From NCBI GenBank assembly GCA_003615045.1, contig ML014122.1:161126-225125 (forward strand): a stretch of DNA of 64,000 bases, read 5' to 3'. Shown here piece after piece: positions 1-64,000 of the stretch. Source of the stretch: Caulochytrium protostelioides (lineage: Eukaryota; Chytridiomycota; Caulochytriomycetes; Caulochytriales; Caulochytriaceae). Both the position numbers and the translations under genes were made by a program. The first letter of the stretch is position 1; each line of letters begins with the position of its first letter. The notes beneath the pieces were generated by a model. That model did not search any database. It was not told the origin of the DNA and worked only from the letters and a program-made list of their open reading frames with translations.

Positions 1-3000
1 GTGAAGGGGATCGAGGCGGCTGTCCCACTGCTCGTTCTCGGCGTACCCTACCGTTCGCGTTCTGCTGTCGCCGGCCATCATGTTCCATTGTTCCACTGCA
101 CGGCCATTGTTTCTCTCTCGAAGCCATGCAGTTCTGCGCCGTTCCGACGGCGCGGACGTGGGGCCCATGCACTTAAGCTCAAGACAAGGGACCGCTCTGC
201 CCCTTGCCGCGGCGCATGCCCCTTCTGGGTCGTCTGCAGCTGACCACGCGTCCTCAGTCTCATGCTGGCCGCGGCCCCTTTGCCCCGGCTGGTCGCGCCC
301 CTTGACTTCTTTCCTGATTTCGGGGCGGAGCTCCTGCCGCCCACACGCAGACCGCGCCGCGCCGCACCGCACCGTGCTTGGGCCGCGTCCTGTCGTGGGG
401 TACCTTGTTTCGCGGTTTCCCAACGCGTCCGAGCCGCCTTCACGATCGCATGCCCCGTCGACACCATCCCCCGCCTTCTGCGCCCGTCGACCTACGGACT
501 CGCGTGCCCGCCGCGCCATGGGCACCCCGTCCTGCCGCGCGGGGTCCTCTCTGGCGTGTCACGCGTCACTCGATCACTGCGAATGAATTGCATCACCGTA
601 TGATCACGATAGCGAGCACCCCCTTCTGCGTCGCGTTTACTCGGGACCGCCCACGGAAGCCCGTGGCGTTGCGAGTGGCGTCGGTCACCACGCCATGCAG
701 CATCACGATAGGATTCCATTGTCCTCGTGAAGGCGGGGCCGCTCATGCAACCCGCACCCAGCCCATCGATGGCCGACGAGCGATGCAATGACGATCGCTG
801 CAGGGGCTTGGGGAAGCCCATCGCCGCGTCGGGCGAGACGGCGCTCATGCATGCTCGCCTGCATTACGCGCCGCTGCCAAACGCGGCTTTTAACATCCTG
901 TCGATCCGTGGAGAAGCGCTGGCGTGCCGCAGCACCGTGATCACGGACCACGGCTGGCCGGCCGGCCGGGCTGTATCGCTCTCGTCATGCGCTCTCCGCC
1001 TCGCGGCCCCCAGACGCCGCAGGACGTTTGTTTTCCGCTTGAACGTCAGGACGCATTGTTCCGCCTACGATGGCGGTCGATGGCAGGCGCGCCTTCCGTG
1101 ATATCGCTCAAAGCGGGGATCCCGATTGCCTACCGGGGGAAGGGGCCTCACGCACCCATCGATGCGCCTGTCTCCGGCTCGCTGGTCGCCATCTGGTCAG
1201 ATTTCCCTTCGCAGTGAACGACGAACAGGAGACGCGATGCACCGATGCTCACCTGCTGGCGGCCACCGTGGTGCCTCGTCCGACTCAATGCGAATGAGGG
1301 CCATACATGACCGCATGGCCATTCCTTGAACGGCGCTGGCATGCCTCAGAACCGCATCTCCCTTCGGAGACGCGCGCCATGACTTGCCGCTGATGATTGC
1401 GTCAGTAACTGGCAAGGGGGATCACGGCGGGTGCCACCGGCCAGATGGCGGGCATGCGCGCCGTCATCGAGACAAACCGAGACAGGCCGGAGCCTCAGAC
1501 GGCACCGGTGTAAGCACAGGCGCGTGATGGCTTCGTGGCTCGGCTTTCGGTGGGCCATCGACCCCACTTCAAGCCGCCAGTCAGCGACGTGTGCCTGCGA
1601 GCGCCAGGACGACCGTTCCTGACAACGGGCATGGGCTTCCCTTCTCGAGGCAAGGCGATGGTCCCGTGGCTTCTGCGCTTCTTGTCGTGTTGGGCCGAAC
1701 ACATGGGATTGGGCCTTTGTTTTCATCGCGAGCAGCGTGCCCTTCGCTGACCTGTATGGAAGCACAGCGGCTGTCTATCCCATCCGAGACGTTGTTGCGA
1801 ACCGAGACGTCCATCAGACGTTGAGTCGGCCTCGGGCCTCGCGACCCGGTGAGCACGCATCAATGCACGGCAAGGGCTGTCTGAACACGATGGCGCGTCG
1901 GTGGCCGGTGCATGAGCTCGTGGGGGAGGTCGGCATCTCCGGCCCGATAGCCCCTTTTCGCGATCTCGCGAGTACGCTCACAGGTCGGTGTTCATGAGGT
2001 GTTCATGAAAGGACGTAGTGGGGTTCGCTCATCGAGAGCTCCGCGAGATCGCTCAGCCGCGGCTACCCCATCACGGTCACATCAGAGCAGAGCTAGTTCC
2101 GTAGCTCTTTCTGGCTGCCCAGCGCACACGAAGTGGGTCGAACTGGATCGCTGACGGCTTCTGCATTGTTACCCCTCTGCAGCTCGTGAACAGACGGTGA
2201 CCGCTTGTGTTTGTGGAGGCGCGACACGTGGGAATCTTACATGTTTTGGACACCGGGTGCCAGCGATCTTGACGATCCCAGTCTATTTCATCCAGCGAGT
2301 CTCTCTTTTCTCTAGCTTTTATCGTGCTGTCGCTAGCGTGGAGGTTGATCCTCTTACTTCACGAAATCACCAACGTTGCTCTTTCCACATCTTATCGCCC
2401 GCCATCGTCTGCTTGCCGCCCCGGAGTTTTTGCGACAGCATTTCGATGACCTCCCACCACAGCAGTCACCGAGCTTCGACATCATTTGCTTGACAAATCG
2501 ACCCTCGTAGCTGTTTCCACGCGAACCGCCAGAATTTGCGAGCGCGTCCACGTGGATCCCAGCCCCATCTTCAGCTCTTGCTATTTTTTTCTGCTCCGTT
2601 GACGACAACTGGTCCATCGCGCCTCCCACCCCACACCGCCAGCAGGATTCTGACTGCACAACGGAGCGCCAAGATCATTCAGTCCCCGCTGTCGTCAGCA
2701 CAGCGGTGTTGGCGGGTCATCTGTGATCTTGTGCATTGAGGTGCGCGTGGTGTCAATGCTTTTCGGCGCTATCGTGGTCCCTGCGCCTCGGCCCCCCCTT
2801 TTCCTTTTGCCGTGACTCGCGGCCGGCCCTTGCCAAAGCGCCATTGTCCTCGCCTTCCCATCCTTCTCTGAGTGTCCCCGTGTCCTCTCCTCAGCGTCCC
2901 CGCCCCTCCACAACAACGCCCGCGCCCACCCATTGTTCCACCACCTCCATTGTCCGCCACCCCCGTCTGCGTCCACGGCATCGCCTGGCTGGCCAGTGCG

Positions 3001-5100
3001 ACTCCACGGCGCATCTACCGTACGTCCCTGCGACAACGACAGCGACGGCATCGAATAGCGGACAGTGAACAACGTTGTGTCCCATCGACGCGTCGGATGC
3101 TTCGCCGCTGTTTGATTCTCCGCTGCGACCGCCCTCGCCTTCCGTCTGCGGCTTCACCGCAGCTCGGAACGCTCCCCCGGCTGGAATTGCTCGCGAGCGC
3201 TGAGCGGCCTGCGGCGGGGCCCGGCGGCAGCGATAGCGGCAACGCGCAGCCGGTGAGACTAACGCGCTCTCTTCGCCCGCGAGCGATACGCGTGGACCTT
3301 GTGCGAGCGTGACTAGGTGGGTGAGTGGTCACAGCGGCCATCTCGCGTGGCCTCGACAAGTGGGGCCGAAAACCGCCGGCGACGGCCATTGGAGGCGCTG
3401 CTGCGAGTGTGCCTCTCCGACCGCGTGGACGCCAGCGTGGCCACAGCGTGTCGGCATTGCGTGAAGGGGACGCACGGATCTCGTGTGCAGTGAGCGAGAC
3501 GCACGGGAGGGCGGTGGTCCGTCCCGCCATCGAGTGTGGACAGACGAGCGACACGACGTAGGCCCGCCGCCGCCACCGCGGTCGCCGTCGCGGTCGCCGT
3601 CGCGGTCGCCGTCGCCGCCGCCGCTGAGGGTGTCAGCATCGAAACGACGAGCGTGGACACGCGTCCGCAGCGCGCACGCCGCTCAGGGGTCGTCGGAGGC
3701 AGCGCCGCATGACACACATCTGCCGCTTTCTGTCTTTGTCGTGCAACGTGCGGCTCGCGTTGCAAACTATCGACTCGATGGGTGTGGCCGTCGGAGCGGA
3801 GCGCCTTCTTGTCTGATCCTCCCGAGCCTCTGCCTTTCTCGCTGCCCTCCGCCGCGCCACGCTCCTGCGGTGCCCTCGGCGCAGGTGCCGAAACGTCGCC
3901 GATCTGAACTAAGACGGAGGCGCGCTCCTCGCGCCGTGGCCAGCGTCCTGAGGAAGTAGGCGGCGCGTCAGCGGCCAGAAACTCTCCCGCTGGGATTGGG
4001 GCCAGACGGCAAGGCAGAAGGCGGCCATTCCAGCCGCAGGCGGCGGCAGTTTTCAAGCCCGCGTCGGCATCAGTAGCAGCCGCAGCAGCCGCAGCAGCGA
4101 TTTCGCTCCAGACTTCGCGTGAGGGTTGATCGGGACCATCGCACCTGTCGACAGACGCTTTGCCCGTCTCTCGTTTTTTCCCTTTTTGGACGCCGATCCC
4201 TGCGCCCCCACCCTGCGACGTGGGCCGAGGCGGGGGTCGGTCCGGCCACCATCACCGCATCGACATCCATGGTCTGGAACCCCCGTTGGCCAGTCAGCGC
4301 TTCTCGTACCATCCTCGGGCGGGATCGCCGCAGCACACCCAGCCCTTAGCCTTCGCACCGCTGCAGGGTTCCCTTTCGCGGCGCAACCAGCACAGGGTCG
4401 ATCTGACGCGCGACAGCTGGCGCGGTTCTACAGGATTGGTAACGCGGATCCGGACGGCTTCCGTGTCGCACGCCCACCTCTTCACGGCGCGCTCCACTTG
4501 GTCATCCGCCGCACCCGAACACGAGACCGGCGGAACGGGGGCATCCTTCCTCTCCTTAATCAAGCATCCGATCCCGCGCGTCTCGAGTGATTATCAGTTT
4601 GGACGCGCGCCTTCCATTTGCAAGAGACAAGAAGACTTTCTGGGCGAGACTCCGCCCCGTGCGCGCTATAGACGCCAGCGGTCGTTGCAACCTGGGCGTG
4701 TTGCGATCGGCAATTGCTGCGACCGGCAATTGCTGCGACCGGCAATTGCTGCGGCCAGAGGTCGTTGCAGGGTTAGTCTCTCCGCTCTTTGCTTCTCGGT
4801 TCCCTTGATTTCTGGATACATGGGGATCGCGCTTCTTTCTCATACACGTGGACCTGTCCATACACGCTGCACGACTTTCACGCGCCGGACCACCTCTATA
4901 CCCCCTCGTCTGCTCAGGCGTCCCGCCAGATTTGTTCCACCCACTTCTTTCTTTCTGCCTTCCTCTCCCTGCTCAATCATCCCTGGGTGCGTTCGCCCTC
5001 TTTCGGCATTACGAATTCTTCTTGTTGGATCGCGACCGGGCCGCACACGGCGTATCGGAAACTGACGCGATTGTCTTATTTTTCTTTGTTGCTCGTCCTC
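1..5100. other. Gene-poor 5.1 kb stretch
   Basis: No frame here encodes a protein I recognise. The open frames occur on both strands with similar lengths and Arg/Ser/Pro/Ala-rich, low-information translations, as expected by chance in GC-rich DNA. Base composition becomes less GC-rich at about 2.0-2.7 kb and again at 4.8-5.1 kb, where pyrimidine-rich tracts look like promoter or 5'UTR sequence for something on the + strand. The only clear structure is the three-copy 16-bp repeat listed separately. Small spliced genes or non-coding RNAs cannot be excluded. Confidence 0.5.
4705..4752. repeat. Three tandem copies of a 16-bp repeat
   Basis: The unit GACCGGCAATTGCTGC occurs three times head to tail; the first copy differs by one base (GATCGG). 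Each unit contains CAATTG, so the array carries three evenly spaced 6-bp palindromes (an E-box-type CANNTG). It lies about 480 bp upstream of the candidate 5'UTR splice donor at 5237. It could be a minisatellite or a small regulatory array. Confidence 0.8.
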
Positions 5101-5236
5101 CTTTTTCATCCGATTCTGATCTTTGCTCCGCTAGAACTCGGCATTCGCTCTCTAGACATCGCGACCATTGCATCACACATCGCGTCACGCATTCGCAGCG
5201 CGTTTTGACTCTCTCCGTGGTCTAGCACGGCACCAG

Positions 5237-5415
5237 GTAAGTCAATCTGTTGGACTTTCAACCCCCTTCCCTGCGACGCCACGATGCCAGGGATCGGCGG
5301 CCCCCCCGTCAGACCCTGCGGCTTTCTTGATCGCCGTCGCCCGAGCCACACGACCGTCACATCATCGCCGCCGCCACCACCACGACCACCTGCGCCCGTT
5401 CTCCTTCTTCACTAG
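5237..5415 (+). other. Candidate 5'UTR intron upstream of the zinc-finger gene
   Basis: CACCAG followed by GTAAGT at 5237 is a full-consensus donor. A pyrimidine-rich tract ending in CACTAG at 5415 is a good acceptor. The 179-nt length fits the other introns in this window (174, 174, 235, 252 and 432 nt). Upstream sequence (4.8-5.2 kb) is CT-rich like a fungal leader. No coding frame of note is joined, so this would be a leader intron of the gene starting near 7161 or part of a non-coding transcript. No transcript evidence is available. Confidence 0.3.
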
Positions 5416-7160
5416 CCCAGCCATCTGTGGTCTCCTCCTGCGTTCCAGTGAGGCCTTGACAGGTCACAGGCGAGCCCCTTCCATGGCCACTTCTCCACCT
5501 GCCGCCTGAAGTCTCGCTCCTGACATGCCTGCGCCGCCTTCCAGCCGGGAAGCCCCTCACAGGAGGCGTTCCGTGGTCGTCGGATCGCGGAAGCGTGTTG
5601 GAGACCCGTCTTGCAGCCTTCTCGGTGGCCCCGCGTCCTCGCGGCCATGATGGCGCATGTGAACATGATGTCGCGATGCGGTGGGCGTGCCAGCACGCCG
5701 CCACGCTAGGTCGGATGCGCAGTCCGCGCCAGCCCACGCGCCGTCACACTTCGCAGACAGCCTTCTGGGACGGGGTGCGAAAAAAAAAATCAGCGAGACG
5801 GCATTGAAGAAGGTGACTGACATTCGGGGCGAAGCCGTCTTGACAGACCGAGACAACCCCTTCATCTGTTCGCGGGTCGGATGGCGAACGAGAGCCGCCT
5901 CGGTGACCACGGGGCTGTGGCACGGCGCTGAGTCGCCTCTGCGGCCGTTGACGCGCTCGTGACGACCACGATGCGAATGGCATGAACGTGTCCGTGCCTG
6001 CATACGCGAGGGTTCGTACGGTCCTGCGATATCCCTCGATGGCGATCGGTTCCGCGATCAAGAAAGGAAATCATCCTGGCGCGGCCTGCCGACCGCAACC
6101 GGCACCGCGTGTTGTCACAGCGCATCACGTAATGCGCATGAAAGGCGTGGGGCATCGGAAGGCGGCCGGCCGCTGATGTCTCTGCGGCTCGCTTCCGTCC
6201 ATCCCTGAACGTTCCCTGAGCTCACCGCGACTGTGTTGTTCCGCTCTGTTCATTTTTGTTTGTCGGCGCTGCCTCCACCCGCCTTCGCCGCCCGCTCCTA
6301 CGCGACGGGTTGCGCCGAACGTTTCGGTTGTCGACGCGCTCCTTTTCTCCTTTCTCTCGGACGGCCTTCGGGATTGCTATCCGGCCGACGGCTTCGACGG
6401 TGATTGGTTGTGCCTGCGGGGGCGCCCCTTGCGCCCTGGCCGTACACCTTCCCGCCTGGGGTCGCTGGATTCCAATCGGGTTCGTGCTGGCTGCCTGACT
6501 GCCGGTCTACTCGATCACGACCCTTCCGCCGGCCGCGATCCGTCCCCGACGGATTGAATGGCCGACCATGCCTTCGATCGCGGGATACGCGGTGTTTCGT
6601 CGTCGTGGGCCATCGTCCTCGTTGCCGCGCGCCTGATCATGCCTGATCGTGCCTGACGGGGCTGGCCATCACGCGCCACTTGCCGTGTTCCGCGGGGGGC
6701 CTTGTTGTGGTCGTGCGGCCCCTTCGCGCCTTCGCTCGCCCCGCATTCGATCGACGGCGCTCGGGGGGTCACGGGGGCTTGGATCGTGGGCTGGGGCATG
6801 CTTGTTGCTCGGCCTTCGCTGCCGTTGCCGCCGCTCGGTCACCTCGCGTGTCCGAACGCCGACCCTTACCAACGGCACGCCGCTGGCTGCTTCGGGAATG
6901 GAACCCTCGCCCCCGCTTTGTCAGTCGCCACCGCGCCCACCCACCGCCGTCGCCACCGCCACCGCCACCGCCGACGCCGGTGCCGACCCGAGCGTCGTTG
7001 CCGCCGCCGCCGTTCCGGCATCCGCGCTGCTTCGTGGGTGGTCTTGGCAGCGATCCTGCGCCTGCGGACCGCGTCACCACCGCGAACGCCGCCGCTGCCA
7101 CCGCCGCTACCGCTGCCGCCGCTGCGAACGCCGCCGCCGCTGCCGCCGACGCGCCACAGC
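5416..7160. other. Non-coding region upstream of the zinc-finger gene
   Basis: A 1.7 kb stretch with no recognisable gene. From 6702 a frame is open into the zinc-finger protein, but its translation before 7161 is low-complexity and His/Arg/Pro-rich with no conserved feature. I read it as leader sequence. Several short upstream ATGs exist, so upstream-ORF control is possible. Confidence 0.4.
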
Positions 7161-10100
7161 ATGGCAACGCCCACCCGCTTCGCGATGGGGTCGCTCCCCA
7201 CGCCCGTCATGCACGACGATCCCGAGCGCCGATCCTCGGCCGGCGGAGGCGCCGCGCATGACGGCGCCAAGGCCCCCGGCCTGCCCGGCCCGGGCGCCAT
7301 GGCCATGACGCTCGCGATGGACATGGACAGGGACATGGACATGGGTCCGCCGTGGCCGCGGCCGCCAGCGCCGGCGCCGGCGCACCGCCGCGGATCGGCC
7401 GCGGCCGTCGCAACGACGGCGGACGGCGACGGACCGGCTGCCGACGCCGCGACATCATACCCGCCGACGTGCCCCTGGCACGGCGTGGGCCAGGATCAGC
7501 CGCACGCGAGCCTGCGCGGGAGCCGCGGGTCGGGCGCGGACCGCCCCTTGGCATCGCCTGGGGAGGCCCCGCACTACAGGCCCGGCGACTCTAACCGGCT
7601 CCGCGGTCCTGCCCAGACGTCGGATGCCGCCCTACACGATGGCGGCTCGCAGCTCCTGCCCAAAGCCTCGCATGCCCTCGCCGACGCCGACGTCGCTGAC
7701 GCCGCCCCGTCCTCAAATGCCCCACGGCCGCTGTCGTCGTCGTCGTCGTCGTCGTCGCAGTCGCACTCGCACGCGCAATCGCACTCGGCGGCCTCCCGCG
7801 CCGGACGGCATCTCTTCCCGCCCATCACCGATCTGAAGCCCAACTGCCTGGCACTTTTCAACAACGTCTCGTCCAGTCTCCAGTGGCCGTCGCTCGGCCC
7901 GTCAAGCGCTGGGTCCTCCGCACGCGACGCCAGCGCCCGTCTCGCCGCCGCGACGACCCTTCCGAGCCCGTCAGACCTTCTGCCGACCCCGACGCCCGCC
8001 GCCGCGCCCGCTGCCGCCACCGACGGCGCCGTCGACGCTGACGACACCCGCCGCGGGAACCACCTGCCGCCGCTGATCATCCAGCCGCGCCTCCGCCGCA
8101 CCTCCCTGCCGTCGTCGCCCGCCTCCTCGCAGCCGGCGATCAGCGAACTCATCCACCCGGAGGCCGATGCGCCGCACGTGATTGCCGCGACGCCGGCGGA
8201 GTCCGCCTCCGCAGGCCCTGGCGTGGGCAGCCGTGCGGCCGCGGCCGCGGCCGCCGCCCTTAGCCACGTCATCACCGCCGCCCCCGCGAGCTCGCCCGCC
8301 CCGGCGGACGCCGCCGCCGCCGCCGCCACGCCGACCGCCACGCGATGCGGGCTGCCGACCCCGACGACGACCAAGCCGCCGTCGATGTGGATCGAAGCCA
8401 TGCTGCGCCAGACCCCGGAGCCCGAGCGCCCGAGCGCCTCGCGTGCGGAGACCGGCGGCGCGGCGCCGGCAACCACCACCCATCCGGCCGCCTTCGGCGC
8501 GCTGCATCCGCTGAAGCACGAGCGCCTCTCGCCCGAGGTTCCGCCGCCCGTGGCCGAGCTCCACCCGCGCCCGTTGCTGCCGTCCATGACCGACGGCCGC
8601 GACGGGCGCTACGACGGCGCGCCCACGAAGCTCGCGCTAGTTCACGATCTGTGCCTCGCGCCGTTCCCTCCGAACCCGCTGGCGCGACAGTCGCCCGCGA
8701 TCCCGCCGCCGCCGCCTTTGACAGGGCTCTGGCCCCCGCTGAACGCCGCGTCGCCCTCGCACCCCGTCACGCCGCCGTATTCCCATGCGCGGCCCACGGA
8801 CTACTTTGCCAATGACCACCGCGACGTGCCGTCCACGACCGACGGGTACCCCGCGGCGTTCCCCGGCGATCCGTCGCCCGCAGGCCCGTCCGCCGGCCGC
8901 GGGCATCGTGCCGATTATAGCTACCATGGCGCCTACCCAACGCGGGACGCGGCGCCGCGCCTCGCGGCGTCGCCGACCGACCCGCATGGCGCCGCGATGC
9001 TCGAAGACACCGATCCGGCGGCCGTTGCCGCCGCGACCGCCATGATGCACTACGGCGCCCGTGGCGCCGCGCGGGCGGCCGACGAGCGGGCGGCACCGCT
9101 CGCGATGCCGACGCGCTACTCGCCGATGCCGCCGCTGCTGCCGCACCCGGCGTCGACGCCGCGCGACGAGCACGACCCGCGGTACACGCCTGGCGCGTCG
9201 TTGTCGTCCCCGTTCGCGTACGGCGGACTGCGCAGCGACCACAGCTACCCGGAGCCCTCCGCGAGCTACGCATATAGCGGCGGCGGCATGGCGCTCGACC
9301 CGCGGTACATGGGCCCACCGCCGAGCTTCAGCTCGCCCGCGATGGCGGCCACGTCGCCGGTCGAGCGACCGCCGCAGGCCCAGCACAACGCCTACGACGG
9401 CGCTTACCACTCACCGTCGCTGCGCGACGCGGCGCCGCCGTCGGCGGCCCACGGCGCGGCTTTGCTGCACGCTCGGCCGAGCCCGTCCGACTCGGTGCAT
9501 CCGCACCCGCACTTGCATCCGCACGCGCCGTTGCATGCCCATGCGGCCCAGGCACACGCGCAGGCGCAGGCGCCTGGGCCGCACCTGCGCCATCCCGTGC
9601 CGCCGCCGTCGGCGGCGGCGGCGGCCCACCCCCTGCGTCACCCTTACCACCCCCACACCGCGGCACGCGCCGCGCCTTCGCCAGCCGTGCCGATGCCCGT
9701 GCCGATGGCCCTGCGTGGCGGCCACGAGGACATGCGGTCCCCGGAGCTCGGGTGGCACGACGCGCCATACCTGGTCGCGCACGATGCGCACGATGCGCAT
9801 GATGTTCGCATCACGCACTTCGCGCCGCTTCTTGACCACGACGACGCGTCGCCGTCGGCGTTGGCCTCGCGGCTGCGCAGCCCGCGCCTGCCATATGCCG
9901 GCGACCTGCGCGGGACCCCGGGATCGGGCCGCCGGTACACCCATGCGCATAGCCATAGCTACACCCATGGTGATGGCCGCGGCCACTACAGCCGCGGCGC
10001 ATACGCGCCGTACTCGCCGGGCCGGTCCGCGCGCACCCATCCGCATCTGCATCTGCCTCCGGCGGCGTCCAGCGAGCAGACCGGACCGCACCACGGGTAC

Positions 10101-11303
10101 ACGCTGCTGCATGCGCACCACCGGCACCACCGGTACAGCCAGGGCAGCCCGGTGCTCACCCACGGCAGGTCCGCTCCGAGCCCCGCGGGTCCCGCGGCCG
10201 CCCACGCCAATGGCGGCGACGCAGGCCTGCACCCGAATGCGCACCCGTCGCCGTCGCTGCCCGCGCCGTCCGCATCGCACTACCGCGCGTCGTCCTATCC
10301 GACGCCCGTGCTGCCGTACGCGCTCCCCAGCGGTCACGCGCGCCACAGCAGCGCGAGCTCCTCGACGAGCTCGTCGAGCTCCCACGAGTATGCGTACGAC
10401 GCCCGCAGCCAGAGCAGCGCGCAGGACGTTTTTTCGCCGCCGTCCGCGCTCACCGCCCACGCGCGGTACCGCCACGAGCCGTACCGTCTCGCGTCCTCGG
10501 CGGCGGGCGCCGCGGGTGCCAGCACGATGGCGGCGCTGCCGCTCGACGCTCCCGGCCGGCTTTCGCCCGACGCCGCGCTGGCGGCCTCGGCGCCCCTGAG
10601 CGCCGCCCCGCGGTCCTGCACTGCGTCGCCGGCCTCGCACCTCTCACACGCGCCGTCGTTATCGTCGTCCGCAGCGGCGGCGGCCTCGTCCGCTAGCGCG
10701 TCGGCGCGGCGGTCGCTCGCGATGCGCGCGCGCTCCGACGCGGCGCCGAGCGCGGTCTCGGTCGACCTCGAGCTGGCGCGCCGCGGGAGCCCGCAGCCGC
10801 ACGCGATGAGCCAGGGCTCGCCGTGCGGGCCGTCAGCGTCGGCGTCGCCCGTCGTCACGATGACTACGCCGCCCATGGCCTCGGCGGCGGTCTCGGGCGC
10901 CGGGTCGACGCCCGGCTCCGTGGCCGACAGCGAGCACGCGCGGCGCGAGAGCGGCGCGAGCAGTGGGCCGCGGCCTGGCCGCGGCGGGTATGCGCGTCCC
11001 AGCGCGACGGCCAAGTACCTCCCGACCGGCGAGCGGCACCGCCCGTACCAGTGCACGCAGTGCGACAAGCGGTTGTTGCGGCGGCAGGACCTCAACCGGC
11101 ACATGGCGACGCATCTGGACGGCCTGAAGCCGTGGGTGTGCACGTTCTGTGGCGGCGGGTTCACGCGGCAGGACGCGCAGAAGCGCCACATGAAACTCCG
11201 CAAATGCATTATCAGCGGGAAGGGCATGCTCGAGGGATACCATACGCTGCGTCCGGCGGGCAACGGTCTGCATTTGCCGGGCGACTCGATGAGCATGCAG
11301 TGA
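7161..11303 (+). CDS. Large C2H2 zinc-finger protein (probable transcription factor)
   Basis: This encodes about 1380 residues, nearly all low complexity (Ala, Pro, Ser, His), ending in a compact DNA-binding module. Finger 1 near residues 1298-1318 is C-x2-C-x12-H-x3-H, containing RRQDLNRHMATH. Finger 2 follows a seven-residue linker and is C-x2-C-x12-H-x5-C with FTRQDAQKRHM, so its last ligand is Cys, as in many fungal C2H2 regulators. A His-rich stretch (HPHPHLHPHAPLHAH) lies mid-protein. The module suggests a sequence-specific nuclear regulator; the target is unknown. The frame is open back to 6702; I chose the ATG at 7161 because upstream residues look like translated leader. No introns are needed. 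Large opposite-strand and other-frame ORFs inside this gene are composition shadows. Confidence 0.75.
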   Translation: MATPTRFAMGSLPTPVMHDDPERRSSAGGGAAHDGAKAPGLPGPGAMAMTLAMDMDRDMDMGPPWPRPPAPAPAHRRGSAAAVATTADGDGPAADAATSYPPTCPWHGVGQDQPHASLRGSRGSGADRPLASPGEAPHYRPGDSNRLRGPAQTSDAALHDGGSQLLPKASHALADADVADAAPSSNAPRPLSSSSSSSSQSHSHAQSHSAASRAGRHLFPPITDLKPNCLALFNNVSSSLQWPSLGPSSAGSSARDASARLAAATTLPSPSDLLPTPTPAAAPAAATDGAVDADDTRRGNHLPPLIIQPRLRRTSLPSSPASSQPAISELIHPEADAPHVIAATPAESASAGPGVGSRAAAAAAAALSHVITAAPASSPAPADAAAAAATPTATRCGLPTPTTTKPPSMWIEAMLRQTPEPERPSASRAETGGAAPATTTHPAAFGALHPLKHERLSPEVPPPVAELHPRPLLPSMTDGRDGRYDGAPTKLALVHDLCLAPFPPNPLARQSPAIPPPPPLTGLWPPLNAASPSHPVTPPYSHARPTDYFANDHRDVPSTTDGYPAAFPGDPSPAGPSAGRGHRADYSYHGAYPTRDAAPRLAASPTDPHGAAMLEDTDPAAVAAATAMMHYGARGAARAADERAAPLAMPTRYSPMPPLLPHPASTPRDEHDPRYTPGASLSSPFAYGGLRSDHSYPEPSASYAYSGGGMALDPRYMGPPPSFSSPAMAATSPVERPPQAQHNAYDGAYHSPSLRDAAPPSAAHGAALLHARPSPSDSVHPHPHLHPHAPLHAHAAQAHAQAQAPGPHLRHPVPPPSAAAAAHPLRHPYHPHTAARAAPSPAVPMPVPMALRGGHEDMRSPELGWHDAPYLVAHDAHDAHDVRITHFAPLLDHDDASPSALASRLRSPRLPYAGDLRGTPGSGRRYTHAHSHSYTHGDGRGHYSRGAYAPYSPGRSARTHPHLHLPPAASSEQTGPHHGYTLLHAHHRHHRYSQGSPVLTHGRSAPSPAGPAAAHANGGDAGLHPNAHPSPSLPAPSASHYRASSYPTPVLPYALPSGHARHSSASSSTSSSSSHEYAYDARSQSSAQDVFSPPSALTAHARYRHEPYRLASSAAGAAGASTMAALPLDAPGRLSPDAALAASAPLSAAPRSCTASPASHLSHAPSLSSSAAAAASSASASARRSLAMRARSDAAPSAVSVDLELARRGSPQPHAMSQGSPCGPSASASPVVTMTTPPMASAAVSGAGSTPGSVADSEHARRESGASSGPRPGRGGYARPSATAKYLPTGERHRPYQCTQCDKRLLRRQDLNRHMATHLDGLKPWVCTFCGGGFTRQDAQKRHMKLRKCIISGKGMLEGYHTLRPAGNGLHLPGDSMSMQ

Positions 11304-11824
11304 GGTCGACCTCCTATCGCATTGATCCCGTACCGCGACGTCTAGCGCCGTCAACAACGTCGAGGGCAGATCGCGGCGACCGGGTTCCGTCACGTTTTCT
11401 TTTTCTTCTCGTTTTCTTCCTTGGACTCCACGTTCTTCTTGTTTGATCGTTCCTGGTCATCTGCCCGCGCATCTGGAATCGCGTAGGTAGCTCAGGACAT
11501 CCCTGTATTCAATTTTTGTTTGGTTCATCCTTCGTCTGGTGGATCGAGCGCCAGCAGCCGTCAGCAGCGACAGCCCTAGCGACGGTGACCGCCACGGAGG
11601 GATGGCGTAGCAGACGCGTCACCAGAGCCGCGACCGGAGAACGGAGGCGAACTGATCGGCGTGGCCTCTCGAGACCACGATGCGTCATGGCGCGTCTGAT
11701 CCGCCAGGACCGTCGTCGCTTGCTTCCATGCCGCCGCCGCCGCCGCCGTGGTGGACGCCGCGACCGACGAACGGGTTGCCGTGACCGCCGTCCCCGCGGC
11801 ACCCCGCCGCCCGCGCCGGCGACC

Positions 11825-11858
<34 letters not shown>

Positions 11859-12257
11859 ATCGAGAAAGGGTCCTCCACGTCGACGCTCCACGGCGGCCGC
11901 CGGCCACGCGAGGCTCCGACCGCCCCAAGGCCCCAGGCCCTCTGCGCCGCAGCCCGCAAGGAGGCGCCGTGTCCGAGCCGCCTCACGTGGTTCGCGTCTC
12001 ACACGGATGAACGGCACAACACACGGCGACGCGACCGCATACTTCAGAGTGAGACGCCGCGTCGCTGCGTCGGCGCGTGGTCGATGCGCTGCGTCGGTCG
12101 CCTGAGCGCCGCTCAGGTGCGACCCCTCCGTCGTCGGGGTCTGCCGCACGTCCGCTTCTGCCACCGGTCTGCCCTCGCCTCGCCTCGCCCGACCTCTATC
12201 ACGACCCCCGCTCCCGAACCCTCCCACCCCGCCTACCTGAGCGTGACCACGACCATT
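11304..12257. other. Intergenic region with CCG microsatellites
   Basis: The 3' flank of the zinc-finger gene is T/C-rich (about 11395-11450). Two CCG runs follow, at 11731-11748 and about 11827-11856. The prohibitin frame is open back to 11748, but its upstream translation is Arg-rich and unlike the family, so it is treated as leader. Confidence 0.5.
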
Positions 12258-13160
12258 ATGTCCAAGCCGAATATGCGCCATGCGTTCAAGAACCTGCAGG
12301 GGTTCGTGAACACGTCGACCGGCGGCGCCTCGCCGAAGGGCGCGGCCGGCGGCGCCGGCGCGCTGATCACGGTCGGCCTGCTCGGCCTCGCGGGCTACTA
12401 CTCGCTCTTCAACGTCGACGGCGGCCACCGCGCCGTCAAGTTCTCCCGGATCGGCGGTGTCAAGGACGAGGTCTTCACCGAGGGCACGCACTTCGTCGTG
12501 CCGTGGTTCGAGACGCCCATCATCTACGACGTCCGCGCGAAGCCGCGCAACATCGCTTCGCTCACCGGCACCAAGGACCTGCAGATGGTCAACATCACGA
12601 TCCGCGTGCTCAGCCGCCCCGACATCCAGGCCCTGCCGCGCATCTACCAGACCCTCGGCCTGGACTTCGACGAGCGCGTGCTGCCGTCGATTGTCAACGA
12701 AGTCCTCAAGTCCGTCGTGGCGCAGTTCAACGCGTCGCAGCTCATCACGCAGCGTGAGCGCGTCTCGCGTCTGATCCGCGAGCAGCTCGTGGCCCGCTCG
12801 AGCCACTTCCACGTCATCCTCGACGACGTCTCCCTCACCCACGTCGCGTTCTCGCCGGAGTTCACCCACGCCGTCGAGGCCAAGCAGATCGCCCAGCAGG
12901 AGGCGCAGCGCGCCACCTACATCGTCGACCAGGCCAAGCAGCAGAAGCAGAGCATCATTGTCAAGGCCGAGGGCGAGGCCCGCTCCGCCAGCTTGATCGG
13001 CGAGGCCGTCCGCAACATGCCCGGCTTCCTGGAACTCCGCAAGCTCGAGACCGCCAAGGAAATTGCCGCCCTCGTCGCGACCAGCAGCAACCGCGTCTTT
13101 GTCGACAGCGACACGCTGCTTCTCAACGTCACCGATGATGCGCCCGCCAAGGCCAAATAA
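12258..13160 (+). CDS. PHB2: Prohibitin-2
   Basis: This is a 300-residue protein matching the PHB2 branch of the prohibitins, which form a ring complex with PHB1 in the mitochondrial inner membrane. The complex acts as a scaffold or chaperone for newly made membrane proteins and the m-AAA protease. A hydrophobic segment near residues 29-50 is the expected N-terminal anchor. The band-7/SPFH domain follows, with recognisable blocks HRAVKFSRIGGV, TGTKDLQMVNI and LPSIVNEVLKSVVAQFNASQ, then a helical C-terminal coiled coil rich in AKQxAQQEAQRA. Start: the ATG at 12258 gives the usual family length, although the frame stays open upstream. Single exon. It converges with TFIIF alpha, leaving 171 bp between stops. 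Confidence 0.93.
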   Translation: MSKPNMRHAFKNLQGFVNTSTGGASPKGAAGGAGALITVGLLGLAGYYSLFNVDGGHRAVKFSRIGGVKDEVFTEGTHFVVPWFETPIIYDVRAKPRNIASLTGTKDLQMVNITIRVLSRPDIQALPRIYQTLGLDFDERVLPSIVNEVLKSVVAQFNASQLITQRERVSRLIREQLVARSSHFHVILDDVSLTHVAFSPEFTHAVEAKQIAQQEAQRATYIVDQAKQQKQSIIVKAEGEARSASLIGEAVRNMPGFLELRKLETAKEIAALVATSSNRVFVDSDTLLLNVTDDAPAKAK

Positions 13161-13197
13161 ATGCACTCACACCCCGCAATACACTGTCGATAATAAA
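13156..13197 (+). terminator. Poly(A) signals of prohibitin-2
   Basis: AATAAA at 13156-13161 overlaps the TAA stop codon, and a second AATAAA lies at 13192-13197. The second is the more likely functional hexamer, giving a very short 3'UTR before the convergent TFIIF gene. Confidence 0.5.
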
Positions 13198-13331
13198 CAA
13201 TAACAAGATCAAGCCGCGGGCGGAAGAAAACAAGGAGAATCCGTGCGCGTGCGCGTCGCCAAGCAGAGCCGTGTTTCGCACGAAATCTCTCGCGCATGGG
13301 CGTCCGGAAAGGGAGCCACCCCGGGGATGGT

Positions 13332-15839
13332 TCAACGGTACTTGGCACGCAGCGTCATGGTCTGGGTCGTGCGGTCGCGGTCCACAAGCTTGTGCAGATG
13401 CTCGCGCAGCAGGCCCTTGTTCTCGTCGACGCCCAGGAAGCGATCGAGCTCGCGCACCACCTGCTGCACCGTCGCGGGGCCCCCGAGCTTCTTGAACACC
13501 GCGATCACGTCCGCCCGCGTCAAGACCTTCGGCGTCTCGCCGCCCGTGCTGCCGCGCGGACTCCCGCGGCCCGGCGACGCCTTGCCGGACGCCGGCGACG
13601 CCTTGCCGGACGGCGACGCGCGGCCCGTCGGGCTCTGGTTGCCCGGCGACGCGCTGCCCGGCCGGACAGCCGCGGCGTTGGGGGAGCCGGATCCCGTCTG
13701 CCGGCGGCGCTGGACCTTCTCGCGGGCCAGCACCTCCGACAGCGACGGCACGGGGGGCGTCGGGCTCGCGCCGCCGCTCGCACCGCCGGCGCGGTCGGCG
13801 CGCGCGCGCTTCGCGGCCGCCGCCGAGGCACCGCCGGCCGCCGACGCGAGGCTCGACGTCGACGCGCTGTGCGGGAGGCCCTCGCGCTTGCGCTTCGGCG
13901 CGGACGTGGACGGGTGCGGGCTCGTGCTGGACCCGGCGACGCTGGGGCTCGCGCGGCCCGCGGCTGTCGAGGCCGCCGTGGATGTTGTCGTCGAGGCCGC
14001 CGACGAGGGCCGCGCCGTCGTCGCGCTCGTCGGCGCCGCAGCGCTGGACTTCGCGGAGGGCGCTGGCGAGGCCACGGTGGCGGTGTCGGTGGCGGCGGCG
14101 GCGGCCGTGCCCGGCTCGGTCTTGATCGCGGCGTCGCCCGCGGTGCCGGCTTGGGAGGCGCGCTTCGAGGCGTCGCCGCTCGCGGCCGCGTCGTCGTCGC
14201 CGCTCGCCTCGTCCTCGTCCTCGTCGGAGGAGCTCGCCGAGTCGCCCTCGCCCTCCTCGTCGCCGCTGACGTACGGGTTCTCCTCGTCGCTCTCGTAGGC
14301 GTCGTTGTTGTCGAGCTTCAGCAGCGCGCGCTTGATCTTCTTGTTGGCGCGGGCCGCGCCGTCGGGCGCCGCAGCGTCAGCGACGGCCGCGTCGTCCATG
14401 GCCTCGTCTTCCGAGACGACATCGTCGTGGTGGGCACGGCGGCCCGCCAGGCCGTACTGGCGGAACTCGGCCTCGCGCCGCGCCTCGCTGTCTTCCATGC
14501 CAAGGTTGACGACCTCGTCGTCCGCGAACTCCTCTTCGTAGTCCATGTCCTCGCCCACGTCGCGGTACGCCGCGACGCGCTCGCGATGCGCCTCGAACTG
14601 CTGCTGCTCCTTGCGCATCACCTTCTCTTCGAACTTGCGGAATCCGGGACGCGCGAGCAGCGGCGCAACGCCGTCGCTGCCAGGCTTGCCTTCGCGCTTG
14701 ATACCCACTTCGCGCTTCAGGCCGCTGCCAGACGGCGCCAGGGCGCCCGACGTGCTCTTGCTGCCGGCGGCGCCGCCGGCGCCGCCCCCGGCCGCAGCGG
14801 CGACCGCGGCGGCGGCCGCGGCTTCTTCCTTCTCCTGGTCGGCGCGCATGATCCAGCGCTGGGAGTGGTACCCCCCGCGGGTCGCGGAACGCATGACGGC
14901 TTCGGCCTCGTCGATGTTGAGCTTGCGGTAGGCGCGCTTCGGCGTGAACTTGTACCACTTGGACGCCGGCAGCACGCGGAAGCCGTCGTCGGTAAAGACA
15001 AACAGCACGTAATTGCTGTTCTGGCCGCCTTCGACGTTGCCCGTGTACTGCGATTGGTTCTCGTAGTCGCTGAGGACCCAGGGAAAGCGGTCCATGTCGA
15101 GGCCGCGCGGCTTGCCACGCAGCTCCGCAATCTTGCCGTTCTCGTCCTCCTCCTCGCTCTCGCCCTCGCGGCGGCCCCAGAACATCGTCTTGCTCTTCGG
15201 CTTGAACGCCGACTGCGGGTTCCGTTGCCGTGTCGTCTGGCCGAACGGCGCGACCTGGGTCATGTCCGCCTTCGGCTTCGGCGGCTCGTCGTCCGACCCG
15301 TCGTCGCCGTCCGCGCCGTCCGCGCCGTCACCGGTCGCCGCCTCGTCGCCTTCCTTGGCGGCCTTGGCGGCGGCCTCGCCGGCGGCGGCCGTCTCGTTGG
15401 CCGGCGTGGTGCCGTTCTGCGCGGCGGCAGCCGCCGCCGTGGACTGCGCCGAGGACGCGGCGGCTGCGGCGGCGCTGGCGGCGTCAACGGGCCCCGCGAA
15501 CCCTGAGTCGGCCTCCTCCTTCTTGGCCTTCGCCTCGGCGCGCGCCTTCGCGCGGACCTTCGCGCGGTACTTCATCGCGCGCTTGCCCTTCGAGCTCCAC
15601 GAGGCGCGCAGCTTCTCGAGCGCGGCCTGGCGCTGCTGGCCGCTGTCGTAGATGGGCACGTCGCGCACGAGGGTGACGGGCATCTGGAGCTTGTGGATGT
15701 CGAACGACTTGTCGAGCACGCGCATCACGTGGTGCTGCAGCGCCGTCTTGGTCGACACCAGCTTGAACTCGCGGTACTCGGTCGCCGGGCCGTGGCTCGC
15801 GCCGGCCGTCGTCGGCTGCGCCGATCCAGGCGCGCTCAT
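13332..15839 (-). CDS. TFG1: TFIIF alpha subunit (RAP74/Tfg1 family)
   Basis: This is an 835-residue homologue of the large subunit of general transcription factor TFIIF, which binds RNA polymerase II with TFIIF beta and helps initiation and elongation. The N-terminal block contains EYREFKLVSTKTALQHHVMR. The dimerisation part follows (about residues 250-315) with MDRFPWVLSDYENQSQYTG, YVLFVFTDDGFRVLPA and KLNIDEAEAVM, all typical of Tfg1/RAP74. A long acidic and Ser/Ala/Pro-rich linker leads to a C-terminal winged helix (about residues 770-835, ADVIAVFKKLGGPATVQQVV) that in relatives binds the phosphatase FCP1. I chose the ATG at 15839. An in-frame ATG at 15977 would add 46 residues including a KRRKKRRKKRRK run translated from a 12-bp repeat, so it is probably leader. 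Single exon. Confidence 0.92.
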   Translation of the reverse strand: MSAPGSAQPTTAGASHGPATEYREFKLVSTKTALQHHVMRVLDKSFDIHKLQMPVTLVRDVPIYDSGQQRQAALEKLRASWSSKGKRAMKYRAKVRAKARAEAKAKKEEADSGFAGPVDAASAAAAAASSAQSTAAAAAAQNGTTPANETAAAGEAAAKAAKEGDEAATGDGADGADGDDGSDDEPPKPKADMTQVAPFGQTTRQRNPQSAFKPKSKTMFWGRREGESEEEDENGKIAELRGKPRGLDMDRFPWVLSDYENQSQYTGNVEGGQNSNYVLFVFTDDGFRVLPASKWYKFTPKRAYRKLNIDEAEAVMRSATRGGYHSQRWIMRADQEKEEAAAAAAVAAAAGGGAGGAAGSKSTSGALAPSGSGLKREVGIKREGKPGSDGVAPLLARPGFRKFEEKVMRKEQQQFEAHRERVAAYRDVGEDMDYEEEFADDEVVNLGMEDSEARREAEFRQYGLAGRRAHHDDVVSEDEAMDDAAVADAAAPDGAARANKKIKRALLKLDNNDAYESDEENPYVSGDEEGEGDSASSSDEDEDEASGDDDAAASGDASKRASQAGTAGDAAIKTEPGTAAAAATDTATVASPAPSAKSSAAAPTSATTARPSSAASTTTSTAASTAAGRASPSVAGSSTSPHPSTSAPKRKREGLPHSASTSSLASAAGGASAAAAKRARADRAGGASGGASPTPPVPSLSEVLAREKVQRRRQTGSGSPNAAAVRPGSASPGNQSPTGRASPSGKASPASGKASPGRGSPRGSTGGETPKVLTRADVIAVFKKLGGPATVQQVVRELDRFLGVDENKGLLREHLHKLVDRDRTTQTMTLRAKYR

Positions 15840-15905
15840 CGCGGACAGAGGCAAGCGCGAGTTGGGAAGCGGGCGAGCCGGTGTGCTTTGCTGCGTGATA
15901 TGCGT

Positions 15906-15941
15906 CTTGCGACGCTTCTTGCGACGCTTCTTGCGACGCTT
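15906..15941. repeat. Three copies of a 12-bp repeat upstream of TFG1
   Basis: The unit CTTGCGACGCTT is repeated three times without error, 67-102 bp upstream of the preferred TFG1 start. On the minus strand it can be read in frame as KRRKKRRKKRRK. It is either a leader minisatellite or, if the 15977 start is used, a basic nuclear-localisation stretch. Confidence 0.8.
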
Positions 15942-15999
15942 CGTGCGATGCGATGCGATTGGATGGTCCAGCGACACACGAAGCGGAACGAAGGCGAGT

Positions 16000-16777
16000 A
16001 ATCGATAGAATTTGAGAAGGTGGGAGGTCGATATGGAATTCGATCACTCGGGAGGGCCGTATGAAATCGGATCGAGCGTGCTTCGTTAGGCAAGTCGGCT
16101 TTCACGCGTTGCAAGGATGGAAGATATGGACATGAGGTCGACGACGCGTCGTGACACGTGCTGGGGTGCGTGTTCTCGCAAGCCGCTATCGTGAGACGAT
16201 CGATCCCTTCGTTCTCGCGACGGTTTCGCTTTCAGCATCGTCGTGGCAAACATGTAGCCACGGCAGCCTCGAGCGCGGCTATCTCCGCGCCGCCGCCGAC
16301 TTGATGCCACTCCAAAAAAGGGGGCCGACCTCGTGTTGAAAAGGCAGCAAAGCCAGGCGCTCGCGGCGCCTCGGGTATCGCCCCGCCCATCGCGTAGCTC
16401 CGACACTCAAAGCTTGCGCGCGTCTATAGCTGATCGCCGCCAGAGGACCTATCGACCTGCTTCCTCATGGGCATGCTCAATCGCATGCGGATGCGAGATC
16501 ACCCGCGTCTTGGAACAGGCGGCCTGCCCATGGCCCCCGGTATGGTCGCTTGCCAGCCGGTGCTCCGATATCGCGCGCCGCAGCATTCATCCAACTGTGG
16601 CTTGGGACGCGAAGGCGGTGGGGGGTTGACTATCGCTGAAGGCCGGCGGCGTCCAGCAGCTTCCATCGACTTCGCTTGGGACTCGTGCGTTCCGTGGGCG
16701 CCACACCCGCAACGCCTATGACGACGACGCCTACGACGACGACGACGACGCCTACGACGACGCCTACGACGACGCCT

Positions 16778-16859
<82 letters not shown>

Positions 16860-17212
16860 CAACAGCGAGCCGGCCGGTACCAGACCACGCGCCGCACGCG
16901 CTGGGAAGGGTTCTGCGCTCTCGACCCCTTCCGCATCGCTGCAGCGAGCGGCGACAAGCCATGGACCTAGGGAACACGCCGCGACCGCCGGCGCCATCAT
17001 AAAGCCGCGGGTGGTCCTCTGGCCACCACCATGCTCGGGCCGCCCCGGTGCCGGCATCACGCATCGTGCGCGGACGGTGTGATGGACAGCCGCTTATCGT
17101 GCATGGGGGGTTCAGACGCTAAGAAGCTCTCTCTGCTTATCGCCGCTGCTCGCTTCCTGCCGTCGACGCGCCTTCCCGACCGATTCCTCGCATCGATTCA
17201 ACTGCCGCCATC
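16000..17212. other. Intergenic region between TFG1 and HSP10
   Basis: This holds the TFG1 promoter on the minus strand and the HSP10 promoter and leader on the plus strand. A CACGTG lies at 16155-16160. The main landmark is the ACG microsatellite at 16714-16859. I see no protein-coding gene and no convincing heat-shock element for HSP10. Confidence 0.4.
16714..16859. repeat. Long ACG trinucleotide microsatellite
   Basis: Interrupted ACG repeats (interruptions of the form GCCTACGAC) begin at 16714. They become a pure run of about 27 ACG units at 16778-16858. On the opposite strand the run is CGT. It is in no recognised gene and sits about 350 bp upstream of the HSP10 start codon. Confidence 0.9.
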
Positions 17213-18005
17213 ATGGTAAGCCAGACCCGTCATCGTGGCGACGCCGCTCCACCGCTCCCGGGACCGGTGCTTTCTGGTGCCTGGCCATCGCATCGGGGCA
17301 TCGGGACATCTGGGCAAAGCGCCGAAAGCATCCATCCATCGGTGGCATCGGGATGGCATCCTTACTCGAAAATTGCTTCTGGAGAGCGTCTGGGTGACTC
17401 ACCGTCTCATGTTGGACTGATTGTGACTGTTATACTGATGGCCGCGCATGATGATTGGCCCCGTTAGTCCGGTGCCGCTAAGCGTATCATTCCCCTCTTC
17501 GACCGCGTGCTGGTCCAGCGCTTCAAGCCCGCGGAGGTAACGTTTTTATTGTGCCCATGCGAAAAACGATGCAACGACGCAGCAACGCTCAAGCATCGGC
17601 GGTCGCTTTTATGGCTTGGATCGGCCATTGCCGCGGTTCAGCCGATGGTGTGAAACTCACACTCACCTTTCGCTTCGATCCTCTTGATTCTCTTGTTATG
17701 CCTCAATGCCCCATGGCTTCTGATGTTGCTGTCTGGCTGTCTCACGATGATCGCTAATGATTGCTCTGTAGCGCACCGCGTCGGGTCTGTTCATTCCCGA
17801 GAAGGCCCAGGAGCATCTGAACCAGGCGACGGTCATCGCCGTCGGCCCCGGCCTCGTCGGCAAAGACGGCCAGAAGGTGCCCGTTGCGGTCAAGGAGGGC
17901 GACAAGGTCCTGCTCCCGCCATTCGGCGGCGCTTCCGTCAAGATCGGCTCTGACGAGTTCCACCTCTACAAGGACACCGAGCTCCTCGCCACGATCCACG
18001 AGTAA
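17213..18005 (+). CDS. HSP10: Mitochondrial 10 kDa chaperonin (HSP10/GroES)
   Basis: This is a three-exon gene for a 101-residue co-chaperonin, the lid of the mitochondrial Hsp60 folding chamber. Exon 1 contributes only the ATG (17213-17215). Intron 1 is 17216-17467 (GTAAGC..TAG). Exon 2 is 17468-17536 and gives SGAAKRIIPLFDRVLVQRFK plus PAE. Intron 2 is 17537-17771 (GTAACG..TAG). Exon 3 is 17772-18005, with RTASGLFIPEK, VIAVGPG, KVLLPPFGG and the final YKDTELLATIHE. The mobile loop carries the usual ASG-LFIPE element that contacts Hsp60. Length and both ends match the family. The splice model is required: an in-frame TAG lies just before exon 2 and only the upstream ATG restores a start. A T-rich tract at about 18017-18045 probably marks the 3' end. 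Confidence 0.9.
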
Positions 18006-18413
18006 TGGCCGATCCCTGATATTTTTCTTTTTTGTAATTTTTAGAGAGTGTGTGCGCTGGTGAGCGATCGTCTCGAGGGGGTTCATGGGAGATGCGTCGA
18101 CAAACACCCGATCGAGTCGTTTCTTTCGGTATGAAGGCTGTCGTCTCGAGAGCCGTCGTTTCAGGGTCCACGACACTGCCGATCCTCCCGCTGCCCGCGG
18201 CGCGGCCGGTGTGATGGGTTTGGTGGGGTGCAGCGCGGAAGCGACCAGCCCAGCGCCCGTCCGGCCACACGCCTCATGCTCCGCTCCTCCCACCCCAGCC
18301 CGCCACCGCCGCGGCGCGTGACGGGGGTGCGACCAGCTCCTTGCGGCATCGACGGAGACGAGACGACCACCGTCTCACCATGAAACGGCGACCGTCAGCA
18401 TTGACTCGTATGA

Positions 18414-18476
18414 CCATCATCATCATCATCATCATCGTCATCATCATCATCATCTGCTGCTGCTGCTGCTGCTGTT
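18414..18476. repeat. CAT then CTG trinucleotide runs
   Basis: About thirteen CAT/ATC units (one interrupted by CGT) run directly into seven or more CTG units. The array ends about 145 bp before the MMM1 start codon, so it lies in that gene's promoter or leader. Confidence 0.85.
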
Positions 18477-18620
18477 GCCGCTGCTGCCGACCGTCGGACC
18501 GCGGCGTCAGACGGTATCGTGCCACGGCGCTTCCTGTCCGCGCCGCCCGTTCGCGCCGCCGCTGCTGTGAGCACCCGATCCGTCGCGATCCTTCGGCTTG
18601 CGCACGGCTGTCCTCGCGCG

Positions 18621-20954
18621 ATGGCGGCGCCGTCCCCAGATCCTGTAGCCGCGCGCCGCCATAGCGGCCATTCGCCGCGGCGGCCTCCCGCCTCGGAGTT
18701 CTCACCGCCAGTCAGTCCGCCGCCGCCAGCGCCAGCGCCCACACCCGTCGCGGCCCCGGTCCTCGCCGCGGAGCCGACCCCGGCCGCGGAGGCCGTGTCG
18801 CCCACACGGCACGCGGCCGCCATGCCCACGGCGCCGCTGATGCCGACGGCCGCTATGCCCGCGCCCTCGGCCGAGCCCGCGCCGTCCGCCGCGGCGGCCA
18901 CGCATCCGCTGCACCACTCACGGCCGCCGCCGCCGCCGTCGTCGCCGCCACGGCCGGCAGGTCTCACGATCGCGCCGACGGCGTTGCCCACCGCGCTGCT
19001 GACGCCCGACCCCGAGACCGCGCGATCGCCGCTGAGCGGGCTGCTCGCGTCGCTCGCGTCGAGCCCGGCGTCCGCACAGGTGATGGCCCTCGTGCACGCG
19101 TCGACGGCGCGCGCGTGGGCCGCAGCCAAGCCGGCGCTCGTGCAGCTCGGGATGCCCGCCGCCACGCCGCCGCCGACCCTGCGGCTCGCGCACGTCGTGA
19201 GCGCCGCCGCCGCCGTCGTCGTCGTCGTTATCGCCGTCACGGTGCATGTCGTCGGCACCTATGCGCGCATGCCGCACGTCGCTGCCGCCGCCGGGGGCGC
19301 CGGCACGGGCGCGGTCGGCACGGTGTCCGGCGCCACGGACGCGCCGCCGCCAACCGCCACCGATCCGGCGCACCACCCGCCGCATCCGACGCTCGACCCG
19401 ACGTTCCTCGCGGCGGTCAACCTCGCGTCGCAGGAGTTCATCAAGGGCTTCATCGCGGGCCAGCTGATCCTCGGCGCGCTTTTCTTTGGCCTCATCAAGT
19501 TCTTTCTGCTGCGGAGCGGCGCCGAGACGCGGCGCGCGGTCCACAAGGCCCAGCGCATGCGCAACGCCGTGCTCGCGCAGGCGCTGGGCGCCGTGCCCAT
19601 GCCGCCGCCGCCCGGCGCCGCCACCCTGGAGGGCCATGCCCACGAGGACGACGACGACCTCAGCCTGCCGGGCCGCGCCGACGCCGCCGCCGTCAGCCGG
19701 CGCCCCGTCGACCCCCATGCCCCCCGCAGCAGCGTCGACGCCATCGACTTTGTCGGGTTCATTGCCGGCGACGGCGACGGCGCCGGCCTGGCCGCGGGGC
19801 CCGCCGGGGGCGAGGATGCCGACCGCCCCGCGGCGGCGAGTGGAAGCGCGGCGGCCGGGGCCGCGTCCACGGCGGCGTCGGAGGCCGCGGCCGCGCCGCC
19901 CGACCCGACGGCCCCCTGGGGCGCGCTGACGTTCGATGCCGCGGGCCACGTCGTGCCCAAGCCGGGCCACGCGAGCCGCGGCGGCCCTCCGCTCGAGAGC
20001 TGCGAGTGGCTCAACGTGCTGCTCGCCGCCGTCGTGCGGCGCTACCGCGAGGACCGCGCCTTCATGGCCAACCTCGTGCGCACCCTCGATACGGCGCTCA
20101 ACGGGCCGCGGGTCGACGCGGCGGCGGATGCGGACACGGGCGCGGCCGACACGGCGACCGCCGCCGCGGCGGCCCAGGCCGCTTCGGGCGCGGCGCCGAC
20201 GTCGGCCGCTGCCCCGGCGGCCGAGGCGGCGGCCGCGGCATCGAGTCCGTCGACGGCCGTCGGCCGCCGCCCGTCGTATCTGGGCCCGATTCTGATCACG
20301 CACTTCCATCTGGGCAATGCGTTCCCGCGGTTCGGCGCCGCGCGCGTCCGGTATGCGGAGCCGAACGGGGCGCTCCGTGTCGAGATGGGCTTCTCGTACC
20401 ACGACCAGATCGCGCTCGGGATCGATACGCAGATCCTGCTGAACTGGCCGCACGCCATGACGGCGTCGCTGCCCGTCTCACTCGGGGTCCGCGTCGTCCA
20501 TCTCAGCGGCGTCATCGCCGTCCAGATGGTCACGCCGCCCGCAGACGCCGAGGACGGTGAGGCGCCCTATCTCGCCGTCAGCGTGCTCGACAACGACCAC
20601 CTCCACGTGGACTTTGCCTTCCGCAGCCTGCTCGGGCACCGCACCAAGGTGAAGGATCTCGCGAAGCTCGGCGAGATGCTCGCGAGCAAGCTCCGCAGCA
20701 TCTTCCGCGAAGCGATCGTGGAGCCGCGCTTCCACCGGATCCCGCTGCCGCCGCTGTTCGCGCCGGCGATCGCGCCGGCCGCCGCCGCCGTGGCCGTCGC
20801 CTCGGCCGCCGTCACGAGCGCCTCGGCCTCGGCCGCCGCCGTCCAGGCCGTCGCTAACGCTGCGGGCTTCGACCGCCACTACGACGTCGCGGACGCGGCC
20901 TCCTCCCCTCCATCGGCGCCGGTGCCAGCATCGGCCCCGGCGCCCGCCATGTAA
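18621..20954 (+). CDS. MMM1: ERMES subunit MMM1 (ER-mitochondria tether, SMP domain)
   Basis: This is a 777-residue relative of Maintenance of Mitochondrial Morphology 1, the ER-membrane subunit of the ERMES lipid-transfer complex (with Mdm10, Mdm12 and Mdm34). The diagnostic membrane segment FIKGFIAGQLILGALFFGLI lies at about residues 273-292. The cytosolic lipid-binding SMP domain spans about residues 459-708, with ESCEWLNVLLAAVVRRY, GPILITHFHLGNAFP, FSYHDQIALGIDTQILLNWP and a C-terminal block including KLRSIFREAIVEPRFHRIPL. An Ala-rich insert of roughly 50 residues interrupts the early SMP domain. The protein is much longer than typical MMM1 (about 430). Its Pro/Ala-rich N-terminus contains a second hydrophobic segment near residues 190-213. 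The frame is open to 18519; the ATG at 18621 is the preferred start. Single exon. Confidence 0.85.
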   Translation: MAAPSPDPVAARRHSGHSPRRPPASEFSPPVSPPPPAPAPTPVAAPVLAAEPTPAAEAVSPTRHAAAMPTAPLMPTAAMPAPSAEPAPSAAAATHPLHHSRPPPPPSSPPRPAGLTIAPTALPTALLTPDPETARSPLSGLLASLASSPASAQVMALVHASTARAWAAAKPALVQLGMPAATPPPTLRLAHVVSAAAAVVVVVIAVTVHVVGTYARMPHVAAAAGGAGTGAVGTVSGATDAPPPTATDPAHHPPHPTLDPTFLAAVNLASQEFIKGFIAGQLILGALFFGLIKFFLLRSGAETRRAVHKAQRMRNAVLAQALGAVPMPPPPGAATLEGHAHEDDDDLSLPGRADAAAVSRRPVDPHAPRSSVDAIDFVGFIAGDGDGAGLAAGPAGGEDADRPAAASGSAAAGAASTAASEAAAAPPDPTAPWGALTFDAAGHVVPKPGHASRGGPPLESCEWLNVLLAAVVRRYREDRAFMANLVRTLDTALNGPRVDAAADADTGAADTATAAAAAQAASGAAPTSAAAPAAEAAAAASSPSTAVGRRPSYLGPILITHFHLGNAFPRFGAARVRYAEPNGALRVEMGFSYHDQIALGIDTQILLNWPHAMTASLPVSLGVRVVHLSGVIAVQMVTPPADAEDGEAPYLAVSVLDNDHLHVDFAFRSLLGHRTKVKDLAKLGEMLASKLRSIFREAIVEPRFHRIPLPPLFAPAIAPAAAAVAVASAAVTSASASAAAVQAVANAAGFDRHYDVADAASSPPSAPVPASAPAPAM

Positions 20955-21000
20955 CCATCCGACATCGGTGCAGCCATGTAACTATCCGACATCGGTGCAG
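20947..21000. repeat. 27-bp direct repeat containing the MMM1 stop codon
   Basis: Two adjacent 27-bp copies begin CCATGTAAC and end CATCGGTGCAG, differing at one base, and a partial third copy (CCATGT) follows. The first copy supplies the ATG-TAA end of the MMM1 frame, so the final codon and stop lie within the repeat. Confidence 0.85.
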
Positions 21001-21586
21001 CCATGTCAAGCCATCCACAGGAAGTCCCATCGAACATGCGGCCGAAACGCCATCGGAGCTCGTCACGGACGACGAAGCCATTGGAGATTGTGATTGATGA
21101 TGAAGACTCGAATGGCTCTTTGGTGGTTCGGGTGGTTGAATCGTTCGCTTGCACCCTGGACGGCGGCCCTCCGAGCGGTGAGTGGCGCAGCCCCGACGGA
21201 AAGCATCGGGCCGAACGGTCGACCCTGGGGGTCACGGGCGCGGCACCCCTCCGACCCCGTCGCGACGGGCCTGTGGATGGCCGTCCGACCCAGGGGCTCC
21301 GCAGGGACGACGCAGCACCCGCCCGTGGTCCATGCCGATCATGACAACGCGCCGCCGATCGTCTGCATCACGCGATTCAGCCATCCTGGTCGTCGGCGCG
21401 TCCTTCAAAAGCGGTGATCGCGCATCGGTCTGTGCGGCAAGATGGTCCGTGCCCTCACGGGTAGCTCGCTGCTGCTGCCGCTGCTGCTGCGGCCGTTGCT
21501 GCTGCTGCTGCTACCGCTGCTGCGGCCGTTGCTGCCGACGCCTCCCTCGCCCGACTTTTCCCGATCCAGACCGGCCTCAAAGGATC
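20955..21586. other. Intergenic region MMM1-dynactin p62
   Basis: About 630 bp between two co-directional genes. Besides the 27-bp repeats it contains a CTG/CGG-rich tract at about 21467-21535. The downstream frame is open back to 21182 but its translation there is not conserved. No separate gene is seen. Confidence 0.45.
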
Positions 21587-23797
21587 ATGGCGCCTGCAGG
21601 CGCGCAGCGCGTGTCGAACCGCGTCCTGCTGCCCGAGCACTCGGTCTATTACCAGTGTGCCTGCCAGCACCGCCGTTCCACCTCGACAGCGACGACGGCG
21701 GCGGCGCGCCAGGCGCAGCACACGAAGCGCGAGCGGGACGCGCCTCCGGACGGCGATCATCGCGACGCATCGCCCGCAAGCCGCGACGGGCGTCCCCGTC
21801 CCGTGTCGCCACCGACGCATGCGCGGGGCCTCCCACCGGCCGTGCATGCCGCCGACCAGTGCCCCCCCGCGCCGCCGTCGCGGCTCGGGCTGTGGTCGCT
21901 CTACCAACTGTACTACTGCGCCGCGTGCCGGCGGCTCCACTGCCCGCACTGCACGCAGCGCCACGTGGCGGCATACTACTGCCCGACCTGCCTGTTCGAG
22001 GTGTCCCACGCGTCCATGAAGGCCGAGAAGCACCGCTGCGCGCGCGCCTGCTTCAGCTGCCCGCTGTGCACGAACGTGCTGACGATCGTCGCCGCAACGG
22101 CGAGCGCGGCCGGCGCGCGCTCGTCGGCGTCAGCCTCGGCGTCAGCTTCCATATCAGCCTCCGCACTCGCGGCGTCCACGACCGTCCACACGCTCGTCTG
22201 CGGCGTCTGCCGATGGACGTCGCAGTCGATCGACCTCAACTTCGACCGCCCGACCGGCCTCTCGGCGCAGATGACGCAGGGTGTCCGGCTCGCCCCGGAT
22301 CTCTGCGAATTCGACCATCTCCGCGGCTACTACGACACCCTGCTGCGGCAGCACGCGTCGGCGGCCGAGCGGGGCCGCAGCGGGACGACGCCGGGCGGCG
22401 CCGAGCTAAGCCACCGTCGGCTGCCGTTCACCGCGTCCATGTTCCAGAACCTGCCCGGCCTCGCTGGCCCGTCGGGCGATCGCTCGACCGTCGCGACGGC
22501 GGGCGGCGGCAGCAGCCTGATGGGCAGCAGCAGCAGCAGCAGCAGCGCTCTGCGGCGACGCGACCGCATCCCGCCCTACGAACCCCTCGCGCCGCCGGAC
22601 CCCGCGGACGTCCCCGCGTGGCTGCCGACGCCCCACTTCGAGGACGAGCCGACCGTCAAGGCGCCGGCGCGCGGCGACGCGCGCGGCCTCCCGCTCGGGC
22701 TCCTGCAGCGGACCACGCTGGTGCAGTGCCTCGCGCAGCCGGAGCTGGTGCCGCGGCACACGACCGATCTCCTGCCGCAGCGCATGCGCCTGGCGGCGCG
22801 GTGGACGCACCAGTGCCGCGACTGCGCGGCGCCGCTCCTCCGGCCCGAGGCCAAGGCCTCCGCCGCGGGCCACCGCACCCGCCACGTGGCGCTCAACTGG
22901 CTGCCCCACATTGGCGTGACCCGCGTCGTCGCGCCCGCCGACCGCGCCGCCCGCCCGCCCGATGACGACGACCCCGACGGCGCCCTCGACCCCGCGTCGA
23001 CCGTCGTGCATGCCACCTTCCAGAACCCGACCGACGCGCCCATGACGATCGAGCTGCTGTGCCCCCTGACGGGCGGCGACGGCGGCGACGGCGGCGGCGA
23101 CGGCGGCGGCGCCGTGGCGGGGTCCGGCCCCGCCTGGCCGTGCGAGGTCCAGCTCCCGGCCGCGACCTTCACGTGCGGCGCGTTCACGGCGTCGCCGACC
23201 GCCGCGGCGCCCGACGGCCTCGAGGCGGAGGACCCGTTCGTGCCGTTTCCGGGCGCGCCGTCGATGGGGCAGGGCGCCGAGTCGAGCCAGGCCCGCGCGA
23301 CGCCCGCAGCCCGCGCCGCCGCCCTGCCCTACGGCGTTGTCGCGGCGCACGGGTCCAGCACGACCGTCAAGATCCATGTCCGCCGCCGGCGGCCCACCGC
23401 GTCGCTGCCCCACGGCACCGCCGCCCCGCCGGTGTCAGAGACGGCGCTGGCGCGCCGCCGGCCGCTACACACCGCAGACGCCTGGATCCGCACGGGCGGC
23501 GCAGACGTATGGATCCGTGGCAGCGGGCACCCCGACGCGGCTGCCGCGGCCGTCGCCGACGCCGCCGACGCAGCGGCAGCGGCAGCGGCAGCGGCCATGG
23601 ACGACGAACCCCTGCAGTTCCCGCTGTTTGTGCGGTGCCGCATCGCGGGCCAGCCCGTCCGGTCGCAGGGCAGCGCGCCCGAGCCCCCGGCCCCGGCGCA
23701 CGACGCGGCCGCGCCGCACGAGGTGGCCTTCTGGACCGTGCTCACGGCCTCGCCGGCCTCGCCGCGCCATCCGGCGAGCGAGAGGCCATCATGCTAA
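21587..23797 (+). CDS. DCTN4: Dynactin subunit 4 (p62)
   Basis: This is a 736-residue homologue of dynactin p62, part of the pointed-end complex that caps the Arp1 filament of dynactin, the cofactor of cytoplasmic dynein. Cys-rich zinc-binding motifs typical of p62 occur near the N-terminus: YYQCAC, YYCAACRRLHCPHCTQRH, YYCPTCLFEV and CARACFSCPLCTNVL. Two further family blocks follow: EFDHLRGYYDTLLRQH, and LLPQRMRLAARWTHQCRDC with ALNWLPHIGV. Inserted Ser/Ala/Asp/Gly-rich stretches explain the extra length over animal p62 (about 460). The start at 21587 (MAPAGAQRV) is chosen because conserved Cys motifs begin shortly after it. It is convergent with homoserine kinase, with 65 bp between stops. 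Confidence 0.87.
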   Translation: MAPAGAQRVSNRVLLPEHSVYYQCACQHRRSTSTATTAAARQAQHTKRERDAPPDGDHRDASPASRDGRPRPVSPPTHARGLPPAVHAADQCPPAPPSRLGLWSLYQLYYCAACRRLHCPHCTQRHVAAYYCPTCLFEVSHASMKAEKHRCARACFSCPLCTNVLTIVAATASAAGARSSASASASASISASALAASTTVHTLVCGVCRWTSQSIDLNFDRPTGLSAQMTQGVRLAPDLCEFDHLRGYYDTLLRQHASAAERGRSGTTPGGAELSHRRLPFTASMFQNLPGLAGPSGDRSTVATAGGGSSLMGSSSSSSSALRRRDRIPPYEPLAPPDPADVPAWLPTPHFEDEPTVKAPARGDARGLPLGLLQRTTLVQCLAQPELVPRHTTDLLPQRMRLAARWTHQCRDCAAPLLRPEAKASAAGHRTRHVALNWLPHIGVTRVVAPADRAARPPDDDDPDGALDPASTVVHATFQNPTDAPMTIELLCPLTGGDGGDGGGDGGGAVAGSGPAWPCEVQLPAATFTCGAFTASPTAAAPDGLEAEDPFVPFPGAPSMGQGAESSQARATPAARAAALPYGVVAAHGSSTTVKIHVRRRRPTASLPHGTAAPPVSETALARRRPLHTADAWIRTGGADVWIRGSGHPDAAAAAVADAADAAAAAAAAAMDDEPLQFPLFVRCRIAGQPVRSQGSAPEPPAPAHDAAAPHEVAFWTVLTASPASPRHPASERPSC

Positions 23798-23862
23798 AAC
23801 AACACCCACCAATTATTTATCGTTCGTGAAACGCTTGCTGCGAGGGGATGATGCGCGTGGGC

Positions 23863-24894
23863 TTAGACGGGGAGCGCCGTGACGGTCGCGCCCTCGCGGT
23901 CGAGCGGCAGCACGAGGATCCGTGCGGTAATGGCGTCGCCGGCGGCCGTGCGGCGGGAGGTAAAGAGGTCGGCGATCCGGGCGCCGACGTCGGCGGCGCA
24001 CTCGGGCCGCACGAGCGCGAGCATCGTGGGGCCGGCGCCGCTCATGCAGACGCCGAGCAGGCCCGGGCACGTCTGCGGCGTCAGCGCGAGGATCTCGGCC
24101 ATACCCGGCACCAGCGCCTGGCGGTAGGGCTGGTGGAGGCAGTCGCGCATCGACTCGCTGACGGTCGTGGCGTCGACGGGGCGCTGCCCGAGCGCGTGCG
24201 TCATGACGGTGAGGCGCTGCAGGTTCGCGACGACGTCGCGCTTCGCATACTGCGCGGGCAGCGCCGCGCGGGCCTTCTCGGTCTCGAGCTCGAAGTCGGG
24301 GACGACCGCGACGACCGCGACGTCCTCGGACCACGGCAGCGGCATGACGGTCGCGAGCGGCTCGGAGGGGTAGTCGAGCGTCGCCAGATCCTCGATGCGG
24401 TCGAACGCCGGGATCGCCCAGCGCAGGTAGCTCGCGACGAAGCCGCCGCGGTAGCTCGCGGCCACGTTGTCGGGGTGCCCCTCGATGAGGACCGCGAAGT
24501 CGAGCAGCTGCGCCGGCGTGAGCCCGAGGTCGCCGAGCGTGTTGCCGAGCAGGACGCCCGCGACGACGGCGGTGCCCGAGGACCCGAGGCCGCGGCTCAT
24601 CGGGATCCGGTTCGTGATGGCGAGGGCGTACGACGGCGGCAAGCGGCGGCCGTGGCGAGCGACGAGCGCCGCGGCAACGCGCGTGATCAGATTCGTCGCG
24701 GGGTCCTTCGAAATCGTCTCCGCGCCGTCGCCCGTATACGTGATTGTCACGCCGGGCGACGGCGCCGGGACCGTCACGTCCATCACCATCGGCAGCGCGA
24801 GGCCGAGGCCCAGCACGTCAAAGCCCGGGCCCAGGTTGGCCGTCGAGGCCGGGACGCGGATGCGCCAAGCCTGGACGTCCGGTGCGGCCGCCAT
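23863..24894 (-). CDS. THR1: Homoserine kinase
   Basis: This is a 343-residue GHMP-family kinase that phosphorylates L-homoserine with ATP, the step before threonine synthase in threonine synthesis. The N-terminus RVPASTANLGPGFDVLGLGL is the family signature. The glycine-rich ATP loop PMSRGLGSSGTAV is at about residues 98-110. The blocks IEGHPDNVAASYRGG and LLGVCMSGAGPTMLAL are also family-specific. The length is close to yeast Thr1 (357). The frame is open up to 25065, but the ATG at 24894 places the signature at the usual distance from the start. Two CACGTG boxes and an overlapping Gcn4-type core lie about 190-235 bp upstream. No intron. Confidence 0.95.
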   Translation of the reverse strand: MAAAPDVQAWRIRVPASTANLGPGFDVLGLGLALPMVMDVTVPAPSPGVTITYTGDGAETISKDPATNLITRVAAALVARHGRRLPPSYALAITNRIPMSRGLGSSGTAVVAGVLLGNTLGDLGLTPAQLLDFAVLIEGHPDNVAASYRGGFVASYLRWAIPAFDRIEDLATLDYPSEPLATVMPLPWSEDVAVVAVVPDFELETEKARAALPAQYAKRDVVANLQRLTVMTHALGQRPVDATTVSESMRDCLHQPYRQALVPGMAEILALTPQTCPGLLGVCMSGAGPTMLALVRPECAADVGARIADLFTSRRTAAGDAITARILVLPLDREGATVTALPV

Positions 24895-25087
24895 CGTGAA
24901 CAACGGCGAGACCAGGGAGCGCCGATCGCGTGAGGGTCGGCAGGAACACGGCAGTGGGAATGGACACCCTCCGGGGGAAAGCGGCGTGGACGCAGCAGAC
25001 GACGACGACGACCGGGAAGCGGCGTTATGGATTGACCGAGCGCGCGCGCGCACCTTCTGCGACAAGCATCCTCATGCCGCCTCAAGC

Positions 25088-25130
25088 GAGTCACGTGCAG
25101 CATGGGAGGGCTTCCTGCGTCTCACCACGT
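25088..25130 (-). promoter_or_regulatory. Gcn4-type core overlapping a CACGTG box upstream of homoserine kinase
   Basis: On the minus strand CACGTGACTC places an E-box (25092-25097) directly over a TGACTC core (25088-25093), the half-site recognised by Gcn4/bZIP activators of amino-acid synthesis. A second CACGTG sits at 25125-25130. They lie about 195-235 bp upstream of the homoserine kinase start, a plausible promoter position. Function is inferred from motif and pathway. Confidence 0.4.
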
Positions 25131-25285
25131 GACGCGCCACGCAGGGAGACCCTGGCTCGTCCCGACGCCGCGGCGGTGTCGCATCAAGGCCTCGCAGGGT
25201 CCAAGCACGCCGCCCTCCGCCGCGGGCCCCGAGGACCCACGCCACGGAGGGCCGGCGCGCGCCGACGAATACGCCGCGCCGGTGG

Positions 25286-25321
25286 ATTTTTTCTATTTTC
25301 TATATTATATAGATTTATATG
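25286..25321 (-). terminator. AT-rich island downstream of the 25.5-28.5 kb gene
   Basis: An abrupt run of about 35 bp of A/T (TTTTTTCTATTTTCTATATT and on) in otherwise GC-rich DNA lies about 170 bp past the stop of the minus-strand gene ending at 25492. It is a probable 3'-end processing region rather than a promoter. Confidence 0.35.
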
Positions 25322-25491
25322 TTGCACGACGCGTCGATGAGGCCGGCGTGCTGGGCCACCGCTGCTGCGCGAGACCACTCCCGTCGGCAGGCACGGCGAT
25401 AGCGACCCCCGACCGCGTTCGCCGCGTCGCCGCTTGGTGCCAGCGTGTCCAACATGCGTGGGACGCCCCTCATCCGAATGGTGGAAAGTCA

Positions 25492-28464
25492 CTAGAGCGC
25501 GAGGGACGCGTCGGCGAGCATCGGCTGAGAGGCCAGCAGAGGCTGCGAGAACAGCGGCGACGGATACGCGTTCTCGGGCGCCGGCGGCGACGGCGCCGCC
25601 ATCGCCAGCAGACGCATGAGCGCCATGGACGACGATCCCGACGGCGACGGCGACGGCGACGGCGTCGTGAGCGGCGCGAGGCGCTGCACGACCGCATCGT
25701 TCGACTGCCGCCGGATGACCTGGAGCAGGTGCGCGATCACGGCCGGCGGGATCGCGCTGCTGCGCGGGTAGATGAGCCCGCGCGGCGCCGAGCGCGGCAG
25801 GCGCGCGTCCGCGTGCGGCGGCAGCGGCGGGTGCCGCGCCTGCGCCGCCTGCCACGCGGCCACCCACTCGGCCAGCCGGACCTCGGCCGCGGCGCTGAGC
25901 GGCACGCCGTCGCGCGCGCTCGCCATCATCACGTCCTCGAGCCAGCGCGTGTGCGGCTGCCGCAGCGCCATCGTGAACAGCCGCTCCAGCCGCGCGGCGC
26001 GGACGTCGGCCGTCAGAGCCCCCGGCGAGGACGTCGCGGCCGGCCAGCGGCGGCGCGGGTCGTGCCGGCCGTAGAGCAGGGCTTGCAGCGCCATCTGCCA
26101 GATCTGCGGCGGATCCTCGCCGAAATCCGTGTGCTCGATCACATCGCGCTGCGGCCGGCGCGGCGCCGCGGGGTCGTGCGAGAGCACGCCCGTGGGCCGC
26201 GTCGGGCGGCTCGCCGCCGAGAGGGCCCACTCCGCAAGGGCGAACCAGCCGCGCGTCGACGGCGCCACCGGGCCCGACAGGATCACGCCGATCAGCTGCT
26301 GCGCCGCGCGGTAGTCTCCGTGGCGCAGCTGCACGTGCAGCAACGCTTCCTGCAAGCTGTACTGTTGCTCCGGCAGCCACGAGTCCCAGAGGGACATGTG
26401 GTCTCGTGCTGATGCTGATGCTGATGCTGATGCCGATGCGGCCGTGGCAGGGACGATGCCAGCGGCAGGCGCATGGTGGACCCAAGCCCACAGCCAGGAC
26501 GCCAGGTGAGCCGTCGGCACGACCCGTCGGCCATGCTCTTCCTCGGACGTATATGTAGGCAGGGCGAAGTGCGTCTGCAGCCGTCGCACGCAGAACCATC
26601 GGTTCTTGAACGAAAGACGCAGCGTGCGCGAGCGGCCGAGCGTCGCCATCGCGTTCCAGACCAGCACGTGGGAGGGCGGCGGGCACGTGGCAGGGTCGCA
26701 CTCCCAGCGGACGAGGGCGCTCAGAAACACGTCCCACACGTCCGCCGACTGCGTGAGCAGCGCTAGCACCCACGAGACCGTGTCGTTGAGATGCTCATGG
26801 TCGACGACGAGTCGCTGCCGGTCGTCGTGGGCATGTGGCCATGCCGTCGGCGCAACAGAGGCAGCGGCGACAGGGCCAGCCGCAGCGCCCACAGACCGCG
26901 GCGGGCCATCGAGCGACACCGCCGGCGCTATCGGCGGCATCGGCGTCGCGGAAGCGGAGGCGGAAGCCTGCGCGGGAAGCGGCAGACACGACGGCTGCGA
27001 CGGCGCGGGCAGCAGCGTCTGCATCTCGCGGTGCAGCGATCGGGCAAACGGCACGGCGAAGTCGCGGGCAAACAGCTCGTGGCCGTAGAAGTCGAGCAGG
27101 GCCGCCGCGACCACGGGCGAGCGCCGCGTGTACGGCATCAGCCAGGCGTCCAGCCGGGCCGGCGTCACCGACGGCTGCCGCGCCATCAGCCGGATCGCGC
27201 GCAGGACGAGCATGTGGGCGGGTGGCTTCGCGATGAACGGATACGTGACGGGCACGCGCACGGTGGTCCACGCGTTGCCGGCGGCGGCCGTGCCGCGGCC
27301 GAGCGAGAGCGCAATGGCCATGTCCGACAGGATCTCGTCGAGGCCGTCCACCAGCGTCACCGGCGCCGTCTGGCACGTGGCTTCGATGAGGTCTAGGGCG
27401 CGGTCAAAGAACTCGGGGGGCAGGCCCGCGGCGCCGGCGCTCGCTTCGCCCGCTACCAACGACTGCCGGAAGGCAATGCTGCGGTAATTCATCCACGGTG
27501 GCATGCGGCTATGGTACGCCGTCATCTGAAGAAACGGATGCGAACGATCGTCGCTGCCGTCGTCGACGTGTGACTTGGCCTGGGCCGACGAAGGCGCTGC
27601 TGGAGCCGTTTTGGACCGCGCGAGGGACGCCGAAGCCTGGTTGACCATCGTATCCATCATGGATGCAGCCGCTTCAGTCACATGAGAAGTGTGGGAAGCG
27701 GATGCGGCTGAGCGTTTGACTTCCGCTTCCGCTGTCGTATTGCCCATGGCATTGGCACTGGCACTGGCAGCTGCAGCTGGATTCGCATTGGCATTCGCCT
27801 TCGTATCCGCATCGAGCGAAGGACCGAGAGGGGAGACGGTCAGATTCGCAAGATGGTGTTCCACATTCTCATAAAAGCACTGCATGTCGGCCTGCTGCTG
27901 CTGCGCATGGCTGTTCTCGGTATCGGGCATCCCCACCAGGTACCGCAGCGTGGCCTTCAGCGAGCGTTGAAGTCGCCGCGGCAGCAGATGGAGCCGCGAT
28001 GGGATCGCGCCTGCCAGGAGGCGATGGTGGCGCCGTCGCGTCACCGTCACCGTCGCCGCGTGGGGTCCATCCGTGGCGTCGTCGGGTCCATCTGAAGGCG
28101 TCCGGGCATACGCTTCATCGGGCACGACCTGCATCGGGCTCGCGGCAATGATGACGATCCGGTGCAGCGGATAAGCCGCCGGCGGCGCCGCGCGCGCCGT
28201 ATGCATGCCGCACCGCGACCGAGCCCATGGAAAGCGCACCGGCGAACGGCGCGCGGCGGCGTGGTGCGACGGCGCCGCTGCGGCCGCCGGGAGCGCCGCC
28301 AGGGCCGCCGGGCCCATGCGCCATGCGGGCACCCGCATGAGTCCCGGCGGGCGACGCACGGCGGCCTGCGACGGCGCGGCATCGGAGTGCGCGTGGCGCA
28401 GTCGCGGCGCGACCGCGGCGGCAAAGGTGGACCGCGCGGCCGGGCGGGCGGTCCAGGACGGCAT
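25492..28464 (-). CDS. Unrecognised 990-residue protein, possible mitochondrial helical-repeat protein
   Basis: I do not recognise a family. The N-terminus from the ATG at 28464 (MPSWTARPAARSTFAAAVAP) is rich in Arg, Ser and Ala without acidic residues, like a mitochondrial presequence. An in-frame ATG at 28629 is the alternative. The first half has long Ala/Ser/Asn low-complexity stretches. Conserved-looking helical sequence includes PPEFFDRALDLIEATC, ILSDMAIALSLGRG, PFIAKPPAHMLVLRAIRLMA, LQEALLHVQLRHGDYRAAQQ and MALQALLYGRHD. The spacing of amphipathic helices is compatible with PPR/TPR-type repeats, but I cannot assign motifs confidently. Codon use is normal for the window and the frame is uninterrupted for 3 kb, which supports a real gene. 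A Ser/Ala repeat arises from (GCTGAT)n near 26410. Confidence 0.6.
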   Translation of the reverse strand: MPSWTARPAARSTFAAAVAPRLRHAHSDAAPSQAAVRRPPGLMRVPAWRMGPAALAALPAAAAAPSHHAAARRSPVRFPWARSRCGMHTARAAPPAAYPLHRIVIIAASPMQVVPDEAYARTPSDGPDDATDGPHAATVTVTRRRHHRLLAGAIPSRLHLLPRRLQRSLKATLRYLVGMPDTENSHAQQQQADMQCFYENVEHHLANLTVSPLGPSLDADTKANANANPAAAASASANAMGNTTAEAEVKRSAASASHTSHVTEAAASMMDTMVNQASASLARSKTAPAAPSSAQAKSHVDDGSDDRSHPFLQMTAYHSRMPPWMNYRSIAFRQSLVAGEASAGAAGLPPEFFDRALDLIEATCQTAPVTLVDGLDEILSDMAIALSLGRGTAAAGNAWTTVRVPVTYPFIAKPPAHMLVLRAIRLMARQPSVTPARLDAWLMPYTRRSPVVAAALLDFYGHELFARDFAVPFARSLHREMQTLLPAPSQPSCLPLPAQASASASATPMPPIAPAVSLDGPPRSVGAAAGPVAAASVAPTAWPHAHDDRQRLVVDHEHLNDTVSWVLALLTQSADVWDVFLSALVRWECDPATCPPPSHVLVWNAMATLGRSRTLRLSFKNRWFCVRRLQTHFALPTYTSEEEHGRRVVPTAHLASWLWAWVHHAPAAGIVPATAASASASASASARDHMSLWDSWLPEQQYSLQEALLHVQLRHGDYRAAQQLIGVILSGPVAPSTRGWFALAEWALSAASRPTRPTGVLSHDPAAPRRPQRDVIEHTDFGEDPPQIWQMALQALLYGRHDPRRRWPAATSSPGALTADVRAARLERLFTMALRQPHTRWLEDVMMASARDGVPLSAAAEVRLAEWVAAWQAAQARHPPLPPHADARLPRSAPRGLIYPRSSAIPPAVIAHLLQVIRRQSNDAVVQRLAPLTTPSPSPSPSGSSSMALMRLLAMAAPSPPAPENAYPSPLFSQPLLASQPMLADASLAL

Positions 28465-30775
28465 CTCGTGCCACGTGGGCGCGGCGGGGGCGGCGGCCCG
28501 CCTTACGCGCGAAGCGTCGATGCGCGGGTCCGCTGCATGCAGATGGGGTCGATGAAGGGCGGCGAGCAGCAGAAAGGATCGCGAGCGATCAGCGCATCCG
28601 CAACCACCGCCGACACGGGACGGCGGCAATGGCGGGGGACGGCGGAGATGGATGACTCAGACGACGGCAAGAGCGGCGGTGGCAACGGCGCAACGAGGGT
28701 CGTCAGCGCACCTCATCAAGGGCTTGGGGATCTGTGGTCGGACGGGGGGGTTGGGGCCAGTGAGAGCGCGGGTCAGCAACGCTGATGCGGATGGAGTGAT
28801 CCGATGAGGAGCGTGCGGCGGCTACCTGCGCCAACGTTTGTTTTTGTCGTTGCAGCCCTGGCGTCAAACATGGTTTTTCATCTGACCACGTGCATGACGT
28901 GCCTTGACTCGCATGCCTGCAAGGAGTGGCAGCCATGGCCATGAACTCGCTCCGTCGCGTACGGTCTACGGTGGCCTCTGCCCGGCAGGAAGGCCGTGGC
29001 CGGAACACTCGTGCCCGAAGGCGGGCGGCTGGGCTCTCGAAGGCCCGACTCCGCCGCAGCCACGCCGCACCCTAGTGCTGGGGCCATAAGATTAAAGACC
29101 ACGCCACATGTCGCTGCGCCGGTGGCTGGCGCTTTGGACCGACGATCCGGGCCATGCCCACTGGCTCAGGCACCCCAGCCAGATCCATCGAGACTTTCAT
29201 GATAGCTCCCAATGCTTCGCCCTCTGATCGTCTCGACAGAGCGCTACTCCATACTTGACGGAGACGATGGCCGCGCGGTCGTGGAAAGCCCATCAGCCAT
29301 CAGATACGACTCATCGATACGATGCCCCGTTCTGGCTGGCACCTATCATTAAAACAACTGTCACGGGTGAGAATGTGTCCTCGCTCAGCAGACAGACAGA
29401 GTTGACTGGATCGGCGATGATTCCGTTTGTTGCTTTATTCCTGTGTTGTTCGATGACTGGCCCGACTTCTCTTCTCGTCTCGTGGACGCCTCGGAGGCGC
29501 GTCTCTGGAGCGCGATGGAGCGGAGTTTTGACCGTTGCGAGGAAAGGGCAAGGAGAGCGGCCCGCCGTCGGGCCGCCTCGGACGGCGGCGGCACAGGACG
29601 GCGGGCGGGCGCCGGCCCAGGCTGCTGATCTCCGACGGCCAGCTGCGGCGCCTGGTGCCTGTCCCCGCGGCAGGAAGGGCGCGAGGGCGTCCATGATCGG
29701 CGCGCCTGGCATGCTGGCGACCCCGGCACCCATCGATGCTTCACGGCGTCCAGCCATCGGCGGCGCGCCGCCATCGCCGGGTCCGCACCCGACGGCGACC
29801 ACCCCTCGCGGGCGCCGCGCCATGCGGCGGCTGTCGCCCGCCGTCGATTGCCGGCGAGACCCCCACGGCGCCGCCGGTCCGTGTCGCCGCGCTCGCGGGA
29901 TGCACGAGCGGAGTTCGGCAGCCGCGCGTGATCGGCGCCACACGCGTTTCCGCCGCCGTCCCGCGGCCACGGCGCGGGCGCGGCGGCCGCTACTAGCAAC
30001 AGCCGCCGCCTTCGTCGACGCGCCCGCCCGCGTCATCTGGCTGCTGGAGTCCGGGTTTCCCCCGGGGCATCACGGGTCGCGCAATGACCGCGGCGTCCGA
30101 CGCCAGCGTATTGCGTCTCCCCTTTTTCTCTCGTCGCCGGGGTCGGGGTCGGGTTCCGGTATCCCTGTCAACGGGGCGCCATTCAGGCGGTCTGTGGACG
30201 GCCGCCGGTCGAAGCTCCGCACGAAAACGTCCAGGGCAGGTGGGACACGCGGCGACATCGGCAGCGACGTGAGCGGCGGCGGCAGCTCGACGCCGAGGGC
30301 ACGTGCTCGCGCGATCGCTGCGGGGCTCGCGAGGTGTTCAAGACAAATGCCAAGGGTACGCGGGCCGAGCGCGTCGACGCGAAGGCGAATCAGGCACTCG
30401 ACACGACCGCATCGTCGGCTCATCGCCGAGTCGGAAGAGCGCTCGGCAAGTCACCCGACCATACGAAACGCAAGCTTGACCCCTGCTCACCATCCAGCCA
30501 GCGGCCACGGACACCATCACGCGGCGTCCTGCATAATCCTCAACTTCTCATCCTCATCGACATCTGAGACCGCGTCTCGACATCATGGCGAGCACCACGT
30601 TTGCTGGGTGACGCCGTTCCTGCCTATTGCCGCATGACACGTTTCCAGCGTCGTCGCCCGTGATCCCTGCAACGCGATTGATCCGAGACGGCTGCTCGCG
30701 CCGCGCTACTCTTGTTGGGCATCATCTCACCTCGCAGCGTCGTGCATCGCATCGACGTCGCCTGTCACGCCCACC
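28465..30775. other. Intergenic region 28.5-30.8 kb
   Basis: A 2.3 kb gap between divergent genes. It contains a 460-codon plus-strand frame (29255-30637) and a 241-codon antisense frame over it; both are low-information and I treat them as chance. CACGTG boxes occur at 28887-28892 and 30300-30305, a frequency expected by chance. The last 200 bp before 30776 presumably hold the kinase promoter and leader. Confidence 0.45.
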
Positions 30776-33082
30776 ATGGCCTGGGGCCGGCCCTCGCGCC
30801 ATGGCTTGAGATCCCCATCACCGCCGCCTGCCGACTGGCGGGTCGCTGCCCGCGGCCGGACACCGCTGACCTTCGACGCCCGGCGCGGCAAGGGCGCCGC
30901 GGCGCCCCCGGCTGCCGTCACCGCCCATGCCGCCGTCAACGCCGCCGCGCAGGCCGCCGCCTCGAAGCGGATCGATGCCGCGCTCTGGATCGACGCGGCC
31001 CGCGGCGCCCTCGACATCGGCACGCCGCCGCGCGGCCGCACAGCCTCCGTGCGTCCCACCACGTTCAACCCGGACCTCCCGTCGCCGTCCACGATCGGCA
31101 GCCCGCAGCCCACTGCCATGTCGACCCGCGCTGCCGCCGCGCCGCGCCGCGCCGTCGGCCACGCCGCCGTGACGGAACGGCCGGCCACTCGCGCGTCGGG
31201 CGAACTCCGCGGCCGACCCTCGGCCCGCAGCCGCACGCCGCTCCATGCCCACACCATCTCTCCATGGCGGCAGAACCGGTTCGCGGCGGCGGCCGCGGCG
31301 TCCGAGCCGGCGCCCGAGCCCATGCTGGCGTCCGCAGCCGGCGGCGTCGGCAGCGCTGCGTCCCGTCGGCCTCTCCTCTCTGCGACCCGCAGCATGACGG
31401 CCACGCCGACGCGCTCCATCCGGCACCTGACCGCTTACGGCGCCCACCACAGCCTGCCGGGCGTGCCTGTCGGCGGCATCAGCGTGCACCCCCGCGGCCA
31501 GCCGGTCCACGGCCATCCAGATGCGCCCGGATCCGGGGGCCGTCGTCGCCCGGCGCCCTCCGCAGCCTCGCCAACGATAGTGACTTCGCTGTCGGCATCG
31601 GCATGGCGCATCGCCTCGACCGTTGGGGCGATGCCCGCCAAGGGGGCCTCGCCGCTGGTGATGATCGGCCCCCCCGCTCAGCCGCAGACCTACGTGCTCG
31701 GCAAGCGGCTCGGCGAGGGGTCGCATGGTATCGTCTTGGCCGCCGGCTATGCGTCCCCGGACCAAGCGCCCCCGCTGTTTATCGATGAGAACGTGGCGAG
31801 TCCGCCACCAGCACCGGCCACGGGGTCGCCGCACCTGGGAAGCAGGAGCGAGCTGATGCGCCCCGCGACGGCGGCGGCCGCACGCTCGAGCCAGACCCAA
31901 AGCCAAGGCCAGGGCCAGAGCCTAGGTCAAGGCCAAGGGTTTCCGTTGGCTGCTAAACGCATCGTGCTCAAGCATGACGTGTCCATGCCACGCCTGAAGC
32001 GCGAAATCCAAGCCCTGCAGCGGCTCAGCGGCCATCCGTATATCGTCCAGTTCGTCGACTCGTGGGAGGAGACCGCCGAGTCTGGCGGGTATGACGCCAG
32101 CCTGTGGATCATCACGTCGCGCTGCGCGGCCGACCTCGCGTCCCTGCTCGCCCAGACGGTGCACAAGCCGCTCGAGCCGCGACTGTGCCTCGATCTGTTT
32201 GTCATGATGGCCCGCGGCCTCGCATACATCCATGCACAGGGCTTCCTGCACCGCGACATCAAGCCCGCGAACGTGCTGCTAACCCGCGACGGCGTCTGCC
32301 AGATCAACGACTTTGGCCTCGCCCGCGACCTGAACGAAGTCGCGTGGGTCGAGCGCGAGCGCGCGAGCGATCTGCCGGTTGAGGAAGACGGGTTGAGCGA
32401 TGGGGGCGCAAGCGACGGCGGCCGGCCCATGTCCCACCAGGTCGCCTCGCGGTGGTATCGCGCGCCTGAGCTGCTTTTTGGCGCGGTCCACTACGACGAT
32501 GGCGTCGATGTATGGGCCCTCGGATGCATCCTCGCCGAACTTCATACGCGGCAGCCCCTGTTCCGCGCCTACAGCGACATCGAGCAGGTCCTGGCCGTGC
32601 TGACGATGCTCGGGCCTCCCGATACCCCGGGCGCCTGGGATGAGTACGCGACGCTACCCGACAGCAACAAGATTCTGTTCAGCGTCGACGCCGGCCATGG
32701 CTTGGACGTGCAGCTCGAACGGAGTATGCAGCCGTCCACGCCGCCGGGGGGCGATCTGGAGCTCGAGAATGCGATGGACGCGATCCTGGATATGCATGTG
32801 GACACGGAGCCCGACTGGGCCGGCAAGGCCGATAGCTTGCGGTCATGGCCGGACGCCCCCGCCAGCGCTGGATCGCTTCCTCTGGCCACGCCGCCGTCGG
32901 CTCGTTCTGAAGCGGCTGCAGCCTTCGCCATGACGCCGCTGGAGCCCGAGACGCGGCAGCTGCTGGAGGCGATGCTGCAGCTGTCTTCCAGAAAGCGGCC
33001 CACGATGGCCACCATCATTGACCAGCCATGGCTCCGTGACCACGAGATTGTGCCGGTCGCGTTGGCCACGATTCGTCGCTAG
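30776..33082 (+). CDS. CDK20/CCRK-like protein kinase with long N-terminal extension
   Basis: This is a 768-residue serine/threonine kinase of the CDK superfamily. After about 300 low-complexity residues the kinase domain begins with the glycine loop LGKRLGEGSHGIV (about residue 307). The VAIK-equivalent is PLAAKRIVLK, after an insert of about 55 residues rich in Gln/Gly/Ser. The catalytic loop is FLHRDIKPANVLL (about 490-502) and DFGLAR is at about 512. The substrate region reads ASRWYRAPELLFGAVHYDDG, then DVWALGCILAELHTRQPLF and LPDSNKILF. The last block and the lack of a PSTAIRE helix (LKREIQALQRL instead) point to CDK20 (cell-cycle-related kinase, LF2 in Chlamydomonas), which controls ciliary length. 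All catalytic residues are present. An acidic/Gly insert precedes the RWYRAPE block. The subfamily call is from memory of motifs. Confidence 0.78.
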   Translation: MAWGRPSRHGLRSPSPPPADWRVAARGRTPLTFDARRGKGAAAPPAAVTAHAAVNAAAQAAASKRIDAALWIDAARGALDIGTPPRGRTASVRPTTFNPDLPSPSTIGSPQPTAMSTRAAAAPRRAVGHAAVTERPATRASGELRGRPSARSRTPLHAHTISPWRQNRFAAAAAASEPAPEPMLASAAGGVGSAASRRPLLSATRSMTATPTRSIRHLTAYGAHHSLPGVPVGGISVHPRGQPVHGHPDAPGSGGRRRPAPSAASPTIVTSLSASAWRIASTVGAMPAKGASPLVMIGPPAQPQTYVLGKRLGEGSHGIVLAAGYASPDQAPPLFIDENVASPPPAPATGSPHLGSRSELMRPATAAAARSSQTQSQGQGQSLGQGQGFPLAAKRIVLKHDVSMPRLKREIQALQRLSGHPYIVQFVDSWEETAESGGYDASLWIITSRCAADLASLLAQTVHKPLEPRLCLDLFVMMARGLAYIHAQGFLHRDIKPANVLLTRDGVCQINDFGLARDLNEVAWVERERASDLPVEEDGLSDGGASDGGRPMSHQVASRWYRAPELLFGAVHYDDGVDVWALGCILAELHTRQPLFRAYSDIEQVLAVLTMLGPPDTPGAWDEYATLPDSNKILFSVDAGHGLDVQLERSMQPSTPPGGDLELENAMDAILDMHVDTEPDWAGKADSLRSWPDAPASAGSLPLATPPSARSEAAAAFAMTPLEPETRQLLEAMLQLSSRKRPTMATIIDQPWLRDHEIVPVALATIRR

Positions 33083-34662
33083 CGATCCCTCCTCGCGGCC
33101 GTGCCCGGCGCTGCATGGCGCTCATGCCATCTTTGCATCAGATGGGCCCATGAGGGTCGCGCATCCATGCACCTCAGCCTCGGTCGATGCACCAGCCCGC
33201 CGGGAGGTCGGTTGGTCGGCCTGCAAGTCTGTGCGATGTGGGCCTGCGGCACGATGTGCTCTATAGCCGATAGACGTCAAGGCGGCGTGCTAGCATTCAA
33301 AACCAACAGTTGCATTCTTTTGTGTTGTCTCAGGCGCTGCCTTTCTGGCCAACAGTCCTTGCCGGAAATAGGCTGCGACACAACGTACTGCATCGGGCAT
33401 GATTCTGCTGGGCGTGTTTCCTTTGCTTATGTGACCCGAACGCGGGTGAGGAGACTTCAGAAAGACGCCGGTCGTGGCGTCCCTCTCTTGCCGCGGTGCG
33501 GCCCCGGTCCCTTTTTCTCATAGCCATGTAATCGACATCGACGTTGATGGAGACGACATCGTCCATGATGAATCACCAATTCCTCGCGACCCTGATCCGG
33601 CGGTCCCGCAACCCGGATCGGGTCGCGGGACGCCTCGGATGGATCGCGTGCGACCCATGTCCTTCGGAAGGAAACAGCCGCCTCGTGCCACGTGAAAGCG
33701 CGATAGATCCGGCCTATAGGCCGGAACGGGGCGCTGGTGTGACGTCGCCCGCGCGCCGAAACGCGCCGAACAGCACGATTTCGCCACGTTCTCGGCGACT
33801 TCTTTGTAGATTCTGCCGCTGGTCCAGAAAATAGCAACGAGAGCTAAAACAAGCGCCCATGCTTCATTGGAGCGGGTCGGAGGCGTCTCGGCGCCTTTTC
33901 GACCGGAGCGAGAAAGGGGTCTTGAAGGCGGCATGGCGGGCGGGTGTTTCTCACTCGCGACACTCGCCCCTGCGCAGAGACGACGCGCCTGGTCGGCTAC
34001 TCCCGAAGAACCCGGGCCGATCCACGCGCGCAAGCCTGCGCCTGCGACTCGGCCATGTGACTCCACGAGGGCCCATGGCAAACCGGCCCACACAAGGAGG
34101 AAAGGGCCCTGACTTTCTTGCTTTCTTGTGGTGGTGCTTCCTTTCTTTTGTGCTGTGGCCGCGTCCGTGGGCCATATCACCAGCGCGTGGGCGTGCCGTC
34201 TCGGCGGCATTTTCCTGCGAGACGCATAGGATCCGTCGGGCGCTAACTGGCTTCTACCGGCCTGATTGACTGGACGGGGAATCGGGCCCCTGCCATGCGG
34301 GGCCGGTGTGACAAAGCCTGGCGGGACTGGCAGGGTTCCGGAGGGATACGACGCTGATGACTGCGCAATGTCTCCAGGCCACAAGCATCACGGCAGCCAT
34401 CGAAAAGGCATCCGCAGCCCGCTGAACGCATCCGTAGCTATATAAACGCGCCTCTTTGTGATGCCAGGGTGATGCCACTTGGGAATGGCTGAACCCAGGG
34501 GACTGAGGTATCCCCAAGGCTCAAGATCGAGAGTGTTTCGGCGCACCACTACGCTTCCCCAAGGCTTGCGCATACTTTGCTCGACGTCATCAACTCTTTC
34601 CTTGGCCCCTTGCGTCGTCCTCTCCGACGAAGTTTTCGTCGTGTTGCTCGAGGGCGCAGACG
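33083..34662. other. Intergenic region between kinase and ferric reductase
   Basis: No gene recognised in 1.6 kb. Composition is mixed, with an AT-richer patch at 33.25-33.45 kb. A 288-codon minus-strand frame (33518-34384) and shorter plus-strand frames overlap and have no conserved features. The downstream end carries the ferric reductase promoter (TATA box at 34439). Confidence 0.45.
34439..34446 (+). promoter_or_regulatory. TATA box of the ferric reductase gene
   Basis: TATATAAA in GC-rich surroundings, 217 bp upstream of the start codon at 34663. Position and sequence suit a core promoter. Transcription start is unknown. Confidence 0.5.
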
Positions 34663-36546
34663 ATGGCGGGCGCCATGGGGTCGCTGCTGGCGACAATACT
34701 CGTGGCCTCGCACCACGCCCACGCCCACGCCCACGGCGGGATGACCATGGCGGACATTATGGCCGCCCAGGCCGGCCGCGACCCATGGGCCGATCAGCCC
34801 CGCCATGCCATGGCTCTGCTTTATCTATTGGCCGCGATCCTCGCCACCGGCACGCTGTGCCATCTGGCCCGGGCGGCGGAGCACCGCTTCGGCGCGGTCC
34901 GACGCCTTCTCGCGCCGGCGAACGGCGGTCTCATGGTGCGGTGGCGCGCCGCGGCCCGCAGCCTGCTGATGCGCCGCTACTACGGCGCGACGACGACCGC
35001 GTGGCTGGTGATTGGCGGCGTGATGCTGTTCGTGACCGTCATGAGCTTCAGTATCCAGCCATACTACCGCGAGATGATAGGGATGGGCTCGTCCCCACTT
35101 GCTTTGCGGAGCGGCTGGCTCGCGATCGCGCTGATGCCGGTGGTCGTGCTGCTCGGCCTCAAGGTGACACCGCTCACGCTGCTCACCGGGCTCTCCTATG
35201 CTGAGCTGAACGTCTACCACCGCTGGTTCTCCCGCATCATGCTGTTTCTGTCGACGGTGCACACGATCCCGTTTCTAGTACAGAACGGCAACGCGGGCAA
35301 CCTCCAGACCTGGTTCACCGCCAACCGCAGTCTGCTCGTCTATGGTATCGTGGCCTATGTGGCCCTGTTCCTCATCTGCATCTCGTCCTTCCTGAAGCTG
35401 CGCAACCTCGCTTACGAGTTCTTTGTCGTCCAGCACATTGTCATCTCGATCCTATACATTGCCTTCTTGTGGCTGCACGTCCACAAGCTGCTCGTCTCAG
35501 ACAAGTACATGTATGCCACGGTCGGCATCTGGGGCGGCGGCATACTGATGCGGTCCTTCATGCACATCTTCCCGAATGTACTGGGCGGCGAGCGCCGTCT
35601 CCGCCGCGGCGTGTTCAACGCGACCATCACGGCGCTGCCGGACATGCTGCAGATCACGGTCCCGGTCAACGATCAGATCCGATGGGCCGCGGGTCAGCAT
35701 GTCTTCTTGCGATGGGGCGGCATGGCGCGCATCATGCAGAATCACCCGTATACCATCGCCAACGCCAAGCTGATGTCGGACACCCCCATGACCATCATGA
35801 TCCGCGTGATGAACGGCGTCACGCAAGCCCTTTATGACGAAGTCATGCAGACATCGCCTTCCGGGATGCGCGTGGCAGGCGACGCGGCCCCGTCGCTGAC
35901 CAAGTGGGTCTCCGTAGACGGTCCGTACGGCGCCAAGATCCCGACCGAGCGCTACAACGAGCTCGTGCTCGTCGCCGCCGGCTCGGGCGCCGCCTCCATC
36001 GTGGCGCCGCTGCAGGCCTGGGTGGCGCAGCATGCGGCTGCCCTCGCCACCGCGGCCCGGACGCCGCACGAGGGGCTACCCCTCCGCGTGTCCGTCGTCT
36101 GGGTCGCGCGCCGCCCCGCGCACCTGGCAACGTGGTATGAAACGCCGCTCCGCGAGGCGCTGGCGTCGCTGAAGCAACTCGGCGTCGATGCGACCGTCCG
36201 CGTCTATGTCACGCAGCCCGAGATGGCGACGGCCGAAACGCCGGGCAAGGCACAGCCCAGCGCCAAGATCGGGTCGACCACGTTGGTCGCGGCGTCCAGC
36301 GGCCCGGCCGACGCCCTTCCGGAAAGCATGACGGGGATGTCCGTCGCGCACGGCAGGCCGGATCTCGCCGTGCTGCTGCCGCAGATCTGGTCCACATCGG
36401 CCGGGCGGGTCGCGTGCGTGTCGTGCGGCCCGGGACCCTTCATGGTAGCCGTCGAGAAGGCGGTTGTGGCGCAGCAGCGCGTCATGGCCCGCGGTGCGAG
36501 CCGAGTCGTCGATCTTGCCCTCTTTGCCGAATCCTATGGATGGTAA
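34663..36546 (+). CDS. Ferric/cupric reductase (FRE family, NOX-like flavocytochrome b)
   Basis: This is a 627-residue integral membrane oxidoreductase that passes electrons from NADPH through FAD and two haems to extracellular ferric or cupric ions. A His-rich N-terminus (HHAHAHAHGG) is followed by several membrane helices. The bis-haem histidines are visible as H-x13-H pairs: H186/H200 in YHRWFSRIMLFLSTVH and H258/H272 in HIVISILYIAFLWLH. FAD binding is at HPYTIA (about 361). The NADPH site includes VAAGSGAASIV and CGPGPFM (about 588). The C-terminal ESYGW matches the usual aromatic end of the family. All key residues are present and the frame is intact with no introns. A TATA box lies 217 bp upstream. 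Ten bases after the stop a Fanzor relic begins. Confidence 0.92.
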   Translation: MAGAMGSLLATILVASHHAHAHAHGGMTMADIMAAQAGRDPWADQPRHAMALLYLLAAILATGTLCHLARAAEHRFGAVRRLLAPANGGLMVRWRAAARSLLMRRYYGATTTAWLVIGGVMLFVTVMSFSIQPYYREMIGMGSSPLALRSGWLAIALMPVVVLLGLKVTPLTLLTGLSYAELNVYHRWFSRIMLFLSTVHTIPFLVQNGNAGNLQTWFTANRSLLVYGIVAYVALFLICISSFLKLRNLAYEFFVVQHIVISILYIAFLWLHVHKLLVSDKYMYATVGIWGGGILMRSFMHIFPNVLGGERRLRRGVFNATITALPDMLQITVPVNDQIRWAAGQHVFLRWGGMARIMQNHPYTIANAKLMSDTPMTIMIRVMNGVTQALYDEVMQTSPSGMRVAGDAAPSLTKWVSVDGPYGAKIPTERYNELVLVAAGSGAASIVAPLQAWVAQHAAALATAARTPHEGLPLRVSVVWVARRPAHLATWYETPLREALASLKQLGVDATVRVYVTQPEMATAETPGKAQPSAKIGSTTLVAASSGPADALPESMTGMSVAHGRPDLAVLLPQIWSTSAGRVACVSCGPGPFMVAVEKAVVAQQRVMARGASRVVDLALFAESYGW

Positions 36547-36556
36547 GCCTCATGAG

Positions 36557-36921
36557 TAAGAGCGCCGACGGCAGCCAACCTGGTCCCCAGGACCCAGGTG
36601 TATGCCCAGACGCATGTGGTCCTGAAACACGGGCGACGCTGGCGCCAGGGGATCATGGCTCGAGGTTTGTGGTGGTGTGATGCCATCAACGGCAAGTTTG
36701 TGAACCGCGATCTCAATGCCGCCTTGAACATCCGACACTGTCTGGCTTCTCGAGTCAGACCAGCGGCGCTGTGCCACATCCCTGGGGAAGCTCCGCCGCA
36801 GCCCAAGGCAATTCCATCCGACACGGAACCGAATGCGTACAGTCTCTGTGGGGAATCCTTGGGGGGCATCCTGGAGAGGATGGTGTGCGTGTTCGGTGAG
36901 GTTGGATCTGAATATATATGA
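36557..36921 (+). pseudogene. Fanzor relic 1 (C-terminal RuvC-III fragment)
   Basis: This is a fragment of a Fanzor, the eukaryotic relative of transposon-encoded TnpB RNA-guided nucleases. In one open frame it reads TQVYAQTHVVLK, then GIMARGLWWCDAINGKF and VNRDLNAALNIRHCLASRVR. RDLNAALNI is the RuvC-III motif with its catalytic Asp intact. The tail PAALCHIPGE is shared with relic 2 (PAALCRLTGQ). Everything upstream (RuvC-I, RuvC-II and recognition parts) is missing: the frame begins ten bases after the ferric reductase stop, with an in-frame TGA just before it. It is a 5'-truncated remnant, not a working gene. It could be carried in the ferric reductase 3'UTR, since an AATAAA lies at 36948. 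Confidence 0.75.
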
Positions 36922-36947
36922 GCACTCGTCTCCACGTTGATTTTTTG

Positions 36948-36953
36948 AATAAA
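36948..36953 (+). terminator. Poly(A) signal after ferric reductase and Fanzor relic 1
   Basis: AATAAA follows a T6 run at 36941-36946, about 400 bp after the ferric reductase stop and just beyond the Fanzor relic. It is the first canonical hexamer on the plus strand downstream of the reductase. Confidence 0.45.
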
Positions 36954-37084
36954 ATATGGAAAACACCCATCACGGTCCGACCAGGAACTCAGGACTCCTA
37001 GCCCTCAACAACAATATCAAAGCAAAGGTCTGAACGGTCCCGCCGGGGCAGAAGCGGCGGCCGCTCGCAATGCGCCAGCGAGCC

Positions 37085-38692
37085 TCACAGGGCGAACGTG
37101 GCCACCGGCCAGGCGGCGGGCACGTTCGCCAGCGAGGCGGTCGCCTCCTCGGCTGCGCTCGTGGGGAGCGTGAGCCCGTAAATGCCCGTCTCGCTGGGAT
37201 GGTCGACGGCGCCCGACGCTTCGACGGCGCCGTAGACCACGATCTCGTCGACAAACGCACCGGTGGCCATGGCCATAAGCCAGGGCGCGGCGGTCGCGGA
37301 CGGCAGGTCGGTCGCCATAGCGCCGAAGGCCGCCGTGCCGGAGAACGCCCACGGGTCGTTGTTCTCGAAGTACGGGTCGGCGCCGCCGGTGGGGGGTTCC
37401 GCGCCGTCGTCCTCGCCGTCTTCGTAGGATTCCTCGCCATCGTCGTAGGATTCCTCGCCATCGTCGTACAATTCTTCGCCATCGTCGTACAATTCTTCGC
37501 CATCGTCGTAGGTGTCCTCGCCATCATCAGAAGATCCTTCGGCAACTACGTCGACCACTTCGTCGGCCTCTTCGGCATCGTCTGAGCCATCCGTGGTCTC
37601 GGCGATGTCGGAACCGTCGTCCTCGGCAGCGTCGGTCTCGACAGCATCGCCAGCATCGGCATCGACAGTATCGGCAACCTCGGTTTCAGCAGCATCAGCA
37701 GCATCGCCGCCGTCAATATCGGCAGTTTCGTCACCATCAGCAGGCTCGGCAGCATCGGTCTCCTCGGCCTCCGTAGCTCCGGTCTCGCCCGTCCATTCCG
37801 CTTCGCCGGACGCATCCGTCGTCTCAGAAGCATCGGCGGCATCGGAACCATCCCAAGCGGGGGCATCCTCTGTCGTGGTCTCCTCAGCGGCATCAGTCTC
37901 TTCCACGGCGTCGGTCTCAGCGGTCTCGCCGTCCGCGTCGCCAGACTCGATATCGTCAGACTCTTCAGTCTCTTCGGACTCTTCAGTCTCTTCGGACTCT
38001 TCAGTCTCTTCGGACTCTTCAGTCTCTTCAGACTCTTCAGTCTCTTCGGACTCTTCGGACTCGGCAGTCTCGTGAGACTCTTCTGTCTCAGGCGTCTCAG
38101 GCGTCTCAGGTGTCGCGTCATCGCCTGCAATCGGCCAGTCAACCTCATCGATAATTTCTGGCGACGGCGCAACAATCTCAGTCACGTCCGCGGGGAGCGG
38201 CGTCTCCCACGACAGCGAGTCGTTCTCGGAAGACTCGGCGGTCACGCTCACGGCTCCAGCCTCGGCTTCCACCGGGGGGTCCGCGAGAACCGGAGCCCAG
38301 TCCTGGTGGGCCCCGCGTTTCGCCAGGCGACGCGTCCACACCTATGCACCGTTGCCAGCATCGAAACCAGGCAGATCAATAGAATATCCATACCGCAAAA
38401 GAGTAATTGCATCCGATGAGTTCTTCGTTCGTTGCATCGCATCGCGCCGCGTCGTGACTGATCTAACCCGCGGCAGACCGCCTCGTAGGTCGCATTTGAA
38501 GCAGCAGTGACATACCGTCTTCACAGGCCCGGTACCCGCAATGACCTGGCCAAAGTCGGGCATGGGCAGCGCCACGCGCAGCCCACTCTCGGTAGCGGCA
38601 TGGTTCAGATCCGCAGCGACCTGGTTGAGGTCCGCCGCGCTCGCCAGCAGCAGCTGCGAGGCAAGCGCAAAGATGGCGATAGTGGTGCGCAT
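37085..38692 (-). CDS. Secreted, highly acidic repeat protein (two exons)
   Basis: Function unknown. Exon 1 (38516-38692, 59 codons) encodes a clear signal peptide, MRTTIAIFALASQLLLASAA. The intron 38342-38515 (GTATGT..TAG, 174 nt) joins in phase 0 to exon 2 (37085-38341). The mature protein, about 455 residues, opens with RRLAKRGAHQDW, containing a Lys-Arg that could be a Kex2-type processing site. It then becomes extremely acidic: an ESEETE hexapeptide array, Asp/Glu/Ala/Thr-rich sequence, and about five YDDGEE[L/S] heptads. The C-terminal 90 residues are more ordinary (DPWAFSGTAAFGAMATDLP and on) and end in a short hydrophobic stretch. It may be a cell-wall, extracellular-matrix or cation-binding protein. 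Rapid repeat-length change is likely. The splice model is supported by the continuous secretory N-terminus and consensus splice sites. Confidence 0.72.
37420..37525. repeat. 21-bp coding tandem repeat
   Basis: About five units of 21 bp, read on the minus strand as YDDGEE followed by L or S, with CTCGCCATCGTCGTA on the plus strand as the invariant part. It lies in frame inside the secreted acidic protein. Confidence 0.85.
37962..38063. repeat. 18-bp coding tandem repeat
   Basis: Five to six units of TCTTCGGACTCTTCAGTC (plus strand), read on the minus strand as ESEETE hexapeptides. It is in frame inside the secreted acidic protein, so unit gain or loss would not shift the frame. Confidence 0.85.
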
Positions 38693-39012
38693 GGTGATGG
38701 CTCGCTGGAGTGGAACAAGATGGGGAGAATGCGAAAAGACAGCGAGTTGGAATCGAGTCGTCGATGTGGCAAGCAGCGCGGGTTGTGTGGCCTCGTCGTT
38801 TCAGATGAAACGTGAATGATACAAGAGAGTTCTATCGAGCCAGCTCGAAACAGAATTGTCTATATAAGCAGAAGGTCGTTGTCGTTGTAGTGCTGAGATA
38901 GAGAAAGAGAGGGTCGGTTGAGTAGGTAGCGATCGGAGCAAGGGTTGGTGAGGAGAGTGGATTCAAGACGATCTGATTCCCATTCCACCCTCTGAACCAG
39001 ATGTCGCCCGTC

Positions 39013-39019
39013 TTTTATA
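39013..39019 (-). promoter_or_regulatory. TATA box of the secreted acidic protein gene
   Basis: TATAAAA on the minus strand, about 320 bp upstream of the start codon at 38692, followed by a CT-rich leader-like stretch (CTCTCTTTCTCTATCTC). A second A/T core (TATATAAG on the plus strand) lies at 38871. Either could be used. Confidence 0.4.
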
Positions 39020-39327
39020 GTTTTGCAGCATGACCTCGTCTGTGCATGCGATCTGACTCTTGTGAAGCTCCGACCCATGCAGCGGTAGGCCCTGCGAGAC
39101 TGGCATCTTGTGAACCTCTCTGTTGCCAGTTCAACGCGCTGCAGTCGATGGATTGGTCTTAGAAGCGGCGAAAGGTATGCGTGGCCTCTTTCTCAGAGAG
39201 TCCGACACCCCTTTGCCCAGGGTCGTACCTCCGCTCGTTCCAGTCGTCCATCGTGTCTGCCAATCGTTTTGACGAAAATCGCCTTCCGTGTCGCAAGGGA
39301 AACACCGCCGAACTATCGGCGACCGCG

Positions 39328-39911
39328 GATCGGCGCACGCCGCGGTTGTTGCGCTGATGACGCCCCGCCCCGCCTTCCCCAGGTCGTCGCTTGGATCCAC
39401 ACCGGGCCGATCGGCGGATCGACGCGTCGGCATCAACAAACGCGGATGCCCAATCCACCGCACCAAACGCGGGGCGCCACGTATACGGGCCTATAGGGTT
39501 TCCACGGCAACACGCAGAAGGGGAACAATGGTGCGCCGGACATGCTCAACCATCGCGACGTGACATCGCCGAGGACCGGCATACCCCAGGCGACCCCGGG
39601 GAGGCCCCGAAGGCTTCCCGATGCGACGGGGGCGGCGATTCCCGCTCCTGATGAGATCGGCCGATCGGCCCTCCCTGCAACTTACGGATGGGGCCCTTTC
39701 CGACGTGATCGGCGATGCAGTGCATACATGCCGTTCCGAACATCGTGTCAGATCGGCTCAGATCATCGTCGTCGTCACGGGCGGCCCAAAACGGAGTTGG
39801 CCATGACCCTTCATTGGTCAAGTGCGCCGATCGGCCCATGACAACGACGGGTCCAAAAGGCAATGATGAGTATAGCCGCTCCGCGTTCACTCATCAGCAT
39901 CCGCGATCGGC
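39328..39911. promoter_or_regulatory. Cluster of eight GATCGGC sites, three as GCCGATCGGC palindromes
   Basis: GATCGGC begins at 39328, 39409, 39655, 39663, 39707, 39751, 39829 and 39905. Those at 39409, 39663 and 39829 extend to the perfect palindrome GCCGATCGGC. They fall 0.6-1.2 kb upstream of the secreted acidic protein gene and end 70 bp past the insulysin stop. A repeated palindrome suggests a dimeric regulator, but a decayed repeat family could also explain it. Confidence 0.45.
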
Positions 39912-39981
39912 CACAGATCATTTTGTTAATGGATACACATCCTGAAGGATATAACAACAACCGGCATCAAACATAGCATGA

Positions 39982-42900
39982 TCATTCAGGCACGACGTTC
40001 GGGCCGGGTCCGGTATGCTGGCTGCCAACCGAGAGCTGCCAGCTTGCCTTGGCGGTCAGCAGTTCCGCGTAGGAACGGATGACCGTCGACCGAGCGCCAA
40101 CCTCTGGCTTGGCATCGAGCCAGGCCTGGGTCGCCGCGACAACCGAGTCGCGGGCCTGGGCACGGCGGCGCGCGGCCGCGGAGGACTCGTCCATCACCGC
40201 ATCGGGGCCCTCGAACGCCGCGTGCACTGATGACAGCGACGGGGCATTATCCTCTGACTTTGACTCCGACTCCGACACTGAGCCCTCGGAGCCGGAAGCT
40301 CCATCATCGTCCTCGCTGTCGGATCCAGACTCTGATTCATCGTCCGACTCGGCCTTGGGAAGCCCCGGCACGACGCGGCGGCTCCAGATGTGGGCGGCGA
40401 AACCGCGGCGCTGGTGGCCGCCCGCCACGATGTTATGCTCAACCCACGTCGCGAGATCTTCCTGGCTCCACAGCGTCCAGTCGGCAGCGGCAGCGACGTC
40501 TGTCGCTTCCGCGGCTTCAGCCGACGGTGAAGATGATGACGAGGTTTCAAGCAGAGCCGCAGCGTCATCGTGCGAAACCGAGAAGTTCCAGGTGCCCATA
40601 TAGATCGCGGACCAGACGCGGGCATGCTCTTCGGCGAGGTTACGTTCGCGCGTCGTGAGGGTGGCGGCCAGGGATTCGCGGTGCTTGCGGAAGGCCTGGG
40701 GTGACAAGGCGCGGATGCGCGCGGGGGTCCCCGCGATGAAGGCCTCGATGCGGTCATGCAGATCGGTGGGTGCGCGGTCGCTCTGGATCAACACATAGAA
40801 CCCGATGAGGCCCACGTGACGCCGAACGCCGCTGTGTACGAGGTAGCCGAGCTGCTGCTGGGTTCGAAGCACGTCGAAGCAGGCTTCGTTCGTGATCTGG
40901 TCAAAGAGCTGCACTGCGAGACGGTCTTTGGCCGTGAGGCCCGGCGAGAGCTGCACGTACCACTCGATGGCCGAGTTGACGTCGTCTTCGTTCGGCAGCA
41001 CGAGCGGATAGATCCAGTCGCGCTGGGTGGGGATGAGATGGTTGCGCGACAGCGCATAACGGATCGATGTGGGCAAGGGCGCCGGCCTGGCGGTGTCGGG
41101 GCCGCGGATCTGGGCCAGCGCGTCTGCGATCAGCGCTTCGGAGGCGGCGGCCGTCATGTTGCCCGTGATCAGGACTTCCATACTCAGTTGCTCGCGCGAC
41201 GTGTGAACGAGGCGCTCGACATCGCTCTGCGTGATCCCCTCGAGCGCGGCAGCCTTGTCGTTCCACATATACAAGGCGCTCTGAATCGCGAGCAAGCAGC
41301 TGTAAACGGCGAAGCTCTGTGCGCTCTTGTAGCGGGTGTTGCGCAAATTACGAATGAGGTGGCGCTTCACGGCGTCCCAACGATGCGACGGCGCCGTGAA
41401 CGGCTTCGCCCACATCGCCGCCCAGATACGGGCAAACACGGTCGGCAGAATCTCGGTGTATCCGCTGAGCACGATGACGGTGCCTTCCAGGCTGGCGTCG
41501 ATATGGACCTCGACGCTCGCGAGCGAGGCCTGATACGTCGTTTCGTTCAGCGCATCGCGGAGCGCCGCAATCCACATGAGATGGGCCGCGGCCATGTGGA
41601 CGGACCCGTAGACGCGCGGGTTGCGGACATAGAGGTGGATCACGGATTTGGGGACCGCGAACTGCTGGTCCGTCAGGTGCCACAGGCGGTAGAGCGGCGT
41701 CTCCTTCACCAGTGCGGGCCGCGTGGGCTGCGGCAGCTTGGGGTTGGGCACACCCTGCTCGTCAGGCACATTCGGAATAAACGGGTTGGGCGGGGGCAGA
41801 TGCAGATCGGGGTGGGCCTTGAGCATCGCGATGCTCGCGCGCAGCTCGGGCGGGCACGGTTGCGCCTGGTACTGGCACGCATAGCCCCACGGCAGGATCT
41901 TCCAGCCCTTGGGGTCCGCGGGAGCCGCGAGCGCCGGGAAATGGTCGACGCCGTCGGGCTCCGGTGCGTTCTCATCATCGCTCTCGCTCTCGCTATCGCT
42001 GTAGTCCATCGCGTCCAACTCGTCGAGGGCCTCAACTTCCTCCTCAGACTCATCGTCCTTCTTCTTAGCGCCATCGATCGACGACGCCGACGACGAACGA
42101 CCCGCCGCCGGCTCTTTCGGCGCCACGACAGGCGGCGGCGGCGGCGGCGCCTCGTCGCAGAGGCTCTGGGATACGAGCAGCACGCGGCACTGGTCAAAGG
42201 TGAGATGCTGGAGCAGCGCGCCGAGGTGGTCGGCGTCATACTCACGGAACAGCGTCGAGCCGCTGAGGACGTGGTTGGGGGCGTACAAGTGCATGTGGTT
42301 TGACACGGTCACGGCGTAGTCGCCGGGCGCGCCGGCCTCCGAGAAGCGGAAGCTCATGTCGGCGAGGTCGCGGCACTCATCCCAGTACCAGCGAAGCACG
42401 CCGTGGCTCTGGATCATGCGAATCCATTGGAACGCGTGTGCGAGCACGGCAACCCAGTGGTGTGCGCCGCGCCGCGTCAGCCCGATCTGAATATTGAAAA
42501 AGGCGAACCCGCGGCCGGAGTCGTCGGCACCGGCGAACAGCTCGTGCGCATAGCTCTTGGCCTTCAGCAACGACAGCAGCGAGCCCTTGGTCTCCTGGCC
42601 CAGCAGGTCCCCGAGGTACTGCAGGCCGGCTTTCCCGTAGTGCGGGCGCTGGTCGTCGAACTGCCACGTGAGCGAAAGGTACGGCTCGTCGCGGATGGGC
42701 ACTGCGTAGACGACACGACCCACGTGGCGCGCGTCAAAGGGCTGGCCCACATAGGAGGGCAGAGCGAGGTTCTGATTGGGGATCGGCGAGAAGTAGGTGG
42801 TCAACCACGACTCTAGCGTATCCAATGACTGCGGTCCGACTAGCGCGACACGCATCAGGTTGGCCGAGTAGTACTCTTTGTAGAAGGCCATGACGCGATC

Positions 42901-43608
42901 CCGCGTCGGAATCACGGTTTGGCCGTCCTCGCTCACGCGGTCCTTGAGGGTCTCGGACGAGCCGGTGCCGAATTTGTGATAGGGATGCTCGGGGGCGGCC
43001 AGCTCGGCATCGACCTGCTGCAAGCGCCACGCATCGGCTTGCAAGTTCTTTTTGTGCTCGCTGTCGACCGCCTTCAGCTCGCGGTCGGTGCACGACGGAT
43101 CAAAGAGGGGTGCGATAAAGAACTGGGCGAACCGATCGATGGCGCCCTCGAACGCAGGCGCGTCCACCTCAAAATGGTAGTTCGTGTTCTCGGAGTCCGT
43201 GTAGGCATTCGACCAGCCCGAGTGGTCCTGGAGGTACGCGCTGTACTCGTTCTCCTTGGGGAACTTGGCGGTGCCCAGGAACAGCAGATGCTCGAGAAAA
43301 TGCGCCAGACCCGGGTAGTCCTCGGGGTCCTGGAAGTAGCCGATGTTCACGTCCAGCGCGGCGCCGGCGCGATCGGCGTGGACGTCGGAGATGAGCATCG
43401 CCTCGAGGCCGTTCGGAAGCACGACGCGGCGGTACTCGCGCTGATCAAGCGTCGGCTTCTCGAGTCCCGAAAGCGTCGTCGACGGCGGAATCGGCGCGCG
43501 GCGGCGCGTGGCTGCCGGGGTTGGGGTGATCGCCGCCCCCGGCGCCGCAGACGCATCGGCGGATCGAGCGACCATCGTCGGCAGCCTCACGCACGGGGGT
43601 GGCGCCAA
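39982..43608 (-). CDS. Insulysin-family zinc metalloprotease (M16A)
   Basis: This is a 1208-residue relative of insulin-degrading enzyme, yeast Ste23 and nardilysin, clam-shell peptidases that degrade or trim peptides. The inverted zinc motif HFLEH is at residues 103-107. The third ligand is Glu184 in AVDSEHKKN, giving the exact HxxEH-x76-E spacing, so the active site is intact. Other family blocks include NGLEAMLISD, GLAHFLEHLLFLGTAKFPKE and SGWSNAYTDSENTNYHFEV. Two acidic insertions stand out: one near residues 511-551 (KKKDDESEEEVEALDELDAM region) and one near 1084-1121 (Ser/Asp/Glu repeats). Nardilysins also carry an acidic insert but earlier in the sequence, so Ste23/IDE is the safer call. 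Start may be 43608 or the in-frame ATG at 43575. Two CACGTG boxes lie about 210 bp upstream. Confidence 0.9.
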   Translation of the reverse strand: MAPPPCVRLPTMVARSADASAAPGAAITPTPAATRRRAPIPPSTTLSGLEKPTLDQREYRRVVLPNGLEAMLISDVHADRAGAALDVNIGYFQDPEDYPGLAHFLEHLLFLGTAKFPKENEYSAYLQDHSGWSNAYTDSENTNYHFEVDAPAFEGAIDRFAQFFIAPLFDPSCTDRELKAVDSEHKKNLQADAWRLQQVDAELAAPEHPYHKFGTGSSETLKDRVSEDGQTVIPTRDRVMAFYKEYYSANLMRVALVGPQSLDTLESWLTTYFSPIPNQNLALPSYVGQPFDARHVGRVVYAVPIRDEPYLSLTWQFDDQRPHYGKAGLQYLGDLLGQETKGSLLSLLKAKSYAHELFAGADDSGRGFAFFNIQIGLTRRGAHHWVAVLAHAFQWIRMIQSHGVLRWYWDECRDLADMSFRFSEAGAPGDYAVTVSNHMHLYAPNHVLSGSTLFREYDADHLGALLQHLTFDQCRVLLVSQSLCDEAPPPPPPVVAPKEPAAGRSSSASSIDGAKKKDDESEEEVEALDELDAMDYSDSESESDDENAPEPDGVDHFPALAAPADPKGWKILPWGYACQYQAQPCPPELRASIAMLKAHPDLHLPPPNPFIPNVPDEQGVPNPKLPQPTRPALVKETPLYRLWHLTDQQFAVPKSVIHLYVRNPRVYGSVHMAAAHLMWIAALRDALNETTYQASLASVEVHIDASLEGTVIVLSGYTEILPTVFARIWAAMWAKPFTAPSHRWDAVKRHLIRNLRNTRYKSAQSFAVYSCLLAIQSALYMWNDKAAALEGITQSDVERLVHTSREQLSMEVLITGNMTAAASEALIADALAQIRGPDTARPAPLPTSIRYALSRNHLIPTQRDWIYPLVLPNEDDVNSAIEWYVQLSPGLTAKDRLAVQLFDQITNEACFDVLRTQQQLGYLVHSGVRRHVGLIGFYVLIQSDRAPTDLHDRIEAFIAGTPARIRALSPQAFRKHRESLAATLTTRERNLAEEHARVWSAIYMGTWNFSVSHDDAAALLETSSSSSPSAEAAEATDVAAAADWTLWSQEDLATWVEHNIVAGGHQRRGFAAHIWSRRVVPGLPKAESDDESESGSDSEDDDGASGSEGSVSESESKSEDNAPSLSSVHAAFEGPDAVMDESSAAARRRAQARDSVVAATQAWLDAKPEVGARSTVIRSYAELLTAKASWQLSVGSQHTGPGPNVVPE

Positions 43609-44498
43609 TGAAAGGTGGAGGGAGACCAGGTATGAAACGTATGAAACTCCGACCGCAGCGAGAAGCCAGCAAGAATAAGCAAGCGCCAGCGAGAGCTAGC
43701 GAAAGCTCACGGGTGACGTGGACGAGAAGAGAAGCCGGACGGACCAGCTACTGAAGCGAGCAGGGCGAGGTCATTCACCGGGGGAGACCAGGGGTGGCGT
43801 GGCGTCATGCGATCCACGTGGTGTGCACGTGGGCCCTCATCTTGTTGCATAAATCGGATCGCAGGCCATAAATCGGCTCAATAATACGCGGTTTTCTCGA
43901 AGCCCATGAAGCGTCGCTTTGCCTCGGCTGCCACCTTGGCGTGACGCGGTGTGGCGAGGCCATCGAGAGGAAGGAGAGATGGGGGCGCCGTCGCGGAGAT
44001 TGCGCAAGCCCACCACATCGACGGCGCTTGGCGTGCTCAAGGGTGCTCGACGACGTGGAAGGCGCTTTCTCGCCTATCAGAGAGAATCTGCCACACTTCG
44101 CGGCGTCCTCACGGCCGACCTTCGTTTGACGACAGATCAGCCCTTTCACTGATGCGGGCATGGACGTCGCCGCCACGGCTCTCCCCGGCCCGCTGCCTGA
44201 GCCCCGTGATACCCGAGACGTCTGAGGCCGCTGACACGTTTTATTTATTTTTACATTTTATACTTTTCCTTTCGCCCAAGACGCGACTGGCTTCGGCACT
44301 ATGCCACATATGGCTGCTCATTCTGGCTGTCACGGTATGCGTTCCTTTGCCAACAGTGTTGATGAAGGACCTTATACCCAGAACTATCCCAGCGGACGAG
44401 ATCGACATGAGGATTGAACGGTGGTTGACTTGCCACTTTTTAGGACGGACGGGCCTCTTCAGCTGGGATAGAAAGCATCGCGTCTTATTTCTCCCTGC
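43609..44498. other. Intergenic region upstream of the insulysin gene
   Basis: The insulysin promoter is expected here on the minus strand. CACGTG occurs twice, at 43815-43820 and 43826-43831. From about 44.23 kb the base composition shifts towards A/T with ATTTATTTTT tracts, which marks the start of the relic-bearing segment. No gene is recognised. Confidence 0.4.
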
Positions 44499-45169
44499 AT
44501 GAGACTTACTCGAGTGTCGTTGGAGCGACCAATTGACCAAGCAGGTCTTTTGCACGACATTCTGAATTTGTACGATCCACGCATCTCGGATCGATTAGCT
44601 GTACACCTACTGCTTAACCGCTACAAACTTCACAGAGATAATAATCTCAATGCACTTGCCGCACTTAGACTGAACAATGACAATCACAGAATACAGCAGC
44701 TGCATCACTACCAAGCCGCCGTGCTTCTTTCACAACTGGCTACTCCTGGGTGGTTCCAGTTCCAGTACGGGGTGACGAATCGAAGTGGGGGCCGAATTGG
44801 AGAAGTTACCCGGGAAAGTTCACTTTTCTGAATGACCCGCAGCACCCAGAGGCTGTCAAAATCATCTTGAGATATTTCAAGGTTCCAGAGCAGGACATAG
44901 ACTAGTATCTATCAACAGGAGAACATGAGACGCCTGACGAGAGAACATCCAGTGCAGAAGCATTCGAGAGTCTTTTATCCAACTACCCGTCGCCGTTATT
45001 CGAATTTCGATTTGATTAAAAACTGCTCAAGCGTATTCAGGACCAGGCAGAGTGGTATATCAAAGAGGTCCGCCGAGACGCCGATGCCATGTTGCTGAAA
45101 ACGGGTCGGATTGGTCTTCCCCCCACTTTTCTGCATATGGTTTGCTGCCCTAACGACCTTTCACTTTGA
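44499..45169 (+). pseudogene. Decayed ORF of unknown origin in an AT-shifted segment
   Basis: Two pieces look protein-coding but broken. The first frame (44499-44831) reads DILNLYDPRISDRLAVHLLL and YQAAVLLSQLATPGW. In another frame, from about 44735 to 45169, the text YPGKFTFLNDPQHPEAVKII, LRYFKVPEQDID, AFESLLSNYPSPLFEF, LLKRIQDQAEWYIKEV and RRDADAMLLKTGRIGLPPT is continuous except for in-frame stops TAG at 44903 and TAA at 45017. Codon use is far less GC-biased than neighbouring genes. I do not recognise the family. It abuts Fanzor relic 3 and may be part of the same mobile element, or a separate element into which it inserted. Confidence 0.4.
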
Positions 45170-45177
45170 AGAAAATC

Positions 45178-45560
45178 ATGAACAATGAAAACGGGGTGGG
45201 CATCTTTGCCACGACTCTTGCCACGAATTGCGGCATCATCCTGGGCGACGCGTTCCGGACGACGCAGGTGCATGCAGCGGTCAATCGGGTCCTGAAAAAG
45301 GTGCCAAGCTGACACACGAAGACTGCGATCACAGGTTGACTGCTATGCGCAAAACAGCCACAGCAAGTTTGCGACCTCGATGTCGCTTTGAACATCTCCC
45401 CACGGGAGAGCCTTTCAATTCTGGCCTGCGGCGCAGTGCCGCATCGCGGGTCAAGACCCATTGCAATCCGTGGTCGGCACGCGCATCCGGTGCTTAACCG
45501 AATGCGGACTGCCGCTTGGAGGGATCCTCCAGGGGGCCGAGGCTAGGGAGATGTCGTATC
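45178..45560 (+). pseudogene. Fanzor relic 3 (C-terminal fragment with stops)
   Basis: Within one frame the sequence reads ILGDAFRTTQVHAAVNRVLK, then TGA stops at 45310 and 45337, then CAKQPQQVCDLDVALNIS. These align with relic 2 (VDEFRATQMHAKTNVML and QAKCVHRDLHAALNI). CDLDVALNI is a degenerate RuvC-III motif: the catalytic Asp position survives but the Arg and Asn-Ala around it have changed. Nucleotide similarity to relic 2 continues past the motif (a shared GGTCGGCA/CGCGCATCCGG stretch and GAATGCGGACTGCC near 45500). There is no upstream nuclease core. It is non-functional. Confidence 0.6.
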
Positions 45561-45605
45561 TGTGTCAGATGATCTCACGGGAGAGCCTCTTTATTCTTAT
45601 AACAG

Positions 45606-45635
45606 ATATCTTTACATCAAACATATCTTTACATC
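45606..45635. repeat. 13-bp direct repeat downstream of Fanzor relic 3
   Basis: ATATCTTTACATC occurs at 45606-45618 and again at 45623-45635, four bases apart, in AT-rich sequence just past the relic. It could be element-end sequence or a local duplication. Confidence 0.7.
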
Positions 45636-45656
45636 CAGAGCATCTCGCCGCGCGCC

Positions 45657-46007
45657 ATGCGGTTCTGCATGGTGGCGGCGCTGCTGCCCATCGTCGTGGC
45701 GGATGCGGATGACGATGCGCTCGAGGTCCGCTTCATGAGCGCCGGGCACGCGGGCGACGTCGACTTGCTGCCGCTGCTGCTGATGCCGCCAAACATTCGA
45801 CGCTACCTGGCCCCACCAGTGAGGCCTGCGTTGCTGCTGTATTGTGCAGCGTCGCGGGGCCGGGCAGATCGGCAAGAGGATCCGTGGGATGTTTCTGGCG
45901 GAACGTGCTGCATGGGGACTGTTCCTCAGAAACCCCATTGGACGACTGCGGAGCATGACGTGCTTTCTGCCCTGTCGGTCGACCACCGCTGCAGAGCCGC
46001 TGAATAG
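45657..46007 (+). CDS. Possible small gene or gene fragment
   Basis: A 116-codon frame, MRFCMVAALLPIVVADADDD followed by ALEVRFMSAGHAGDVDLLPL and LLMPPNIRRYL. In its first 60 codons the bias to G/C in third positions resembles real genes here, unlike the relics just upstream. The remainder looks random, and an overlapping frame (GQIGKRIRGMFLAERAAWGL) also looks plausible. It could be an exon fragment, a pseudogene or chance. No family recognised. Confidence 0.2.
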   Translation: MRFCMVAALLPIVVADADDDALEVRFMSAGHAGDVDLLPLLLMPPNIRRYLAPPVRPALLLYCAASRGRADRQEDPWDVSGGTCCMGTVPQKPHWTTAEHDVLSALSVDHRCRAAE

Positions 46008-46723
46008 GAGACGATACCGCTACTCGGGGGGCTATTATTATTTATTTATTTTCGAACGTATCGAACGTATGTCAACATGGATCGAATGCATGCCAACGTG
46101 GTGCGCCGCAGGGCATCGCCAGCCGTCGTGGCGACGGGATCCCGTTGCTTTGGGCTCTGTCTCTTGTCTCCATGGACGCGGTGTATGGGGCGGACCGGAG
46201 GGCGGCACCCCGGAGGGCGACGGCCGGGGGTATGGCCACGGCGGCTCGCGGCGTCCCGCATTGCCCGCGAGGAGCGCGCCTCGCATCGGGGCGATGACTC
46301 ATGCTGATGGCGCCTGAAGAGTCTGATGCCGCCGGCGTCTGAAATGCCAGGGCGGCCCGCCACCGCGCTTCGCCGCGGCAGGCATCGTCATCCTCGTGCT
46401 GCCATGGGCATGGAACCCTTCACCCCTGGCTCCTCCGGCGCGGGCGCTCAAAAAAAATCTGAGCCAACGTCTGCACAGGGATGGCCGAGATGGCCCCATG
46501 CGCTGTTCTCTAATGCTGACTGCTTCAGCGCCGATGCAATTCCAAACCATATGGAGACGTAGGAGTTAAGTTAGACAGAAGTGAAAATAAAAAATGAAAG
46601 CCGACGGCACCTCCCTCAAGCAGGACAGGCACGTGGCGCCGATCATGTGGCAAACAACGGAAGCATCACACAAGTGATGAATGCGAGCTATACGAGACAT
46701 GCCGTAAATCCCTTGGAGAGTGA
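46008..46723. other. Intergenic region downstream of SPB1
   Basis: AT tracts (ATTATTATTTATTTATTTTC near 46030) and ordinary GC-rich sequence. No gene or repeat recognised. The last 150 bp should hold the SPB1 3' end on the minus strand. Confidence 0.4.
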
Positions 46724-49507
46724 TTAGCGGCGCCCCTTGCGGCCGCGCTTGCCCGCAGCGCGCGCGTCGGTGCGCTTCTGCGCGCGCATATCCTTCTTGA
46801 GACGCGCGTCGACCATCTTGTAGCGGCCCTTGACACCCTTGGGACGGCCGTTGGCGCCTCCGCCCTTCGCGACGACGACCTGAACCTTGTTGCGCTGCTG
46901 CTTCGAAATCGCCGCGCGCGCCTTGCCCATGACCTTAGCGGCGGCCTTGAGCTTCGCCTTGTCGCCGAGATCGTCGGCGTCGTCCTCGTGCACCGCGGCA
47001 GCCTTCTTGGCGGCCTTCGCGAGGCGTTTCTGCGAGCGGATCTGCTTGCGGAACTTGGCCTCGGCGACCTTCTTGATCGGGCGGGCGTCGAGCTCCTTCA
47101 GGCGCTCGCGGATCGCCTTGATCGCCTGTTTCGTCACCGGCAGGCCAGGCTGGTTATGCTTGCGCTCGTCGTCAAGGAACCACTCGGGAATGCCCGCCGT
47201 GTCCACGTGCATAAAGCGGTTGAACGCGCCATCCATCAGGTCGCGGCGCCCTGAAGGCCGGATCACGCGCTGGGCCATCGTGTATTGCTCAGCTGTCGTG
47301 ATCGCGTAGTTGCGGATCTCGCGCGGCGTGTCCGCGCCCGCGGCGCCGCCGTGTGACGAGCCCAGGGCCGCCGCGGCTGCCGCCGCCGCCTTCGGCACAA
47401 TCTCAATGTCGTCCTCCGCCTCTTCGGCAACCGAATCGGCATCCGACATATCGGCATCGGACGCGAGCGTGATCTCCATCCCAGCGTTCTGCTTGTCGAA
47501 GGCCATCTGGTCTTCGCCGTCCATCGCAAAAGCGCTCTCGGCCTTCTTGGCCGCCTGCTTGGCCTTCTTGGCCTTCGCCTTGGCCGGGTCCTCGACCGCG
47601 AGCGAGTCGAACAGGGGGTCCGAGAAGAAGCGCTGCGCGCTGACGCTCAGCGAGTCGGCGACCTGGTCGGCGAGGTCAGAGTCGTCCGTCTCGTTGCCGG
47701 CGTCTTCCTCCGCGTCCGAGTCGTCCGTGAGGCCCTTCTTTGGCTTCTTCGCCGCGGCCGCGGCATCGGCATCCACACCATACCAATCTTCGAACTTGCC
47801 GTCAGGCGACTCGGCATCGTCCATCTCCATGGCGGCGCGGTTCTTCTTGTCGCTCTGCATCTCTTTGCGCAGCAGCGCCTTGGCGTCGCGCTCGAGCTGG
47901 CGCTGACGGTAGACTTCGTACTGCGCGTCCATGTCGCCCTCGAGCTCTGCCAGGCGCATGGCATCGTCGGCCGCATCGTCGTCCGAGCCATACAGCTCCT
48001 CGACGACGTGACGCAGGCGCTCGCGCGCCGCTTCGGGGTCTTCGGTCTCGGGCTCCTCGTCCGAGTCCACGAGGTCGCCCACGTGGATGGGCTTCGCGCC
48101 CGCAGGACCCGCCAGGGCCGGCCCGTCGCGCGCATCGCGCTTGCTGAGGCCGATGGACGTGGCCGCCAGCTGGTTGGCCTCTTCGCCCTCGGCAGCGTCG
48201 CGGGCCAGATCGGCGTGGACGCCCATGTTGAGGCGGAGGCGCAGCAGGGTCTTGGCGCGGCGCAGACGCTCGCGGCGGATGCGGCGGCGGTTAACCGCCG
48301 CAGCGTCGGCCGCGGCGTTCGCGAGCTCGGTCTCTATGTCCTCGGAGCCGTCCGAGCCGTCGCCAGCTTCAGCGTCCGCGTCGGCGTTCTCGCCCTTCTC
48401 GTGGTTGGCTTCCTCGACGTTGCGGTTCTCGTCGTCGAGCTCGGGCAGGAAGACCTTGCGGATCTTGGCACGCCATTTGATCAAGATGCGGAAATCGCGC
48501 TTGTTGAGGAGCTTCAAGTCCTTGCACAGAATTGGGATCTCGGAGGACGTCATGGGGTGGTCGCGCATGAGGATCTCTTCCTCGGTCGTGAAGGTCAGCT
48601 CGTTCGAGCGACCAAGCACGCCGACCGAGTCGCGGGACAAAATGAACTTAGATACCGGCGTCTGCGTGTGGAGCGTCACGTTGTCCTCAGCGTAACCCTC
48701 ACGCTGGCGGCGGTGCTTGGTGGGGTTGAAGATGTCGTTGATCTGGGCGTTGCGGGTATCCTTGCGCTCCTTGGAGGTCAAGCCGGCGTACGGGTCGTAG
48801 TTCGGGTCGTTGGGGTCGACAGCCTGCTCGTCCTCCTCGATCGCGTCCTCTTCGCCAAAGACGGTGCGGGGGTTCAGCAGCCGCGGGTCGATCTTCTTGG
48901 GCGCCAGGTACTTCTCGCACACGACGAAGATTTCGGCCGAGACATTACGCGACGACGCCGGCTTCGTGGCCTGGACGCTGCCGAACAGCTTACCAAAGAC
49001 CCACATCAACTTGTTGTAGTCCTTCGAGCGGAAGACCTTCGTGACAAAGACGCCGTCGGGGGCAAGGAACTGCGTCGCGAGCTTCAGAGCGCACAGCGTC
49101 AGCTCCGACTGGCTGAATGCGTCCTGGGTCCATGCGGTACCCACGTTCGGCGCACCGTCGTGGAGGACGACATCAACCTTCCAGTCCTTGATCTCGCGCT
49201 TGATCGCATTGTAGCAGTCGACGGTGCGGATATCTTCTTGCAGAGCGACGACGTTCGGGATCGGCTTGATGGGGCACAAGTCGACGCCGACAATCACGCT
49301 CGGCTTCGGCATGTACTTGGCCGCGACCTGACACCAGCCACCGGGGGCGGCACACAAGTCGATAAGGCACTTGGATTTCTCGAGGAAGCCATATCGGCGG
49401 TTGAGCTGAATCAGCTTGAAGGCCGAACGGGCGCGGTAGCCCTGCTCCTTGGCCAAGTAGTAGTACTTGTCCAAACGCCCTTTGGCGTTCTTCTTGGTCA
49501 CAGCCAT
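46724..49507 (-). CDS. SPB1: rRNA 2'-O-methyltransferase SPB1 (FTSJ3 family)
   Basis: This is a 927-residue nucleolar methyltransferase of pre-60S particles. Yeast Spb1 methylates the A-loop guanosine of 25S rRNA and is needed for late 60S assembly. The N-terminal FtsJ/RrmJ domain carries the K-D-K-E tetrad: K31 (RARSAFKL), D117 (VLHDGAPNVG), K157 (GVFVTKVF) and E192 (SAEIFVVC). The S-adenosylmethionine loop is IDLCAAPGGWCQVA with D50. The long middle is acidic, and the C-terminal Spb1 domain is basic, ending KRGRKGRR. The first residues MAVTKKNAKGRLDKYYYLAK match the family start. Single exon. Together with the snoRNA in the next gene, this stretch supplies two independent rRNA methylation functions, probably by chance linkage. 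Confidence 0.96.
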   Translation of the reverse strand: MAVTKKNAKGRLDKYYYLAKEQGYRARSAFKLIQLNRRYGFLEKSKCLIDLCAAPGGWCQVAAKYMPKPSVIVGVDLCPIKPIPNVVALQEDIRTVDCYNAIKREIKDWKVDVVLHDGAPNVGTAWTQDAFSQSELTLCALKLATQFLAPDGVFVTKVFRSKDYNKLMWVFGKLFGSVQATKPASSRNVSAEIFVVCEKYLAPKKIDPRLLNPRTVFGEEDAIEEDEQAVDPNDPNYDPYAGLTSKERKDTRNAQINDIFNPTKHRRQREGYAEDNVTLHTQTPVSKFILSRDSVGVLGRSNELTFTTEEEILMRDHPMTSSEIPILCKDLKLLNKRDFRILIKWRAKIRKVFLPELDDENRNVEEANHEKGENADADAEAGDGSDGSEDIETELANAAADAAAVNRRRIRRERLRRAKTLLRLRLNMGVHADLARDAAEGEEANQLAATSIGLSKRDARDGPALAGPAGAKPIHVGDLVDSDEEPETEDPEAARERLRHVVEELYGSDDDAADDAMRLAELEGDMDAQYEVYRQRQLERDAKALLRKEMQSDKKNRAAMEMDDAESPDGKFEDWYGVDADAAAAAKKPKKGLTDDSDAEEDAGNETDDSDLADQVADSLSVSAQRFFSDPLFDSLAVEDPAKAKAKKAKQAAKKAESAFAMDGEDQMAFDKQNAGMEITLASDADMSDADSVAEEAEDDIEIVPKAAAAAAAALGSSHGGAAGADTPREIRNYAITTAEQYTMAQRVIRPSGRRDLMDGAFNRFMHVDTAGIPEWFLDDERKHNQPGLPVTKQAIKAIRERLKELDARPIKKVAEAKFRKQIRSQKRLAKAAKKAAAVHEDDADDLGDKAKLKAAAKVMGKARAAISKQQRNKVQVVVAKGGGANGRPKGVKGRYKMVDARLKKDMRAQKRTDARAAGKRGRKGRR

Positions 49508-50594
49508 CGTGAACGCGGCACGGACTGGGGAGGTGGGGAACGGAAGGAAACGTCGGATGCCAGGGCCGCAGAGACGATAGATGCAGCGGATGGCAGAGGA
49601 CGGGTGGCGGGGGAGGATGAGGGGCGAGACTGGGGAGTGTGATACAAGGCCCTCGTCACAATGCGCCTACGGATATTGTGGACGAGCGGAGTATGCTTGG
49701 ATGGCGGGAACAGGTGCCTCGGCAACAGCTCAGCATCAAAGAAACGACGATGTAGGCACCAGCGCGGCCAGCACGTGCGAACCTGAGCGTCTCGACTTTC
49801 CGCCCTGTCGGAACGCCGGGATGGCGCTCGCTCATCGCTAACGTGCGCACGAGACCCAGGCCAGGACTCTGGCCCCTGGCCCGCTTGTCTGGCCGTGAGC
49901 ACTGAGGCCTAGGGCCCAGTGGCGGCGGCCCATCGGCGAAAGCGGAGTTCCGGTCGCCGCATACGTGGCTTAGCATCACTCAATCTCTGCAGCTTTTAGC
50001 TGTTTTTTCGGTTTCGAGGCCAGCCTGCGGAGCAGCGGTGAGGGGGCCGGCGCACTCGTCGCGCAAAGCCCGAACTCCCGCCGGAGTTCTTCCGCATCGA
50101 CATCGATACAGACATCAGCCGAGCATCCGGCGAACCTCGGTCGGTCGCTCCTTCCCAGCGATGCTCCTCCGTCTGACCAACACGCGGCACACCGCCAAAC
50201 GAACGCGGCCTTCGGCCATGATGGCTGATCCCCCACCTTCTCACCGCATGATGACGCCACGTATAGCCCCGTCTCTTCCTAGCACGTGCCAGATCTCACA
50301 CGACGGTGACCGTCGCGTCGCGCGTGTCACACAGTATGCCACTGATCATGGCGCGAGATCGCTCCGATTCGACAGACATCACGTCGGCCGTCTATACGCT
50401 GCTTCTCTAGCCAGCCTGCGAGCCTGCGCACCCAGGGTGGCGGCAGTGTCAAGAGAGATGCGAGCGTCATTCATGGGGTGTTCTGGGGGGAGTGTGGTGT
50501 GGAAACTGAAACGCGAGTGAAGATTGGTGGAGATTATACAGAAATGGGAATTAGAAACGAAAAGGGGCAAGAAAGGCTATGAGGCGAACTCCGC
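49508..50594. other. Intergenic region between eEF1B and SPB1
   Basis: About 1.1 kb between two minus-strand genes; it contains the eEF1B 3'UTR and the SPB1 promoter. CACGTG occurs at 49772-49777 and 50283-50288. No coding gene or tRNA is seen. Confidence 0.4.
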
Positions 50595-51716
50595 TTACAG
50601 CTTGTTGAAAGCGGCGATGTCGACCGACTGGACGTAGTCCGAGAGGTCGGTGCAGATCTGTTCAATGAGGTCGTCGGTGGAGACCTTGTCGTCCTCAATG
50701 ACACAGGTGATCTGGAGCTTCTTGATGCCGTAGCCGACGGCGACGAGCTTCTTGGTACCCCAGACGAGACCGTCCATCTGGACGGCGGAAACACCGTTCT
50801 GGAGAGCCTCCATGTCGGTCTCGTCGTCCCAGGGCTTGACGTCAAAGATGACCATGGACTTGGCAGCGGCCTTGGGCTTCGCCGACTTCTTGGCGTTGTA
50901 CGCGGCGAGACGCTCCTGCTTGATCTTCTCGGCCTCCTCGTCGACTTCCTCGTCGTCCGAGCCGAACAGGTCGATGTCGTCCTCGTCCTCCTCAGCAGCC
51001 TTGGCTTCCGAAGGGGCAGCGCCCTCCGGGCCGTAGGCCGAGGCGTCCTTCTTCTCACCCGACCAGGCCTTCTCGTCGACAGACTTGTCAGCGACGAGGT
51101 TGGCGATGTGCGAATACCAGCGGGCGGCGTGGGGGTGGGCCTTGGCGTCCGGGGCCTTGGCAACAGCGGCGAAAACCGACAGGTCGGCCTGCGACGGGGT
51201 GTAGCTGATCGAATGAATCCATCGATGGCACATGAAATAAACAACCAAGAGAAAAGAGTGAGCAAAACGTGGTTTTGGAGCAACGCATCGGAAAATCATG
51301 AGAAGGGACGTGGAACGCGAAGGATATCTGCAATCAGGTTCCCCTCTCCTCGCCAGATGGGAGGAGCAAAGAACATTGGAAAAAAAGGGTTTCGTCACGT
51401 TGTGACCATCTTGAAATGGTCTCGGAAACACGGACCAATATAAGGGATCATCATGTTTAAACAGATATCCTCCGTGCCACGTCGTCCGACACGGCAGGGA
51501 GAGCATGGTAAAGGGATGAAATCTCTCCGCAGGGAAAAGACCACCGTACCTTGCTTTCCCGCCAGGATGTCGCGGGTGCGGGGCAGAGCCAAATCAAGAG
51601 AGAGCAGGCTCAGTAGCTATCAAGCAAGAAACTTACCCGGTGATGTACGAGCGCGAGGCCATGAACTCGTTGAGCTGGGCAACGCCAGCGGCGGTGTCAA
51701 GAGCAGAGAAACCCAT
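50595..51716 (-). CDS. EFB1: Translation elongation factor 1-beta (eEF1B alpha), two exons
   Basis: This is a 229-residue guanine-nucleotide exchange factor that recharges eEF1A with GTP. Exon 1 (51637-51716) encodes [20 protein letters not shown] and SRSYITG. The intron 51205-51636 (GTAAGT..CAG, 432 nt) splits the Gly codon. Exon 2 (50595-51204) continues [14 protein letters not shown]. The GST-like N-terminal part, the acidic linker ([20 protein letters not shown]) and the C-terminal exchange domain ([40 protein letters not shown], and the end [12 protein letters not shown]) are all present, and the length is normal. A TATA box lies 217 bp upstream, fitting high expression. The intron hosts a probable C/D box snoRNA. 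The frame's run-on into the intron (to 51506) is not coding. Confidence 0.95.
51321..51471 (-). ncRNA. Probable intronic C/D box snoRNA (U51/snR39-like guide)
   Basis: Inside the eEF1B intron, on the same strand, a perfect 10-bp terminal stem (AGGATATCTG pairing with CAGATATCCT) encloses a consensus C box ATGATGA (51448-51454) and D box CTGA (51334-51337). Between them lie a D'-like CCGA (51422-51425), a 6-bp hairpin GACCAT/ATGGTC, and a C'-like GTGACGA (51392-51398). Directly 5' of the D' box is a guide, TTGGTCCGTGTTTC, exactly antisense to GAAACACGGACCAA, a segment I recall as near-universally conserved in large-subunit rRNA. It should direct 2'-O-methylation there. Which nucleotide is modified depends on the exact D' box and is not settled. 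From memory, human EEF1B2 introns also host SNORD51. Confidence 0.8.
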
Positions 51717-51932
51717 AGTGACGATTGATATCAAGGAGAGGGGGCGGGGAGGTATGAAGAGAAGAGAGGACTTGCAAGGTGGGGGTTACAGGGCCTCCAC
51801 GAGAAAACGCTTCAACAACACGTTCGTGTGACGGCATTCGCGTCCTGTCTTCACGCGCATCGCCTTCTGCCTCGGTACCCCATGGAGCATCCGTCTGAGC
51901 ACCCCTGGCCATTTCACCAGCGAGCGAGACCG

Positions 51933-51940
51933 CTTTTATA
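51933..51940 (-). promoter_or_regulatory. TATA box of eEF1B
   Basis: TATAAAAG on the minus strand, 217 bp upstream of the eEF1B start codon, flanked by GC-rich sequence (GCGGTCTCGCTCG downstream). A consensus core promoter element. Confidence 0.55.
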
Positions 51941-53280
51941 CTACACGTCGCATGCGCTAGGTACCCGTTTCGTCTCGCGGGGCATCCGGGTCCGCCCACC
52001 ACGGCGTCCTCGCGGACCTTCCTTCCGCCGCGGCCGAACGCCGACTCGGTCCGCCTAACGCCCCGCGAGCACGACGCGCTGCTTTTCCCCCGTTATCCGC
52101 TGGTCTGCCGCACTCCCGCATGTGCGCGGCATCCAAGGGTCAGGGCAAGGGCACGACCCGCGCTCGGGCCGCGACCCGCGAGGCCCGACCTAAGCGTGAG
52201 CGAACGACTCCGTCTGCGCCGTGCCGCGTCGTGTCGTGTCGTGTCGCGCCTCACCGCAACCCTGCGTTCCCGCCCGTGGCTCGGCGCGACGGGGGCCGGG
52301 CGGGGACCATTCTCCGCTAACTGACCACCACCGCTGCCGGCGACGGCAGCGGGAGGCGACGAGAGGAGCGTGAGTCGCCAATTTTCCTTTCCGCAGGGCG
52401 CTGGGCGCGGGCGTCCCCGTCCCTCATGGAAGGGCCGGCGCGGGGTCGGTTCCCTGTGGGGTCCGGCTCGGGTCTCAACAGGACCGTCGACCGCCGGCCC
52501 GACGCCTGGCGCGCCTGGACAACAGCGACAGGGTGCGGCGACGCCGCATTCCATAGGGATGCGCTCGTTTTCCTGTTGAATGTCCCCGCATGCGGTGGCA
52601 AACAAGAAAAAAGGAAAAAAGGAAAACGGCGATAAGTCAGCCAGACCGGGATAGGCCGCAGCGGACGCAGCGAACGAGAAACCAGACGCCGCGAGAAGCA
52701 GATGAGAAGCAAAGCGACACGAAAGGTCGTGAAAAGGCGGTTTGCTTGTCTCAAAGCACCCGGCGCGTCGCCTGAAGTCGCGACCGTGTGCAGAAGCCGG
52801 TGTATGTAGCCATGGCTCTTGGCAAGGCGGCCGGCCACCGGCATGGAGCGTCCATCGGTTTCCATGGGCATACGCGTGGCGTGGCCAGTTCGACGCGAGA
52901 CGCGCCGCCCCACCACGCGAGCGCTTTTCCATCATCGTAAGCTGGAACAAACATCTTATATGGCTACTTCCGGCCACGATATGCTCCTTGGTGCTCCAGA
53001 GGGATCTCAGTCCGCATGTGAAGCCTTGCCGGATGTGTTTGCCGACCACAGGCGGCAATGTGGCTTGCCTGAGGGTGCCAGTTGGATTCATGACAGTTCC
53101 AAGCATATTCGTGGAGAGAGAATGCCGATGCTTCGTCAATCAGACTGATCCAAACAAGTCGCTGACACACGGTCATATAAACGAGTACGCCCGTTTTCAA
53201 AACTCAATATCCTTCACGATAAAAGGGGATTCAAAACGTAGCCTGATGTCGGCTTTCTCCGTCTGTACCACCGCGCCGGT
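51941..53280. other. Intergenic region upstream of eEF1B
   Basis: No recognisable gene. A 348-codon minus-strand frame (52093-53139) has no conserved content. A short TGTCG pentanucleotide run occurs near 52235. The right end, with TTCACGATAAAAGGGGATTC near 53213, may already belong to the decayed element that carries Fanzor relic 2. Confidence 0.4.
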
Positions 53281-53282
53281 AT

Positions 53283-55394
53283 GTGGCACGTACGCGCGCA
53301 CGGTCGTGTAGGGATGGGCCCTATCAAGTCTGGCGCTCGCCGTCCGGGTCTCCGAGCGTTCTACAGCGTCGATCCAACAGCGTCGTCTCGCGGCGCGCCA
53401 AACCTGCACGATATGGCATTAACTGCTTTCGACGGCGTCGAGGACGTCATGGCAGCGCACCTGCCTGGCCTGCCATGCGCGACCTTCTACTGTCAGCTCA
53501 TGCCGGGCGTCGCGGGCACAAAGCAAGATCCTCACGTGCGCGACTACTATAAGGACTAACCGCTGCTGGCCGCCAGATTGCCCACGCCGCGCCACCTCGG
53601 CGATGGCAAAATACACGCTGCCGGCGCAACCAGGTCCAAGACCAATCTGTTCTATCGTTTCCAGCTCCCAGCTCAGCTTCGAGGCGCGGGTCAAGCGGTC
53701 CCCACGCCTCTTCCAGGCGGCCAACGAGCTGACGGACCCCCATCGCATCTGGGTGCTCTATCGGATCTGTGGATGGCCGCGTTGGGGCTCAACCGCCGTA
53801 TCGCTCGTGGGGCAGACGGTGGCTGCGCTCTGCTGCACGTTGGGCATGGCGGCGGACAAACAAGCGCGGAGTCGCTGGCTGAAAAGCAAAGGACACCTTG
53901 CCCGGCCTCGTGCGCCACGTCTTGACCGGCGGTACCTAAAGGCCGCTGAACTGCCAGCTGCCAACGTCGTGCCAATGGCCCAGAGGTGCGCTCATATTGT
54001 CACGATCGACGCCTGCGTGCTCTACGGTCTGCTGACGGAACTCAGGCGGGTGGCCTGCAACTTCAAGTCCATGACCACGCCAGAGCGGTGGGCGGCCACC
54101 CTGGCGTTCCGCCAGCTGGAAGGCAACGACCACAGATTCACACGAACCATCGACAGCGACGGGACCAGCGTGTGCGTCCACGTCGAGCGAAAGAAGAAGG
54201 TGGCCGACGCCGTGTCGATTGTCGAGGCAACCCCTAGGACCAAAAACCCCTTGGCAGACATCCTCAATCAGACTAAGAAACCCTCGGCGGACAGCCTGGA
54301 TCAGTACGGCATCCTCAGGAACGACCCGGGCCGCATCAACATCTTCCTTACGGCTGTGGTGAGGCCCACAGGCTCAGCCGTCAGCTGGAAGCTGACTCGA
54401 AAGCAGTACTCTGTGAAAGCCAGCATGAAAGCCGCCCCAAAAGCAGTCAGAGATGTGGCAGCGCCGATCGAAAGAGCCGCTGCAGCGGCTGTCAGAGGTG
54501 AGGTCCAGGGGCACAGCGCTCACCGCACACCACTGTTTCTTGGAGGCGTGGCTCGCCATGTACGAACAGCTGTGGACCGAGTTCTTGAAGCCACGCGTGG
54601 CACGCCAGCGTCTGCGGAGACAAGCAGGACGTGTTTGCCGAATTATTCAACCGCCTCGCCGAAGGGGCGGCCACGGAGATAAAGCAGGTGGTCGCTGAAG
54701 TGGTGGTTGCCTATAGCGCCTCCAAGTTTTCCCCTGGCGGCCAGGGCGAGATCGCCGTTCCAACGGCTCCCGACATCTCGCGCGTACAAGACGTCCGCTC
54801 AGCGTTTCCGCTTCGCCCGGTGGACGAGTTCCGGGCGACCCAGATGCATGCAAAGACAAATGTGATGCTGATGGAAATGCAGAGCTGGCGAAAGGGGACT
54901 TGGCCAGAGGTCTGCTGTGGTGGGATTCTAGCGGCCAAGCAAAGTGTGTACACCGCGACCTTCATGCTGCTTTAAACATCCGACGCTGCCTGGCCTCACC
55001 CGTCGGGCCCGCGGCGCTGTGCCGCCTCACCGGACAGGACGCGTTGCGGCTCGTGATCGGCAAGCGCATCCGGCGACAAACCCGATGCGGACTGCCTCGT
55101 TCAGGGACCCGCTGGGGGCTCGAGGATAGGGGCGTGGTGCTCGGGATCACATGCTGCGCCATCATTCGATGGAACTCGACACTCCTCGTCGAAATGCGGC
55201 ACAGTGAGACTGTCGTCGGCTTAGCCCCGCGTTGGCATGCCAAGCCCATCGTCCACGTCGGCTGGGGCGCGGTGCAAACTCCGATCCTACTCCGAGCGGC
55301 GCCGCTGTTCCACCTGCCAGAGCGTTCGGGACCGAACGCCGCACCAGCATTCGACTGCGTCAGCCCATGGCCGCTGCGGCGTGCGCCGCACTGA
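53283..55394 (+). pseudogene. Fanzor relic 2 (near full-length, frameshifted)
   Basis: This is a decayed RNA-guided nuclease of the Fanzor/TnpB family. The main frame (53603-54500) carries NDHRFTRTIDSDGTSVCVHV, a beta-rich block typical of Fanzor, then RuvC-I GILRNDPGRINIFLTAVV (Asp at 54323) and WKLTRKQYSVKAS. The frame then shifts near 54.48 kb to HHCFLEAWLAMYEQLWTEFL, and again near 54.61 kb to VVAEVVVAYSASKFSPGGQG and RPVDEFRATQMHAKTNVML (candidate alternative catalytic Glu). Near 54.89 kb it shifts to LARGLLWWDSSGQAKCVHRD and RDLHAALNIRRCLAS (RuvC-III Asp at 54957, with Asn changed to His). The N-terminal part is uncertain: 53281-53559 is open in another frame and ends in a stop. The end is not defined; similarity to the other relics fades after about 55130. 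At least three frameshifts make it non-functional. Confidence 0.78.
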
Positions 55395-58020
55395 TGCCTA
55401 TAAATACTTGACCGGATGCTAGGATAACGTTGAATGCGAGTGGTCCGAGTAACCCCGCATCGCGGCCAAACGTATACTGGTGTACGCTTTGTATCGCGCG
55501 CCTGGAGCCGTAACAACAACAACAACAACCCATCATTGTGGTTCGCTGTAGCAATCGGTACTTTGCAGCTGCCTGGTTTCCATTAGGTTCCAGGCGTCTC
55601 TAACACTCGCTTCTGCAGCTCCCACTTCCTTTAGCCCTTCCACTCTCCTCCATCCTCCACTCTCCTCCATCCTCCACTCTCCTCTTTTCTTTCTTCCCAT
55701 GATTCACTGAGGTGTACATCGCTGACCTTGGAAAGCTCTCTCTTCGATGCGCCAGTTGCTCGTCTGCTGTCCGCTGAAAGGATAGAGTGTCGAAACGCAA
55801 CGTCTGCACGCTACATGCTCCAACCTCCACAGCTCGCATTTGCTCTGACAAGAGAGATCCGCGTCCACCTTTAGCCATGATGCAGAAATCAGATAGGGAC
55901 AACTGAACGCCTACGAATCTCAATTATTGGCACAATCTGTTGATTTATATCTGGGTGAACAATCTCTGAGCTTCAAATGGACCTCTTCTCTCTTGTTACG
56001 CGCGACACGCGGCCCTCCAACCGCACGTCACCCAAGAAGCGATGTTGTCCGTTTTGATTAAGCGTTAAACTGACCGGGCCCTATCTTTGGGTTCTGCCAC
56101 TTTCTCACCTTGATCAACTCTCGGACGCCGTCGTTTGTGTCGCCCTTCTGTTAAGCATGTGGATGCTTGTTGTCTGCCGATCTTGCCTTTTCTCGACACT
56201 TCCTGTGTTTTCGATTCATCTGCACCTTCTCTTTTCTTTTCTTTCAACGTGGCCTTGGTATATACTCTGTTCTTTTTCGGAGCGATCGACTGGTTCAAAG
56301 ATGATGATTCCGGCATTTGGTTGTATGGCAGCTTCATTGCGCCGAGTTGATGCTTTCCGCTGTTGCATCATTGGGTTGTCGTAGGCATGGTTTTCATGTT
56401 TGCGGCGCTTCGCCTGGTGGTGTGATTGGTTTGTGTCGGCTCGTTTGCGTGGAGCAGCCACAAGATGAAACTTTTCCGAGCTACCTAATATTTACTTTAT
56501 GGCTGATTTGTTACCAATCACCATCGCTCCGAAACAACGAGTATGATACCAAAGCTTCCGTGCCCCTTCCCTTCCTTCTCCCTCAGTTCCTCATGTTCTC
56601 TGGCCCCGCTGGAGAGGTCATACCATGTATAGGCTCTCTGATGACTGCTCAAGCAGGTCGCCCGCATCTTGGGCCTGGGAAATCGGCGATGATGAATCTC
56701 GCTATGTGGCGAGACTGGATGATGTCTCTTGCTGCTGATAGGGAATTTGTATGGCTAATTCCGTCCCTAAGGCTAATCGCTTCGGTGGTCGCGTCCCTCT
56801 GTTGATTTTGGTCTGTCGCTGGCACTTACGAGGAACGCCGTATCTCGTATTGTCGCTGTCGCGAACGGCTGTCTTGATCTTCGCGCTACGATTTTTTGTG
56901 TGGCAGACGCCTCCGGAGTCGGTGATGCACATGCGCTCTAAATGGAGCTGCTGGGTTGAAACTTTTGCCGCCGGCGCGGTGCGAGTGCCATTTCTGGACG
57001 GGTGGAGTCAGAAAAGCGCCAGATTGGCCTGACACGGGCGGTGAGCTAGCAGTCAAAATGAGTGGTTTGCCAGCCTGGATCCGCGGTCGGAGTCGGTCGT
57101 CGCTGCGGGCTCTCTTACCGGGTGATGCCGGGTGCTGGGCACAAGGAGTCCCGGGCTTGGAGCGGCCGATGCTGAGCGCGGGCGCGCCATGAACGCCGCT
57201 CAGAAAGGGGTAGGGGCAGCTCATCCAGCCAACCGAAAAAATAAAGAAGGGGCCTCGCGCAGGCACGCAGGCCTTGACGAGCCGACGAGCAATCGGCCGG
57301 TCATCGATCCGCCGGACGGCTCGGCGCGGCGCGGCGACCTGACGACGAGGGCAGATACGCGGTCGAGCGACGCTCAGGCCGCGCGGCGGCGGAAGGTCCG
57401 CTGGCCGTCGGTGATGCGAGGTGATGCGATGCAACGCAGTGCAATGCAGTGCAATGCGGAGCGTCATGAGCTCGAGAGCGCCCTTGTCGGCGGCGAGGCG
57501 GTGCCGTCGCGGGCCAGCGAAGAGCCAAAAGGGAGGGCCAGCGAGGCCGCCTGGGCGGCGGGCCCATACCCAAGAGTGTGCGGTGCGAGCGGCCGGCGTT
57601 CCCGCGCCGCAGCTCGTCGCGACCACCTCAGCCGTGCGGCGCCGTCGGGGGGGTGTTCCATCAGGACGGGCCATGACAGGCAGAAGCAACATCGCCACAC
57701 GATGGGCGGATGGAGGTGTTCTCGAGATCGTCGTCGTGTACCTCTCGTACTCATCGTCCAGAAAGAAAGGGCTGTTTCCTCGTTCTGAAGGATCCATCTC
57801 ATCCTGCCACAACGTCTTTCGAGCCACTTGGTCGGCACGTTTCCATCATTACGTAGACTCCGAGGGTATCCATGATACTGGTTAGTCCCCGCTCGCCATC
57901 GTCCATCCCCATCGCTCAAGGAGAGTCTCCTCCTTCGTCCGTGCCACCGCGACCGACACGAGGATCGAGCGGTCTCAGCTGAAATCGACTCGATTTGACT
58001 CGAAGTCGCCGTGAGTGGGT
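55395..58020. other. AT-richer intergenic region 55.4-58.0 kb
   Basis: The first 1.5 kb is distinctly AT-richer than the genes, with CT-rich tracts, and then the composition returns to GC-rich at about 57.0 kb. Open frames on both strands (163 codons at 56317-56805 plus; 313 codons at 56886-57827 minus) show no family features. A short GCAGTGCAAT duplication occurs near 57440. It may hold old mobile-element sequence linked to relic 2; I cannot identify it. Confidence 0.4.
55640..55684. repeat. 17-bp pyrimidine tandem repeat
   Basis: The unit CCACTCTCCTCCATCCT is repeated perfectly twice plus eleven bases of a third copy. It lies downstream of Fanzor relic 2 in a purine/pyrimidine-skewed tract. 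Confidence 0.85.
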
Positions 58021-58029
58021 CGTGTGACC

Positions 58030-58086
58030 CACGTGCTCTGCCCACGTGCGCGACCACGTGCTGCCACCACGTGCCGCCACCACGTG
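58030..58086 (+). promoter_or_regulatory. Array of five CACGTG boxes at 12-13 bp spacing
   Basis: CACGTG begins at 58030, 58043, 58055, 58068 and 58081, giving intervals of 13, 12, 13 and 13 bp. The last is followed by a TGACGTCC (CRE-like) site. The array lies about 270-320 bp upstream of the TBRG1-like start. CACGTG is the site of bHLH factors such as Cbf1, Pho4 or USF/MYC relatives. Spacing is slightly over one helical turn, so successive sites rotate around the DNA. Confidence 0.65.
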
Positions 58087-58352
58087 CAGTGACGTCCGCC
58101 ACCTCACGCGTCCGACTTATCTCCGCCCCTGCACTTGCCTGCGCGCCGCCGCTCCGTCCCTCCGTCCGCGCCGCAAACGCTCTTCCCGAGGCCTCTCTCG
58201 GCGTTTGGTCCGCCACGGCCACGACCCACCGCCTCGGCTGACTGACCGATCGTGGGTCACGTCTCCGGTGTTTCCTGTCACTGTCGCCACCACCACCGGC
58301 CCTCCCTCATCCCGATTCTGCTGGCGCTCGCGCCGCGCGTGTGTGCGGAAGG

Positions 58353-59942
58353 ATGACCAGCCTGCCCCCGGCTACCAATGGTAGCTCGGGCAGCCCGACC
58401 AGCGATGAAAAGTACCGCGCGCTGAAGCGCCGCTTCCGTGAACTCCTAGCAGTAACGTGCCCACGTTGAAAATCCATGATGTGGGTTGGCCATGCGCGAT
58501 GGCCACACATGCAATATCAACGATCGCCAACTGTCATGATCATAGTGGGGACACGGTATCGCATGCATGGGAACTCATCTGTCGACCTATTTATTTATTG
58601 GCTTTGTCTTGATCTCGCCGAGTAGAACACGGATTACCTGGCCGTGAAACTCCGCAAAACCCGCTCGAAAGTGAAGCGCCTGCGCCGCGGCCGCGAGCAG
58701 CTGATCGAGCGCCTCCTGCACTACGAGAGCGCGACCTCCTCCTCGTCGGACGACAATGAAACCTGTGACACTCTGTCGAGTCGCGGGAACTCCGACGAGA
58801 GCGGCACCGACGACGACGTCCGCTCGTCGCGCAAAGTGGGCCGCGCCTCGTCGGCCTCGGATTCCGAATCCGAACGCCACGGCGGCGCTTCGGATCCCGA
58901 CGCGCACCCGCCCAAGCGCGCGCGCTACGCGCAAAACAGGCCCTCCAAGCTGAGCGCGAGCACAACCGCGCCCGCCGCATCGGCGCCCGCGGCATCGACC
59001 GCGGCCTCGACGCCCGCCAAGTCGGCGGCCGCCTCGAGACCGACCAAGGAAGTCAAGAAGCGCGCGTCAAATACTGCCGCGCGCAAATCGGCCTCTGCGA
59101 AGGCCAAGGCGGACGCGACGAACGAGCCGAGCGCCACAGGCGCGGCGGCGCTCAAGACCGAGCCCGCGGCGAAGGCGGCCTCTGCGACCGGTCCGCTGAC
59201 CATCGCCTCCGTGCCGCGCGACATCGCCACAGGCCTGCCGGCGCTGCCGTTGCAGCTGACGCCGCAGTCGATCCTGATCGCGCTCGGCGCGGTCCGCAGC
59301 CAGCCGGGGTACTGCACCGCCGACACCCTCTACCCGGTCGGCTACACGGCCTCGCGGATCTTCCCGTCCATGTATGCCGATACGATGGCGGTGTACACGT
59401 GCGAGGTGCTCGAGCCCGCGGCAGGTGGCGCGGCGGGCGATGGCCCGCGGTTCGTGGTCACGCCGTCGGACATGCCGCCGGCAGACGTTGCGACGCCGCA
59501 GCTGCTCCACTCGCAGATCCCGGCCACCGTGCCGATCATTGCCGCGTCCCCCGCGGCCGCATGGGACGCCGTGACCCGCGCCGTCGCCGCCATGCGCGGC
59601 CCGGACCCCCTGACCCCGCCGCCGCCCTCGGGCCCCGACGCCTTCGGGTTCACCAACCCCGTCGTCCGCCACCTTGTCCAGGAGCTGGAGGGCGCTCGCG
59701 CCTGTGTCGCCCACGGCTATATGTGGCGCACCATCGTGGAGGACGACGCGCAGCCATCCGGGTCCGCGGCGACGGCGATCCCGCTGCCGGCGCCGACTGC
59801 GAGCGCGGGCACGGGCCACGTGGCGCCCGTGGTCATGGCGACGGCGCCCGCGACCGATGCGCCGACGCCGACCGCGGCGACCGACACAACGCCCGCCAGC
59901 GAGACGGGCATGGAGGACGAGATGGACGAGATTATCGAATAG
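58353..59942 (+). CDS. FYRN/FYRC-domain protein, TBRG1-like (two exons)
   Basis: This is a 471-residue probable nuclear protein. Exon 1 (58353-58451) encodes MTSLPPATNGSSGSPTSDEK and YRALKRRFRELLA. The intron 58452-58625 (GTAACG..TAG, 174 nt) joins in phase 0 to NTDYLAVKLRKTRSKVKRL in exon 2 (58626-59942). The N-terminus forms a basic coiled coil like that of TBRG1 and INO80E-type proteins (ending REQLIERLLHYES). A Ser/Ala/Lys-rich linker precedes an FYRN block at about residues 269-300 (YPVGYTASRIFPSMYADTMA) and an FYRC block to about residue 400 (DAFGFTNPVVRHLVQELEGA). In animals TBRG1 is a chromatin-associated growth regulator; fungal function is not known to me. An E-box array lies upstream. 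A Pro/Ala/Thr tail ends DEMDEIIE. Confidence 0.75.
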
Positions 59943-60435
59943 AGACGCAGCGCCGCTCCCTCCGGTGTTTCCATCGGCCGGTCGCTCGTTTCGTTGCCGT
60001 GGTCGCTGCCAGATCTGCCGACACAATGCGATGTCTTGCTTTAGCGTGCTTTCGCACACCCGTCTTTAATGCTATTCTGTGAACCGCACGAACCGTCAAG
60101 GGGATCTTTTGTGAGCCGGCTGCGCAACAGGCCAAGCCGACCGTCTATCTTCGCGACCTCTGCGCGCTGGGCGCTAAAAATATCAACAAGAGAAACGGCA
60201 GTGCGTGATGGCGCTTAACACCGCACGGTGACAGCATGGGACAGCAACGTCATGTGATGCGATGCAACGCATATCACAGTAAGAGGGTGAATGAGACGTG
60301 GAACGATGACTGTGCGCACGGCCACCATCCAGTAAGATAATACAGAGCGCAGACTCTCTGGTAACACCCGAACTCCCGAATCGGCACCAGCCGATCTTCC
60401 AGAACGCCCAGCCAGGGTTGCGGGGTCGAGAGTGC
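59943..60435. other. Convergent intergenic region
   Basis: About 490 bp between the 3' ends of the TBRG1-like gene and the ankyrin gene. No ORF, RNA gene or repeat recognised. Confidence 0.45.
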
Positions 60436-63400
60436 TCAGGAGGGGCCGGCGGACGGCGTCTGGCCGTCGCTCGCCGGGGTGCGTCCCGTCGTGTGGTTCG
60501 AGATGGCCGCGGGGCGCAGCGTGCTCGGCGACTCGGCGACGCCGATGTCCGACGCGCTGCCGTGGGCTGAGCGCGCGGCCAGCGGCGAGTTGTGCCGGTG
60601 GTGGTGGCCGCTGATCAGCCCTTTGGCGGACAAGGTGACGCGCCGTGACAGATTGAACCCGACACCGAGCGTCCCGGCGCCCGCGGCAGCGCCCGCGGCA
60701 GCGCCCGTGGCGGCGTCCCCGCGGCCGCCGGCGTGGCGCCCGCCACGGGCACGAGTCTCGTCACGGGGCGGGGGCCCGTCGTCCGAGTCGCTCGCCGACG
60801 ACGAGTGCGAGGCCGTCCCGACCCCGCTGCTCAGCGACGAGCTGCTCGAGGAGGACACGTCCCCGATAATGAACGGCGACGGCGGCCGCAGCGGCGACAG
60901 CGACGACAGCGACGAGGCTGTGACGAGGTCGGCGGTCGCGACCACCGGGCCCGGCACGGCCGCCGAGGGGCTCGCGGCGAGGTGCCGGACGCGCTCCGAG
61001 ACCACGCCGAACGGCGTCGTGCCCGGGCTCGTCGGCGTCGCAGGTCGCGCGGTCCGCGGCACCGCAGGCTTGGGCGGTGCCGCCGTCGCGATCGGCAGCG
61101 TGGCTGCTGGCGCTGCTGGCGCTGTCGATCCTGGGGTGGTTGTCGACGGCGCGGGTGCGGCGGCGGCGGCCGAAGCAGGCGCGGAAGCCGCTGGCGTCAG
61201 TCCACTGCCGACTTGGGCTGCGGGGACGGCAGGGGTTGGGCCGAGGGGCCCCGCGGTTAGCGAAGCTGTCGGGCCCACCGTGCGCGGTGGCAGAAATGGC
61301 GGCGATGGCGCCGCCGCCATGGCGGGACGCGTCACAGCAGCGGCGGGAGGCGTCGCACCGGCCGTCGTCGCGGCAGCCGCGGGTGCTGAAGCGACTGTTG
61401 CCAGCGTGGCGGTGACCGATGGCGGGGAGGACGCCGCGGCCAGCAGCGGGTGGCGCGTGAGCGCAGCTGTGGGACCTACGGCCGGAGGCCCCGGCTGGGC
61501 GGCGGCCACGGCGGGCTCGGCGTCGGCGTCGGCGTCGGAGTCGGAGTCATGGTCGGCGTCGTCGGCATCGCTGTCGCTCTCGTCATCGTTGTTGTTATCG
61601 TTGTCGACGCCGCGGCCGCGGGCCGCGGGTCGCGGCGGCCGCGCAACGGGCCGACGGTGGCGGACGGCGGGCGGCGTATCTTCGGAGGTCTCGCCGTCGT
61701 CGGGGCTCAGCGCCGCCGTGGAAAGAATCCAGGCCTGCTCGATCTCGGACACGGGCCGCGTCGCCGGCGGGAACTTGCGCTTGAGCAACCCGAAGAGCAG
61801 CAGAATCTCGTTCTTCTTCTCGTCGAGACAGACGTCCTCGGGCGTCTCATGGTCATCGTTGCGCGGGACAAGGTTCAGCGGCCCGTCGGGCGCGGCGACG
61901 GCGTCGGGCTCGGCGTTCGGCAGCGGCCCGAGCGTCGGGTGGACCTGGCATTTGGCGAGAATCTGGATCACATTGATGTGGCCCTCGGCGGCGGCGCAGT
62001 GCAGCGGGGTCCACCCCTCGCGGTCGCGCGCGTTCACGTGCACCTGCGCCTCGCGCACCAGGAACTCGGCGATCTCCGCGTGCCCATGGGTGCACGCCAG
62101 ATGCAGCGGCGTCATGCCCTGCTGCGGCGTCACAAGCGACCGAATGTCCGTCTCGGCCGCGAGCGCCCGCAGCGTCGCGACCGTCGCATCGCCCTCCTGC
62201 TCGCCGACCCGGCACAGGTGCAGCAGCAGCCCTCCCATCTCGAAACGCACCCGGCGCTTCGGCGGAGGCGCAGAGGCCGGCACCCCACCCCCGGAAACAG
62301 AGGCCAGGTCGCTCGAGGCCTCCGCCACTGGCCGCGACCTGGTCGGCACCGGCGTCGGCGCCGTGAGTGGCGTTGCCGTCGCCGCAGCGCCCGCGGCGGG
62401 TGGATCATAGCTCGCCGATGGATCAGTGCACGTCGTTGCAGGCGCGGCGACGGACCCCGAGGGCCGCAGCAGTTCGTCGCTGCCCGCACGCCCGAGCGGG
62501 GACATCGGCTTGGGCACCGGCTTGCCGCCGTCCATTCCGGCCACCCCATACTGGCGAGCGGCGCGGATGGCGTTGGTGCGGTTGAACGCGACAATGCGCG
62601 AAGGATCAGTCGTGGCCGTGATTGCGGACGGTCTTACGTCCGCCGCGTCGTCGTCATCGTCGTCGTCGTCGTCCTCATCTTCATCGTTGGTAGGATTGGC
62701 GCCGTGACTCGACGGCGCCACAGCGACTTTGTGGCTGCCGCGGCGATCGACCGAGGCTTGGGTGACGGCGACGGCAGTGGTGGCCGCCGTCGCTGCTGCT
62801 TCTACAGCGGCAATCTGGGAGCCGTTCGCCGACGCGAGGGTCGCGCTGGGCGTCTGCAGCCGGATCGACGGCAGCGCCATCGCGGCGGCCACGGCGCTCT
62901 CGGCGCAGCGGGACCCCGAGCTGAGCTCGTCGAGGCTGACGGACTTGGACTTGGTGGTGGCGCGCCGCAGCGCCGTGCGCCACTCGCTCGGCTCGGGCTC
63001 CTCGAGCTCCTCGAGCGACGAGAGCACCGACGACGGGCTGAGCCCGCCCGAGCCCGACAGCCGGACGCTGCCCAGCGAGCTGCCGAGTCCACCTGACGCG
63101 AGGCTGCTCAGGCTCGCGTGTGAGCGCTCGGCGCCGAGCAAGCGGCCCCCGAGCGCTGCCAGCGACACGGGCATCACGTCCTCCCGCGGCGACGGCGCCT
63201 TGCCGACGAGCGCCGCCGGCGACGAGGCGCCGGGCGACGGCGATGCGGCGGCGGCCGGCGGCTTGAGCGGCGCCTTACGGACGGGCGGTAGCGCCGTGAG
63301 GGCGACGCCCGGCGCACGGCCCATCGCGATGGCGCCGGCCAGCGACCGCCCGGACGGCGCGGGCGCCCCGTCGTCCCGGAGGTCGGCGAGCGAGCGCGCG

Positions 63401-64000
63401 AGGCTACCGCTCGATCCTGCCGCGCCGCGCGATCCGGACGGGGTGGGCCCTTGCGCGGCCTGCGAGGCCGGCCGCGCGGGCTCGGACTCGGTGCGCGGGG
63501 ACTCCGTCGTGGCGAGGGTGGGGGCGTGGCGGCTGGCGGTCGATGGCCATGGCGCCGCCGGCGAGGCGGCAGACGCCGCGGCCGCCGTCGGGTCGGCAGC
63601 TTCGCTCGCGGAAGCGGGGGCGCTGTCGTCGAAGCTGCGGCGGCTCTTGAGGCGGAGGATCTCGGAGGTTTCCGGGTCGAAGCTGCAGTCGGAGGCGCGG
63701 TAGCCCTTGTCGTTGCGCTTGTTGGTGACGGCGCCGGCGCGCAAGAGCCCTTCGACGAGCTCGGCGTTGCCGAGGAACGCAGCGAGGTGCAGCACCGTGT
63801 TGCCGTTGCCGCACGTCCGCGACAGGAACGTGCTGCGCAGAACACACATACTCGTGTCCTCCGTCATCATGAGCACAAAGTTTAGGATGTCCATGGCCAT
63901 GTCCTCGTCAAAGCACAGCACCGCGATGTGGATGGCGTTCAAGTCGTTCAAACACGTGCCCAGCAGCTCGTTGGCATCGTGCTGGTCCTCGGGATCGAAG
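60436..64000 (-). CDS. Ankyrin-repeat protein, N-terminus beyond the window
   Basis: The frame is open to the right edge (1188 codons visible), so the start is missing. The first visible part (ANELLGTCLNDLNAIHIAVL) leads to an ankyrin repeat, NGNTVLHLAAFLGNAELVEG followed by LLRAGA. About 500 residues of Ser/Ala/Pro-rich sequence follow. Two or three adjacent ankyrin repeats then appear around 61.96-62.14 kb: GMTPLHLACTHGHAEIAEFL and EGWTPLHCAAAEGHINVIQI. A helical block (LDEKKNEILLLFGLLKRKF) precedes a long acidic, Pro/Ala-rich tail. Ankyrin repeats mediate protein binding; partner and process are unknown. A low-complexity Asp run arises from GTC/GTCATC repeats near 62645-62690. Split ankyrin arrays separated by long disordered sequence suggest a scaffold rather than an enzyme. 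Confidence 0.72.
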   Translation of the reverse strand, partial: FDPEDQHDANELLGTCLNDLNAIHIAVLCFDEDMAMDILNFVLMMTEDTSMCVLRSTFLSRTCGNGNTVLHLAAFLGNAELVEGLLRAGAVTNKRNDKGYRASDCSFDPETSEILRLKSRRSFDDSAPASASEAADPTAAAASAASPAAPWPSTASRHAPTLATTESPRTESEPARPASQAAQGPTPSGSRGAAGSSGSLARSLADLRDDGAPAPSGRSLAGAIAMGRAPGVALTALPPVRKAPLKPPAAAASPSPGASSPAALVGKAPSPREDVMPVSLAALGGRLLGAERSHASLSSLASGGLGSSLGSVRLSGSGGLSPSSVLSSLEELEEPEPSEWRTALRRATTKSKSVSLDELSSGSRCAESAVAAAMALPSIRLQTPSATLASANGSQIAAVEAAATAATTAVAVTQASVDRRGSHKVAVAPSSHGANPTNDEDEDDDDDDDDDAADVRPSAITATTDPSRIVAFNRTNAIRAARQYGVAGMDGGKPVPKPMSPLGRAGSDELLRPSGSVAAPATTCTDPSASYDPPAAGAAATATPLTAPTPVPTRSRPVAEASSDLASVSGGGVPASAPPPKRRVRFEMGGLLLHLCRVGEQEGDATVATLRALAAETDIRSLVTPQQGMTPLHLACTHGHAEIAEFLVREAQVHVNARDREGWTPLHCAAAEGHINVIQILAKCQVHPTLGPLPNAEPDAVAAPDGPLNLVPRNDDHETPEDVCLDEKKNEILLLFGLLKRKFPPATRPVSEIEQAWILSTAALSPDDGETSEDTPPAVRHRRPVARPPRPAARGRGVDNDNNNDDESDSDADDADHDSDSDADADAEPAVAAAQPGPPAVGPTAALTRHPLLAAASSPPSVTATLATVASAPAAAATTAGATPPAAAVTRPAMAAAPSPPFLPPRTVGPTASLTAGPLGPTPAVPAAQVGSGLTPAASAPASAAAAAPAPSTTTPGSTAPAAPAATLPIATAAPPKPAVPRTARPATPTSPGTTPFGVVSERVRHLAASPSAAVPGPVVATADLVTASSLSSLSPLRPPSPFIIGDVSSSSSSSLSSGVGTASHSSSASDSDDGPPPRDETRARGGRHAGGRGDAATGAAAGAAAGAGTLGVGFNLSRRVTLSAKGLISGHHHRHNSPLAARSAHGSASDIGVAESPSTLRPAAISNHTTGRTPASDGQTPSAGPS

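Follow-up and report, generated by a model that had tools for sequence, protein, structure and literature searches.

A very probable U18 box C/D snoRNA gene in an eEF1B intron of the chytrid Caulochytrium protostelioides

Described U18 snoRNAs and their host genes

The rRNA target of U18 is tabulated as A649 in yeast and A1313 in human, and that of snR39/U32A as A807 in yeast and A1511 in human (PMC3542256). The numbering of the U18 target varies among sources: PMC3938493 has A649/C650 in its DNAzyme methods and A647/C648 in other places, and PMC3511168 gives Am647. In S. cerevisiae, snR18 is described as lying inside the TEF5/EFB1 intron (PMC2705663, PMC3938493), and in C. albicans inside the EFB1 intron (PMC2926782). 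The N. crassa U18 homologues, CD46A and CD46B, are reported as two intronic copies of 89 nt that are D'-directed to 26S Am635 (PMC2780460), and the U18 of F. graminearum is a putative intronic snoRNA, the level of which drops on deletion of the debranching enzyme (PMC9606315). In chicken, U18 is placed in introns 2, 5, and 6 of RPL4 and U51 in intron 3 of EEF1B2, with A1263 and A1459 of 28S rRNA as the respective targets (PMC2653536). Hoeppner and Poole (2012, PMC3511168) concluded that intronic snoRNA locations are not traceable to the last eukaryotic ancestor, and proposed ongoing mobility among broadly expressed genes. A U18 in an eEF1B intron is therefore already known from baker's yeast, and the locus described below would add a chytrid member; among the matches listed for literature terms that included U18/snR18 with eEF1B/EFB1, no title dealt with chytrid snoRNAs.

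The eEF1B intron and the elements within it

The window, the whole 64-kb stretch of C. protostelioides DNA analysed here, contains an eEF1B gene, the features of which are collected in Table 1. Joining both flanks of the intron recovered the eEF1B N terminus in translation, and the joined translation matched Pfam EF1_GNE and EF-1_beta_acid (acidic region), as well as PDB eEF1B chains, among which 5dqs_D (query residues 1-87) crosses the exon junction. The best public protein match to the product is that of C. protostelioides itself, with 100% identity. The snoRNA candidate is located in the middle of the intron and in the same sense as eEF1B (minus strand). ARAGORN found no tRNA gene in the window (1-64000).

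Table 1. Positions of the eEF1B exons, the host intron, and the snoRNA elements in the window
Feature	Positions	Strand	Description
eEF1B exon 1, coding part	51637..51716	-	80 nt; codons 1-26 and two bases of codon 27 (Gly)
Host intron	51205..51636	-	432 nt, GTAAGT...CAG, phase 2, Gly codon 27
eEF1B next exon sequence, as far as translated	50601..51204	-	gene runs on past 50601
Distal external stem, 5' arm GACGTGGC	51476..51483	-	8 pairs with 51316-51307
Proximal external stem, 5' arm	51461..51474	-	14 contiguous pairs with 51331-51318, two wobble
C box ATGATGA	51448..51454	-	exact to RTGATGA
Antisense element TTGGTCCGTGTTTC	51425..51438	-	complementary to 25S/28S rRNA GAAACACGGACCAA
D'-like box CCGA	51422..51425	-	one mismatch to CTGA; CUGA in Rfam SNORD18 consensus
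Possible 6-bp D'-C' hairpin	51404..51421	-	GACCAT 51421-51416 / ATGGTC 51409-51404
C'-like box GTGACGA	51392..51398	-	one mismatch to RTGATGA
37-nt hairpin between C' and D	51338..51374	-	in minimum-energy and centroid folds
D box CTGA	51334..51337	-	exact
Proximal external stem, 3' arm	51318..51331	-	partner of 51474-51461
Distal external stem, 3' arm	51307..51316	-	partner of 51483-51476

The original prediction of an intronic C/D snoRNA in eEF1B, guiding to large-subunit rRNA, was borne out as to boxes, stem, and guide. The consensus C and D boxes stand at the positions claimed on the sense strand of the intron, both exact and joined by the 14-bp stem, and the D'- and C'-like boxes are also present in the sequence where they had been placed, together with the 6-bp inverted repeat. 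Each internal box is one base off its consensus, which we count against the U18 reading given below, and the first C of the D'-like CCGA is also the last base of the antisense element. A 37-nt hairpin (51374-51338), of which the earlier account made no mention, adjoins box D and takes up the site of a guide 5' of D. Because the hairpin fills that place, one D'-directed function would be expected for the Caulochytrium snoRNA; N. crassa U18 is described as D'-directed too (PMC2780460).

The flanks of the element form a long stem, in which a small internal loop separates the 14-pair proximal helix from the 8-pair distal helix. Since boxes C and D sit 6 and 2 nt away from it, respectively, the stem is of the external, not the usual adjacent terminal type. 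A perfect 10-bp stem had been predicted; that pairing (51470-51461/51331-51322) does exist, but it includes one T.G wobble, and its length was understated (14 + 8 pairs). The predicted energy of the 40-nt flank duplex is -38.3 kcal/mol, in comparison with a shuffled mean of -18.5, and surpasses that of 2000/2000 shuffled pairs; the fold z-scores are -3.70 (150 nt) and -4.05 (191 nt). The minimum-energy folds, which like the centroid folds take no account of bound proteins, pair the C box and the guide region internally, a point also counted against the U18 reading. The D'-C' hairpin is absent from these folds, the guide region being paired otherwise, and is seen in the centroid folds, where most of the guide is left open.

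Chance occurrence was controlled with 5000 dinucleotide shuffles of the intron. The combination RTGATGA..CTGA with a stem of ≥9 bp arose in 1/5000 shuffles (37/5000 with a stem of ≥6 bp), and a 14-mer able to pair fully within the 29-nt segment around the yeast target in 0/5000 (54/5000 for a 10-mer). Both strands of the window hold 28 RTGATGA sites, only 1 of which has a CTGA 50-166 nt on together with a stem of ≥9 bp. Both the shuffling and the comparison within the window argue against a chance origin. Furthermore, the antisense 14-mer has a single occurrence in the 20.9 Mb assembly, inside the eEF1B intron.

Guide register, family assignment, and rival readings

A 14-nt element exactly antisense to conserved large-subunit rRNA had been claimed to precede the D'-like box, and it was located at 51438-51425. 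Counting 5' from D', the fifth base is the T at 51430, and its partner in 25S rRNA is, in yeast numbering, A649; yeast A649 falls within GAAACACGGACCAA, and its equivalent is the A in GAAACACGG. The guide thus shows what is expected of U18, namely 14 exact pairs with the A649-equivalent chosen by the D'+5 rule, and the guide-target duplex is predicted at -23.5 kcal/mol. The target used here is taken from yeast rRNA (...CUUGAAACACGGACCAAGG..., deduced from the DNAzyme arms aimed at A649 in PMC3938493). Apart from the guide, the exact U18 target was not found in the 20.9 Mb assembly, and LSU rRNA was undetected there by one conserved pattern with one mismatch allowed; the rDNA may be absent from this assembly, may have been withheld from it, or may be divergent.

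In an Rfam search of the intron at a relaxed threshold, SNORD18 (RF00093) gave the best match (27.7 bits; E 0.0039) among six families matched up to E 10, the runner-up having E 0.23. The alignment covers the C box, spacer, guide, and D'. Four results of the Rfam searches are counted against the U18 reading: the 27.7 bits lie below the RF00093 gathering score of 41 bits, which is the curators' detection threshold and not a biological criterion; the C'/D half of the model and its short terminal stem do not fit; the E-value over the whole genome is no better than 0.046; and in the prokaryotic controls at least 10 of 14 genomes have SNORD18 matches at E ≤ 10, none of them above the cut-off. At the gathering threshold, no family is matched anywhere in the window. 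As this threshold can miss an expanded member of SNORD18, the Caulochytrium U18 would easily be left unannotated. Throughout the 20.9 Mb assembly, the SNORD18 match is the sole one among those listed (E 0.046), in a search that scored 59/1193 candidates and hence gives counts as lower bounds. Local alignment to the Entamoeba U18 homologue (PMC3542256) scored 33 over the C box, guide, and D'; none of 500 mononucleotide shuffles exceeded 28, the highest score they reached, and three further Entamoeba snoRNAs scored 27, 19, and 17. Pattern scans returned 3 + 3 stretches from viral contigs and 19 from prokaryote genomes, all of the latter with bacterial titles; the sequence was inspected for the first three, two of them identical, and the rest are taken as chance. 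By script, 0 of the fetched loci carry the C box, guide, and NGA together. We also count in favour of the U18 reading the location of yeast and Candida U18 in this very host gene, and the reported drop of F. graminearum U18 on deletion of the debranching enzyme. Based on the Rfam best match, the A649 register, and the Entamoeba U18 alignment, the element is assigned to U18, not U51, and is very probably the U18 box C/D snoRNA gene of Caulochytrium, encoded on the sense strand of the intron and guiding methylation of the A649-equivalent.

The original proposal for the family was U51/snR39 (alternatively U80/snR60), with a tie to eEF1B that, given homology, would predate the split of animals and fungi. 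The guide fits the U18 site A649, not A807, and the Rfam search of the intron suggested at the time for SNORD51/snR39 brought up neither among the six families up to E 10; U51/snR39 membership is rejected on both grounds, even though U51 does occupy intron 3 of EEF1B2 in chicken. U18 and U51 of chicken are separate snoRNAs with differing targets and hosts (PMC2653536). Since chicken U18 is hosted by RPL4, the coincidence in animal eEF1B concerns a different snoRNA, and the proposal that guide and host have been linked since before that split is not supported; we give this reading virtually no chance. That the intron merely retains by chance a decayed or silent snoRNA copy is very improbable. 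The single mismatches in D' and C' and the Rfam score under the cut-off are what such a copy would show, but C, D, and the 14-nt guide are exact, the stem is long, and the assembly yielded no further SNORD18 among the matches listed and no second exact guide. A structure that brings the splice sites of a long intron together, and so aids splicing without being a snoRNA, could account for a strong hairpin in the middle of the intron, but it leaves boxes C and D and an exact, in-register U18 guide unexplained, and its probability is negligible.

Proposed maturation, host link, and comparison with known systems

The following pathway for the Caulochytrium U18 is drawn from established C/D biology. 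The eEF1B pre-mRNA would be transcribed and spliced, and the flanks of the element would pair into the long external stem, so that boxes C and D meet as a kink-turn to be bound by the C/D core proteins, which are fibrillarin, Nop56, Nop58, and Snu13. After debranching of the lariat (or cutting of the stem), exonucleases would trim the ends until a particle of some 130 nt is left, in which the antisense element before D' would pair with 25S rRNA and fibrillarin would methylate the ribose of the A649-equivalent. According to a review (PMC12205218), U74 is producible without splicing via a pathway that requires an extended external stem; by analogy, a similar splicing-independent release may be conceivable for the Caulochytrium U18.

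The pairing of U18 with eEF1B is supported as common to three fungi, spanning ascomycetes and a chytrid, as far as the cited sources describe the two yeasts. As far as these sources show, the host link is confined to fungi and does not reach animals, and the placement of U18 in eEF1B may be old within fungi. We tentatively propose, as a quite possible though uncertain history, that U18 has stayed in one eEF1B intron since the ancestor of chytrids and ascomycetes, near the fungal root, and that the chytrid gained the long stem and maybe a splicing-free release. The other course, in which U18 entered the eEF1B intron separately in chytrids and yeasts by convergence on a highly expressed gene, seems unlikely to us, given that S. 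cerevisiae, C. albicans, and Caulochytrium all carry it in one host gene. The coding part of exon 1 of the Caulochytrium gene is 80 nt long and the intron is in phase 2, and the first exon of yeast EFB1 is 80 nt as well; the intron position would then be identical, which would favour descent over convergence. On the side of separate entry stand the snoRNA mobility proposed by Hoeppner and Poole (PMC3511168), the other snoRNA held by chicken eEF1B (PMC2653536), and the two intronic U18 copies of N. crassa, the host of which is not given in the relevant passages of PMC2780460.

A second yeast link was also sought, as TEF4 (eEF1B-gamma) of yeast hosts snR38 (PMC2705663). An Rfam search of the Caulochytrium eEF1B-gamma gene up to E 5 gave four matches, none of snR38 type; a 13-mer of the Entamoeba snR38 guide has no copy in the assembly, and SNORD24 gave three weak matches in the assembly (E 1.3 to 5). 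That this second link was not seen in the Caulochytrium assembly counts somewhat against vertical descent and for convergence, and the data so far do not widen the U18 link into a general conservation of hosts between yeast and chytrid.

The intron of the eEF1B-gamma gene (PF00647; contig 98, locus 667-973) contains an exact ATGATGA (739) and CTGA (841), with a 6-bp stem around them at gaps of 2 and 0 nt and a long hairpin inside. From its sequence, this element is a possible candidate C/D snoRNA, fitting no Rfam snoRNA family.

The Caulochytrium U18 provides a chytrid data point on whether snoRNA-host pairs stay or drift. If the U18-eEF1B link is common to the yeasts and the chytrid, it would represent one stable pairing near the fungal base, and if vertical descent is true, the link has lasted far longer than the model of ongoing mobility would predict.

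In comparison with the Rfam SNORD18 model, the Caulochytrium U18 aligns from the C box through the spacer and guide to D', but its C-to-D span is 121 nt, as opposed to 71 model positions, an additional hairpin precedes D, and an external stem stands where the model has a short terminal one. It resembles S. cerevisiae snR18 in the A649 target, the eEF1B host, and the intronic location (PMC2705663, PMC3938493); C650 is additionally assigned to the yeast snoRNA (PMC3938493), and the likeness of target given here concerns A649. In contrast to the strong Caulochytrium stem, the yeast flank stem, built from published deletion-primer sequences with the cassette tails removed by judgement, is weak (-16.2 kcal/mol; 267/2000 shuffled pairs are as good), and an external stem common to both is therefore not claimed. 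The likeness to C. albicans snR18 lies in the snoRNA name and the host gene (PMC2926782). CD46A and CD46B of N. crassa are likewise intronic, D'-directed U18 snoRNAs, with two copies of 89 nt where Caulochytrium has one locus among the matches listed. Finally, chicken U51 shares with the Caulochytrium snoRNA its C/D class and an intronic position in the host orthologue (EEF1B2), and differs from U18 in its 28S target, hence belonging to a different family.
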